Below are positions 1 through 36,055 of a DNA stretch of 36,055 bases, piece by piece. Positions within the stretch are counted from its first letter, which is position 1, and every line of letters begins with the position of its first letter. Under the pieces are notes generated by a model. It was given only the letters and a program-made list of their open reading frames with translations. It made no database searches and was not told where the DNA came from. Source of the DNA: Desulfobulbaceae bacterium (GTDB lineage Bacteria; Desulfobacterota; Desulfobulbia; Desulfobulbales; Desulfobulbaceae); assembly GCA_024763055.1 (NCBI GenBank), contig JANTGH010000021.1, forward strand, positions 1-36,055. Reading direction: 5' to 3'. The position numbers and the translations under genes were made by a program.

Positions 1-169
1 GCAGAAAAAAGGCTCAGGCCATGGCAGCAATCCATACTAAGAAAATTATACCGGCTCAAACGTTAAAGTCAATTGGAATGCAGGGATAAGTGGTACACGC
101 ACCAACCTGTAATGAGACACATTCATAGTGATGTTTTTTATTATAATCCTGAAAAAGGCGGCAAATGCC

Positions 170-198
170 TTGACAAGGGGAAATGCGCATTTTACAAC
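170..198 (+). promoter_or_regulatory. Probable sigma-70 promoter for the carboxypeptidase gene
   Basis: A perfect -35 box TTGACA (170-175) is followed after 17 nt by TACAAC (193-198), a moderate -10 box. The spacer contains the perfect 12-nt palindrome AAATGCGCATTT (181-192), a possible operator lying between the two boxes. The start codon chosen for the downstream gene (248) would leave a leader of about 40 nt. Confidence 0.5.
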
Positions 199-247
199 GT
201 ATATATATGTAGAGGCATTTTCCAGCATTCCTTTCAATACCATTCTT

Positions 248-1273
248 ATGAAACGATTTTTTCTCCATACCCATCCCTTATTCTTAATCACGTTATTTTT
301 ACTGTCGTGTGCCACTACGGTGCAGGCTGCCCGAACACCTGTACTCGATATTTCAGTCAAGCACCGTCCCAACCACTGGCAGGCTGCAGCAATCCCTGCT
401 GATCATTCCCGGGCCGCATGGGTCAAACTTGGTGATTATAATGATATTACAGCGATTAAAAAGCGGGTCGGCAGCTCCATAGGCAGGGTATCCTGCCTGC
501 CGAGAATCAGAAAAAAAATCAGTTCAAAAAGCGTCATGATCATGGACGCGGAAACCGGCGTCACTCTTTTTTCAAAGGCCCCTGATCGTCCCAGGCAGCC
601 TGCCTCAACCATCAAGGTTCTGACCGGGATGATAGCAATTAAATCCCTGAAAAATAATACCTCCGTAGGTGTCAGCCGACATGCCGCCCGGATGCCAAGA
701 TCAAAGATATATTTAGACACCAAAAAACAATACAGGGCCGATGATCTTATTAATGCCGTGCTGTTGGCGTCCGCCAATGATGCCAGCGTTGCTCTCGCTG
801 AAAAAATTGCCGGCAATGAACAGGATTTTGCCCATATGATGACCCTGCGGGCGAAGCTGTGGGGGGCAGGAAAAACTATTTGCCGAACGGCAACAGGGCT
901 GACCGCTAAAGGACAGCAATCAACAGCAAGAGATTTAGCAAACATTTTCCGCCACGCCATGGAAGACATTGAATTTGCAAGGCGTATGCAGCAAGTTAAG
1001 ATAACGACTTCTTTTGGACAGACCTTGCGTAATCATAATAGAGCGCTGTGGCGGGTCAAAGGAGCCAAGGGAGGCAAGACAGGGTATACTGCGGCGGCAA
1101 GACAAACCTATGTCGGCAAATTTACGCGGAAGGAAGGAGCCATCATTGTCGCAATTATGGGCAGTGAAACCATGTGGTCCGACATAAAAAATCTGGTTGA
1201 GTACGGCTTTCTACGAAAAAAACAGATCGCCGGGGCCAGAGTGAAACACAACAAGCTGGCCCGCGCCGACTGA
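248..1273 (+). CDS. D-alanyl-D-alanine carboxypeptidase, peptidase S11 family (penicillin-binding protein)
   Basis: This is a secreted serine DD-carboxypeptidase that would remove the terminal D-Ala from peptidoglycan stem peptides in the periplasm. The open frame reaches back to 128, but the ATG at 248 begins a clear signal peptide (MKRFFLHTHP, a hydrophobic stretch, then a VQA-A type cleavage site near residue 27), so I use that start, giving 341 aa. All three active-site motifs of the penicillin-recognising fold are visible: STIK (residues 120-123, nucleophilic Ser120), SAN (175-177) and KTG (277-279). About 75 residues between the signal peptide and the catalytic domain are unassigned. 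There is no obvious C-terminal PBP5-type extension or amphipathic membrane anchor. No strong Shine-Dalgarno is seen. The gene is monocistronic, with a promoter upstream and a strong hairpin terminator downstream. The family is certain; the physiological role among paralogues is not. Confidence 0.93.
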   Translation: MKRFFLHTHPLFLITLFLLSCATTVQAARTPVLDISVKHRPNHWQAAAIPADHSRAAWVKLGDYNDITAIKKRVGSSIGRVSCLPRIRKKISSKSVMIMDAETGVTLFSKAPDRPRQPASTIKVLTGMIAIKSLKNNTSVGVSRHAARMPRSKIYLDTKKQYRADDLINAVLLASANDASVALAEKIAGNEQDFAHMMTLRAKLWGAGKTICRTATGLTAKGQQSTARDLANIFRHAMEDIEFARRMQQVKITTSFGQTLRNHNRALWRVKGAKGGKTGYTAAARQTYVGKFTRKEGAIIVAIMGSETMWSDIKNLVEYGFLRKKQIAGARVKHNKLARAD

Positions 1274-1300
1274 ATAATTCCAGAAATGCACTCACAAAAA

Positions 1301-1333
1301 AAGCCTTGCATGACTTCATGCAAGGCTTTTTTT
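1301..1333. terminator. Bidirectional intrinsic terminator between convergent genes
   Basis: A perfect 12-bp stem (1301-1312 with 1317-1328) closes an ACTT tetraloop. It has an A-tract on the left and a run of seven T on the right, so it can terminate transcription in both directions. It serves the carboxypeptidase gene (+) and the response-regulator gene (-). Confidence 0.92.
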
Positions 1334-1401
1334 ATCCCAACCACAAAAACCGTTATGAAAAACTACAAGGAGCAAAAAAATATCTTATTAAAACCAACCG
1401 C

Positions 1402-1776
1402 TTAATGGACACTTTCAAGTTGTCTTTCAACCAGTCCCAGGATCGCTTCTCGTTTAAAAGGTTTCTCCAAGGTGGCAATATCGCCGAGATAGCCGGCCAT
1501 GGTCAGATAACGTTCGGCCTTAATGGCACCGCCACCCGAAATCGCCAGGATTCTCATGTCCGGATAATCGCGAACAAGTTCCATTATAAATTTCAGGCCA
1601 TCTTTCACCGGCATGATCATATCGGTAATGATCAGGTCAAAGGCATAGCGTAGGACCAACTTCATGCCTTCCTCACCGTTTTCAGCTGTATGCACTTCAT
1701 ATCCCTCATGTGAGAGCATTTGAGACAGCATCATGCGAATCTGTTCCTCATCGTCTACAACCAATATTCGTTTCAA
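1402..1776 (-). CDS. Stand-alone response regulator receiver domain (CheY-like)
   Basis: A 124-aa single-domain receiver. The acidic pocket Asp8/Asp9 (VVDDEE), the phospho-acceptor Asp52 (IITDMIMP), the switch Ser80 (AISGGG) and the invariant Lys105 (LEKPF) are all present, so it should accept a phosphate from a histidine kinase. There is no output domain and no kinase gene next to it; the partner must be encoded elsewhere. Translation starts at TTG (1774-1776) behind a good GGAGGG box spaced 7 nt, so expression is probably modest by start-codon choice. An inverted repeat overlaps the leader immediately upstream. The gene follows the DUF1566 gene on the same strand after 122 nt. Confidence 0.9.
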   Translation of the reverse strand: MKRILVVDDEEQIRMMLSQMLSHEGYEVHTAENGEEGMKLVLRYAFDLIITDMIMPVKDGLKFIMELVRDYPDMRILAISGGGAIKAERYLTMAGYLGDIATLEKPFKREAILGLVERQLESVH

Positions 1777-1787
1777 CTATTATCCCT

Positions 1788-1866
1788 CCTCGACATCTAT
1801 ATGTCTATGTCGACTTTTTACAGTACTACATGGAATGCTGAAATCGAAACGTCGACAACTTTTTAC
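1788..1866 (-). promoter_or_regulatory. Leader/promoter region of the response regulator with inverted and direct repeats
   Basis: Two features are visible. The arms TCGACAT (1790-1796) and ATGTCGA (1807-1813) form a 7-bp inverted repeat with a 10-nt loop, ending next to the ribosome binding site. A sequence read on the + strand as GTCGACTTTTTAC (1809-1821) recurs as GTCGACAACTTTTTAC (1851-1866), so two similar sites lie about 42 nt apart. These look like a hairpin in the leader and paired protein-binding sites. No regulator is identified and no clear -35/-10 pair was found. Confidence 0.35.
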
Positions 1867-1898
1867 TTCTATAAGTATTACATTTGGAACTCATCAAT

Positions 1899-2852
1899 TC
1901 AACAGCTTTTTTTATTTCTACATATTTTTCCACGACAAAAACGGCCAAACCCCCCCGGAATCGTCCCGGAAGACCAGAAAGCTCGACCATGTTTGAAATC
2001 AACAAACCAATACCCTCCAGGTCTGCGGACGGCATCAACAAAAATAAACGGTTGCTCGGTTGAAAAACATGGATGAAGAAATTGGTCCCTGTTTTTTTCC
2101 CGTTCCATCAAAGAAAGGGCCTCTGCCATGGATGGCAACCGCCAATCATTATGGCCCGCGAATCCTGTTTCATTGATCTTTTCCAGTTCTCTGCGCATGG
2201 AGCGATGACTCATGATATCTGTTCCGCTACGCTGCCACATAAGACCGGTTACCCGATCCGTTACGGTTTGCCCATCATCATTATCAACAAGATAATTGCT
2301 GAAATTCCCTTCGGGATTACGTTTATGATCAACAAGATTATACGCACCGACAAGCGCAACGACATCTTCTTCGCTCAACTCGGCAGGACCGGAGGGTAAC
2401 TCGACCAACTGCAATTCGGGAAGCGGTTCATTAGTCCCGGGCAAACCGCTTGCTCCCAATTCCTCCTTTTCCTCTTCTTTAAGGGGAACTATTTTTGAAA
2501 TATCATCAGAGTCAATAATATTTTCCAACAGCCAGTTTTTCAGTTCTTCATTTATCCCGTGTGTCCGTTCAAAATGGGCAACCTTCCCTTGCTGGTCAAC
2601 GCAGCGCTGTATCATTTCCCGGGGAGCAAGAATTTCCGCCATCACCCTGGCATGTTTTATGCCACGCTCCATAAGACAGAGCCGAGGTGTCTCGTCCCAG
2701 GCATCAATAAAAAAATAATAAATCCTCTCATTCTTACTGCGAATCCGTTCCTTGCCACCCCATGATTCAAAGGTGCCGAAGGTGTATTCAGGACTCATTT
2801 CCCAGTCTATACCCGGATTATCCATCAGATTTAATAGAGCAAACAGTCCCAT
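1899..2852 (-). CDS. DUF1566 (Lcl_C) domain protein
   Basis: A 317-aa protein. The C-terminal part (about residues 197-310) matches the DUF1566/Lcl C-terminal family: TDRVTGLMWQ near 198-207, DWRLPS at 236-241, and a tryptophan- and glycine-rich end. The family is related in fold to formylglycine-generating-enzyme-like domains, but its activity is unknown. The first 120 residues form a separate acidic/aromatic domain without a recognised signature (YYFFIDAWDE, then a helical stretch), joined by a Glu/Pro-rich linker (about 121-165). No signal peptide is visible, so it is probably cytoplasmic, unlike many DUF1566 proteins. The start has a good GGAGGA box a few bases upstream. It may be co-transcribed with the downstream response regulator. 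Confidence 0.8.
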   Translation of the reverse strand: MGLFALLNLMDNPGIDWEMSPEYTFGTFESWGGKERIRSKNERIYYFFIDAWDETPRLCLMERGIKHARVMAEILAPREMIQRCVDQQGKVAHFERTHGINEELKNWLLENIIDSDDISKIVPLKEEEKEELGASGLPGTNEPLPELQLVELPSGPAELSEEDVVALVGAYNLVDHKRNPEGNFSNYLVDNDDGQTVTDRVTGLMWQRSGTDIMSHRSMRRELEKINETGFAGHNDWRLPSMAEALSLMEREKNRDQFLHPCFSTEQPFIFVDAVRRPGGYWFVDFKHGRAFWSSGTIPGGFGRFCRGKICRNKKSC

Positions 2853-3106
2853 AAATTCCTCCGCAAGTTAGTATATAGTAATAAAGTAGTAATCTGTTTC
2901 TCCAGAATCCAGCTTCTAATCACCCTATTCATATAATTGATATTTATTTTTATAGTAGAATAATATTCATTACCATGTCAAGGGGTAATATACGCCGCAA
3001 ACTAATCATCAATAGCGACAATATTGATTTCAGTATATTATATAATTTAGATTCCAGTGCCCCGATATGCACTCTACTGACGGACTTCCTTTTTACCATA
3101 GTTCCA

Positions 3107-3646
3107 ATGGAAACCAAAACAACACTCCTTATGCTGGGCGACTCACTCATTGAATGGGGTGACTGGGATGCATTACTCCCCGGATATAATATCATTAACA
3201 AAGGCATTGCCGGAGAGGCAATGGAAGAGCTCTCATTCCGATTAAACAATGAAGTTCAGGCAGCAGGTAATCCTGGATATATCATCATTATGAGCGGTAC
3301 CAATAACCTGCTCACGGGAGACCTCTTTTTTCCGGCCACGCTCAAAACCATGCTACCCAGGCTACGGCAACTTTGTCCCCAATCAATTATTTCCGTCAAT
3401 GCTATCCTGCCCATGGATATTGCCGAACCGAGGGCAAAGATCGTCAGCGATATCAATCGACAACTCAGGCGGATCACTGAATCTGCAGGATGCTCTTTTC
3501 TTAATACTGACTCCGCCTTCAACACTTATTGCCGCCCTGTCACTCTTCCCTGTTTCCAGCATGATGGAGTTCACCTCAACCCCAACGGGTATCAGATCTG
3601 GGCACGGGAAATTGACCACCACCTTCAGCAACTCAAGACAAAGTGA
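3107..3646 (+). CDS. SGNH/GDSL-family hydrolase (esterase/lipase-like)
   Basis: A 179-aa single-domain SGNH hydrolase. All four blocks are present: block I GDSL with nucleophile Ser13, the oxyanion-hole Gly in KGIAG (about 33-36), block III GTNN with Asn66, and block V DGVH with Asp153 and His156. The family hydrolyses ester, thioester or acyl bonds. The substrate cannot be read from sequence. The frame is open back to 2975, but the homologous region starts just before TLLMLGDSL, so the ATG at 3107 is chosen, although it lacks a clear ribosome binding site. A longer protein of up to 223 aa remains possible. No signal peptide is visible with this start. The gene appears to stand alone, with a strong promoter for the next operon right after its stop codon. 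Confidence 0.85.
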   Translation: METKTTLLMLGDSLIEWGDWDALLPGYNIINKGIAGEAMEELSFRLNNEVQAAGNPGYIIIMSGTNNLLTGDLFFPATLKTMLPRLRQLCPQSIISVNAILPMDIAEPRAKIVSDINRQLRRITESAGCSFLNTDSAFNTYCRPVTLPCFQHDGVHLNPNGYQIWAREIDHHLQQLKTK

Positions 3647-3652
3647 TGAGGC

Positions 3653-3681
3653 TTGACAGTCGCCAAGCAACTTCTTATATG
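3653..3681 (+). promoter_or_regulatory. Strong sigma-70-like promoter for the OB-fold/panE/HAD/Nudix operon
   Basis: TTGACA (3653-3658), a 17-nt spacer and TATATG (3676-3681) make a near-consensus promoter directly after the SGNH gene stop codon. It leaves a leader of roughly 120 nt. That leader holds AAGGTAT and ATACCTT arms enclosing a small CTTAA-TGC-TTAAG hairpin, so the 5' untranslated RNA may be structured. Confidence 0.6.
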
Positions 3682-3810
3682 TTCATCATTGTAAGGTATA
3701 TTCTGCTTAATGCTTAAGATCGAAAAAGATACCTTTCCGGCGTCTATGGTATTGCGCAGTCTCTACAAAAAACAAATTTCATTTTATTCATATCAAATTT
3801 GAGGTACATC

Positions 3811-4677
3811 ATGTTCCATGCACGTCTCTGTACAGGTCTTGTTCTTGCCGCCTTCTGTATCGCACCGGTACTCTTCACCGCGCCAGGCAGTATCGCTGCT
3901 CCGGCTGCGACAACATTAGACGGAAAGACTCTTAAAGGTAAGGTTCTGGAAACCATGAATACCGGTGGTTATACTTACCTGCAGGTTAAAACTCCCGATC
4001 AAACGGTCTGGATAGCGATTCCGGAAACCAAAGTGGAAAAAGGTCAGCAGGTTGTCTGTAAACCCGGCATGACCATGACAAATTTTGAATCTAAAACTCT
4101 GGGCCGAACTTTTGATAGTATTGTCTTTTCTTCCGGCCTTAATGATGTGAACAAAACAGGCCCATCCAACCCCCACGCTACCACTACCGGTATGGGGGAA
4201 AAACCGCCAATGAGCGCCTCGGGTTTTGCCGAGGCCATGCAGGCGGAACAGGGTAAAATTCCGGCAGGATCCGCCATGGCGGGTGGAGCGGCAATGGGCG
4301 GAGCCATGGCCGCTTCCGGGGGCAGCGCCAATGCCATCGTCCCCTCAAAAGATGTCACCGTTGAAAAGGCAAAAGGTGACAACGCCTATACTGTCGGGGA
4401 ATGCTTTAACGAAGGGAAAAAACTGAATAATAAAAAAATCAAAGTTCGCGGCAAGGTGGTCAAAGTGTCGCGCATGATCATGGGCAAGAACTGGGTCCAT
4501 ATCCAGGATGGTAGCGGCAACCCCATGGAAAACACCCATGATCTTGTTATCACCACCATGGCTGAACCGGCCATGAACAGCCTTGTGCTCGTTGAAGGCA
4601 CCCTGCATGCGGATAAGGACTTCGGTGCCGGATATAAATATAAAGTCATCGTTGAAGATGCCGAAATAAAAAATTAG
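3811..4677 (+). CDS. Exported protein with two small OB-like beta domains (NrfJ-related type)
   Basis: A 288-aa protein with an N-terminal signal peptide (cleavage near residue 30, after SIAA). The ATG at 3811 has GAGG 6 nt upstream and is preferred to the in-frame TTG at 3799. Domain 1 (about 37-108) starts LKGKVLETMNTGGYTYLQVK, a pattern found in proteins annotated as NrfJ-related. A low-complexity Met/Ala/Gly-rich linker follows (about 125-175, with MAGGAAMGGAM). Domain 2 (about 195-286) has an OB-fold look: KVRGKVVKVS, GKNWVHIQDGSG, then VLVEGTL. The domains probably bind a ligand or a partner in the periplasm. Function is unknown and neither domain has catalytic residues I can point to. 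It is the first gene of an operon, with panE starting 8 nt after its stop. Confidence 0.75.
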   Translation: MFHARLCTGLVLAAFCIAPVLFTAPGSIAAPAATTLDGKTLKGKVLETMNTGGYTYLQVKTPDQTVWIAIPETKVEKGQQVVCKPGMTMTNFESKTLGRTFDSIVFSSGLNDVNKTGPSNPHATTTGMGEKPPMSASGFAEAMQAEQGKIPAGSAMAGGAAMGGAMAASGGSANAIVPSKDVTVEKAKGDNAYTVGECFNEGKKLNNKKIKVRGKVVKVSRMIMGKNWVHIQDGSGNPMENTHDLVITTMAEPAMNSLVLVEGTLHADKDFGAGYKYKVIVEDAEIKN

Positions 4678-4684
4678 CCCCTCC

Positions 4685-5620
4685 ATGCATATTGTCCTTG
4701 TCGGTCCCGGGGCCCTGGGCACATTACTTAGCGTACGACTCGCGCCTCCCCTGCAGGAAAAGGGCGACGTCCTTTTCCTGCTTGATCATAATCCGGAGCG
4801 GGCTCGCAAGATTTCCCGAAACGGACTTGCTCTCCGCGAGAACAACCATATACTTACCTCTAATCCACAGGTAACAGCCGATCCCCGGACCATTCCCGGC
4901 TGCGATATCTTGCTGCTCTGCGTCAAGGCAGGTGATGTCACCAAGGCCCTGCAGGATGCCGCCCCTCTCATTGCAAACGATACGCTCATCGTCGGCATGC
5001 AAAACGGTATGGGCCACCTTGAAGCCCTGGAAAACACGAATGGAATTGGAATTGCCGCAGTATCTTCTGAGGGAGCAACCTTGGAAGCACCAGGAAAGGT
5101 AATCTATGGCGGCTCCGGGATTACCCGTTTCGGCCTGCTTTCAACATCAATGCCTTTTCCGGAAAGCCTAAAAACACTTGTAGCACTTTTTATCCGGGCA
5201 GGTCTGCAGGCGGAACTGGTCCGAAACATACAACCCTATCTCTGGGAGAAACTCTTTGTTAACGTGGGTATCAACGCATTGACAGCTATTTACAAACGTA
5301 AAAACGGCCACCTTCTCACCTCGTGTTCACTGAGAAGCACCATGAAAAAGGCAATTGCAGAGGCCGTTAACATTGCAGAAAAAAAAAATATCCACCTCAC
5401 CTGCGACCCGATAGCTCTGACCTTTTCCATCTGCCGCAGAACCAAAAACAACGTTTCTTCCATGCTGCAGGATGTTTACAATAAACGTCCCACGGAAATA
5501 AATGCCATTAACGGGTACATTGTCAGCGAGGGTAAACGTCTGGGCATTCCCACTCCGGTCAATGCGAACCTTATGCGGCGAGTGCGGGAGATTGAACGCT
5601 ACTGGCCGGTCGTAATATGA
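4685..5620 (+). CDS. panE: 2-dehydropantoate 2-reductase (ketopantoate reductase)
   Basis: A 311-aa cytoplasmic NADPH-dependent reductase that converts ketopantoate to pantoate in pantothenate/CoA synthesis. The Rossmann dinucleotide motif GPGALG is at residues 7-12. The conserved Lys81 (CVKAGD), Asn107 (GMQNG) and the catalytic lysine of WEKLFVN (Lys189) are all in their usual places, followed by the helical C-terminal ApbA domain. Length is typical for the family. The gene starts 8 nt after the OB-fold protein and ends in an ATGA overlap with the HAD gene, so it is part of a tightly coupled operon. Paralogues acting on other 2-keto acids exist, so the exact substrate is likely but not proven; no other pantothenate gene is nearby. 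Confidence 0.88.
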   Translation: MHIVLVGPGALGTLLSVRLAPPLQEKGDVLFLLDHNPERARKISRNGLALRENNHILTSNPQVTADPRTIPGCDILLLCVKAGDVTKALQDAAPLIANDTLIVGMQNGMGHLEALENTNGIGIAAVSSEGATLEAPGKVIYGGSGITRFGLLSTSMPFPESLKTLVALFIRAGLQAELVRNIQPYLWEKLFVNVGINALTAIYKRKNGHLLTSCSLRSTMKKAIAEAVNIAEKKNIHLTCDPIALTFSICRRTKNNVSSMLQDVYNKRPTEINAINGYIVSEGKRLGIPTPVNANLMRRVREIERYWPVVI

Positions 5621-6204
5621 TAATCGGACACGCAAAAATTGATCCGGCTGATTTGGGTTTTGACTTTGACGGAGTCATTGCCGACACCGCCGAGGTCTTT
5701 ATCCGACTGGCCTGTGACAAATACAGTCTTTGCGATATCATGATCGAGGACATCACAAATTTTGAAGTGGAAAAGTGTCTGGATATCGCGCCGGACATAG
5801 TCCAGTCGATCTTTACAGATGTTCTGCTTGATTCCATAGGCACCGGCCTGAAACCCATGCCCGGTGCAATGGAAGTGCTTGCGGCGTTGACTAAAAAAGC
5901 AGAGATTTCAATAATTACAGCCAGACCGGAACCGGGACCGGTCCATGCCTGGCTGGAAACCGTCCTGCCGCAGGAAGTCTGCGCCCATATTCGTATTATT
6001 GCCATGGGCACCCATGACAACAAGGTCCACCACGTCCAAAAATTAGGCCTCACTCATTTTATTGATGACCGGGTGGAAACCTGTACCCAGCTCGACTGTG
6101 CCGGTATCGGTGCCATTGTCTTCAACCATCCTTGGAACACTCACCGACACAACCTGCCCACTGTCAGTAATTGGCAGGAAATACGAGCACTATGTCTGGA
6201 GTAA
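5617..6204 (+). CDS. HAD-superfamily hydrolase
   Basis: A 195-aa HAD phosphatase-type protein. Motif I is DFDGV with Asp16 (nucleophile) and Asp18 (acid/base), motif II is IITARPE (Thr101), motif III is probably Lys136, and motif IV is FIDDR (Asp150/Asp151). A helical cap sits between motifs I and II, from about 22 to 85. The layout resembles small 5'-nucleotidase-like HADs. The substrate is unknown. Its ATG overlaps the panE stop codon as ATGA, so translation is coupled, and the Nudix gene begins before its end. This suggests a small housekeeping set acting on phosphorylated metabolites, which is an inference from context only. Confidence 0.82.
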
Positions 6205-6644
6205 ATGTACTTGGCGCCGCTATGAAATGCCCAAAATGCAAAACGAAAATTCCCCTGTATAAAAACCCGGTTCCCACCGTGGACATCATCATTGAAACAG
6301 AAACGGGTATTGTCCTGATTGAACGAAAAAATCCGCCCCATGGCTGGGCCATACCCGGGGGGTTTGTAGATTACGGCGAGTCCTATGAACAGGCCGCGAT
6401 CCGGGAGGCAAAGGAAGAAACAGGACTCAAGGTGGAACTGGTCCGCCAGTTTCATACCTATTCCAACCCGGATCGTGACCCCCGCCTGCATACAGCTTCA
6501 ACGGTCTTCATCGCCAGGGCGGACGGAATCCCCAGGGGAGGGGATGACGCTCTGCAGGCCAAAATATTTAAGCAAAAAAACCTGCCGACCCTGGTCTTTG
6601 ACCATTCCCGCATTATCGAGGAGTATTTCAACAACAAGTATTGA
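6192..6644 (+). CDS. Nudix hydrolase
   Basis: A 150-aa Nudix pyrophosphohydrolase. The Nudix box is complete: G57-x5-E63-x7-REAKEETGL (71-79), with the metal-binding glutamates in REAKEE. The N-terminus carries a single CPKC pair (residues 13-16), then a [12 protein letters not shown] strand as in ADP-ribose- or NAD-type Nudix enzymes. The ATG at 6192 lies inside the HAD gene and has AGGAA 11 nt upstream. The ATG at 6222 would also give a good N-terminus (MKCPKCKTK) but has no ribosome binding site, so the start is uncertain by 10 residues. This is the last gene of the operon. A partial copy of its 3' end is found just past the stop codon. Confidence 0.87.
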
Positions 6645-6715
6645 GGAGTATTTTAAAAAATGAACTACATCCGCAGCAAGCTACGGGGAATTTGACCCTA
6701 AAAGAGATTAAATTA
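6645..6715. repeat. Partial duplication of the Nudix 3' end plus an imperfect palindrome
   Basis: GAGGAGTATTT, which encodes the end of the Nudix protein (EEYF, from about 6619), is repeated just after the stop codon at about 6644-6654 and would read IEEYFKK in another frame. This looks like a short local duplication. An imperfect palindrome follows (6671-6686, CCGCAGC facing GCTACGG). No gene is seen. The larger repeat element begins at 6724. Confidence 0.4.
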
Positions 6716-6723
6716 CCTTTATT

Positions 6724-6909
6724 TGATGGACTCGTAGAAAGTCTGAACAATTCTTAAAGATGGTTAAACAAAGATATACAGGTAAGCACCCCGAAGGAGC
6801 GACTCCTAAGAGTAATGTTTCAGGGCGGGTCTTAATTAGACATGTAGTATGCCTACGAATCGCCCTGGGGCATACGACGCAGTAGATCGAAGTTTTTACG
6901 ACGCCATCT
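6724..6909. repeat. Dispersed structured repeat element, copy A (186 nt)
   Basis: This element recurs at 35850-36055. Its ends are inverted copies of each other (left GATGG..TCGTA, right TACGACGCCATC), like those of a MITE or a hairpin RNA. The right half contains a long block almost identical in both copies (GCGGGTCTTAATTAGACATG and onwards), closed by a 7-bp stem CAGGGCG (6821-6827) with CGCCCTG (6861-6867). The element fills the gap between the Nudix gene (+) and the FKBP gene (-). It contains no open frame of note. It might also act as a transcription boundary for both genes. Confidence 0.8.
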
Positions 6910-6942
6910 TATCTAACAGTAAGAGCAGGCTCCTTCTTTATT

Positions 6943-7371
6943 TTACCCGATAGCCACCAGCTCAATATCAAAGGTCAGGTCTTTTCCTGCCAAAGGCGGA
7001 TTTGCATCCAGGGTAACATGCTCATCGGTTACCTCGGTTACACGCACAATAACAGTTTCACCATTAGGGCCGCCCATCTGCAGCTGCTGGCCGACTTCCG
7101 GATTAATATCCGAAGGAACCTGATCACGGGGAGCCTGGATAATCATTTCCTCATTTCGCTGTCCATACGCCTTGTCTGCCGGAATGGTCACCTGTTTTTT
7201 CTCACCACTGCCCATACCCGTGACTGCCTCTTCAAAGCCGACGATGACCTGTCCACTGCCCAAGGTAAATTCCAGGGGATCATGCCCTTCCGATGAATCA
7301 AAAACCGTTCCATCTTCCAGGATGCCGGTGTAATGAATTTTTACAGTGTCGCCATGCTGTGCCTGTGTCAT
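6943..7371 (-). CDS. FKBP-type peptidyl-prolyl cis-trans isomerase (SlyD/SlpA type)
   Basis: A 142-aa prolyl isomerase/chaperone. The FKBP core is visible: VKIHYTGILEDGTVFDSS (about 10-27), PLEFTLGSGQVI.GFE (about 32-47), then an inserted flap domain typical of SlyD (about 70-125), and the closing NPPLAGKDLTFDIELV. There is no His-rich C-terminal tail, so it is closer to the SlpA/FkpB or short SlyD type. No signal peptide is seen, so it acts in the cytoplasm and assists folding around proline bonds. The gene lies 52 nt after the Tim44-like gene on the same strand and may share its transcript. Confidence 0.92.
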   Translation of the reverse strand: MTQAQHGDTVKIHYTGILEDGTVFDSSEGHDPLEFTLGSGQVIVGFEEAVTGMGSGEKKQVTIPADKAYGQRNEEMIIQAPRDQVPSDINPEVGQQLQMGGPNGETVIVRVTEVTDEHVTLDANPPLAGKDLTFDIELVAIG

Positions 7372-7423
7372 GTCTTTTTCCTCTCTATTTACAATAAGTT
7401 ATAATATTCAATACCTGTCATGG

Positions 7424-8347
7424 TTACCCATGATCTTCTCCAATACCTTCAAGTTTCCAATCTTCAGTTCCAGCAGGCCGCGCCCAGGTCCACCGCTCAG
7501 CAAACTTGACTGGTTCCGTCATGCTGCCGCTGATCACCTTGCCGCTCTTCTCCTCGACCGTATAATCGAGTAGGTTTGCCATGAACAGGACGGTAACAAA
7601 ATCGTTCTCACCGTCATTGCCCGCGTCAACGATTTCCACCCGGCGAATGGCTATATTTTCCAGCTTGTTCAGTTCGCCCTTTTCCCGCATCTCGGCAAAA
7701 TGCTTTTCATACTCCTCTGCAAGTGTATCTCCAAGCAGGTGGCGGTACGACCCGATATCACGGCGCATCCATCCCGCCTGCACCTTAAAAAAAACATCAG
7801 AGGCAACCTCCTTGAAATACGAGGGGTCAAATCCCGGATCCGTCTGCCGAATCATAGCCAGGCCATCTTCCAAGGTCTGTTCACGTATTGGTGGTATGGG
7901 CGGCACAGTACTTCCCGCCGGCTGTCCGGGACCAGAAAACATATTATTTCCTGATGATGGTGGCGGCTGATAACCCGGTGATGAGCTCCCTGAGGGCCGT
8001 TGAACAAACTTTCTATAAAACATGTAACCGACAAATCCAAGGACCAGCATTGGCAGAATTCCTATGCCATGCCCACCCATCCCGAACAGGCTGCCAAACA
8101 ACAAACCACCGATAGCGCCACCCAGCAGACCGCCGGCAAGCCCACGCCCAAAGCTTGATTTTCCCGGACGTTGCTTGTTCATTCGTGTTGGAGCCGGTGC
8201 CGGTTTTACCGGAGCCGAACGCCGAAACGATCGTCCGCCGAATCGGGAACGGGCATCCGCATAGTCTGCAGTAATACCCGCTTCTACAAATAAAACAGCC
8301 AGCAGAAGGATTAAAAGTGGAGAAAATTTTCTCACCAATGCATACAT
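7424..8347 (-). CDS. Tim44-like domain membrane protein
   Basis: A 307-aa protein. It starts with a signal peptide or signal anchor (FSPLLILLLAVLFVEAG), then an Arg/Ser/Pro-rich stretch, a Gly-rich hydrophobic segment (GRGLAGGLLGGAIGG) and a second membrane segment (ILPMLVLGFVGYMFYRKF). The C-terminal 150 residues match the Tim44/Mba1-like domain: FDPSYFKEVASDVFFKVQAGW, LLGDTLAEEYE and a final ERWTWARP strand. Bacterial members are of unknown function; the fold is NTF2-like and binds proteins or lipids at membranes. The ATG at 8347 has AGGGG 7-8 nt upstream and is preferred over the ATG at 8353, where the spacing is too short. It is divergent from the rhomboid gene. Confidence 0.85.
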   Translation of the reverse strand: MYALVRKFSPLLILLLAVLFVEAGITADYADARSRFGGRSFRRSAPVKPAPAPTRMNKQRPGKSSFGRGLAGGLLGGAIGGLLFGSLFGMGGHGIGILPMLVLGFVGYMFYRKFVQRPSGSSSPGYQPPPSSGNNMFSGPGQPAGSTVPPIPPIREQTLEDGLAMIRQTDPGFDPSYFKEVASDVFFKVQAGWMRRDIGSYRHLLGDTLAEEYEKHFAEMREKGELNKLENIAIRRVEIVDAGNDGENDFVTVLFMANLLDYTVEEKSGKVISGSMTEPVKFAERWTWARPAGTEDWKLEGIGEDHG

Positions 8348-8493
8348 TATCATACCCCTTGTTTCTTAGAAAAAGTAACCTTTCATCAGGTCATCATCCT
8401 GTCTACAGTAACAACTCATGCTTGACTTGTCATGGTTTAAACTTAGCTTTACGGGAACAGATCAGCAAAATCAGCCGCCATATTAAATCACCG

Positions 8494-9414
8494 ATGGAAA
8501 ACGAACATCCCGAACAATGTCTGTTAAATGACACGGATGAATTCTCCGTGGTCACGCAGGGTACGACAAGCCATCTCGCCGCCTGCTCGCTCGTCCTTTC
8601 CGCCATGGGTATTGATCACCGGCAGACCAAAACCTCGCTACTCGTTCCTCCGGAGTTTAGTAATGAGGCCAGGCGGCAGTTGCGGGCTTACCAGATGGAA
8701 AACAGCAACTGGCCTCCTGTGCCTTCTTGGTTGCAGAAACAAAAGCAAACGCCGCCACCTCCTACCCTGTTGATGATCGGCGGCCTGTTTCTCTTTTACC
8801 AGATGACCGGCTCCTGGCAACCCGGCAACCCCTGGTTTGAGGCCGGCGCCATTGACAGTACGCACATTCTTGAGCAGGGACAGTGGTGGCGTCTCATTAC
8901 AGCCCTGAGCCTGCATGCCGACGGGATGCACTTGCTCGGCAACTGCCTCATCGGCGGTTTTATGGTCCATCTGCTTTGCAAAACTGTCGGCTACGGATCC
9001 GGATGGCTGTTGCTGCTGCTTACCGGAGCGCTTGGCAACCTGATTAATATTGCCGTCAGGAGCACAACCCATCATTCGGTCGGTTTTTCCACTGCGGTTT
9101 TTGCCGCTATCGGCATGTTCAGTGGATTACAGTTAAAAAACCCCAAAAACTCTCCCTTAAATATCATCATTCCACTTGGCGCCGGGGCCGGACTTCTTGC
9201 CTTCCTCGGCACCGAGGGAAAACAGACGGATCTTGGTGCCCACCTGTTTGGTTTCTGCTGCGGGATCATGGCCGGTCTGCTGACGAATCTGACCGGACTT
9301 GTAAAAGCGGCCGACAAATACGTCCTGCAGCGCATCTTTTTTATTGTCGCCCTTGCGCTCATCAGCCTCTGCTGGTGGCTTGCCGCCGCCAACTCACCGG
9401 TAACCCTCATGTGA
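8494..9414 (+). CDS. Rhomboid-family intramembrane serine protease
   Basis: A 306-aa membrane protease. The catalytic pair is Ser199 in GFSTA and His250 in GAHLFG; the oxyanion-side residues His146 and Asn150 lie in MHLLGN. The motif QWWRLITALSLH precedes them, as in typical rhomboids. Six or more hydrophobic segments span from about residue 92 to 300. The first 85 residues are a soluble cytoplasmic region. The frame is open upstream to 8317, but that would overlap the divergent Tim44-like gene, so the ATG at 8494 is used; it has no clear ribosome binding site. Rhomboids cut transmembrane segments of client proteins. The hflK and hflC genes follow on the same strand after 135 nt. Confidence 0.88.
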   Translation: MENEHPEQCLLNDTDEFSVVTQGTTSHLAACSLVLSAMGIDHRQTKTSLLVPPEFSNEARRQLRAYQMENSNWPPVPSWLQKQKQTPPPPTLLMIGGLFLFYQMTGSWQPGNPWFEAGAIDSTHILEQGQWWRLITALSLHADGMHLLGNCLIGGFMVHLLCKTVGYGSGWLLLLLTGALGNLINIAVRSTTHHSVGFSTAVFAAIGMFSGLQLKNPKNSPLNIIIPLGAGAGLLAFLGTEGKQTDLGAHLFGFCCGIMAGLLTNLTGLVKAADKYVLQRIFFIVALALISLCWWLAAANSPVTLM

Positions 9415-9549
9415 TTGATGAAGAAACATGGAGAAAACTCTTGTAAGCAATTTCATTCCGGTTTTTAATGTCAATTCAATCTTAGTTATATCTGCCTGCG
9501 CAGTTGTATGCGTATACTTCAGATCAACCTGTGAAGATAGAGGTCTTCC

Positions 9550-10668
9550 ATGCCCATGAATGAACAGCCTCCATGGGGGCAAAAGAAAAAACCTTCCTCC
9601 CCGGAAGATTTACTTGCAGCCCTTATTCAAAAAATTCGCGATTCCTTTGCGGGCCGGAATCAGCAGAAAAATCAGGGCGAAGGTGGGAATCAGACGCCGT
9701 CGCCGCCCCAGAACTTTACAGCCGGCATCGGCAAGATCATCCTCATTGTCCTGGCCCTGCTCATTTTTCAGGGTATCTACTCCTCATTTTATACCATTGA
9801 TCCGGGGGAAGTCGGTATTATCCTTCGGTTCGGCAAGTACACCCGGACAACCCAGCCCGGCCTCCACTTCAAGGTTCCCTATCTCGAGGACCTGACCAAA
9901 GTGGATGTAAAATCCGTACGGAAAGAAGAATTTGGTTTTCGGACCAGAGCTCCGGGAAAAAACTCTGTTTTTGATCGACGGGGCTTTACCATGGAATCCC
10001 TGATGCTGACCGGGGATAAAAATGTTATCAACGTCGACTGGATCGTCCAGTTCAAAGTCAGTGATCCGGTCAACTTCCTCTTTAAGGTACGCAATGTACC
10101 GCAGGCAATCCGGGATGCCTCGGAAATGGTCACAAGGCGCATCGTCGGCAATATGGATTTCGATTATGTATTGAGTAATCGGGAGATTCTCGCCGGTGAT
10201 GCCAAACAGGAACTGCAAAAGCAGTTAAACATCCTGGAATGCGGCGTTTCCATTGTCACGCTCAGATTCCTCGACATAAACCCGCCCGACCCGGTCAAGC
10301 CGGCTTTCAACGAGGTAAACGAGGCCGACCAGGACAGAAAACGGTTGGTGAATGAGGCCGAGGAAACATACAATAAGGTTATCCCCAAGGCCCGGGGCAG
10401 CGCAAAAAAAATCATTGAAGAGGCCCATGGCTATGCTGTCCAGCGTATCAACCAGGCGCTGGGCGAAACAAATCGTTTTGCTGCCATTGTCCAGCAATAC
10501 CAGGTGGCTCCGGAAGTCACGAGGCAACGGATGTATCTTGAGGCCATGCAGGATATCCTGCCGGCGGTTAACCAGATTTTTGTCATGGATCAAAAGCAAC
10601 AGAACCTTCTCCCCTTTCTTGACCTCTCAAAACGAGGACAAGGAAAAGGTGCGGAGACAAACAACTAA
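9550..10668 (+). CDS. hflK: HflK, subunit of the membrane HflKC (SPFH/prohibitin) complex
   Basis: A 372-aa SPFH-domain protein. A short Pro/Gln-rich cytoplasmic N-terminus (residues 1-55) is followed by one membrane segment (about 58-80, IILIVLALLIFQGIYSSF) and a large periplasmic band-7 domain starting YTIDPGEVGIILRFGKY. The C-terminal coiled coil is rich in Glu/Ala/Lys (NEVNEADQDRKRLVNEAEET), with the usual EAHGYAVQRINQALGE. HflK pairs with HflC and forms a cage around the FtsH protease, controlling membrane-protein degradation. The ribosome binding site is GAGG upstream of the ATG at 9550; an ATG at 9556 is also possible. HflC follows after 9 nt. Confidence 0.95.
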   Translation: MPMNEQPPWGQKKKPSSPEDLLAALIQKIRDSFAGRNQQKNQGEGGNQTPSPPQNFTAGIGKIILIVLALLIFQGIYSSFYTIDPGEVGIILRFGKYTRTTQPGLHFKVPYLEDLTKVDVKSVRKEEFGFRTRAPGKNSVFDRRGFTMESLMLTGDKNVINVDWIVQFKVSDPVNFLFKVRNVPQAIRDASEMVTRRIVGNMDFDYVLSNREILAGDAKQELQKQLNILECGVSIVTLRFLDINPPDPVKPAFNEVNEADQDRKRLVNEAEETYNKVIPKARGSAKKIIEEAHGYAVQRINQALGETNRFAAIVQQYQVAPEVTRQRMYLEAMQDILPAVNQIFVMDQKQQNLLPFLDLSKRGQGKGAETNN

Positions 10669-10677
10669 GGAACAACC

Positions 10678-11631
10678 ATGAAGAGTTTACTGCGGTTTAT
10701 TTTTCTTCTTATCATATTCGGTCTCATTGCAACGGCCTGGGACGGCTTTTATATCGTCAGGGAAGGGCAGCAGGCGGTCATCACCCAGTTCGGCGCCCCG
10801 GTCGGCACTCCGGTTACCCAAGCAGGCCTGAAATTTAAAACGCCTTTTATCCAGCATGTACAATATTTTGAGAAAAAAATCCTGATATGGGACGGAGATC
10901 CCAACCAGATCCCGACCAACGACAAGACGTTTATTTATATAGACAATACTGCACGATGGCGGATTTCCAATGCACTCACATTTTTACAGGCAGTCGGGAG
11001 TATAACCAGAGCGCAATCGCTTCTTGATGATATTATAAACGGTACGGTGCGTGACCTCGTTAACAAAAATAACCTGATTGAGATAATCCGCAGTTCCGAT
11101 TGGAAGCCTGACTACATGATGTCCACGGTTTTATCTACAACCCAGACCGGAGATATGACCAAACCGCCAAAACAGGGACGGGACAAGATCAGCCAACAGG
11201 TCCTTGCGGTCGCCTCCAAGGTGACCCCGAAATACGGAATCGAGTTGATTGATGTCATGTTCAAGCGGGTCAACTATATCGATACGGTCAGAAAAAAAGT
11301 ATACGATCGAATGATCTCTGAACGAAAACGTATTGCGGCTGAAAAACGCTCGTTCGGTGAAGGACGAAAAGCGGAAATTTTAGGCCGGGTAGATCGCGAA
11401 TTAAAAGAAATCACTTCCAAGGCAAAAAAAGAAGCCACCGAAATCAAAGGTAAGGCGGATGCCGAAGCCACAAAAATCTATGGCCGTACGTACTCACAAA
11501 ACCCTGAATTTTATGCCTTCCAAAAAAGTCTGGAAAGCTACAAGAACATCATAACCGGAAATACATCCCTGATCCTGTCTTCGGATTCAGATCTTTTCCG
11601 ATACCTGGAATCATTGAAAAAACAGAACTAA
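10678..11631 (+). CDS. hflC: HflC, subunit of the membrane HflKC (SPFH/prohibitin) complex
   Basis: A 317-aa partner of HflK. An N-terminal membrane anchor (FIFLLIIFGLIATAW) is followed by the SPFH domain (FYIVREGQQAVITQFGAPVG) and a C-terminal helical region with the conserved RMISERKRIAAEKRSFGEG and EATKIYGRTYSQNPEFYAF motifs, typical of HflC. The length agrees with the family (about 300-335 aa). It begins 9 nt after hflK, so both are made from one message. One oddity is a longer loop at about 150-170 (TQTGDMTKPPKQGRDK), which makes no clear prediction. A 10-bp hairpin follows the stop codon. Confidence 0.95.
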   Translation: MKSLLRFIFLLIIFGLIATAWDGFYIVREGQQAVITQFGAPVGTPVTQAGLKFKTPFIQHVQYFEKKILIWDGDPNQIPTNDKTFIYIDNTARWRISNALTFLQAVGSITRAQSLLDDIINGTVRDLVNKNNLIEIIRSSDWKPDYMMSTVLSTTQTGDMTKPPKQGRDKISQQVLAVASKVTPKYGIELIDVMFKRVNYIDTVRKKVYDRMISERKRIAAEKRSFGEGRKAEILGRVDRELKEITSKAKKEATEIKGKADAEATKIYGRTYSQNPEFYAFQKSLESYKNIITGNTSLILSSDSDLFRYLESLKKQN

Positions 11632-11640
11632 CCAATTCTG

Positions 11641-11670
11641 CCTGTATCCGCCTTTAACAACGGATACAGG
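11641..11670. terminator. Hairpin between convergent hflC and the zinc-motif gene, probable terminator
   Basis: A perfect 10-bp stem (CCTGTATCCG, 11641-11650, with CGGATACAGG, 11661-11670) encloses a 10-nt loop. It sits 10 nt after the hflC stop codon. There is no immediate T-run, so it may be a weak or factor-assisted terminator or an RNA-stabilising stem. Confidence 0.45.
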
Positions 11671-11688
11671 CCCGATTCATGTGTCCTT

Positions 11689-12363
11689 TTATTCGCCCAC
11701 CATTATTCCCGGCCCTTCGTCAGCAAATCCGGGCCGCTGATCAGGTGAGTAAGCTATACGTCCCTGGTCATTCAACAGGATCTCCAGCCTGGCAAGTTCC
11801 TCTTCACTGGCAATCACCTCAACCCCAAGCCGGTCAAAACGACAGGAACAACCAATGAGCTGTCCACCGCACCAGGGGCAGACCTCAACCGGACAGCCAA
11901 GTTCGTGCAACTCTCCGGTAACGGCATGGCAGGCGGGACAGATATCCCTGTCCACCTGCAGAGGCTCATAATAGGGTAGCTTCCCCACGTCGGCACATCG
12001 GCTTTGAAACGCATCCGGTGTATGATACCCAAAAAAATTCAATAAATCCTGGTCCAGATACTGCTGGTTAAGGGCGCCGTGAAATTCAACCCCCTCACTG
12101 GAGATCAAATACATATACGCCGACAAATTCGTTACTGCCGCAAGCAAAAAAACGCCTCTCGACCTGGCAGCAGTTCGTAATTCCTTGATATAATCCTCCC
12201 TCGCTTCGGGCAGGTAACTGTAAAATTCCAACAGCAGATCAAGGGCAATTTGATCATCCCGATAGCGCATAAGAAGATCCGCCGCTTCTGCCAGATTGTT
12301 CTCTGCAACCGCATATTCCATGGCTCTAACAATGGCACGGCGCTGCTTTTTCCGCTCATCCAT
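11689..12363 (-). CDS. Conserved-looking protein of unknown function with a cysteine-rich zinc motif
   Basis: A 224-aa protein I do not recognise. The N-terminal two thirds look helical (RAIVRAMEYAVAENNLAEAADLLMRYRDD, then LLLEFYSYLPEAREDY). Residues about 143-174 contain CPAC, GCPVEVCPWCGG and CSC, a compact set of cysteines that could hold one or two zinc ions. There is no signal peptide or membrane segment. Its ATG overlaps the end of thiE by 8 nt, so the two are translationally coupled. That link to thiamine synthesis is context only. A role in nucleic-acid or protein binding is possible, but I do not assign one. Confidence 0.7.
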   Translation of the reverse strand: MDERKKQRRAIVRAMEYAVAENNLAEAADLLMRYRDDQIALDLLLEFYSYLPEAREDYIKELRTAARSRGVFLLAAVTNLSAYMYLISSEGVEFHGALNQQYLDQDLLNFFGYHTPDAFQSRCADVGKLPYYEPLQVDRDICPACHAVTGELHELGCPVEVCPWCGGQLIGCSCRFDRLGVEVIASEEELARLEILLNDQGRIAYSPDQRPGFADEGPGIMVGE

Positions 12364-13057
12364 TTATCTGCCTGCTCCTTGCCTCAATTATTCGCTCTCG
12401 TAACTGACTGGTTTCACATGTAATATCTTTTGCCTGCGAAATGGCGGTCACCACGGCAATACATCGTGCACCAAGACGAACCAGCACATCTATGTGCTCT
12501 GCTTTGATACCACCCATGACTGTAAACGGCAGGCGGCTGTGTCTGGAAAAGCATTCTATCGCATCCGGACCCAAGAAACGAACCAATCCTTCCTTGGTGC
12601 CGGTGGCATACAACGGTCCGATATTATAATAGGAAACAGGGCAGGCTCCCTGCTGTTCCAAGAGACCAAGTTGCCGGGCCTGCTCCTCAGTGTTGCAGGA
12701 AAGACCGATGATCATGTCCGGAGCCAGAGAGCGAACCGCTTCCGGAGGAAGATCGTTCTGGCCAAGATGAATGCCGTCCGCCTTTGACAGCAAAGCAATA
12801 TCAAGGCGATCATTGACAATAAACAATGCCCCGGCTTCCCTGGTTTTCCGGCGGAAGTAATGGGCCTTTGCAAGGAGTTCTCTATCACTTGAGCCCTTAT
12901 CACGCAACTGGACGATTCGCGCGCCACCGGCAAGGACAGCGCCAAGCCACTCCCGGTCACTACGACCTCCGGCAAGCCGCTCACAGGAGACAGGATAAAT
13001 ATCAACACGCTCAACAAATTGTTGCATCCGCTGAGCATAACGTGAAGTATCTTTCAT
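12356..13057 (-). CDS. thiE: Thiamine-phosphate synthase
   Basis: A 233-aa TIM-barrel enzyme that joins HMP pyrophosphate and thiazole phosphate to form thiamine monophosphate. Signature segments appear in order: IVQLRDKG, FIVNDRLDIALLSKADGIHLGQNDLP, GLSCNTEEQA, YYNIGPLYATGTKEG and FTVMGGIKAEHIDVLV. These carry the pyrophosphate- and phosphate-binding residues of the family. The first 25 residues are an extension beyond the barrel. There is no strong ribosome binding site before the ATG, and no TPP riboswitch (THI-box) was recognised upstream. The zinc-motif gene overlaps its 3' end. It is divergent from gltA across 269 nt. Confidence 0.93.
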   Translation of the reverse strand: MKDTSRYAQRMQQFVERVDIYPVSCERLAGGRSDREWLGAVLAGGARIVQLRDKGSSDRELLAKAHYFRRKTREAGALFIVNDRLDIALLSKADGIHLGQNDLPPEAVRSLAPDMIIGLSCNTEEQARQLGLLEQQGACPVSYYNIGPLYATGTKEGLVRFLGPDAIECFSRHSRLPFTVMGGIKAEHIDVLVRLGARCIAVVTAISQAKDITCETSQLRERIIEARSRQING

Positions 13058-13326
13058 TTTAGTTATTATTTCAGTATATTAAAAAAATATTTTCTCTTAT
13101 CGTACAGGACAAACAATGCATTAATCTTGTTTTTTTTCCATTTTTAGGTTATCGTATTGATCGTGTGTGAGAAAGACCCGACTGCATTCTTTGCTGCTTT
13201 TTTGCACAAAATCAAGGCGACCCGGCAGAACGATCTCTGCATTGTACCCGAAGCACAGTTTCCCAGCATTGCTTTTCTCTCTTCCGAGAGAGCAACAGCT
13301 TTTATTATAACAAAATAACCAAGACC

Positions 13327-14628
13327 ATGACAAAGACAATGAACCATAAAACAGCACAGCTCATTATTGATGGTAACACCTACGCTGTGCCCATTATCGA
13401 AGGCTCTGAAGGTGATCGTGGTATAGATATTAACGGTCTCCTCCAAAATACTGGATGTATAACTATTGATCCTGGTTTTAAGAATACCGGCTCCTGCACA
13501 AGCAAGATCACTTACCTCGATGGTAATAAAGGAATTCTCCGCTATCGTGGCTATTCTATTGAAGATTTGGCTGAAAATTGCCTCTTTATCGAGGTAGCCT
13601 ACCTGCTTCTGCATGGGGAACTCCCCAATCTCAAGGAACTCGAACGTTTCAAGGGACTGCTGGAGCGTTTCGCCCTTCTCCATGAAGACATGCTCCACTT
13701 CTTTGACCATTTCCCACCCAATGCCTCTCCCATGTCCATCCTGTCGGTCATGGTCAATACATTGCACAATTATTATCCGGAGATGAGTGACGATCCGCTT
13801 GAAAATGTTGAAATGACCTCAGCCCGTCTTATTTCAAAAATAAGAACAATTGCCGCTTTTTCCTATAAAAAATCCATGGGGCATCCTCTGGTTTACCCAA
13901 GTAATGACCTGTCATACTGCGGTAACTTTCTCAACATGATGTTTGATAAACCGGTCAAGCCGTACACGGTAAGGCCCGAGGTGGTTGCCGCCTTGAATAA
14001 ACTGCTTATTCTTCACGCCGACCACGAACAAAACTGTTCCACGGCCACGGTCCGTATGGTGGGAAGCGCCGGTGTCAACCTATACGCTTCCATTGCTGCC
14101 GGCATAAACGCTCTCTGGGGCCCGTTGCACGGAGGAGCAAACGAGGCTGTCCTGGATATGCTGGAAACTATTTACGCCGATGATTGCAATTTTGAGAAAT
14201 ATATCGCCAAGGCCAAGGATAAAAATGATCCATTCCGGCTGTCGGGCTTTGGCCATCGGGTGTATCGAACCTTTGACCCGCGAGGTACGATCATAAAAAA
14301 CGCCTGTCACGAAATTCTTGACGTGCTGGAAGTTTCGGACCCCCTACTTGATCTGGCCCACGAGCTTGAGGAGATCGCCTTAAATGATGAATACTTCATC
14401 AAACGGAATCTCTATCCCAACGTAGATTTTTATTCCGGCATTATCTACAGAGCCATTGGTATCCCGTCAAATATGTTCACCGTCATGTTTGCCCTCGGAC
14501 GGTTGCCGGGCTGGATTGCCCAATGGAAGGAAATGCGCGAAGACAAAACCACAAAAATCGGCCGCCCCCGGCAGATCTACACCGGGGAACCGGAACGGCA
14601 ATTTACCCCTATGGAGCTGAGATCGTAA
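13327..14628 (+). CDS. gltA: Citrate synthase (type I/II, GltA family)
   Basis: A 433-aa enzyme that condenses acetyl-CoA and oxaloacetate to citrate in the cytoplasm. The catalytic triad of the family is visible: His268 in GPLHGGANEA, His310 in GFGHRVY and Asp367 in NVDFYSG. His233 in LHADHEQNCST binds oxaloacetate. The N-terminal beta domain (KITYLDGNKGILRYRGY) marks the Gram-negative hexameric type, which is often allosterically regulated by NADH. The length matches. Starts at 13327 or 13339 (MNHKT) are possible; neither has a clear ribosome binding site. It is a single gene, divergent from thiE and convergent with a PilZ gene. The upstream region holds a small CTCTC/GAGAG hairpin near 13277-13291. 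Confidence 0.96.
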   Translation: MTKTMNHKTAQLIIDGNTYAVPIIEGSEGDRGIDINGLLQNTGCITIDPGFKNTGSCTSKITYLDGNKGILRYRGYSIEDLAENCLFIEVAYLLLHGELPNLKELERFKGLLERFALLHEDMLHFFDHFPPNASPMSILSVMVNTLHNYYPEMSDDPLENVEMTSARLISKIRTIAAFSYKKSMGHPLVYPSNDLSYCGNFLNMMFDKPVKPYTVRPEVVAALNKLLILHADHEQNCSTATVRMVGSAGVNLYASIAAGINALWGPLHGGANEAVLDMLETIYADDCNFEKYIAKAKDKNDPFRLSGFGHRVYRTFDPRGTIIKNACHEILDVLEVSDPLLDLAHELEEIALNDEYFIKRNLYPNVDFYSGIIYRAIGIPSNMFTVMFALGRLPGWIAQWKEMREDKTTKIGRPRQIYTGEPERQFTPMELRS

Positions 14629-14777
14629 AAGTCATCGAGGAGAAGGGGTATATTCCTGAAAAAAAAACATCCCGCTTCCTGTAGCGATCCAAAAAAAAAG
14701 CTCTATGTGGGAAAAAAGGTCCTGTTCACACAAAATTGAATTTCGAAAATGAAACAACGAGGGGCTGCCGGATACTT

Positions 14778-15128
14778 TCAGACTTCACAGGTGGTATTAT
14801 GCAGGATAAAATATTGAATTCGGGACTTCTGCTCCTCGCTCAGTTCACAAAAACGAAGGCCGAAACGTTTCACACGGATGGCGCTGAACCTGGATTCAGG
14901 CAGGAATTGCACATCACTGACGAGCGCAGAGGAGATATCGGCAAGGTAAAAATCATCGGCAGAAAAAAAGATATCAAGCAGAAAACGGCGAGCAGGTTCC
15001 TTTTCAAAGACCACATAATTGATGGCCATACCGCTCTCGCTGATATCGACAATGGTACTGGGCACTGTGCCAAGAAAGGCCAGCGCGCCCACCTTTACAC
15101 GAAAACGTTTCCGACCGCGCCGCTCCAT
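14778..15128 (-). CDS. PilZ-domain protein (putative c-di-GMP receptor)
   Basis: A 116-aa protein consisting of one PilZ domain. The two c-di-GMP-binding motifs are present: an arginine motif at residues 3-9 (RRGRKRFRV) and the D-x-S-x-x-G motif as DISESG (about 28-33). It therefore probably binds c-di-GMP and passes the signal to an unknown partner. The C-terminal RFGLRFCELSEEQKSRI is a typical ending. It lies 6 nt downstream of an unrecognised 43-aa ORF with a very good ribosome binding site, so the two form a small transcription unit. It is convergent with gltA across a 149-nt gap with no clear terminator. Confidence 0.85.
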   Translation of the reverse strand: MERRGRKRFRVKVGALAFLGTVPSTIVDISESGMAINYVVFEKEPARRFLLDIFFSADDFYLADISSALVSDVQFLPESRFSAIRVKRFGLRFCELSEEQKSRIQYFILHNTTCEV

Positions 15129-15134
15129 AAACGG

Positions 15135-15266
15135 TTAACTTGCAGCTGGAACAGCACTGTTTACCATTTGGCAATATTCTTGTACCAACTGCCAACGATC
15201 AACAGGTCGCAATCGGAAATAAATAGGACTCAACATGAGAATACGAACCGCCTGACGTGGATTCAT
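15135..15266 (-). CDS. Unrecognised 43-aa protein upstream of the PilZ gene
   Basis: This short ORF begins with ATG at 15266 behind GGAGGAGA (15271-15278), spaced 4 nt, one of the best ribosome binding sites in the window. It ends with TAA at 15135, 6 nt before the PilZ start codon, so the two are probably co-translated. The peptide begins MNPRQAVRILMLSP and contains YFRLRPVDRWQLVQEYC. It is basic with amphipathic helices, and there is no signal peptide or membrane segment. I do not know this family. It could be a small partner of the PilZ protein or a leader peptide. A CCTAA-ATAA-TTAGG palindrome lies upstream (15323-15336). Confidence 0.55.
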   Translation of the reverse strand: MNPRQAVRILMLSPIYFRLRPVDRWQLVQEYCQMVNSAVPAAS

Positions 15267-15356
15267 CACTTCTCCTCCATTTTAGCATCTCTCGCTTGCC
15301 CTAATTTCATGCAAAAATCGCTCCTAAATAATTAGGATCTCAAAAACAACCCTCTT

Positions 15357-15575
15357 TCAAGAGAATAAAACTACAACACAAACCGTACACAGAAACGCAC
15401 AGGCAATAATTCCGGAAAAAGAGACGTTTTGCAAGGTTTTTTTCGGATTTCTGGATAAAATAACCCGATTGTACTGGATTTTCAAGCACTTTTCTACCGA
15501 GGCACCGCTCCGCTGTTGTGAAAATCTATCGGAATCTAACCGTTTCCTGAACAATTTCAGGACAATAAAGCTCAT
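15357..15575 (-). CDS. Possible 72-aa membrane protein overlapping the polA stop codon (uncertain)
   Basis: The ATG overlaps the polA stop codon as ATGA and is preceded by GGAGGAAGG. The product would be basic, with one C-terminal membrane segment (FSGIIACAFLCTVCVVVLFS), like a tail-anchored protein. The composition of the rest (RKRLDSDRFSQQRSGASVEK) is not family-like and I recognise nothing. The good overlap and ribosome binding site could be chance, because the same bases encode the end of PolA. If it is not a gene, the 305 nt from 15267 to 15571 hold no other feature except the palindrome near 15323. Confidence 0.3.
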   Translation of the reverse strand: MSFIVLKLFRKRLDSDRFSQQRSGASVEKCLKIQYNRVILSRNPKKTLQNVSFSGIIACAFLCTVCVVVLFS

Positions 15576-18259
15576 CCTTCCTCCATGCCAAGATTTTGAC
15601 CTACCTGCAAATTTACGACAAGAGGAACGGCAAGTGTCATAACATTTTCCATGGCGATTTTCAGTAATCCGGAAATTTTATCGATTTCACGTTCCGGAAC
15701 TTCGAGTACCAGTTCATCATGTATCTGCAAAATCATCCGGCCATGCAAATTCCTCTTCAAAAGCATTCTATCCACCTCAAGCATGGCCAGCTTGATAATG
15801 TCGGCTGCTGTTCCCTGGATAGGAGTATTAATGGCTGTACGCTGAGCAAATTCCCGCCGGGTTCGATTGCTGCTGTTAATATCGGGTAACTTTCGTCTTC
15901 GTCCAAGCAGCGTAGTAACAAAGCCGTCTTTTTCAGCCTGAGCGACGATTGTCTCCATGAAGGACTTAACCCCGGCATAAAGTTCAAAATATCGATCAAT
16001 AAAGCCCTGCGCCTCTTTTCGGCTTACCTGCAGCTGGCTGGCAAGACCAAAGCTCGACATCCCGTAGACGATACCGAAATTAATAGTTTTTGCCACCCGT
16101 CGCATCTCGGAGGTGACCAGCTGTGGTGAAACCTGGAAAATTTCCGCCGCCGTTTTCCGGTGTATGTCCTGTCCGTTTGCAAAGGCCTCCACCAGGGCAC
16201 TGTCCCCTGAAAAATGCGCCAATACCCGTAAATCTATCTGTGAATAATCGCCGGAAAGCAGCAGCATTCCATCCCCGGCAATAAAAGCCGACCGGATCCG
16301 CCGTCCTTCCGGTGTACGAATGGGGATATTCTGCAGGTTTGGCCTGGAAGAACTCAGGCGACCGGTGGCTGTGCCGCATTGATTAAATGAAGAATGAATA
16401 CGTCCATCATCCATCAGAGCCAATTTTGCCAATTTTTCGACATAGGTCGAGGTCAATTTTGCCAGGTTCCTGTACTGCAGGATCCTGCCCGGCAGTTCAT
16501 GATACTGGCTGAGCCGCTCCAAGACCTTAACATCGGTGGAATACCCGGTCTTGGTTTTACGACCTTTGGGAAGGGCCAGTTCATCAAAAAGAATCTCGGC
16601 CAACTGCTGGGAAGAATTTATATTAAACTCCCTGCCCGCAGACTGATAGATCTGCTCCCGCAGTGCATTTAACCGTTGATGAAACTCCACAGCGAGTTTT
16701 TGCAGAGCACCCCGATCAACAAGAATCCCCGTTCGCTCCATTCCGGCAAGCACAGATATAAGCGGCCCCTCAACCTCGGTAAACAACTTCCACAGGCCCA
16801 ATTCCTTAAGTTGCGGTTGTTGTCGTTTAAAAAGTGAAAGAGAACCATAGACATCTTCACAACTGTAATTTTTTGCCTCCTCCAGACCGACCCTGCTAAA
16901 AACGCCATCGCCCATGCTCCCTTTTGTCACCTCGGCAAAAGAGGTCATCTCCATATTCATCTCAAGGCAGAGGTCATCAAGCTTATATGACCTTCGTCCG
17001 GGCTCCAGCAGCCAGGCCCCGATCATAGTGTCATACATCGGGCCCTGCAGGACAACACCGCCGTTTTCAGGATTTGCGAAGATCGTCCAGTCATATTTGA
17101 GATTATGTCCTATTTTCGGCAGCTTCTTATCTTCGAGAAAGGGTTGAAGAGCGGAAATAACCCTGTCTCGTTCCAACTGCCCCGAAAGCAGAACCCCCGC
17201 CTCATCACAATGGCCGCACGGAACATACCAGGCAGCATCCGTAGTTACGCACACCGACACACCAACCAGGGCCGCTGTGCGGGCATCAAGAGAGCTGGTC
17301 TCCGTATCAACAACAAGATATTCGGCCTCTGCCAATGTTTGGGTAAGTTGTTCAAGCTCCTGCCGGCTCCGAACAAGAGAAAAGCCGTCAGTCGCAATAT
17401 TTCGGCCGGTCACATCAGCAGCAAGCAGGCTGGAAAACTCAAGTTCGGTTAATAATGTCCGCAAAGCCTCATTATCCGGCTTTCGAATCACATAAACCTT
17501 TGGTTCTGCCGGGACATCAACATCATCACAGAGCCGAATAAGCTCCCGGGAGAGAAAGGCATCATCCCGATGACTGATAAGCCGCTCTTTCATCTTTGAT
17601 TTTTTCAGCCCGTCAACAGCCGCGTAAAGCCCCTCAAGAGAACCATAGGCGGAAATCAGCTTCTGCGCTGTTTTGGGCCCGACACCGGGAACTCCGGGAA
17701 TATTATCTGCGCTGTCACCGGTAAGGGCCAGGTAATCCAGCAACTGAACCGGGCGAACACCGTATTTCACCTGCACCGCCTTCTCATCCATAAGCTTGTC
17801 GTTCATGGGATCCCACAGAACCACATACTCGGAAACGAGCTGCAGCAGATCCTTGTCCCCGGAAACAACCACCACCCGGCAATCATCTCCGGCCAGCCGA
17901 CGGACGGCCGATGCGATCAGGTCGTCTGCCTCCTTATCCTCATGTTTCATGGAGAGAATATTGTAGGCATCGACAATCTTGTGGATATAGGGAATCTGCG
18001 GAACCAGATCATCGGGCATGGGCGGCCGATTGGCCTTATACTTCGGGTAGATTCTGTTGCGAAAAACAGGGCCTTTCGTATCCCAGGCAACGGCAAGACA
18101 CTCAGGTTCCTTTTCCCGCAGAATACGGCGCAGAATAGTGGTGAACCCGTAGACGGCGTTGGTGGGAAGACCGGTACTGTTGCTTAAAGGATGGATAGCG
18201 TGATATGCCCTGTAGATATAGGCGCTGCCGTCAATAAGATATACTTCGCGGAGACCCAT
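15572..18259 (-). CDS. polA: DNA polymerase I
   Basis: An 895-aa DNA repair and Okazaki-fragment polymerase. The 5'-3' flap nuclease domain (1-290) has DGSAYIYRAYHA, EADDLIAS, GDKDLLQL and GVPGVGPKTA. The 3'-5' proofreading domain (about 310-490) is intact: Asp318 and Glu320 in VVDTETSS, HNLKYD (385-390) and YSCED (465-469). The polymerase domain (about 520-895) has motif A DYSQIDLR (from Asp671), motif B RRVAKTINFGIVYG (Lys724) and motif C QIHDELV (847-849). The frame is open to 18316, but the first conserved residues start at MGLREVYLIDG, and the ATG at 18259 is 1 nt after the nadA stop codon, so I use it. It is co-transcribed with nadA. Confidence 0.97.
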   Translation of the reverse strand: MGLREVYLIDGSAYIYRAYHAIHPLSNSTGLPTNAVYGFTTILRRILREKEPECLAVAWDTKGPVFRNRIYPKYKANRPPMPDDLVPQIPYIHKIVDAYNILSMKHEDKEADDLIASAVRRLAGDDCRVVVVSGDKDLLQLVSEYVVLWDPMNDKLMDEKAVQVKYGVRPVQLLDYLALTGDSADNIPGVPGVGPKTAQKLISAYGSLEGLYAAVDGLKKSKMKERLISHRDDAFLSRELIRLCDDVDVPAEPKVYVIRKPDNEALRTLLTELEFSSLLAADVTGRNIATDGFSLVRSRQELEQLTQTLAEAEYLVVDTETSSLDARTAALVGVSVCVTTDAAWYVPCGHCDEAGVLLSGQLERDRVISALQPFLEDKKLPKIGHNLKYDWTIFANPENGGVVLQGPMYDTMIGAWLLEPGRRSYKLDDLCLEMNMEMTSFAEVTKGSMGDGVFSRVGLEEAKNYSCEDVYGSLSLFKRQQPQLKELGLWKLFTEVEGPLISVLAGMERTGILVDRGALQKLAVEFHQRLNALREQIYQSAGREFNINSSQQLAEILFDELALPKGRKTKTGYSTDVKVLERLSQYHELPGRILQYRNLAKLTSTYVEKLAKLALMDDGRIHSSFNQCGTATGRLSSSRPNLQNIPIRTPEGRRIRSAFIAGDGMLLLSGDYSQIDLRVLAHFSGDSALVEAFANGQDIHRKTAAEIFQVSPQLVTSEMRRVAKTINFGIVYGMSSFGLASQLQVSRKEAQGFIDRYFELYAGVKSFMETIVAQAEKDGFVTTLLGRRRKLPDINSSNRTRREFAQRTAINTPIQGTAADIIKLAMLEVDRMLLKRNLHGRMILQIHDELVLEVPEREIDKISGLLKIAMENVMTLAVPLVVNLQVGQNLGMEEG

Positions 18260-18260
18260 T

Positions 18261-19358
18261 TCAGATTGAAAGCATTCTGTTGAGCGATTTTTTTGCCTGG
18301 AACGCTGTCCCGGCATCCACCCGTATCTGGTTGACGACCCGGCCCTCTGCGAGATTATCCAGAATCCACAATAGATTTACAGGGGTAATCACATCCATGG
18401 TAGGACAAAGACAACCCGGCGTCAGGGAGCGGATACTTTTGTCAGGATGTTCACTCGCCAGGCGCCGGACCAGGTTAATTTCCGTGCCGATGACCCATTG
18501 ACTGCCTTTTTCAGCCCCGGAAACCGCCTTAATAATGCCTTCCGTGGAACCGGAAAGATCGGCCGCCCGCACAATCTCGTTACGGCACTCAGGGTGAACA
18601 ATGATTTTTGCCTCCGGTGCCGTCGCCCGCCAGTAACTTACGTGTTCGGGAAAAATGCGCATATGCACCTCGCAATACCCGTCCCAAAGCACTACACGGG
18701 CCTGTTTTAACCTGACCGCATCATTACCGCCAAAGGGTTCCCCTCGCCGCCAGAGTATGACACGTTTGTCGGGAACCTCAAGCATCCAGGAGGCATTGCG
18801 GCCAAGGTGCTGGTCCGGAAAAAAGAAAACCAGCCGCCCCTGATCAAGGGCCCACTTAAGAACCTTGTTCGCATTGGAAGAAGTGCAGACAGAACCGCCG
18901 TGTTCACCGACAAAGGCCTTCACTTCGGCAGAAGAATTCACATAGGTGACAGGGGTAATATCGGCATCAGCAAGACCGGTTGCCCTACGCAGTTCTTCCC
19001 AGGCTGCGGCTATCGCCGATCGGGTTGACATATCCGCCATGGGGCAGCCGGCATCAAGGTGAGGCAACAGGACTTTTTGATTATCAGCCGCAAGGATGTC
19101 AGCGGCTTCAGCCATAAAATGAACACCACAAAAAACAAGAAATTCTCTGTCCTGAATTGCAGCGGCTTCACGGGACAGTTTCAACGAATCACCGCTCAGA
19201 TCAGCAAACCGGTAGACATTGTCCTGCTGATAATGATGCCCGAGGATCAGCAGTCTATCAGCCAGTTGCCTCTTCCTCCGGGCTATCCGGGCAAGAATTT
19301 CATCTTCTTCAACTGCATAATACTGCGAGCCGATATCAATCTGTCTTAGTATTGGCAT
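18261..19358 (-). CDS. nadA: Quinolinate synthase A
   Basis: A 365-aa [4Fe-4S] enzyme that condenses iminoaspartate with dihydroxyacetone phosphate to quinolinate in NAD synthesis. The three cluster cysteines are in place: Cys105 in DAGCPMADM, Cys258 in VHPECRNEI and Cys316/318 in PGCLCPTM. Substrate-binding motifs LILGHHYQ and WDGYCEVHMRI are present. The length fits the longer form of the family. polA follows after 1 nt, an unusual pairing that implies one message. nadB and nadC are not nearby. The start has only a weak GGGA box. Confidence 0.95.
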   Translation of the reverse strand: MPILRQIDIGSQYYAVEEDEILARIARRKRQLADRLLILGHHYQQDNVYRFADLSGDSLKLSREAAAIQDREFLVFCGVHFMAEAADILAADNQKVLLPHLDAGCPMADMSTRSAIAAAWEELRRATGLADADITPVTYVNSSAEVKAFVGEHGGSVCTSSNANKVLKWALDQGRLVFFFPDQHLGRNASWMLEVPDKRVILWRRGEPFGGNDAVRLKQARVVLWDGYCEVHMRIFPEHVSYWRATAPEAKIIVHPECRNEIVRAADLSGSTEGIIKAVSGAEKGSQWVIGTEINLVRRLASEHPDKSIRSLTPGCLCPTMDVITPVNLLWILDNLAEGRVVNQIRVDAGTAFQAKKSLNRMLSI

Positions 19359-19581
19359 GATCTATCCCACTAAAAAAAATTCTATAAAATTCCCCGGGGC
19401 AAGCCCTCTCGCTACGCGAGACTTTCTCGTGCCTTAAAAGCAAAACATTGTCGCTTCTTTTGTTAAGCTGAATTGCCGCAAGCGACGGAACAGTAAACCC
19501 AAGCTACGCAAAAAAAGCTGATGCAAAAGAGCCTCAAGCTTTACGATACTCAATTAACCGCTTTTCTTCACCATTCACAAT
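19359..19581 (-). other. Upstream region of nadA-polA with several small palindromes
   Basis: No gene is seen in these 223 nt. They contain CCCCGGGG (about 19393-19400), a CTCGC-TAC-GCGAG hairpin (near 19409-19421) and A-rich stretches. The promoter of nadA-polA must lie here, but I cannot pick a convincing -35/-10 pair. The GC-N3-GC hairpin resembles those in the 23.1-23.3 kb cluster. Confidence 0.4.
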
Positions 19582-19617
19582 AAAAAACCCCCTGCCTTTC
19601 CAGGCAGGGGGTTTTTT
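19582..19617. terminator. Strong intrinsic terminator after the hibernation/cold-shock gene
   Basis: A perfect 16-bp stem (19582-19597 with 19602-19617), including a 10-bp CCCCCTGCCT core flanked by A6 and T6, has a 4-nt loop. It lies 22 nt past the stop codon of the minus-strand gene at 19640 and reads as a terminator on either strand. Confidence 0.93.
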
Positions 19618-19639
19618 ATTGCTCTATAAAACAAAAAAA

Positions 19640-20182
19640 TCAAGCAGCCGCGGCCTTCACCCATGCTGCCTGCGGTCCCTTGTCTCCCTCTTCCATAAGA
19701 AATAACACCTCATCGCCCTCGTCAAGGTCATGCATGGCGACATCCTTAAGAGAGGTTTCATGAAAAAATACCTCCTGTTGATCAGGAGTAAGTATAAACC
19801 CGTAGGACTCATTGGGAAAAAGACGACGAATGGTCCCGCTGACCTTCAATCCCGGTACGGATCCAGGCACCTTTGGGCTCTTATGATTCTGCTTCTTCCG
19901 TACAATTTCCTTAAGCTGCAGACCAAGCACATCAAAGGTTTCAACCAACAGCGGGCGAACATTCCCACCCCAACGTTTCACAACCACGGTATCATTGGGC
20001 ACGGAGGCGACTAAACGTACTTCATAGCCACCTTCTTTGTAGCCCGGAGTGGCCTCAATGGCTACGCGCAGATGGAGTACAAGATTGGCATAATGTCGGA
20101 TGAGTTTATCCCGCTCCTCCTCAATTTTTTCCTGCCAGCCCTTTCGCATGTCTAAATTCCTGGCCTCAATTTTCAAATCCAT
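19640..20182 (-). CDS. Ribosome hibernation factor (HPF/RaiA-like) fused to a cold-shock domain
   Basis: A 180-aa two-domain protein. Residues 1-100 follow the HPF/RaiA ribosome-binding fold (MDLKIEARNLDM, a long helix with KLIRHY, strands with HLRVAIE and YEVRLVASVP, and a closing helix ETFDVLGLQLKEIVRKK). Residues about 113-178 are a cold-shock domain with both RNA-binding motifs: YGFI (RNP1-like, 127-130) and VFFH (RNP2, 138-141). It probably binds the ribosome's mRNA channel, with the cold-shock domain contacting RNA. The family of such fusions is known in proteobacteria but is poorly characterised. It has its own strong terminator and is divergent from hemH. Confidence 0.85.
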   Translation of the reverse strand: MDLKIEARNLDMRKGWQEKIEEERDKLIRHYANLVLHLRVAIEATPGYKEGGYEVRLVASVPNDTVVVKRWGGNVRPLLVETFDVLGLQLKEIVRKKQNHKSPKVPGSVPGLKVSGTIRRLFPNESYGFILTPDQQEVFFHETSLKDVAMHDLDEGDEVLFLMEEGDKGPQAAWVKAAAA

Positions 20183-20283
20183 ACAGATCCTCCAAGGTTA
20201 TGGTCGTCAGCGACCCCATGCCGCTGCCTGGAAAAGATCAAAAATTCTTCCGTTACTTTCAAGCTTACGCACCAATCCTGTCC

Positions 20284-20312
20284 TTGCAACACAACGTAGG
20301 AACGTATATAGA
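20284..20312 (+). promoter_or_regulatory. Probable hemH promoter
   Basis: TTGCAA (20284-20289), a 17-nt spacer and TATAGA (20307-20312) make a good sigma-70 promoter. The resulting leader is about 140 nt and contains a stem-loop at 20399-20420: GGGG pairs with CCCC and AAAA with TTTT around a TGCA loop. That stem could affect hemH translation. A second short hairpin (GGTCG-TCAG-CGACC, near 20201-20214) lies upstream. Confidence 0.5.
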
Positions 20313-20461
20313 TATGAGGAACAGGATAAAGAGGTGTGACGGAAAGAATACATCTTGATCATACCTTTACTATAGACATAGCTCGGTGGAGAAATCAAGG
20401 GGCAAAATGCATTTTTCCCCTTTGCCCACAGACAGCTAAGCTGAAGACAATCTTTATATCC

Positions 20462-21421
20462 ATGCCTAACCAATCAACAACCGGTATTCTGCTGCTCAAC
20501 CTCGGCGGACCTGAAAAACCTGCTGATGTCGAGCCGTTTCTTTACAACCTGTTTTCCGACCGCCGGATTATCCGTCTTGGCCCGTTTTTTCTGCAAAAAT
20601 TCATTGCCCGAAGGATTGCACACCGCAGAGCACCGACCAGCCGGGCTAATTATAAAAAAATAGGCGGTGGTTCCCCCATTCTTACCATCACCAGGCAACA
20701 GGCCGAGGCCCTTGAAAAAGTTTTAAGCAATACCGGCAGCTACATTGTTCGGCCCTGCATGCGCTACTGGCACCCGTTTGCGAAAGAAGTCATATTTGAA
20801 ATGCTGGCCGCCGGTATAACCAGACTCGTGGCTTTGCCCCTGTATCCGCATTACTCGTTGGCCACCACCGGCTCTTCACTCGCCGACCTGAGCAGGATAC
20901 TCCAGAAACTAAACTGCTCGCTTCCCCTGTCGGTAATCCGTTCCTGGCCGACACAGCCTGAATATATCAGATGTCTCGTGGAGCGTGTAAAAAAAGGACT
21001 TGCACAGTTTAACGGCAAACCGGTGGAACTGGTATACAGTGCTCACAGCCTGCCGAAAAAATTTATCGATGAAGGTGATCCCTATGTTGATGAAATACAG
21101 CAATGTATCGCAGCAGTTGAGCAACAGACCGGTATCCGGGGCCGGCTGTGCTATCAAAGCCGCAGCGGGCCCGTTGAATGGCTGCAGCCTTCAACCCCGG
21201 ACATGCTGCGCAACCTTGCCGACAACGGCTGTCGCAATATCCTGATGGTCCCTGTTTCCTTTGTTTCCGACCACGTGGAAACCCTGTATGAAATAGATAT
21301 TCTTTACCGGCAGATGGCCGGTGATCTTGGTATGAGGCTGGAATCAACTCCGGGCCTGAATACTGAGCCGCTGTTTATTGAAGGTCTAAAAAAGCTGGTA
21401 CTGCAAGGGGTTGCAGCCTGA
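20462..21421 (+). CDS. hemH: Ferrochelatase
   Basis: A 319-aa enzyme that inserts ferrous iron into protoporphyrin IX, the last step of the classical heme pathway. The family motifs are present: LLLNLGGPEKP at the N-terminus, LYPHYS (His130), VYSAHSLP with the metal-binding His195, CYQSRSGPVEWLQPSTPDML, and SDHVETLYEID with Glu273. An in-frame GTG at 20336 would add 42 unconserved residues; the ATG at 20462 starts right at the homologous region, though without a clear ribosome binding site. No other heme gene is in the window. It is convergent with the HD-GYP gene across 43 nt. Confidence 0.93.
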   Translation: MPNQSTTGILLLNLGGPEKPADVEPFLYNLFSDRRIIRLGPFFLQKFIARRIAHRRAPTSRANYKKIGGGSPILTITRQQAEALEKVLSNTGSYIVRPCMRYWHPFAKEVIFEMLAAGITRLVALPLYPHYSLATTGSSLADLSRILQKLNCSLPLSVIRSWPTQPEYIRCLVERVKKGLAQFNGKPVELVYSAHSLPKKFIDEGDPYVDEIQQCIAAVEQQTGIRGRLCYQSRSGPVEWLQPSTPDMLRNLADNGCRNILMVPVSFVSDHVETLYEIDILYRQMAGDLGMRLESTPGLNTEPLFIEGLKKLVLQGVAA

Positions 21422-21464
21422 CCGACTCAAACAGAATGAAATATCAACGGCAGAAATGCAGCCG

Positions 21465-23111
21465 CTAAAAAAACAGCTCCGCCGGCTGAATACCCAACTC
21501 CGATGGATGGCAGCTCTCTAAAATCGGTCTATTAAATCCGCCCTGATCCGCGTTCCATGTTCCAAGACTCGTTGTGTAGAGCTTTGTATAGCTGTTATCT
21601 TCGTTTTCCTGTAAAAGCATTACCCAGAGCTCTGATGTGTGTTTGGCGTTCTCCGGAGGATTTGTAACGATACCCATCTCACCATCGTCAAATTTCAACA
21701 CTGTTCCAAGAGGATACACGCCGAGCATATTAATGAAAACCTTGACAAGAATTGGATCAAAGTCCGTGCCCGAACCCTTGAGTATAAGACCAAGGGCCTG
21801 ATCAGGACTCAAGAACCTGGAACGATAGATTCGCTGGGAAGTGATAGCATCATACACGTCGGCAATGGAAACGATGCGCCCCAAGAGACTTAAGGGTTTT
21901 TTTCTCGGCGTTTTCGGATAACCGGAGAGGTCATATTTCAAATGATGTTCAAAGGGCGGCAGTAGAATGTTGGCCTTTTTGTCATAAGAGGCTCGCAGGC
22001 GGATAATTCTGCGCACACTGTTTAGGGAATGTTTCTGTAATTCTGCAAATTCGTCGTCTTCCAGTCTGCCGGGCTTATTCAGTATCTCTTTGGGTACATC
22101 TATTTTTCCGAGGTCATGAAACAGACCGCTCAAACCCAATCGGCTCAACAAAGGACGAGACAGACCTATTCTGTTACCGAGACAGACGGAAAGAATGGCA
22201 ACATTCACGGAATGGGTAAAGGTGTAATCGTCATAATCACGAATGGTGCTCAAACCAAGAAGTACATTGTCATCATCCATGATCAGGTCGACCATGTTCT
22301 GAACCAGATGCACAGCCTTACCGATGCCGACATATCTGTCTGAAGAGAGCTTCTGTGAGAGATTTTGCAGCGAATTCATGGCATAACCATAGGTTCGCAT
22401 GGCCTTTTTCTTGTGAATTTCCTCTTTCTTCCGGGAAGATAATACAGGCCCAAGAGAAGCAGGCGCTTTCGAAATTCCGTCTGTTCGCGCGGGCCTGTTC
22501 CCGGTGTTCGTGGATTCCTGCTTTTTGGGCACCGGCCCTTTTGCGGCCGACTTCCCCTGTGTTGTAGTGGTGCCCTTTATTGCCGGTACCGACCCGGAAG
22601 CACCATCTGTAAAAAAAGACTCCAGGGATTCGGTCTGGGAAGGGTCGATAACCTCAACCCAGGGGAATCTGTCCCCTGCCATCTCAGACGATAACCAGTG
22701 AAACGGATCCTCTTTTCTGGCACAACTATTCAACGTTCTGGCAAAAGAGGTAATATCTTTTAACGAAGCGTAGGTAACGCTCTGATAAAGCTTCAGGCCG
22801 TCGATCTGACGTTCTTCGAAAAAAGACAACATCTTGCGGACAAGTCCACCGGCATTGCGGCGGAAAAGAATCTTTTCCTGCTGCAGGTAAAACCCACCGA
22901 CGGAAACAAGAAGCGTTACCTCATCCTCCTCCTGAAGTAATCGCCCGACAATCTCGATGAAGCTCTCAACGCATTCAATGAGCAGTCGATTATTGTCCTG
23001 GTGGATTCTTGCCGTGCTGAGCAGATTATTCAGCGCCTGGATGAATTTCTGCCCAAGCAAACGATCTTCCGATGCACCTTTATCCATTGTTGACGCGTTC
23101 CTGTTTATCAT
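21465..23111 (-). CDS. HD-GYP domain protein, probable c-di-GMP phosphodiesterase
   Basis: A 548-aa protein from the ATG at 23111. An N-terminal helical/beta module (about 13-127, ARIHQDNN, VTLLVSVGGFYLQ, IDGLKLY) is followed by a low-complexity linker (about 155-230) and an HD-GYP domain. The catalytic HD is His332-Asp333 (GLFHDLGKID), the histidine pair is 389-390 (FEHHLKYD) and GYP is 397-399 (DLSGYPKTP), all intact. It should hydrolyse c-di-GMP in the cytoplasm, as no signal peptide or membrane segment is visible. The frame stays open to 23375, but that stretch is hairpin-rich non-coding DNA. A later ATG at 23087 has AGGA upstream and is an alternative. It follows the HEAT-repeat gene and seems to share its N-terminal module. 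Confidence 0.88.
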   Translation of the reverse strand: MINRNASTMDKGASEDRLLGQKFIQALNNLLSTARIHQDNNRLLIECVESFIEIVGRLLQEEDEVTLLVSVGGFYLQQEKILFRRNAGGLVRKMLSFFEERQIDGLKLYQSVTYASLKDITSFARTLNSCARKEDPFHWLSSEMAGDRFPWVEVIDPSQTESLESFFTDGASGSVPAIKGTTTTQGKSAAKGPVPKKQESTNTGNRPARTDGISKAPASLGPVLSSRKKEEIHKKKAMRTYGYAMNSLQNLSQKLSSDRYVGIGKAVHLVQNMVDLIMDDDNVLLGLSTIRDYDDYTFTHSVNVAILSVCLGNRIGLSRPLLSRLGLSGLFHDLGKIDVPKEILNKPGRLEDDEFAELQKHSLNSVRRIIRLRASYDKKANILLPPFEHHLKYDLSGYPKTPRKKPLSLLGRIVSIADVYDAITSQRIYRSRFLSPDQALGLILKGSGTDFDPILVKVFINMLGVYPLGTVLKFDDGEMGIVTNPPENAKHTSELWVMLLQENEDNSYTKLYTTSLGTWNADQGGFNRPILESCHPSELGIQPAELFF

Positions 23112-23435
23112 GTTTATCCGAAAATCGGCGCTGAGCGCCGAACGATATGCAGCACCGCGGTGCTGCAAGAACTTTTTTCTTGTTACATCGCTCCGCGATG
23201 TAACATAGTAATTTTCGGCATATAGACAACATTGCATACCCGCTCTGCGGGTAAACAGTGAATTGTTTGATGCACTTTTTCCATAACAGCGAAGCGGTGT
23301 CATTGTTGTGCCGTCAAGGCATGGAAGTTTATATGAAAGGTGACACTGAGACTTCAACTTCCGGCCTACTTTCACAACAGCGCGGCGGTGTCATCGTTGC
23401 GGCTGTGGCCTGAAATTTTGATCCAGCCATGCTGG
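23112..23435 (-). promoter_or_regulatory. Hairpin-rich intergenic leader of the HD-GYP gene
   Basis: These 324 nt between the HEAT and HD-GYP genes hold no gene but much structure. Arms 23118-23125 (CCGAAAAT) and 23211-23218 (ATTTTCGG) can close a stem around four hairpins: 23126-23140 (6 bp, TGA loop), 23148-23167 (perfect 20-nt palindrome TGCAGCACCGCGGTGCTGCA), 23166-23182 (CAAGAA/TTCTTG) and 23181-23205 (11 bp, 3-nt loop). The second and third overlap by two bases, as do the third and fourth. A further TACCCGC-TCT-GCGGGTA hairpin is at 23237-23253. Near the HEAT end, 23282-23310 and 23373-23401 are imperfect direct repeats (24 of 29 identical). On the minus strand the closing stem ends 6 nt before the start codon. 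No known riboswitch was recognised. Confidence 0.55.
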
Positions 23436-25235
23436 TTACTTGCCAACAGCCTTTTTACAGGCAAGCCGGACGTCCGGCATCATACTGCTCGCACCCGCCT
23501 TAAGAATATCCTCGGCCTCGTCAATTTTCAAGGCATGCAGGGCGTTTGCTGCTCCCTGTTTATGGAACCGGCCCTCACTGCTGAAAATATTGCCCAGATT
23601 GCCCCCCATCAGGACATGCCTTAAAAAAGGAAGTGAAACCGAGGAACCGCAATGGCCCAGTGCGTCGTAGCAGGCAAGGATATGATCTCTGTCATGTATT
23701 GTATACTCTTCATTTTTCAGATACGAGAGCAGACAGGTTTCCCGCTGTTCATTTCTATCCTCTCCAAACAAAGCAATAATTTTTGCACGAATTTCCTGAT
23801 CAGGGTCATTGAGCAGGGGAAAAAGTGATAGCGGATCAAGCATGTTGCGACTCGCAAGTATTCCAAACGCCCGGCTGCGGACAGTGCTGGAATTGTGAAG
23901 GGCCATGCTGGCAAACACCTTGCCTCCCTCCTTTTTTTGCATCTTCCTGACAACAGGCATGAGCCTGAGACACAAGTCTTCATCAAGCTGTGGAACTACG
24001 TCGGCCAGAATCTGCGGGGCACGTTGTGCATGATGGATGATCACGGCATAAAGCGCCTGCCGCATCTTCGGAGACTCAACCTTGGCAGCAAGAGGACCAA
24101 GAGTAAAAAGGACCTGCGGAGGGAAAAGACAGAAAATACGCCAGAGATACTCCATCTGTTGAGAATCCGGCACTGCCTTCGAATCAAGAAGGAGACGCCT
24201 CGGTTCGCGAAGACTTTCCGGCTGTGATATCGTGTTAAAAAAATCATCAAAAAGCGGCAGAGCCCATTGCTTTTTCCCTGCAAGTGACTGTTTTATGTTG
24301 CCAAGATTATTTAAAACCTTCAAGGCGGCATCAAATCGATGAATTTTAAATGTATACAGAAAACGATCCTGCAAAAAATCAAGCGTACAGGTAAAGTCCT
24401 TCTGATTATTCTGAATAACAAGAATAATCAGTAGAATGTCGATGATGTTATCAGTGTCATCCTGCTTTTCCGCCGCTGCAACCATTTTTTCCAGCTCATA
24501 GCGCTCCAGTGGAGAGAGTGTCCACAGGTCGTTGCCCTTTGCGGTTATGGCAAGTGACACGGGAGGCGCATCGACCAGGGCCTGTTCGGAAACGCTTACA
24601 TTCCGCTCATATTCATCAGCGTTACCGATACCCGACTCGGCATCATCCCCATTCCATCCGGAGCTCGCTTCCGTTTCAGATTCTTCGCCGGACAGGACGC
24701 CCGAGTGGCCTTCTTCAGCGTGTTCAGAAATATTTTGGGCAGGAGCAACCTTAAAACCGGAAAAATTAATCGCCGGGGCGTCAAGAGAAAGGATATCTAT
24801 GGCCTTATACTGAATATGGGGATATTCCTGTTCCCAGAGGGCGGTTGCAATATCGCCATCATTTTCCTCATCCAACACTCTGTACTTATTAACAAGCTTA
24901 AGGAGGCTTTGAATTTCCCACAGCTCAATTCCTTTCACGAATTCAAGGTACTGCACACCATCGCGACTGAGCAGATAGGCGACATCACTCTCCTCGGCCA
25001 CACCCTGGTAGACAAGCTCACCACCATACCGCAGCTTGTTTTTATCAACATCCAATCGGAGGCGATCATAATTTGCGAGAAATTTACCAATATAACGGCC
25101 TAAGTTGAGAAGATGCTTTTTGGCAATGGCATGATCCTGCGGATAAAGTGTATAATTTTTTATCGCCCCGGCAAAAGCCATGGCAAAATCAAACACACTT
25201 TTTAATTCAGGATCGCTCGATCTCAACATAATCAT
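23436..25235 (-). CDS. HEAT-repeat protein with an N-terminal module similar to the HD-GYP protein
   Basis: A 599-aa soluble protein. The N-terminus (about 10-120) has IKNYTLYPQDH, YIGKFLANYDRLRLDV, KLRYGGELVY and RDGVQYLEF, a pattern that aligns with the N-terminus of the HD-GYP protein encoded next. A Glu/Ser/Gly-rich acidic linker (about 165-225) follows. The C-terminal half is alpha-helical with HEAT-type repeats, clearest near the end (VRSRAFGILASRNMLDPLSLFPLLNDPDQEIRAKIIALFGE, and so on). HEAT repeats bind proteins; no catalytic motif is seen. The likely role is a scaffold for the HD-GYP enzyme or another partner, inferred from context. It starts 74 nt after rodA, with a CTCATT/AATGAG hairpin (25237-25253) just before the start. 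Confidence 0.8.
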   Translation of the reverse strand: MIMLRSSDPELKSVFDFAMAFAGAIKNYTLYPQDHAIAKKHLLNLGRYIGKFLANYDRLRLDVDKNKLRYGGELVYQGVAEESDVAYLLSRDGVQYLEFVKGIELWEIQSLLKLVNKYRVLDEENDGDIATALWEQEYPHIQYKAIDILSLDAPAINFSGFKVAPAQNISEHAEEGHSGVLSGEESETEASSGWNGDDAESGIGNADEYERNVSVSEQALVDAPPVSLAITAKGNDLWTLSPLERYELEKMVAAAEKQDDTDNIIDILLIILVIQNNQKDFTCTLDFLQDRFLYTFKIHRFDAALKVLNNLGNIKQSLAGKKQWALPLFDDFFNTISQPESLREPRRLLLDSKAVPDSQQMEYLWRIFCLFPPQVLFTLGPLAAKVESPKMRQALYAVIIHHAQRAPQILADVVPQLDEDLCLRLMPVVRKMQKKEGGKVFASMALHNSSTVRSRAFGILASRNMLDPLSLFPLLNDPDQEIRAKIIALFGEDRNEQRETCLLSYLKNEEYTIHDRDHILACYDALGHCGSSVSLPFLRHVLMGGNLGNIFSSEGRFHKQGAANALHALKIDEAEDILKAGASSMMPDVRLACKKAVGK

Positions 25236-25309
25236 ATCTCATTAAAAAAATGAGCAGAAAACCGATATCTATTTACAACCTGTTTCCGGCATTAAAAACT
25301 TTTCCCCTC

Positions 25310-26422
25310 TTACTGTCGGCTCAGAAAACGACGCATGCGGATATTCATCAGGATACCAACTGCCAGCAAAGTCGTCAACAGGGAGGAACCGCCGTAGGAA
25401 AACAGGGGCAGGGGGATACCGACCACCGGCAGAAACCCCATGATCATAAACAGATTGATTACCGCCTGCCAGAAAATCAGCATGACGAGGCCAAAGGCAA
25501 GGAGAACACCAAATTTATCACGCGCCGTCATGGCGATATTGATTCCCCAAAGCAAGAGGAAGAAATAACAGCTCAGAAAAAAAAGGGTCCCTACAAATCC
25601 CCACTCTTCCGCCCAGACGGAAAAGGCAAAATCAGTATGGCGCTCAGGCAAAAAATGCAGATGTCCCTGCGTCCCTTCCATAAATCCCTTGCCGAAAACC
25701 TTTCCGGAGCCGACGGCGATCTTTGATTGCATGATCTGATAGCCGTGGTTCATGGGATCACCTTCAGGATTGAGGAAAGTTTCTATCCGACGACGTTGAT
25801 AATCTTTGAGCAAAAACTTCCAACCGATAAAACCGGCCACCGCGCCAAGACTACCAAGAATACCGATGGTCGACCAGCGTAGCCTGACAAAAACGGTCAT
25901 GGATACAAACAAAACACCAAGCATCAGGGCCGTGCCCAGGTCCGGCTGAATAAGAATTAATATAAAGGGAACAACTGTCAATGCGCCCGGGACTAAGAGA
26001 TCACGCAGACGGTACCCATCGGCAACCTCTTTTCGGGAGTAGCAGGATGCCAGGACCATGACCAGGATCAACTTTGCCGGTTCAGAGGGCTGCAATCGAA
26101 AAAAGCCCAGATTGATCCAACGCTGGGTTCCAGCGATGGTGTGAACAAAAAAATTCGTATACAGAAGCAGAACAACAATACCCGCATACAAAATATACCC
26201 CAGGGTTTCCATTTCGCTGTAGTCAACGGCCATGAGCAGGAGAATCACAATTAAACCCGCGCAGAAAAGATAACTCTGTTTGAGCAGTGCCGGTGAAACC
26301 GACCCACCGCCGTTCCAGGTGGAACTGTAGAGATTGATCAGGGCCATTCCTGAAACGAGAAGCAGCATCAGCAGCAGCACCCAGTCAAAATGATGAACAA
26401 GACGTCGATCAAAACGCAACAT
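25310..26422 (-). CDS. rodA: Peptidoglycan glycosyltransferase RodA (SEDS family)
   Basis: A 370-aa polytopic membrane protein that polymerises glycan strands during side-wall growth, together with PBP2. About ten hydrophobic segments are visible. SEDS signatures are present: GTQRWINLGFFRLQPSEPAKL, QPDLGTALML and the catalytic-loop region LPERHTDFAFSVWAEEWG with the essential Asp, and FSYGGSSLLTTL near the end. The length matches family members. Its start overlaps the end of mrdA by 14 nt, so the two partners are translationally coupled, which fits their 1:1 complex. The HEAT and HD-GYP genes follow. Confidence 0.96.
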   Translation of the reverse strand: MLRFDRRLVHHFDWVLLLMLLLVSGMALINLYSSTWNGGGSVSPALLKQSYLFCAGLIVILLLMAVDYSEMETLGYILYAGIVVLLLYTNFFVHTIAGTQRWINLGFFRLQPSEPAKLILVMVLASCYSRKEVADGYRLRDLLVPGALTVVPFILILIQPDLGTALMLGVLFVSMTVFVRLRWSTIGILGSLGAVAGFIGWKFLLKDYQRRRIETFLNPEGDPMNHGYQIMQSKIAVGSGKVFGKGFMEGTQGHLHFLPERHTDFAFSVWAEEWGFVGTLFFLSCYFFLLLWGINIAMTARDKFGVLLAFGLVMLIFWQAVINLFMIMGFLPVVGIPLPLFSYGGSSLLTTLLAVGILMNIRMRRFLSRQ

Positions 26423-28445
26423 TTTTTCTCACCTCACCTGTCCTCCCTGTATCCGTTGCCTGCTTGGAGTGCGAAGGGACTCCTCCTTGAATAATCTGAA
26501 TGTTGATGTCCTCACCGGCCTTGACCCTTTCCCTGAAATAGGCCTCAAGAACTGCCCTGGCCACGGGCGCCGCGCCGGAACCTCCATGCATTCCGTGCTC
26601 CACCAGAACGGTAACGGCAATCTCCGGATTGTCCGCAGGGGCAAAACAGGTAAACCAGGCATGGTCTCTGTACTTGTAGGGGATATCTTTTTCTTTGAGA
26701 TGCTTGTATTGTTTTAAACGAACAACCTGGGCCGTTCCTGTTTTACCGGCAACGGTAATATCCATATCCTGCAGACGAGCCCGTCTTCCGGTCCCATGAC
26801 GACCGTTGACCGCCTCAATCAGTCCTTTTCGAACCAGCTGCAGGTTGCGCCCCTGCCCAGTCAACCTGTCGACAATCTCCGGCTCAAGTCGCTCTATCAC
26901 ATGCCCATCGGGGTCTCGAACATTCTCGACCAGTACGGGTTTATACAGGGTGCCGCCATTGGCCACTGTGGCCGTCATAAAGGCCAGCTGAATAGGGGTA
27001 ACAAGATCAAATCCCTGGCCAATTGCCACAGACAGGGTCTCACCTTCCTGCCAGATCTTGCCGAATCGCTTCTTTTTCCATGCTGCAGTGGGAATGAGAC
27101 CAGGCTTCTCGTGTTCCATTTCAACCCCGGTTTTCCTGCCAAGGCCGAACAAACGCGCATATTTCGCCAACCGGTCGACACCAAGCCTTTGTCCGACCTG
27201 ATAAAAATAAACATCGCAGGACTCGGACAATGCCCTGTTCAGATCAACCGCTCCATGCCCGCTGCGTTTCCAACAGTGATATGTCCTGTTGCCGAAACGA
27301 TAATGTCCCGGACAATACATGATCGTGTCCGGCGTGATAATACCTTCGGCAAGACCGGCTGTTGCCGTCACCAGTTTATAGGTTGAACCCGGTGGATACT
27401 GCCCCTGAACAATTTTATTAATAAGCGGATGCAACGGGTTATCAAGCATCTCCTGCCAATCCTTGTGGGAAATACCGCCAATAAACTTATCAAGCTGAAG
27501 CGTCGGAGCGCTGGCAAGGGCCAAAAGTCTGCCGCTATTGACTGCAACCGCCACCACGGCGCCGGATTTCCCTTCAGTCGCCATAATATCCTCAGCTGCG
27601 CGCTGCAGATCCATATCAATGGTAAGCTGCAGATCATTGCCGGACAGAGGCTCCACACCTTTTAAATTTCGTTGCTCAAACCCTAAGGCATTCACCTCCA
27701 TATAGTGACGCCCCTTTTCCCCACGCAGGTCCTTTTCCCGTAATCGCTCCAACCCCATTTTGCCTATCAAATCACCGCCCCGGTACACCCCTTCATTCGA
27801 TGATTTCAGCTCTTTTTCATTGATCTCTCCAAGATAGCCGATCAGGTGTGAGGCAAGATTACCAAAATGATACACTCGAAGGGGCACAACCTTGATCTTT
27901 ATCCCGGGCAGGTTCATCCGGTTATTTTCAATATAGGCAACCTTCTCCCAGTCAATATCCTCTGCCAGCCGAACGGGAATATGCCCCGGGGTGCCGGCCA
28001 TTTTGCGTATTCTGGCCAGCAGCTCCGACACATCAGTTTCAAGAATCGAGGCCATTTTCTTGAGCAGAGCATCATCGAGACGATTATCCTCTCGAACCCA
28101 GACAACATTAAACGATGGGCGGTTGGTGACAATTTCACGTCCCTTGCTGTCGAGAATATTTCCGCGGGGTGCGGCAATTTCAAGAAAACGAACACGGTTA
28201 CTGTCCGCCAGGCGGCTGTATTTCTCACCTTGCTGAACCTGGAGAAACCAGAGGCGGGTGATCAGAACGGCAAAAAAGAAAATAATTACAAAGGCACCAT
28301 AAAATGCCCGCTTCCGAAAAAAATCAAGCTCGCCTTCATCGCGATGGATCAACCGGGTCACCCCGGAATCCTTCTTTAACTCAGTATCGAGCAATGGCTC
28401 GGCACGCTTTTTGTTGGTCCTTTTTTTTCTGCGTATGCCGATCAT
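26409..28445 (-). CDS. mrdA: Penicillin-binding protein 2, cell-elongation transpeptidase
   Basis: A 678-aa class B PBP that cross-links peptidoglycan as part of the elongasome. A basic cytoplasmic N-terminus is followed by one membrane anchor (about 49-70), a dimerisation/pedestal domain with APRGNILDSKGREIVTNRPSFNV, then the transpeptidase domain: STYK (354-357, nucleophilic Ser354), SCD (409-411, the usual PBP2 form of the second motif) and KTGTA (568-572). The N-terminal cytoplasmic part, about 48 residues and very Lys/Arg-rich, is longer than in E. coli PBP2. The ATG has GGAGTG about 6 nt upstream. It begins 3 nt after mreD. It would be a target of amdinocillin-type inhibitors by homology. 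Confidence 0.97.
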   Translation of the reverse strand: MIGIRRKKRTNKKRAEPLLDTELKKDSGVTRLIHRDEGELDFFRKRAFYGAFVIIFFFAVLITRLWFLQVQQGEKYSRLADSNRVRFLEIAAPRGNILDSKGREIVTNRPSFNVVWVREDNRLDDALLKKMASILETDVSELLARIRKMAGTPGHIPVRLAEDIDWEKVAYIENNRMNLPGIKIKVVPLRVYHFGNLASHLIGYLGEINEKELKSSNEGVYRGGDLIGKMGLERLREKDLRGEKGRHYMEVNALGFEQRNLKGVEPLSGNDLQLTIDMDLQRAAEDIMATEGKSGAVVAVAVNSGRLLALASAPTLQLDKFIGGISHKDWQEMLDNPLHPLINKIVQGQYPPGSTYKLVTATAGLAEGIITPDTIMYCPGHYRFGNRTYHCWKRSGHGAVDLNRALSESCDVYFYQVGQRLGVDRLAKYARLFGLGRKTGVEMEHEKPGLIPTAAWKKKRFGKIWQEGETLSVAIGQGFDLVTPIQLAFMTATVANGGTLYKPVLVENVRDPDGHVIERLEPEIVDRLTGQGRNLQLVRKGLIEAVNGRHGTGRRARLQDMDITVAGKTGTAQVVRLKQYKHLKEKDIPYKYRDHAWFTCFAPADNPEIAVTVLVEHGMHGGSGAAPVARAVLEAYFRERVKAGEDINIQIIQGGVPSHSKQATDTGRTGEVRKNVAF

Positions 28446-28448
28446 GGA

Positions 28449-28985
28449 TCACTCCCGATACCGATTACCGGAACGAAGCCGAACCTTATGCCGGCCAAAA
28501 AACCTGCCTTCAACCCGACGGCTGAAAAATTCAAAAAACCGAAACAAGGGAAAGGCACAGACAATAACCAGACCGGCCCGCATGAGCATTACCGGCCAGG
28601 ACCAGGGAACAAGAAGAGAGGGTGTCGCAAAGCTCATAACCACATACACCAACCAGCTCACCAACAGATATCCGACGCCAATCATCGGAACCTGATAAAG
28701 CGACTCCCGAACAGGCAACCGGGCGCTTGTAAATTTCAACAGCAGAAAACCGAGTATAAACAAGGCTGGATACATGCCGAGCAGCAGTCCCGACAGGACG
28801 TCAAAAATCATAGAGAGGGGAAACAAGATAATCAGACTGCGCAGGAGATCATGCCGGTAGGCAAGATAAGCCACCAGCACAAAATAGAGATCGGGGGCGC
28901 CGCTCCAAAGGGGATAAAACATCAAAAGCGTTGTCTGCAAACCAATCAGCAGCAGCCCAAGAAAAAAGAAACCAATGACAAACAT
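28449..28985 (-). CDS. mreD: Rod shape-determining protein MreD
   Basis: A 178-aa membrane protein with five or six hydrophobic segments (FVIGFFFLGLLLIGLQTTLL, LYFVLVAYLAY, LIILFPLSMIFDVLSGLLLGMYPALFILGFLLL and others), the standard MreD layout. The family motif for a central DxxSG..LG turn is seen as FDVLSGLLLG. It links MreC/MreB with PBP2/RodA. The start could be the ATG at 28985 or a GTG at 28994; neither has a strong ribosome binding site. It sits between mreC (111-nt gap, no structure seen) and mrdA (3-nt gap). Confidence 0.9.
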   Translation of the reverse strand: MFVIGFFFLGLLLIGLQTTLLMFYPLWSGAPDLYFVLVAYLAYRHDLLRSLIILFPLSMIFDVLSGLLLGMYPALFILGFLLLKFTSARLPVRESLYQVPMIGVGYLLVSWLVYVVMSFATPSLLVPWSWPVMLMRAGLVIVCAFPLFRFFEFFSRRVEGRFFGRHKVRLRSGNRYRE

Positions 28986-29096
28986 AATGACCACTCAGGC
29001 AAGGGCTTACCCTGCCGAAAAAATACAAAACAACAGGGAAAGGGGAAATCTCCCTGGATCGTTCAATACAGCTGCCGAACTCTTTGCACGCCCCAT

Positions 29097-29978
29097 TCAG
29101 GGTACAACAGGTAGAACGCCCCCTTTATCTTCGGAAATAATCAGTTCCTGCTCAACGACCAGCAAATCCTCAAGGGTAAGGAAATCAACCGCCGGGGTGA
29201 CCTCAATCTCAAGAAACATGCCTCGCCGCTTTCTGGCCACCTTGGAGACAACTCCAATGGGCAGACCCGTCGGGAAGATTCCTCCATAACCGGCAGTAAC
29301 AACCTGATCACCTTCGTGGACCTCACTATTTTTTAATATATAATCCAATTGAAAAACAGGCGCACCGGTTCCCTTCAGGATACCGCGTGCCCGGGATTTC
29401 TGAAGTAACACATCCATAGCACTGGACGGGGCGATGGCAAGGAGTACCTTGGCAAAATTCGGCGAAACGGAAAACACCTGCCCGACGACGCCATCGCCAT
29501 TGACAACCGCCATTCCCCTGGAAACTCCATCTCGGCTGCCCCGGTCAATGATAACGCTCCTGAACCACACCGAGGGGTCCTTACCGATTATCCGGGCCGC
29601 CACCATGGGCAGTTTGGTTGTTTCTTTAAAATCAAGTAATTTTCGAAGGCGGGTATTGGTTGCGAGCGCCTCCCGATTCTTATAACTTAACGTTCGGCAT
29701 TCCTGTAGCTCGGCCCACAACCGTTTATTTTCCTGACGAACAGTTAACAGGTCAACATAATCCTGTTTCAGGGATCGAAGCATATCTGAACCACGGGCAA
29801 GGATATTCTGCACAGGTCCGGCCGCTTCAAGCAGCAACTCATGCAAGGGGCCAAATTTCTGACTTCCCAAGGTGGAAACCAAAAAAATCAAAGCCATGGT
29901 CAAAAGAAAACCAATCAACAGGATAAGCCGCAAGGCACGAAATTTACCCTTTGGCTTTCTGCTTCCCTTTTTCCTCAT
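29097..29978 (-). CDS. mreC: Rod shape-determining protein MreC
   Basis: A 293-aa bitopic protein. A basic cytoplasmic tip (MRKKGSRKPKGK) is followed by one membrane segment (about 16-36, LRLILLIGFLLTMALIFLVS), a coiled coil (about 65-110) and two beta barrels typical of MreC. Conserved parts include ARIIGKDPSVWFRSVIIDRGSRDGV, GMAVVNGDGVVGQV and GDQVVTAGYGGIFPTGLPIG. MreC organises the periplasmic side of the elongasome and activates PBP2. The gene is separated from mreB by 280 nt that hold an inverted-repeat element, an unusually long gap for this operon. Confidence 0.95.
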   Translation of the reverse strand: MRKKGSRKPKGKFRALRLILLIGFLLTMALIFLVSTLGSQKFGPLHELLLEAAGPVQNILARGSDMLRSLKQDYVDLLTVRQENKRLWAELQECRTLSYKNREALATNTRLRKLLDFKETTKLPMVAARIIGKDPSVWFRSVIIDRGSRDGVSRGMAVVNGDGVVGQVFSVSPNFAKVLLAIAPSSAMDVLLQKSRARGILKGTGAPVFQLDYILKNSEVHEGDQVVTAGYGGIFPTGLPIGVVSKVARKRRGMFLEIEVTPAVDFLTLEDLLVVEQELIISEDKGGVLPVVP

Positions 29979-30258
29979 CAGACTGGAAAATAATCAGAAA
30001 TGATAACAAACATTAATCGACTCTTAGCCCGTATATTTCACAAGGATCGTAACGAAAGGTCTGAAAACGTGATGGATGCAGATAACGAACGAAGTAAAAC
30101 CTTCGAGGAACAGAACCAAAACCAAAAAGGCCGCAGACATACTGAAGTATTTCGAGGATACCTTTTGGAGCTGTGACGCAGCAGACATGGTGTCTTCAGA
30201 CCTTGCAGCAGATTGCTTGTGAAATATGCGGGTTAGATGCCGATAACGGAATCAATGC
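29979..30258 (-). repeat. Inverted-repeat element in the mreB-mreC gap, with a possible 54-aa ORF
   Basis: Arms 30056-30068 (AAGGTCTGAAAAC) and 30192-30204 (GTCTTCAGACCTT) match at 12 of 13 positions and bracket 123 nt. Inside are a CGAAG/CTTCG hairpin (30090-30105) and ATACT-GA-AGTAT (30139-30150). GATGCAGATAACGAAC (30075-30090) recurs with three changes at 30236-30251. On the minus strand an ATG-to-TAA frame (30188-30024, 54 aa) has a hydrophobic middle (AAFLVLVLFLEGF) but no good ribosome binding site; I do not accept it as a gene. The layout is that of a small inserted repeat. Confidence 0.45.
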
Positions 30259-31302
<1,044 letters not shown>

Positions 31303-31376
31303 TCACCTATGGTTGCATAACATATTTTTTGGTAATCAGCATCGCAGGTATTAAAAAAACCAGACCAAACCATCGA

Positions 31377-31404
31377 AATATACAACAGGTTTCCTGCCGA
31401 TCAA
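31377..31404 (-). promoter_or_regulatory. Candidate promoter for the mreB operon
   Basis: On the minus strand TTGATC (31404-31399), a 16-nt spacer and TATATT (31382-31377) resemble a sigma-70 promoter about 80 nt before the mreB start codon. The spacer contains a small CAGG-TTT-CCTG palindrome (31386-31396). Alternatives in this AT-rich gap cannot be excluded. Confidence 0.4.
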
Positions 31405-31518
31405 TACAAAGTGTTTAAACAAAATTTCTATTCTACCAATACCGGGGAAGATTGACAACCGATATGGGAAATTCCTCGAAAAAATCAGCAAAAAGCTACC
31501 GCAATTACAGATTACACC

Positions 31519-31548
31519 TTGACAAGGAAAAGCAAACCATGGTAACAG
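31519..31548 (+). promoter_or_regulatory. Promoter of the tRNA-Ala gene
   Basis: TTGACA (31519-31524), an 18-nt spacer and TAACAG (31543-31548) lie about 20 nt before the first base of the mature tRNA, as expected for a short tRNA precursor. Confidence 0.55.
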
Positions 31549-31568
31549 ATTGCCGTTAAACTTCGGGT

Positions 31569-31644
<76 letters not shown>

Positions 31645-31652
31645 TGATATAC

Positions 31653-31687
31653 AAGGGGTTACGGGAGATTTCCCGTAACCCCTTTTT
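31653..31687 (+). terminator. Intrinsic terminator after tRNA-Ala
   Basis: A perfect 14-bp stem (31653-31666 with 31671-31684) encloses a GATT loop and runs into five T. It starts 9 nt after the CCA end of the tRNA. The A residues on the left arm are few, so it works mainly for the + strand, though the ATPase gene converges on it. Confidence 0.93.
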
Positions 31688-31750
31688 CAATTCCCTTGAG
31701 AATGCCTTGAGGGCACCCTGAATAGATGGCCTTGTCAACCGCCAACAAAA

Positions 31751-33265
31751 TCAATCCTCGGTTTTGGTCAGGGCATCTGCGATAGATAGGGCATAGGGAT
31801 GGTGTTTACGCAGAAAAACCGGCATCTTATTTCTAACCTGCCGGGCGGCATCCATGGAAGGGAAGGTACCGTAAAATACAAAGAGCGTCGGCGGTGTGGT
31901 TTTCTTGCGCAAAATGTGCAGGTTATCGATGATGGAAAAATAGTCATCCTGGACAAGGAGTTTTTTCACATTTGATTCAGCCTGCCCTGAAGCAAGCATC
32001 ATCAGTTGAATGGTATACTGTCCTCGATAGGCTCCGGCAAGCCAGGCCGCGCTGGCCCGTAAGCGTTCCTGAAACAACTCTTCCCCATTTCTCGCAGCCA
32101 CGCCCGCGATTAGTTTTTTCTCCTTCACCTCCTTAATATCTTGACGAGGGGGAACCTCTTTTTTCGCCGTTGCCTGAATTGACACCGACTGCTCCTGCCG
32201 TTGTTCAACAGGAATAGCGGCAGTCTTTTCCGGGGCTTGTACTTTCAACGGCATGGAGCCGGGCACTTTATCCTGCTCGACAGGCCGGGCATCCGTTACG
32301 GCAGGAGTCCCCTGCTGTATCGGCGGTTTTTTAAATTCTTCTGGCCCGGAAAAAAGAAAAAAAAGTATAGCCAACAGTACAACTACAATTCCACCGGCAG
32401 CGAGCAGTCTCTTCTTCTCCCCGAGAACCTGAAAAAAACCCGGTACCGCTGCCTGTTTATTGTCTTTCCGGAGACCCGGTTCCGTACCCACATGATCAAG
32501 AAGAACCATAAATGACTTTTCACTACAGGATTTCCGCAGCGCTTCTTCGGCCAGGATATTGGTCATACGCGGATTACCCGCTGCCGACTTATATATTTTC
32601 TCCAAAGCCTCTCCGGTAAAAACTTCCCGATGTTTTTTACTGTTGAGACCGGCGGCAAGAAGTCGATAAATAAGATAACGGCCGGATTCCTCCAGGGTCA
32701 TTGCCTGCAGACGATATCCGTTCTCAATATCAACACCCGTACAGTAAACAGTGAGTTGTTCCAGGTTGGTATTCAGGCTCGGACGACCGGCAAAAAGAAA
32801 TGTACAGACAGACAACTCGCTGAGCTCACAAAGCAGACGAAGTAAACGTTCCAGGGTGGCAAGAAAAATTTTTTCGGCATCATCAAAAACAAACACAACC
32901 CTGCGGCTGGATTTTTTCCGCCGCCGCAGCAGCTGTTTCAACTCTTCAACCGGATCCATCTGTTCGCCAATGGGTTCCATACCAAGATCAAGACAGATGA
33001 TATGTAACAGATCATCAAAAGAACCGGTTGGATTCTCGAGATAGATAACCTCAAAATCACCAGTAAGCTGTTCAAACAGAACCTTGCATAAAAGCGTTTT
33101 GCCGCTTCCCTCTTGACCAATAAGCTTAACAAAAGGCTTACCATCTTCGAGATCAGCCTGCAGTTTCCGACAGATAGCATCCCTACCGGCATCCGGAAAG
33201 AATATTTCGGGATCAATCTCTTCACGAAATGGCGAGGTATGAAGTTCAAAGTGTTCGAGGTACAT
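31751..33265 (-). CDS. ExeA/DamX-like AAA ATPase with a membrane segment and C-terminal SPOR domain
   Basis: A 504-aa protein. The N-terminal AAA+ domain (about 1-270) starts with MYLEHFELHTSPF, as in ExeA/GspA and MshM ATPases. Walker A is GQEGSGKT (50-57) and Walker B is VVFVFDDAE (about 123-131). One membrane segment lies at about 286-306 (LLAAGGIVVVLLAILFFLF). A Pro/Gln/Lys-rich periplasmic linker leads to a SPOR domain (about 415-497, YTIQLMMLAS and FVFYGTFPS), which binds denuded peptidoglycan. It couples cytoplasmic ATP hydrolysis to the cell wall, for example in septum formation or in placing a secretion or pilus machine; which of these is unknown. The ribosome binding site is a weak TAGGAT. 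Confidence 0.9.
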   Translation of the reverse strand: MYLEHFELHTSPFREEIDPEIFFPDAGRDAICRKLQADLEDGKPFVKLIGQEGSGKTLLCKVLFEQLTGDFEVIYLENPTGSFDDLLHIICLDLGMEPIGEQMDPVEELKQLLRRRKKSSRRVVFVFDDAEKIFLATLERLLRLLCELSELSVCTFLFAGRPSLNTNLEQLTVYCTGVDIENGYRLQAMTLEESGRYLIYRLLAAGLNSKKHREVFTGEALEKIYKSAAGNPRMTNILAEEALRKSCSEKSFMVLLDHVGTEPGLRKDNKQAAVPGFFQVLGEKKRLLAAGGIVVVLLAILFFLFSGPEEFKKPPIQQGTPAVTDARPVEQDKVPGSMPLKVQAPEKTAAIPVEQRQEQSVSIQATAKKEVPPRQDIKEVKEKKLIAGVAARNGEELFQERLRASAAWLAGAYRGQYTIQLMMLASGQAESNVKKLLVQDDYFSIIDNLHILRKKTTPPTLFVFYGTFPSMDAARQVRNKMPVFLRKHHPYALSIADALTKTED

Positions 33266-33270
33266 AAATC

Positions 33271-33549
33271 CTACGTATCTTGATTTAATTTTCCCGCTGT
33301 CGGACAGTATGAAAAAAACTGGTCCTGTATCCGCTGCACACCGAGTTCCACGAGATAGAAATTATAATTATCGAACACTTGATCAGTTCTGTAAACCTCT
33401 TTTTTCAGGTTTTTCCGTTTTTTCCTGATCAACTCTTTTAAACGCTGAATAGAGTCCTTGACAGCCTTTTTTATTCCCGCAACAAACCATATATGGTTTA
33501 GTATATAGTCTTCTTGGAATAAATCTATAGTGTAAAGGGACAAAATCAA
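33271..33549 (-). CDS. Possible small basic protein upstream of the ATPase (uncertain)
   Basis: An open frame of up to 92 codons ends 5 nt before the ATPase start codon. There is no ATG; only TTG or GTG starts are available, such as 33549. The middle is strongly basic and helical (IKKAVKDSIQRLKELIRKKRK), followed by YNFYLVELGVQRIQDQFF. The coupling to the next gene is suggestive, but the start is unconvincing and a 16-nt palindrome lies within it. I do not recognise it and consider it a weak candidate. Confidence 0.3.
   Translation of the reverse strand: MILSLYTIDLFQEDYILNHIWFVAGIKKAVKDSIQRLKELIRKKRKNLKKEVYRTDQVFDNYNFYLVELGVQRIQDQFFSYCPTAGKLNQDT
33484..33499. promoter_or_regulatory. Perfect 16-nt palindrome, candidate operator
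   Basis: AAACCATATATGGTTT reads the same on both strands and lies in the 298-nt gap between the divergent ATPase and acetolactate-synthase-like genes, about 65 nt before the latter. Such symmetry in a divergent promoter region suggests a dimeric regulator site. No -35/-10 pair next to it is certain. Confidence 0.4.
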
Positions 33550-33563
33550 ACTCCGGAAAAAAA

Positions 33564-35204
33564 ATGAACGGTGCTGCCTTACTTGTACAAGCGTTGGAAA
33601 ACGAAGACGTCAGATATATTTTCGGTATACCCGGCGAAGAAAATCTTGCCTTTCTTGAGGCTCTGCGAACATCAAAAATCAGCCTTATCCTCACTCGACA
33701 TGAGCAGGCTGCCGGTTTCATGGCGGCCACCTACGGGCGACTGACGGGAAAGCCCGGGGTCTGCCTGGCGACACTGGGACCAGGTGCGACGAATTTTGTC
33801 ACCAGTGTCTCCCACGCACTGCTCGGCGGTATGCCTTGCCTGTTCATAACCGGGCAAAAGCCGATAAAAAGGTCGAAACAAGGCCATTTTCAAATTATTG
33901 ACGTGGTTCGTATGATGGAGCCCATTACCAAGATGACCCGGCAGATTGTTGGAGCAGACAGTATCCCGGCCCTCGTCCGCGAAGCCTTTCGAGTGGCCGT
34001 CCATGAAAAGGCAGGTCCCGTACACCTTGAACTTCCCGAGGATATTGCGGCGGAAGAGACAACGGCCCCCATCTTCCCCGTCACTCGAGTACAGATCCCC
34101 CTGGCCACCGAAACAGCTATCACTGCAGTTACCCCCCTTATCCAACAGGCAAAAAATCCATTACTATTGATTGCTTCAGCTGCCAATCGCCGACAAACAT
34201 GCCAGGCGATTGAAGACTTTGTTGAGCGGACCGGAATTTATTTTTTCAGTACCCAGATGGGCAAAGGAGTAATCAATGAATACCATCAGCACTGTCTCGG
34301 CACGGCAGCGCTGTCCGACAATGATTACCTGCACTGCGCCATTGACCGGGCCGATGTTATTATCAACATCGGCCATGATGTCGTTGAAAAACCACCCTTT
34401 TTCATGACTAAAAACGGCATTAACGTTGTTCATGTCAACTACTTCAGCGCGGCCATCGACGATATTTACTTCCCGCAACATGAACTTATCGGTGATATCA
34501 CCCACACCATCAGGAAACTTACCGACCGGATCCGACCGGATTCTCTTGCCGGAACCGGCTATTTTTCCAGAATAAAGGACGAGATTGAAAAAAATATTTT
34601 CCAGCACCGCGCGGATGTTTTTTTCCCCTGTGGCCCGCAACAGCTTGTCTCAGTCGTCAGGGAAAACATGCCGGAAGATTCAATCCTCTCACTTGATAAT
34701 GGTATGTATAAAATCTGGTTTGCCAGAAACTATAAGGCCACCAACCCCTCCTCCGTATTGCTTGACAATGCCCTTGCCACCATGGGTGCCGGGCTTCCCG
34801 TTGCCGTCGCCGCAAAAATGCTGAACCCGAAAAAAAACGTTGTCGCCATTTGCGGGGATGGCGGTTTCATGATGAATTCCCAGGAACTGGAAACAGCCGT
34901 CCGTCTGGATATCGATCTCACAATCCTCCTGCTTCGAGACAACGGCCTGGGCATGATTCGCTGGAAACAGGCAAGTATGCATCTCCCTGATTTTGGTCTT
35001 GAATTCGGTAATCCTGATTTCGTCGAATATGCAAAAAGTTATGGTGCATCCGGCCATCGTATTTCACAACAGGGAGAACTCGGCCCCCTGCTGAAATCAT
35101 GCATAAATACCCCGGGTGTACACCTTATAGATATTCCCATTGACTACTCTGAGAATGAATCCATCCTGATTAAAGGACTCCAACAAAAAACCTGCCTCAT
35201 ATAA
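33564..35204 (+). CDS. Thiamine-diphosphate enzyme, acetolactate-synthase-like large subunit
   Basis: A 546-aa three-domain ThDP enzyme. The N-terminal PYR domain has IFGIPGEENL and the cofactor-activating Glu47 (TRHEQAAGFMA). LATLGPGATNF and GPVHLELPEDI are typical of the acetohydroxyacid synthase branch. The central domain (about 190-325) has the MGKG motif. The C-terminal PP domain has ATMGAGLPVA and the ThDP/Mg motif GDGGFMM (431-437) ending at Asn460 (RDNGLGMI). It probably joins two pyruvates to 2-acetolactate. No regulatory small subunit (ilvN/ilvH) is next to it, so it is closer to a catabolic AlsS type or an uncharacterised relative; the substrate is not proven. It starts at ATG 33564 with a weak CGGA box. 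Confidence 0.87.
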   Translation: MNGAALLVQALENEDVRYIFGIPGEENLAFLEALRTSKISLILTRHEQAAGFMAATYGRLTGKPGVCLATLGPGATNFVTSVSHALLGGMPCLFITGQKPIKRSKQGHFQIIDVVRMMEPITKMTRQIVGADSIPALVREAFRVAVHEKAGPVHLELPEDIAAEETTAPIFPVTRVQIPLATETAITAVTPLIQQAKNPLLLIASAANRRQTCQAIEDFVERTGIYFFSTQMGKGVINEYHQHCLGTAALSDNDYLHCAIDRADVIINIGHDVVEKPPFFMTKNGINVVHVNYFSAAIDDIYFPQHELIGDITHTIRKLTDRIRPDSLAGTGYFSRIKDEIEKNIFQHRADVFFPCGPQQLVSVVRENMPEDSILSLDNGMYKIWFARNYKATNPSSVLLDNALATMGAGLPVAVAAKMLNPKKNVVAICGDGGFMMNSQELETAVRLDIDLTILLLRDNGLGMIRWKQASMHLPDFGLEFGNPDFVEYAKSYGASGHRISQQGELGPLLKSCINTPGVHLIDIPIDYSENESILIKGLQQKTCLI

Positions 35205-35285
35205 CCTGGAACCTGAGTTTCTTTTTTCCGAGATTCATTGTTTCTTAAAATAAAAAAAAATAAAACATACCCACCATAAAAAAAT

Positions 35286-35302
35286 CATACTTTTTAAGTA
35301 TG
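35286..35302. other. Small hairpin in an AT-rich intergenic region
   Basis: CATACTT and AAGTATG form a 7-bp stem with a TTT loop in the 193-nt gap after the acetolactate-synthase-like gene. No T-run follows, so it is a doubtful terminator for the + strand gene. Confidence 0.35.
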
Positions 35303-35362
35303 AATACAGTCGATAATCAATATAGGCAAATATACCTAAAAAAAAATCCATACTGTTGCCCA

Positions 35363-35392
35363 TTGACAACAGACATACTTTTTCTGTATAGA
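35363..35392 (+). promoter_or_regulatory. Candidate promoter for the second PilZ gene
   Basis: TTGACA (35363-35368), an 18-nt spacer and TATAGA (35387-35392) are close to consensus. The -10 box ends only 5 nt before the ATG at 35398, so transcription would start at or near the start codon and the message would be leaderless. The GAGG box at 35391-35394 argues instead for a promoter further upstream. Both readings are open. Confidence 0.4.
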
Positions 35393-35397
35393 GGCAT

Positions 35398-35796
35398 ATG
35401 CTCTCTGCTATAGAAACAACAACTAACCAATCTGGCTATTCTCCTGATGAGCGTCGACACTCTGTTCGACACAAACTCCAGGAGGGCTCCTTGGCGATTG
35501 ATCCACGCATTCTTGGGCCTGTCCTTGATCTCAGCATGCACGGCATGTCTTTTGAGTATTCAGGTGAAGACCTTGAAAATGCAACTTTTATGGATATTGG
35601 AATCTTTATCAGCGGATCAAAAACGATTGTCACCGGACTGCAGGCCAGAATCGTCCGCGATCATATTTCGACGCACAGCAGCAGCTTTATTCCGGTAATC
35701 CGGAAAACAAGAGCTGTCGAATTCCTGGACCTCTCACCTGGACAACGTCGACAAATTCGGCAAATCATTGCAACGCAAAGCACACACACCCTTTGA
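35398..35796 (+). CDS. PilZ-domain protein (putative c-di-GMP receptor), second copy
   Basis: A 132-aa protein with one PilZ domain. The arginine motif is at about residues 18-25 (DERRHSVRHKL) and the D-x-S-x-x-G motif is DLSMHG (about 44-49), both needed to bind c-di-GMP. The rest is the usual six-stranded barrel (FMDIGIFISG, LQARIVRD) with a final helix (LSPGQRRQIRQII). It is cytoplasmic. It is not close in sequence to the PilZ protein at 14778-15128 outside the motifs. GAGG precedes the start codon. It probably forms its own unit. A repeat element follows after 53 nt. Confidence 0.85.
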   Translation: MLSAIETTTNQSGYSPDERRHSVRHKLQEGSLAIDPRILGPVLDLSMHGMSFEYSGEDLENATFMDIGIFISGSKTIVTGLQARIVRDHISTHSSSFIPVIRKTRAVEFLDLSPGQRRQIRQIIATQSTHTL

Positions 35797-35849
35797 CCAG
35801 TATTGCCGGGCCGAATTATTAGCTGCAACAAAAGCTGAAAGCTCATCAT

Positions 35850-36055
35850 TGATGAACTCGTAAAAAATACAGACAGTGCTTAAAGATGGCTAAGTAAAAA
35901 CACAGGTATACAGGTAAGCGAGCCTGCGAGACTCCGGGTAAGCGCAGACTCCGAGGAGTAGTGTTCTGTGGCGGGTCTTAATTAGACATGTAGTATGCCC
36001 ACAAATCGCCACACGACACACGACGCAGTAGATCGAAGTTTTTACGACGCCATCA
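35850..36055. repeat. Dispersed structured repeat element, copy B (206 nt)
   Basis: This is the second copy of the element at 6724-6909. The outer arms TGATG..TCGTAAAAA (from 35850) and TTTTTACGACGCCATCA (ending 36055) are inverted repeats. The internal 7-bp stem is TGTGGCG (35967-35973) with CGCCACA (36007-36013). It is 20 nt longer than copy A because a GGTAAGCG..GACTCCG unit is duplicated (35913-35936 and 35937-35953). The element ends exactly at the last base of the window. Confidence 0.8.

Follow-up and report, generated by a model that had tools for sequence, protein, structure and literature searches.

The DNA analysed here (the window) is an entire contig of 36,055 bases from a Desulfobulbaceae bacterium. 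It contains the same palindromic element twice, and the locus raises the question of what kind of element this is and why its internal stem stays paired while the stem sequence changes. An earlier note, made from the letters of this contig, described two copies with inverted ends and a seven-pair stem, of which three pairs differ between the copies with every change matched on the other arm. Both descriptions were confirmed, and the limits of the copies were refined to 6725-6908 (copy A) and 35851-36054 (copy B). The parts of the two copies are as follows.

6725..6908, + strand: copy A, 184 bp, GATG...CATC (BLAST, covariance model)
6719..6724, no strand: left target-site copy of copy A, TTATTT (sequence reading)
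6909..6914, no strand: right target-site copy of copy A, TTATCT (sequence reading)
6725..6744, + strand: outer left end of copy A, terminal inverted repeat GATGGACTCGTAGAAAGTCT
6759..6779, + strand: inner left repeat of copy A, GATGGTTAAACAAAGATATAC, 34 bp from the outer end
6802..6813, + strand: small hairpin of copy A, ACTC/GAGT, within the optional modular segment
6815..6827, + strand: covarying stem of copy A, left arm
6829..6856, + strand: tip region of copy A, with the small hairpins GTCT/AGAC and GTAG/CTAC in its sub-type
6861..6873, + strand: covarying stem of copy A, right arm
6878..6908, + strand: right end of copy A, CGCAGTAGATCGAAGTTTTTACGACGCCATC, the best-conserved part family-wide
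35851..36054, + strand: copy B, 204 bp, with a modular segment longer than that of copy A
35851..35870, + strand: outer left end of copy B
35885..35905, + strand: inner left repeat of copy B, 34 bp from the outer end
35961..35973, + strand: stem of copy B, left arm
36007..36019, + strand: stem of copy B, right arm, with one C.C mismatch
36024..36054, + strand: right end of copy B

The seven pairs (CAGGGCG/CGCCCTG at 6821-6827/6861-6867 in copy A, TGTGGCG/CGCCACA at 35967-35973/36007-36013 in copy B) turned out to be part of a true stem of 13 pairs, 6815-6827/6861-6873 and 35961-35973/36007-36019, respectively. The covariance-model match in copy A spans 6807-6909. The flanks of copy A agree at five of six positions, as in a decayed duplication, and the right end of copy B coincides with the contig end.

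Compared with 200 dinucleotide shuffles each, the predicted RNA fold of copy A surpassed 196 (z -2.3) and that of copy B 188 (z -1.7). Each copy alone is therefore only mildly unusual in its folding, and the case rests on the family. A site scan of copy A found no promoter-like or terminator-like site. No open reading frame of at least 100 aa overlaps 6725-6908, and its 184 bp can hold at most 61 codons. Rfam gave no family at gathering score for either copy in the window, the sole match being a tRNA gene at 31569-31641 on the + strand. Searched by itself, copy A gave nothing up to E 1, and 12 further loci gave just three microRNA matches, all under the gathering score.

Both repeats in the window are members of a gene-less mobile DNA family. 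BLAST with copy A, in which the best 40 of 124 candidates were scored, gave copies of 75-100% identity. A covariance model of the element core (R1, 103 positions) gave 119 matches, nine of them on the opposite strand of another match and some places being repeated contig ends, or about 110 places in the 4.17-Mb host genome. The ends of the element read TGATG...TCGTAAAAA / TTTTTACGACGCCATCA. A motif fitting both ends, GATGRNNTCGTAAAAA, had 224 genome matches with up to one mismatch, against seven for the reversed pattern.

Element length was 138-227 bp in the 141 elements measured, with 100-260 bp allowed. Sub-types differ in three respects: an optional segment, AGGTAAGCG-(NAGCG)n-GACTCCGAGG, the tip and the sequence of the stem. 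Contigs stop inside copies or exactly at them, as at position 36055 of the window and in C163, C225 and C101. The repeat thus breaks the assembly; copies lie at many contig ends, and a covariance model would allow them to be annotated.

The host genome also holds a second family of about 101 bp, with the same left end GATGGACTCGTAAAAA and a right end of the type GTCGGTNTCG... (L043:1052-1150, L044:875-975, L045:906-1006 and L046:336-436). Target duplications are visible there as AATTGT at L046 and AAATAT at L045. Two members of the main family, L165 and L217, are interrupted by a different sequence, CACCCCAAGGGCACTTACTGCGGGCG... in L165 and a related-looking insert in L217.

Mobility was judged from the flanks. 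Of 217 distinct right ends, 141 could be measured, the rest having no left end in the allowed ranges or not enough flank. Exact target duplications of 6-8 bp flanked 105 of the 141 elements, whereas about 1.5 were expected when flanks were re-paired at random (6-7 bp). The duplications were of 6 bp in 79 elements, 7 bp in 25, 8 bp in one and 5 bp in two, and 34 elements had none. The 6-bp target had the form A-N4-T: of the 79 sites, 73 began with A and 71 ended with T. If TGATG...CATCA is taken as the ends, the duplications read as 4-5 bp inside A...T.

A second end motif, GATGGCTAAGTA, lies inside the left end of the element. When scanned from 15 to 45 bp, 122 of the 141 elements had it 32-35 bp from the outer motif, 18 had it at 22-23 bp and one at 44 bp. 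These steps are near a helical turn, which would be consistent with proteins bound at two sites facing the same side of the helix.

The elements are thus short and without coding capacity, and they have the terminal inverted repeats and target duplications by which MITEs are recognized. Target duplications together with inverted ends point to a MITE-like DNA transposon. The earlier note had left a MITE, a REP-like element and a family of structured RNAs side by side; the duplications favoured the first and spoke against the second. The third, as described below, survived in the form of a conserved fold inside a MITE.

A transposase gene between the same ends was looked for. No end pair flanked the nine DDE_Tnp_1 or three rve loci of the host genome, or 30 of the 32 rve loci matched in 12 relatives, with flanks of up to 1.5 kb per side in both searches. 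Thirteen long end-pairs were seen in 11 loci; eight ORFs from six of these loci (L180, L192, L208, L221 and L237 left out) all belonged to non-transposase families.

Another genome of the phylum, G308, had 291 matches to the left and right ends with up to two mismatches in 2.5 Mb, against 0 for the control. This is an extreme load of the element, and many of the matches lie near contig starts. Seven of its left ends were odd; eight ORFs from six of them (L339 left out) contained no transposase, six matching non-transposase families and two no family.

A weak test for an empty site was provided by the FKBP gene, orthologues of which were present in six of the seven congeners. The element adjoined the gene at none of the six loci, three of these genomes having no R1 match and gene order differing on the gene's other side.

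The pairing was then compared over many copies, since two copies alone were insufficient to show that the stem reflected more than a recent copy event. Alignment A2 contained 32 of the 40 BLAST copies, including those with unmatched arms (L010, L014 and L025). This plain alignment had 38 double-change cells, against 16.5 in shuffled controls and at most 5 in slid controls. Alignment A3 (37 copies) was the source of R1. Because A3 left out L010, L014 and L025, we relied on A2 and on A4.

A4 contained 95 model matches from 94 sources, in 94 distinct rows, and so covered part of the roughly 110 places; a few of its rows may show one copy twice, from two contig ends. It gave 166 double-change cells, against 63.8 shuffled and at most 11 slid, in an alignment fitted to the structure and so biased toward it. 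Pairing in A4 was 93.4% of cells (shuffled, 85.3%), and the covariation score was 0.298 (shuffled, 0.153).

For a cross-lineage comparison 32 loci were sought, of which 25 gave 26 inner elements and seven gave none. An inner-hairpin model, R2, was made from 24 of the elements, with L210 and one of the two from L231 left out. The 24 were 94.2% paired and had 103 double-change cells, against 37.9 shuffled, with the reservation that a control slid by +1 reached 55. One single pair was seen as GC, CG and UA, although further pair types were not above the shuffles, of which 136 of 500 reached the observed number.

Across lineages, the stem sequence changed almost fully and the pairing stayed. Sequence was well conserved, on the other hand, at the ends, in the unpaired internal loops and in the tip TATACAT...GTATG. 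The inner element was 127-131 nt in copies without the optional segment. Nineteen copies from other families were predicted to form the same hairpin, yet with other stem sequences.

In all three alignments compensatory changes were in excess of both shuffled and slid controls, as expected of a conserved structure. Matched changes thus held up in the 94 distinct rows. With further copies present and their stem changes compensatory, the structured-element claim of the earlier note passed the check set for it, and its statement that this is not just a recent copy event stands.

R1 found the element in 24 of 57 genomes, host included. Four of the seven congeners had at least 69 matches each, with counting capped at 70, and three had none. 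With R2, the element was seen in 69 of 297 phylum members, host included, spread over 46 of 199 genera. Copy numbers per genome from R2 are lower bounds, the best 11 candidates at most having been scored in each, and those from BLAST and R1 over several genomes are likewise lower bounds. The right-end pattern occurred in at least 106 stretches of named genomes. Among the matches listed, 98 were titled Desulfobulbaceae, Deltaproteobacteria or Candidatus Desulfobia, and eight were titled Pseudomonadota, Proteobacteria or Bacterium BMS3Bbin09.

To find which strand folds, the left arm was aligned with the reverse complement of the right arm, so that both strands were treated alike; 121 of 185 hairpins, with a symmetric score of at least 30, were used. 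Imperfect pairs were G.T on the + strand in 264 cases and on the - strand in 47. Without 16 nt of the tip, the numbers were 203 and 18. Counted per element, 108 favored the + strand, four the - strand and nine neither. All eight sequence clusters, four of them single copies, favored the + strand.

Folding energies gave the same direction. For 165 of 180 inner elements the + strand had the lower minimum; 300 random pieces, drawn from the fetched loci and perhaps containing some elements, were divided 132 to 167. All 19 copies from other families had the lower energy on the + strand, but their wobble count was only 39 to 23, and in copies L324-L334 alone it was 16 to 17.

The changes were also placed on a tree of the host-genome copies (105 columns of A4, midpoint-rooted, parsimony averaged over 50 resolutions). 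On its internal branches, changes to G.U (8.2) and to A.C (9.0) were equal. Given also the wobble counts in other families, the bias therefore rests on older wobbles that lineages share. Wobbles counted from each strand's own minimum-energy fold (near-equal G.U, 55 and 57) were dropped as biased.

The asymmetry of wobbles and energies argues for a single-stranded fold of the + strand, as RNA or ssDNA. Mutation acting unequally on the two strands, in connection with transcription of the element, is another possible source of the bias.

We consider the family to be probably a non-autonomous, MITE-like one, in which the + strand fold is selected through the copies that spread. A trans-acting transposase, presumably of the DDE type, would cut at TGATG...CATCA. 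Insertion would go into A-N4-T targets with duplications of mostly 6-7 bp, as the observed ends, duplications and target preference indicate. The two left end motifs, mostly 33-34 or 23 bp apart, may be two transposase-binding sites on one helix face.

In copies lacking the optional segment, the interior forms a single imperfect hairpin of about 128 nt that reaches from the inner left repeat to the right end. Its internal loops are conserved and its tip is bulged, and covariation shows that its stem drifts freely but stays paired. A + strand RNA transcript or ssDNA may be read by some protein during propagation, and the fold would be selected solely through copies that spread.

A more specific version is a tentative suggestion only: mobility itself may depend on a folded one-strand copy, RNA or ssDNA, whose hairpin of about 128 nt is read besides the terminal repeats. 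Stems would then drift as recognition-neutral paired arms, and decayed copies would fall out of the race.

A real rival, left out by the earlier note, is that the element is a plain MITE in which template switching between the near-palindromic arms makes matched changes without selection. In L210:465-593, the right arm reappears, exactly reverse-complemented, over most of the left arm. This suggested that arm conversion, or misassembly mimicking it, occurs and could match changes without selection. L344 and one end in L355 start with left arms that resemble right arms, and copies with mixed, unmatched arms exist (for example L010, L014, L017, L025, L027 and L032).

Conversion would erase the unpaired internal loops, yet these were conserved across lineages, and it would act equally on both strands, yet G.T was 264 to 47 in favor of the + strand. 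Moreover, a converted left arm was found in just one of 180 inner elements. Arm conversion may contribute to the matched changes, but as their whole explanation we hold it rather unlikely.

Selection through spreading copies has a counterpart in selection by the host. The element could be a host-beneficial structured RNA, or a 3'-UTR or terminator element like ERIC or NEMIS, that is mobile by chance. Its stable + strand fold would suit such a role, and copies with readable flanks adjoin or separate gene-sized ORFs. Transcripts of ERIC and NEMIS have been reported, in the available parts of PMC2229807, to affect neighboring mRNAs.

The fate of resident copies speaks against such a role. On the terminal branches of the host-genome tree, Watson-Crick pairs changed to A.C in 33 cases, to G.U in 25 and to other mismatches in about 16, with about one compensated change. 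Resident copies lose pairs without a preference for G.U, and there is no sign of constraint on the fold. Selection on the hairpin, as read by the earlier note, finds support between lineages but none in resident copies.

The genes nearby gave a similar result. In 43 host copies flanked by 400 bp or more on each side (ORFs called by a simple method, element length fixed at 190 bp), the upstream gene had the same sense in 24 and the opposite sense in 19. There is no sense bias, and the position of both window copies past the 3' end of a + strand gene, pointed out in the earlier note, is no rule. The loss of pairs in resident copies and the lack of a sense bias suggested a role of the fold in propagation and none for the host. 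With no terminator-like or promoter-like site in copy A and no match in three of seven congeners, a host-beneficial RNA is decidedly unlikely.

It could also be supposed that the element is REPIN-like and moved as ssDNA by a Y1 (RAYT) transposase. The hairpin has conserved ends and a diverged middle, its fold is strand-specific, and GTAG lies near the hairpin foot. REPINs with their RAYTs are likewise described, in the text available of PMC3116915, as hairpin-forming mobile doublets, non-autonomous and with conserved ends. They differ from the present family in that the latter has target duplications, of 6-8 bp in 105 of 141 elements. REP and REPIN elements are moved by a Y1 tyrosine transposase and are not known to make target duplications, nor is Y1 transposition. 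The duplications therefore render this origin most improbable.

A DNA cruciform, protein-binding or replication-related and selected as double-stranded DNA, is scarcely tenable, because the strand asymmetry of wobbles and folding energy is unexpected for extrusion of two strands, even though the inverted repeats are long and both DNA strands can fold. Of the folded RNA or DNA hairpin proposed in the earlier note, the single-strand fold was retained and a cruciform disfavored. The structured-RNA option was likewise retained, on covariation and strand asymmetry, as a fold inside a MITE that matches no Rfam family.

Geobacter is a near relative in the bacterial classification, and Correia/NEMIS elements have TA as their target. 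Small structured mobile repeats are an established kind, with NEMIS, ERIC, CIR and RUP among those named in the portion of PMC2229807 at hand. Chunjie, a MITE of Geobacter uraniireducens Rf4, has TIRs and direct repeats and is 178-235 bp long, with 38 copies having TIRs and DRs and 57 partial copies, according to the available text of PMC10969869. It resembles the present family in its TIRs and direct repeats and is close to it in size and copy number; the part of PMC10969869 at hand reports neither covariation nor a strand-specific fold. The present family may be kin to Chunjie, with which it is likened by description, not by sequence.

QMITE2 of Coxiella burnetii is about 190 bp at full length and has 78 copies with TIRs, 7-9 bp direct repeats and a stable predicted transcript fold (PMC10969869, in part). 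It is like the present family, again by description, in size, TIRs, direct repeats and predicted fold; it differs in lineage, and the same partial account reports no covariation test.

Correia/NEMIS elements of Neisseria are also small, dispersed and of two main sizes through an internal segment, and hairpins in their transcripts have been proposed as RNase III substrates (PMC2229807, available sections). They differ in sequence and host, and their longer form has an IHF site and putative promoters (same sections of PMC2229807).

ERIC/IRU of enterobacteria is a 127-bp repeat that can be folded as RNA, and its orientation matters for its effect on mRNA, as stated in the text seen of PMC2229807. 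Its sequence and host group are different, whereas the present family is unbiased in gene sense and its stems covary across lineages.

No description of the present family was found in the literature on MITEs of Desulfobacterota, Deltaproteobacteria and sulfate reducers, searched by titles and abstract openings, mostly open-access. Structured MITEs are known; new is a MITE family whose single-strand fold is conserved by covariation over a phylum.

Bacterial MITEs are usually seen as decaying inverted repeats, whereas the present family keeps its fold across many bacterial families. The claim that the structure is selected during spread and not in the host can be tested. The end motifs, the target rule and the structure model R2 make a clean system in which to ask if a transposon requires an RNA or ssDNA hairpin of its own.

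Matches outside chromosomes were sought as well. Plasmids gave no match for two elements, and phages no match for one. Among viral contigs, one stretch matched the first of two patterns and none the second. The viral contig IMGVR_UViG_3300037247_002436 (L335) carries the exact right end of the element.

The single-contig genome G012 contains a 53-bp remnant (L144:1468-1520), which has both ends without the hairpin. It is preceded by CAGCTT and followed by ACAGCTT.
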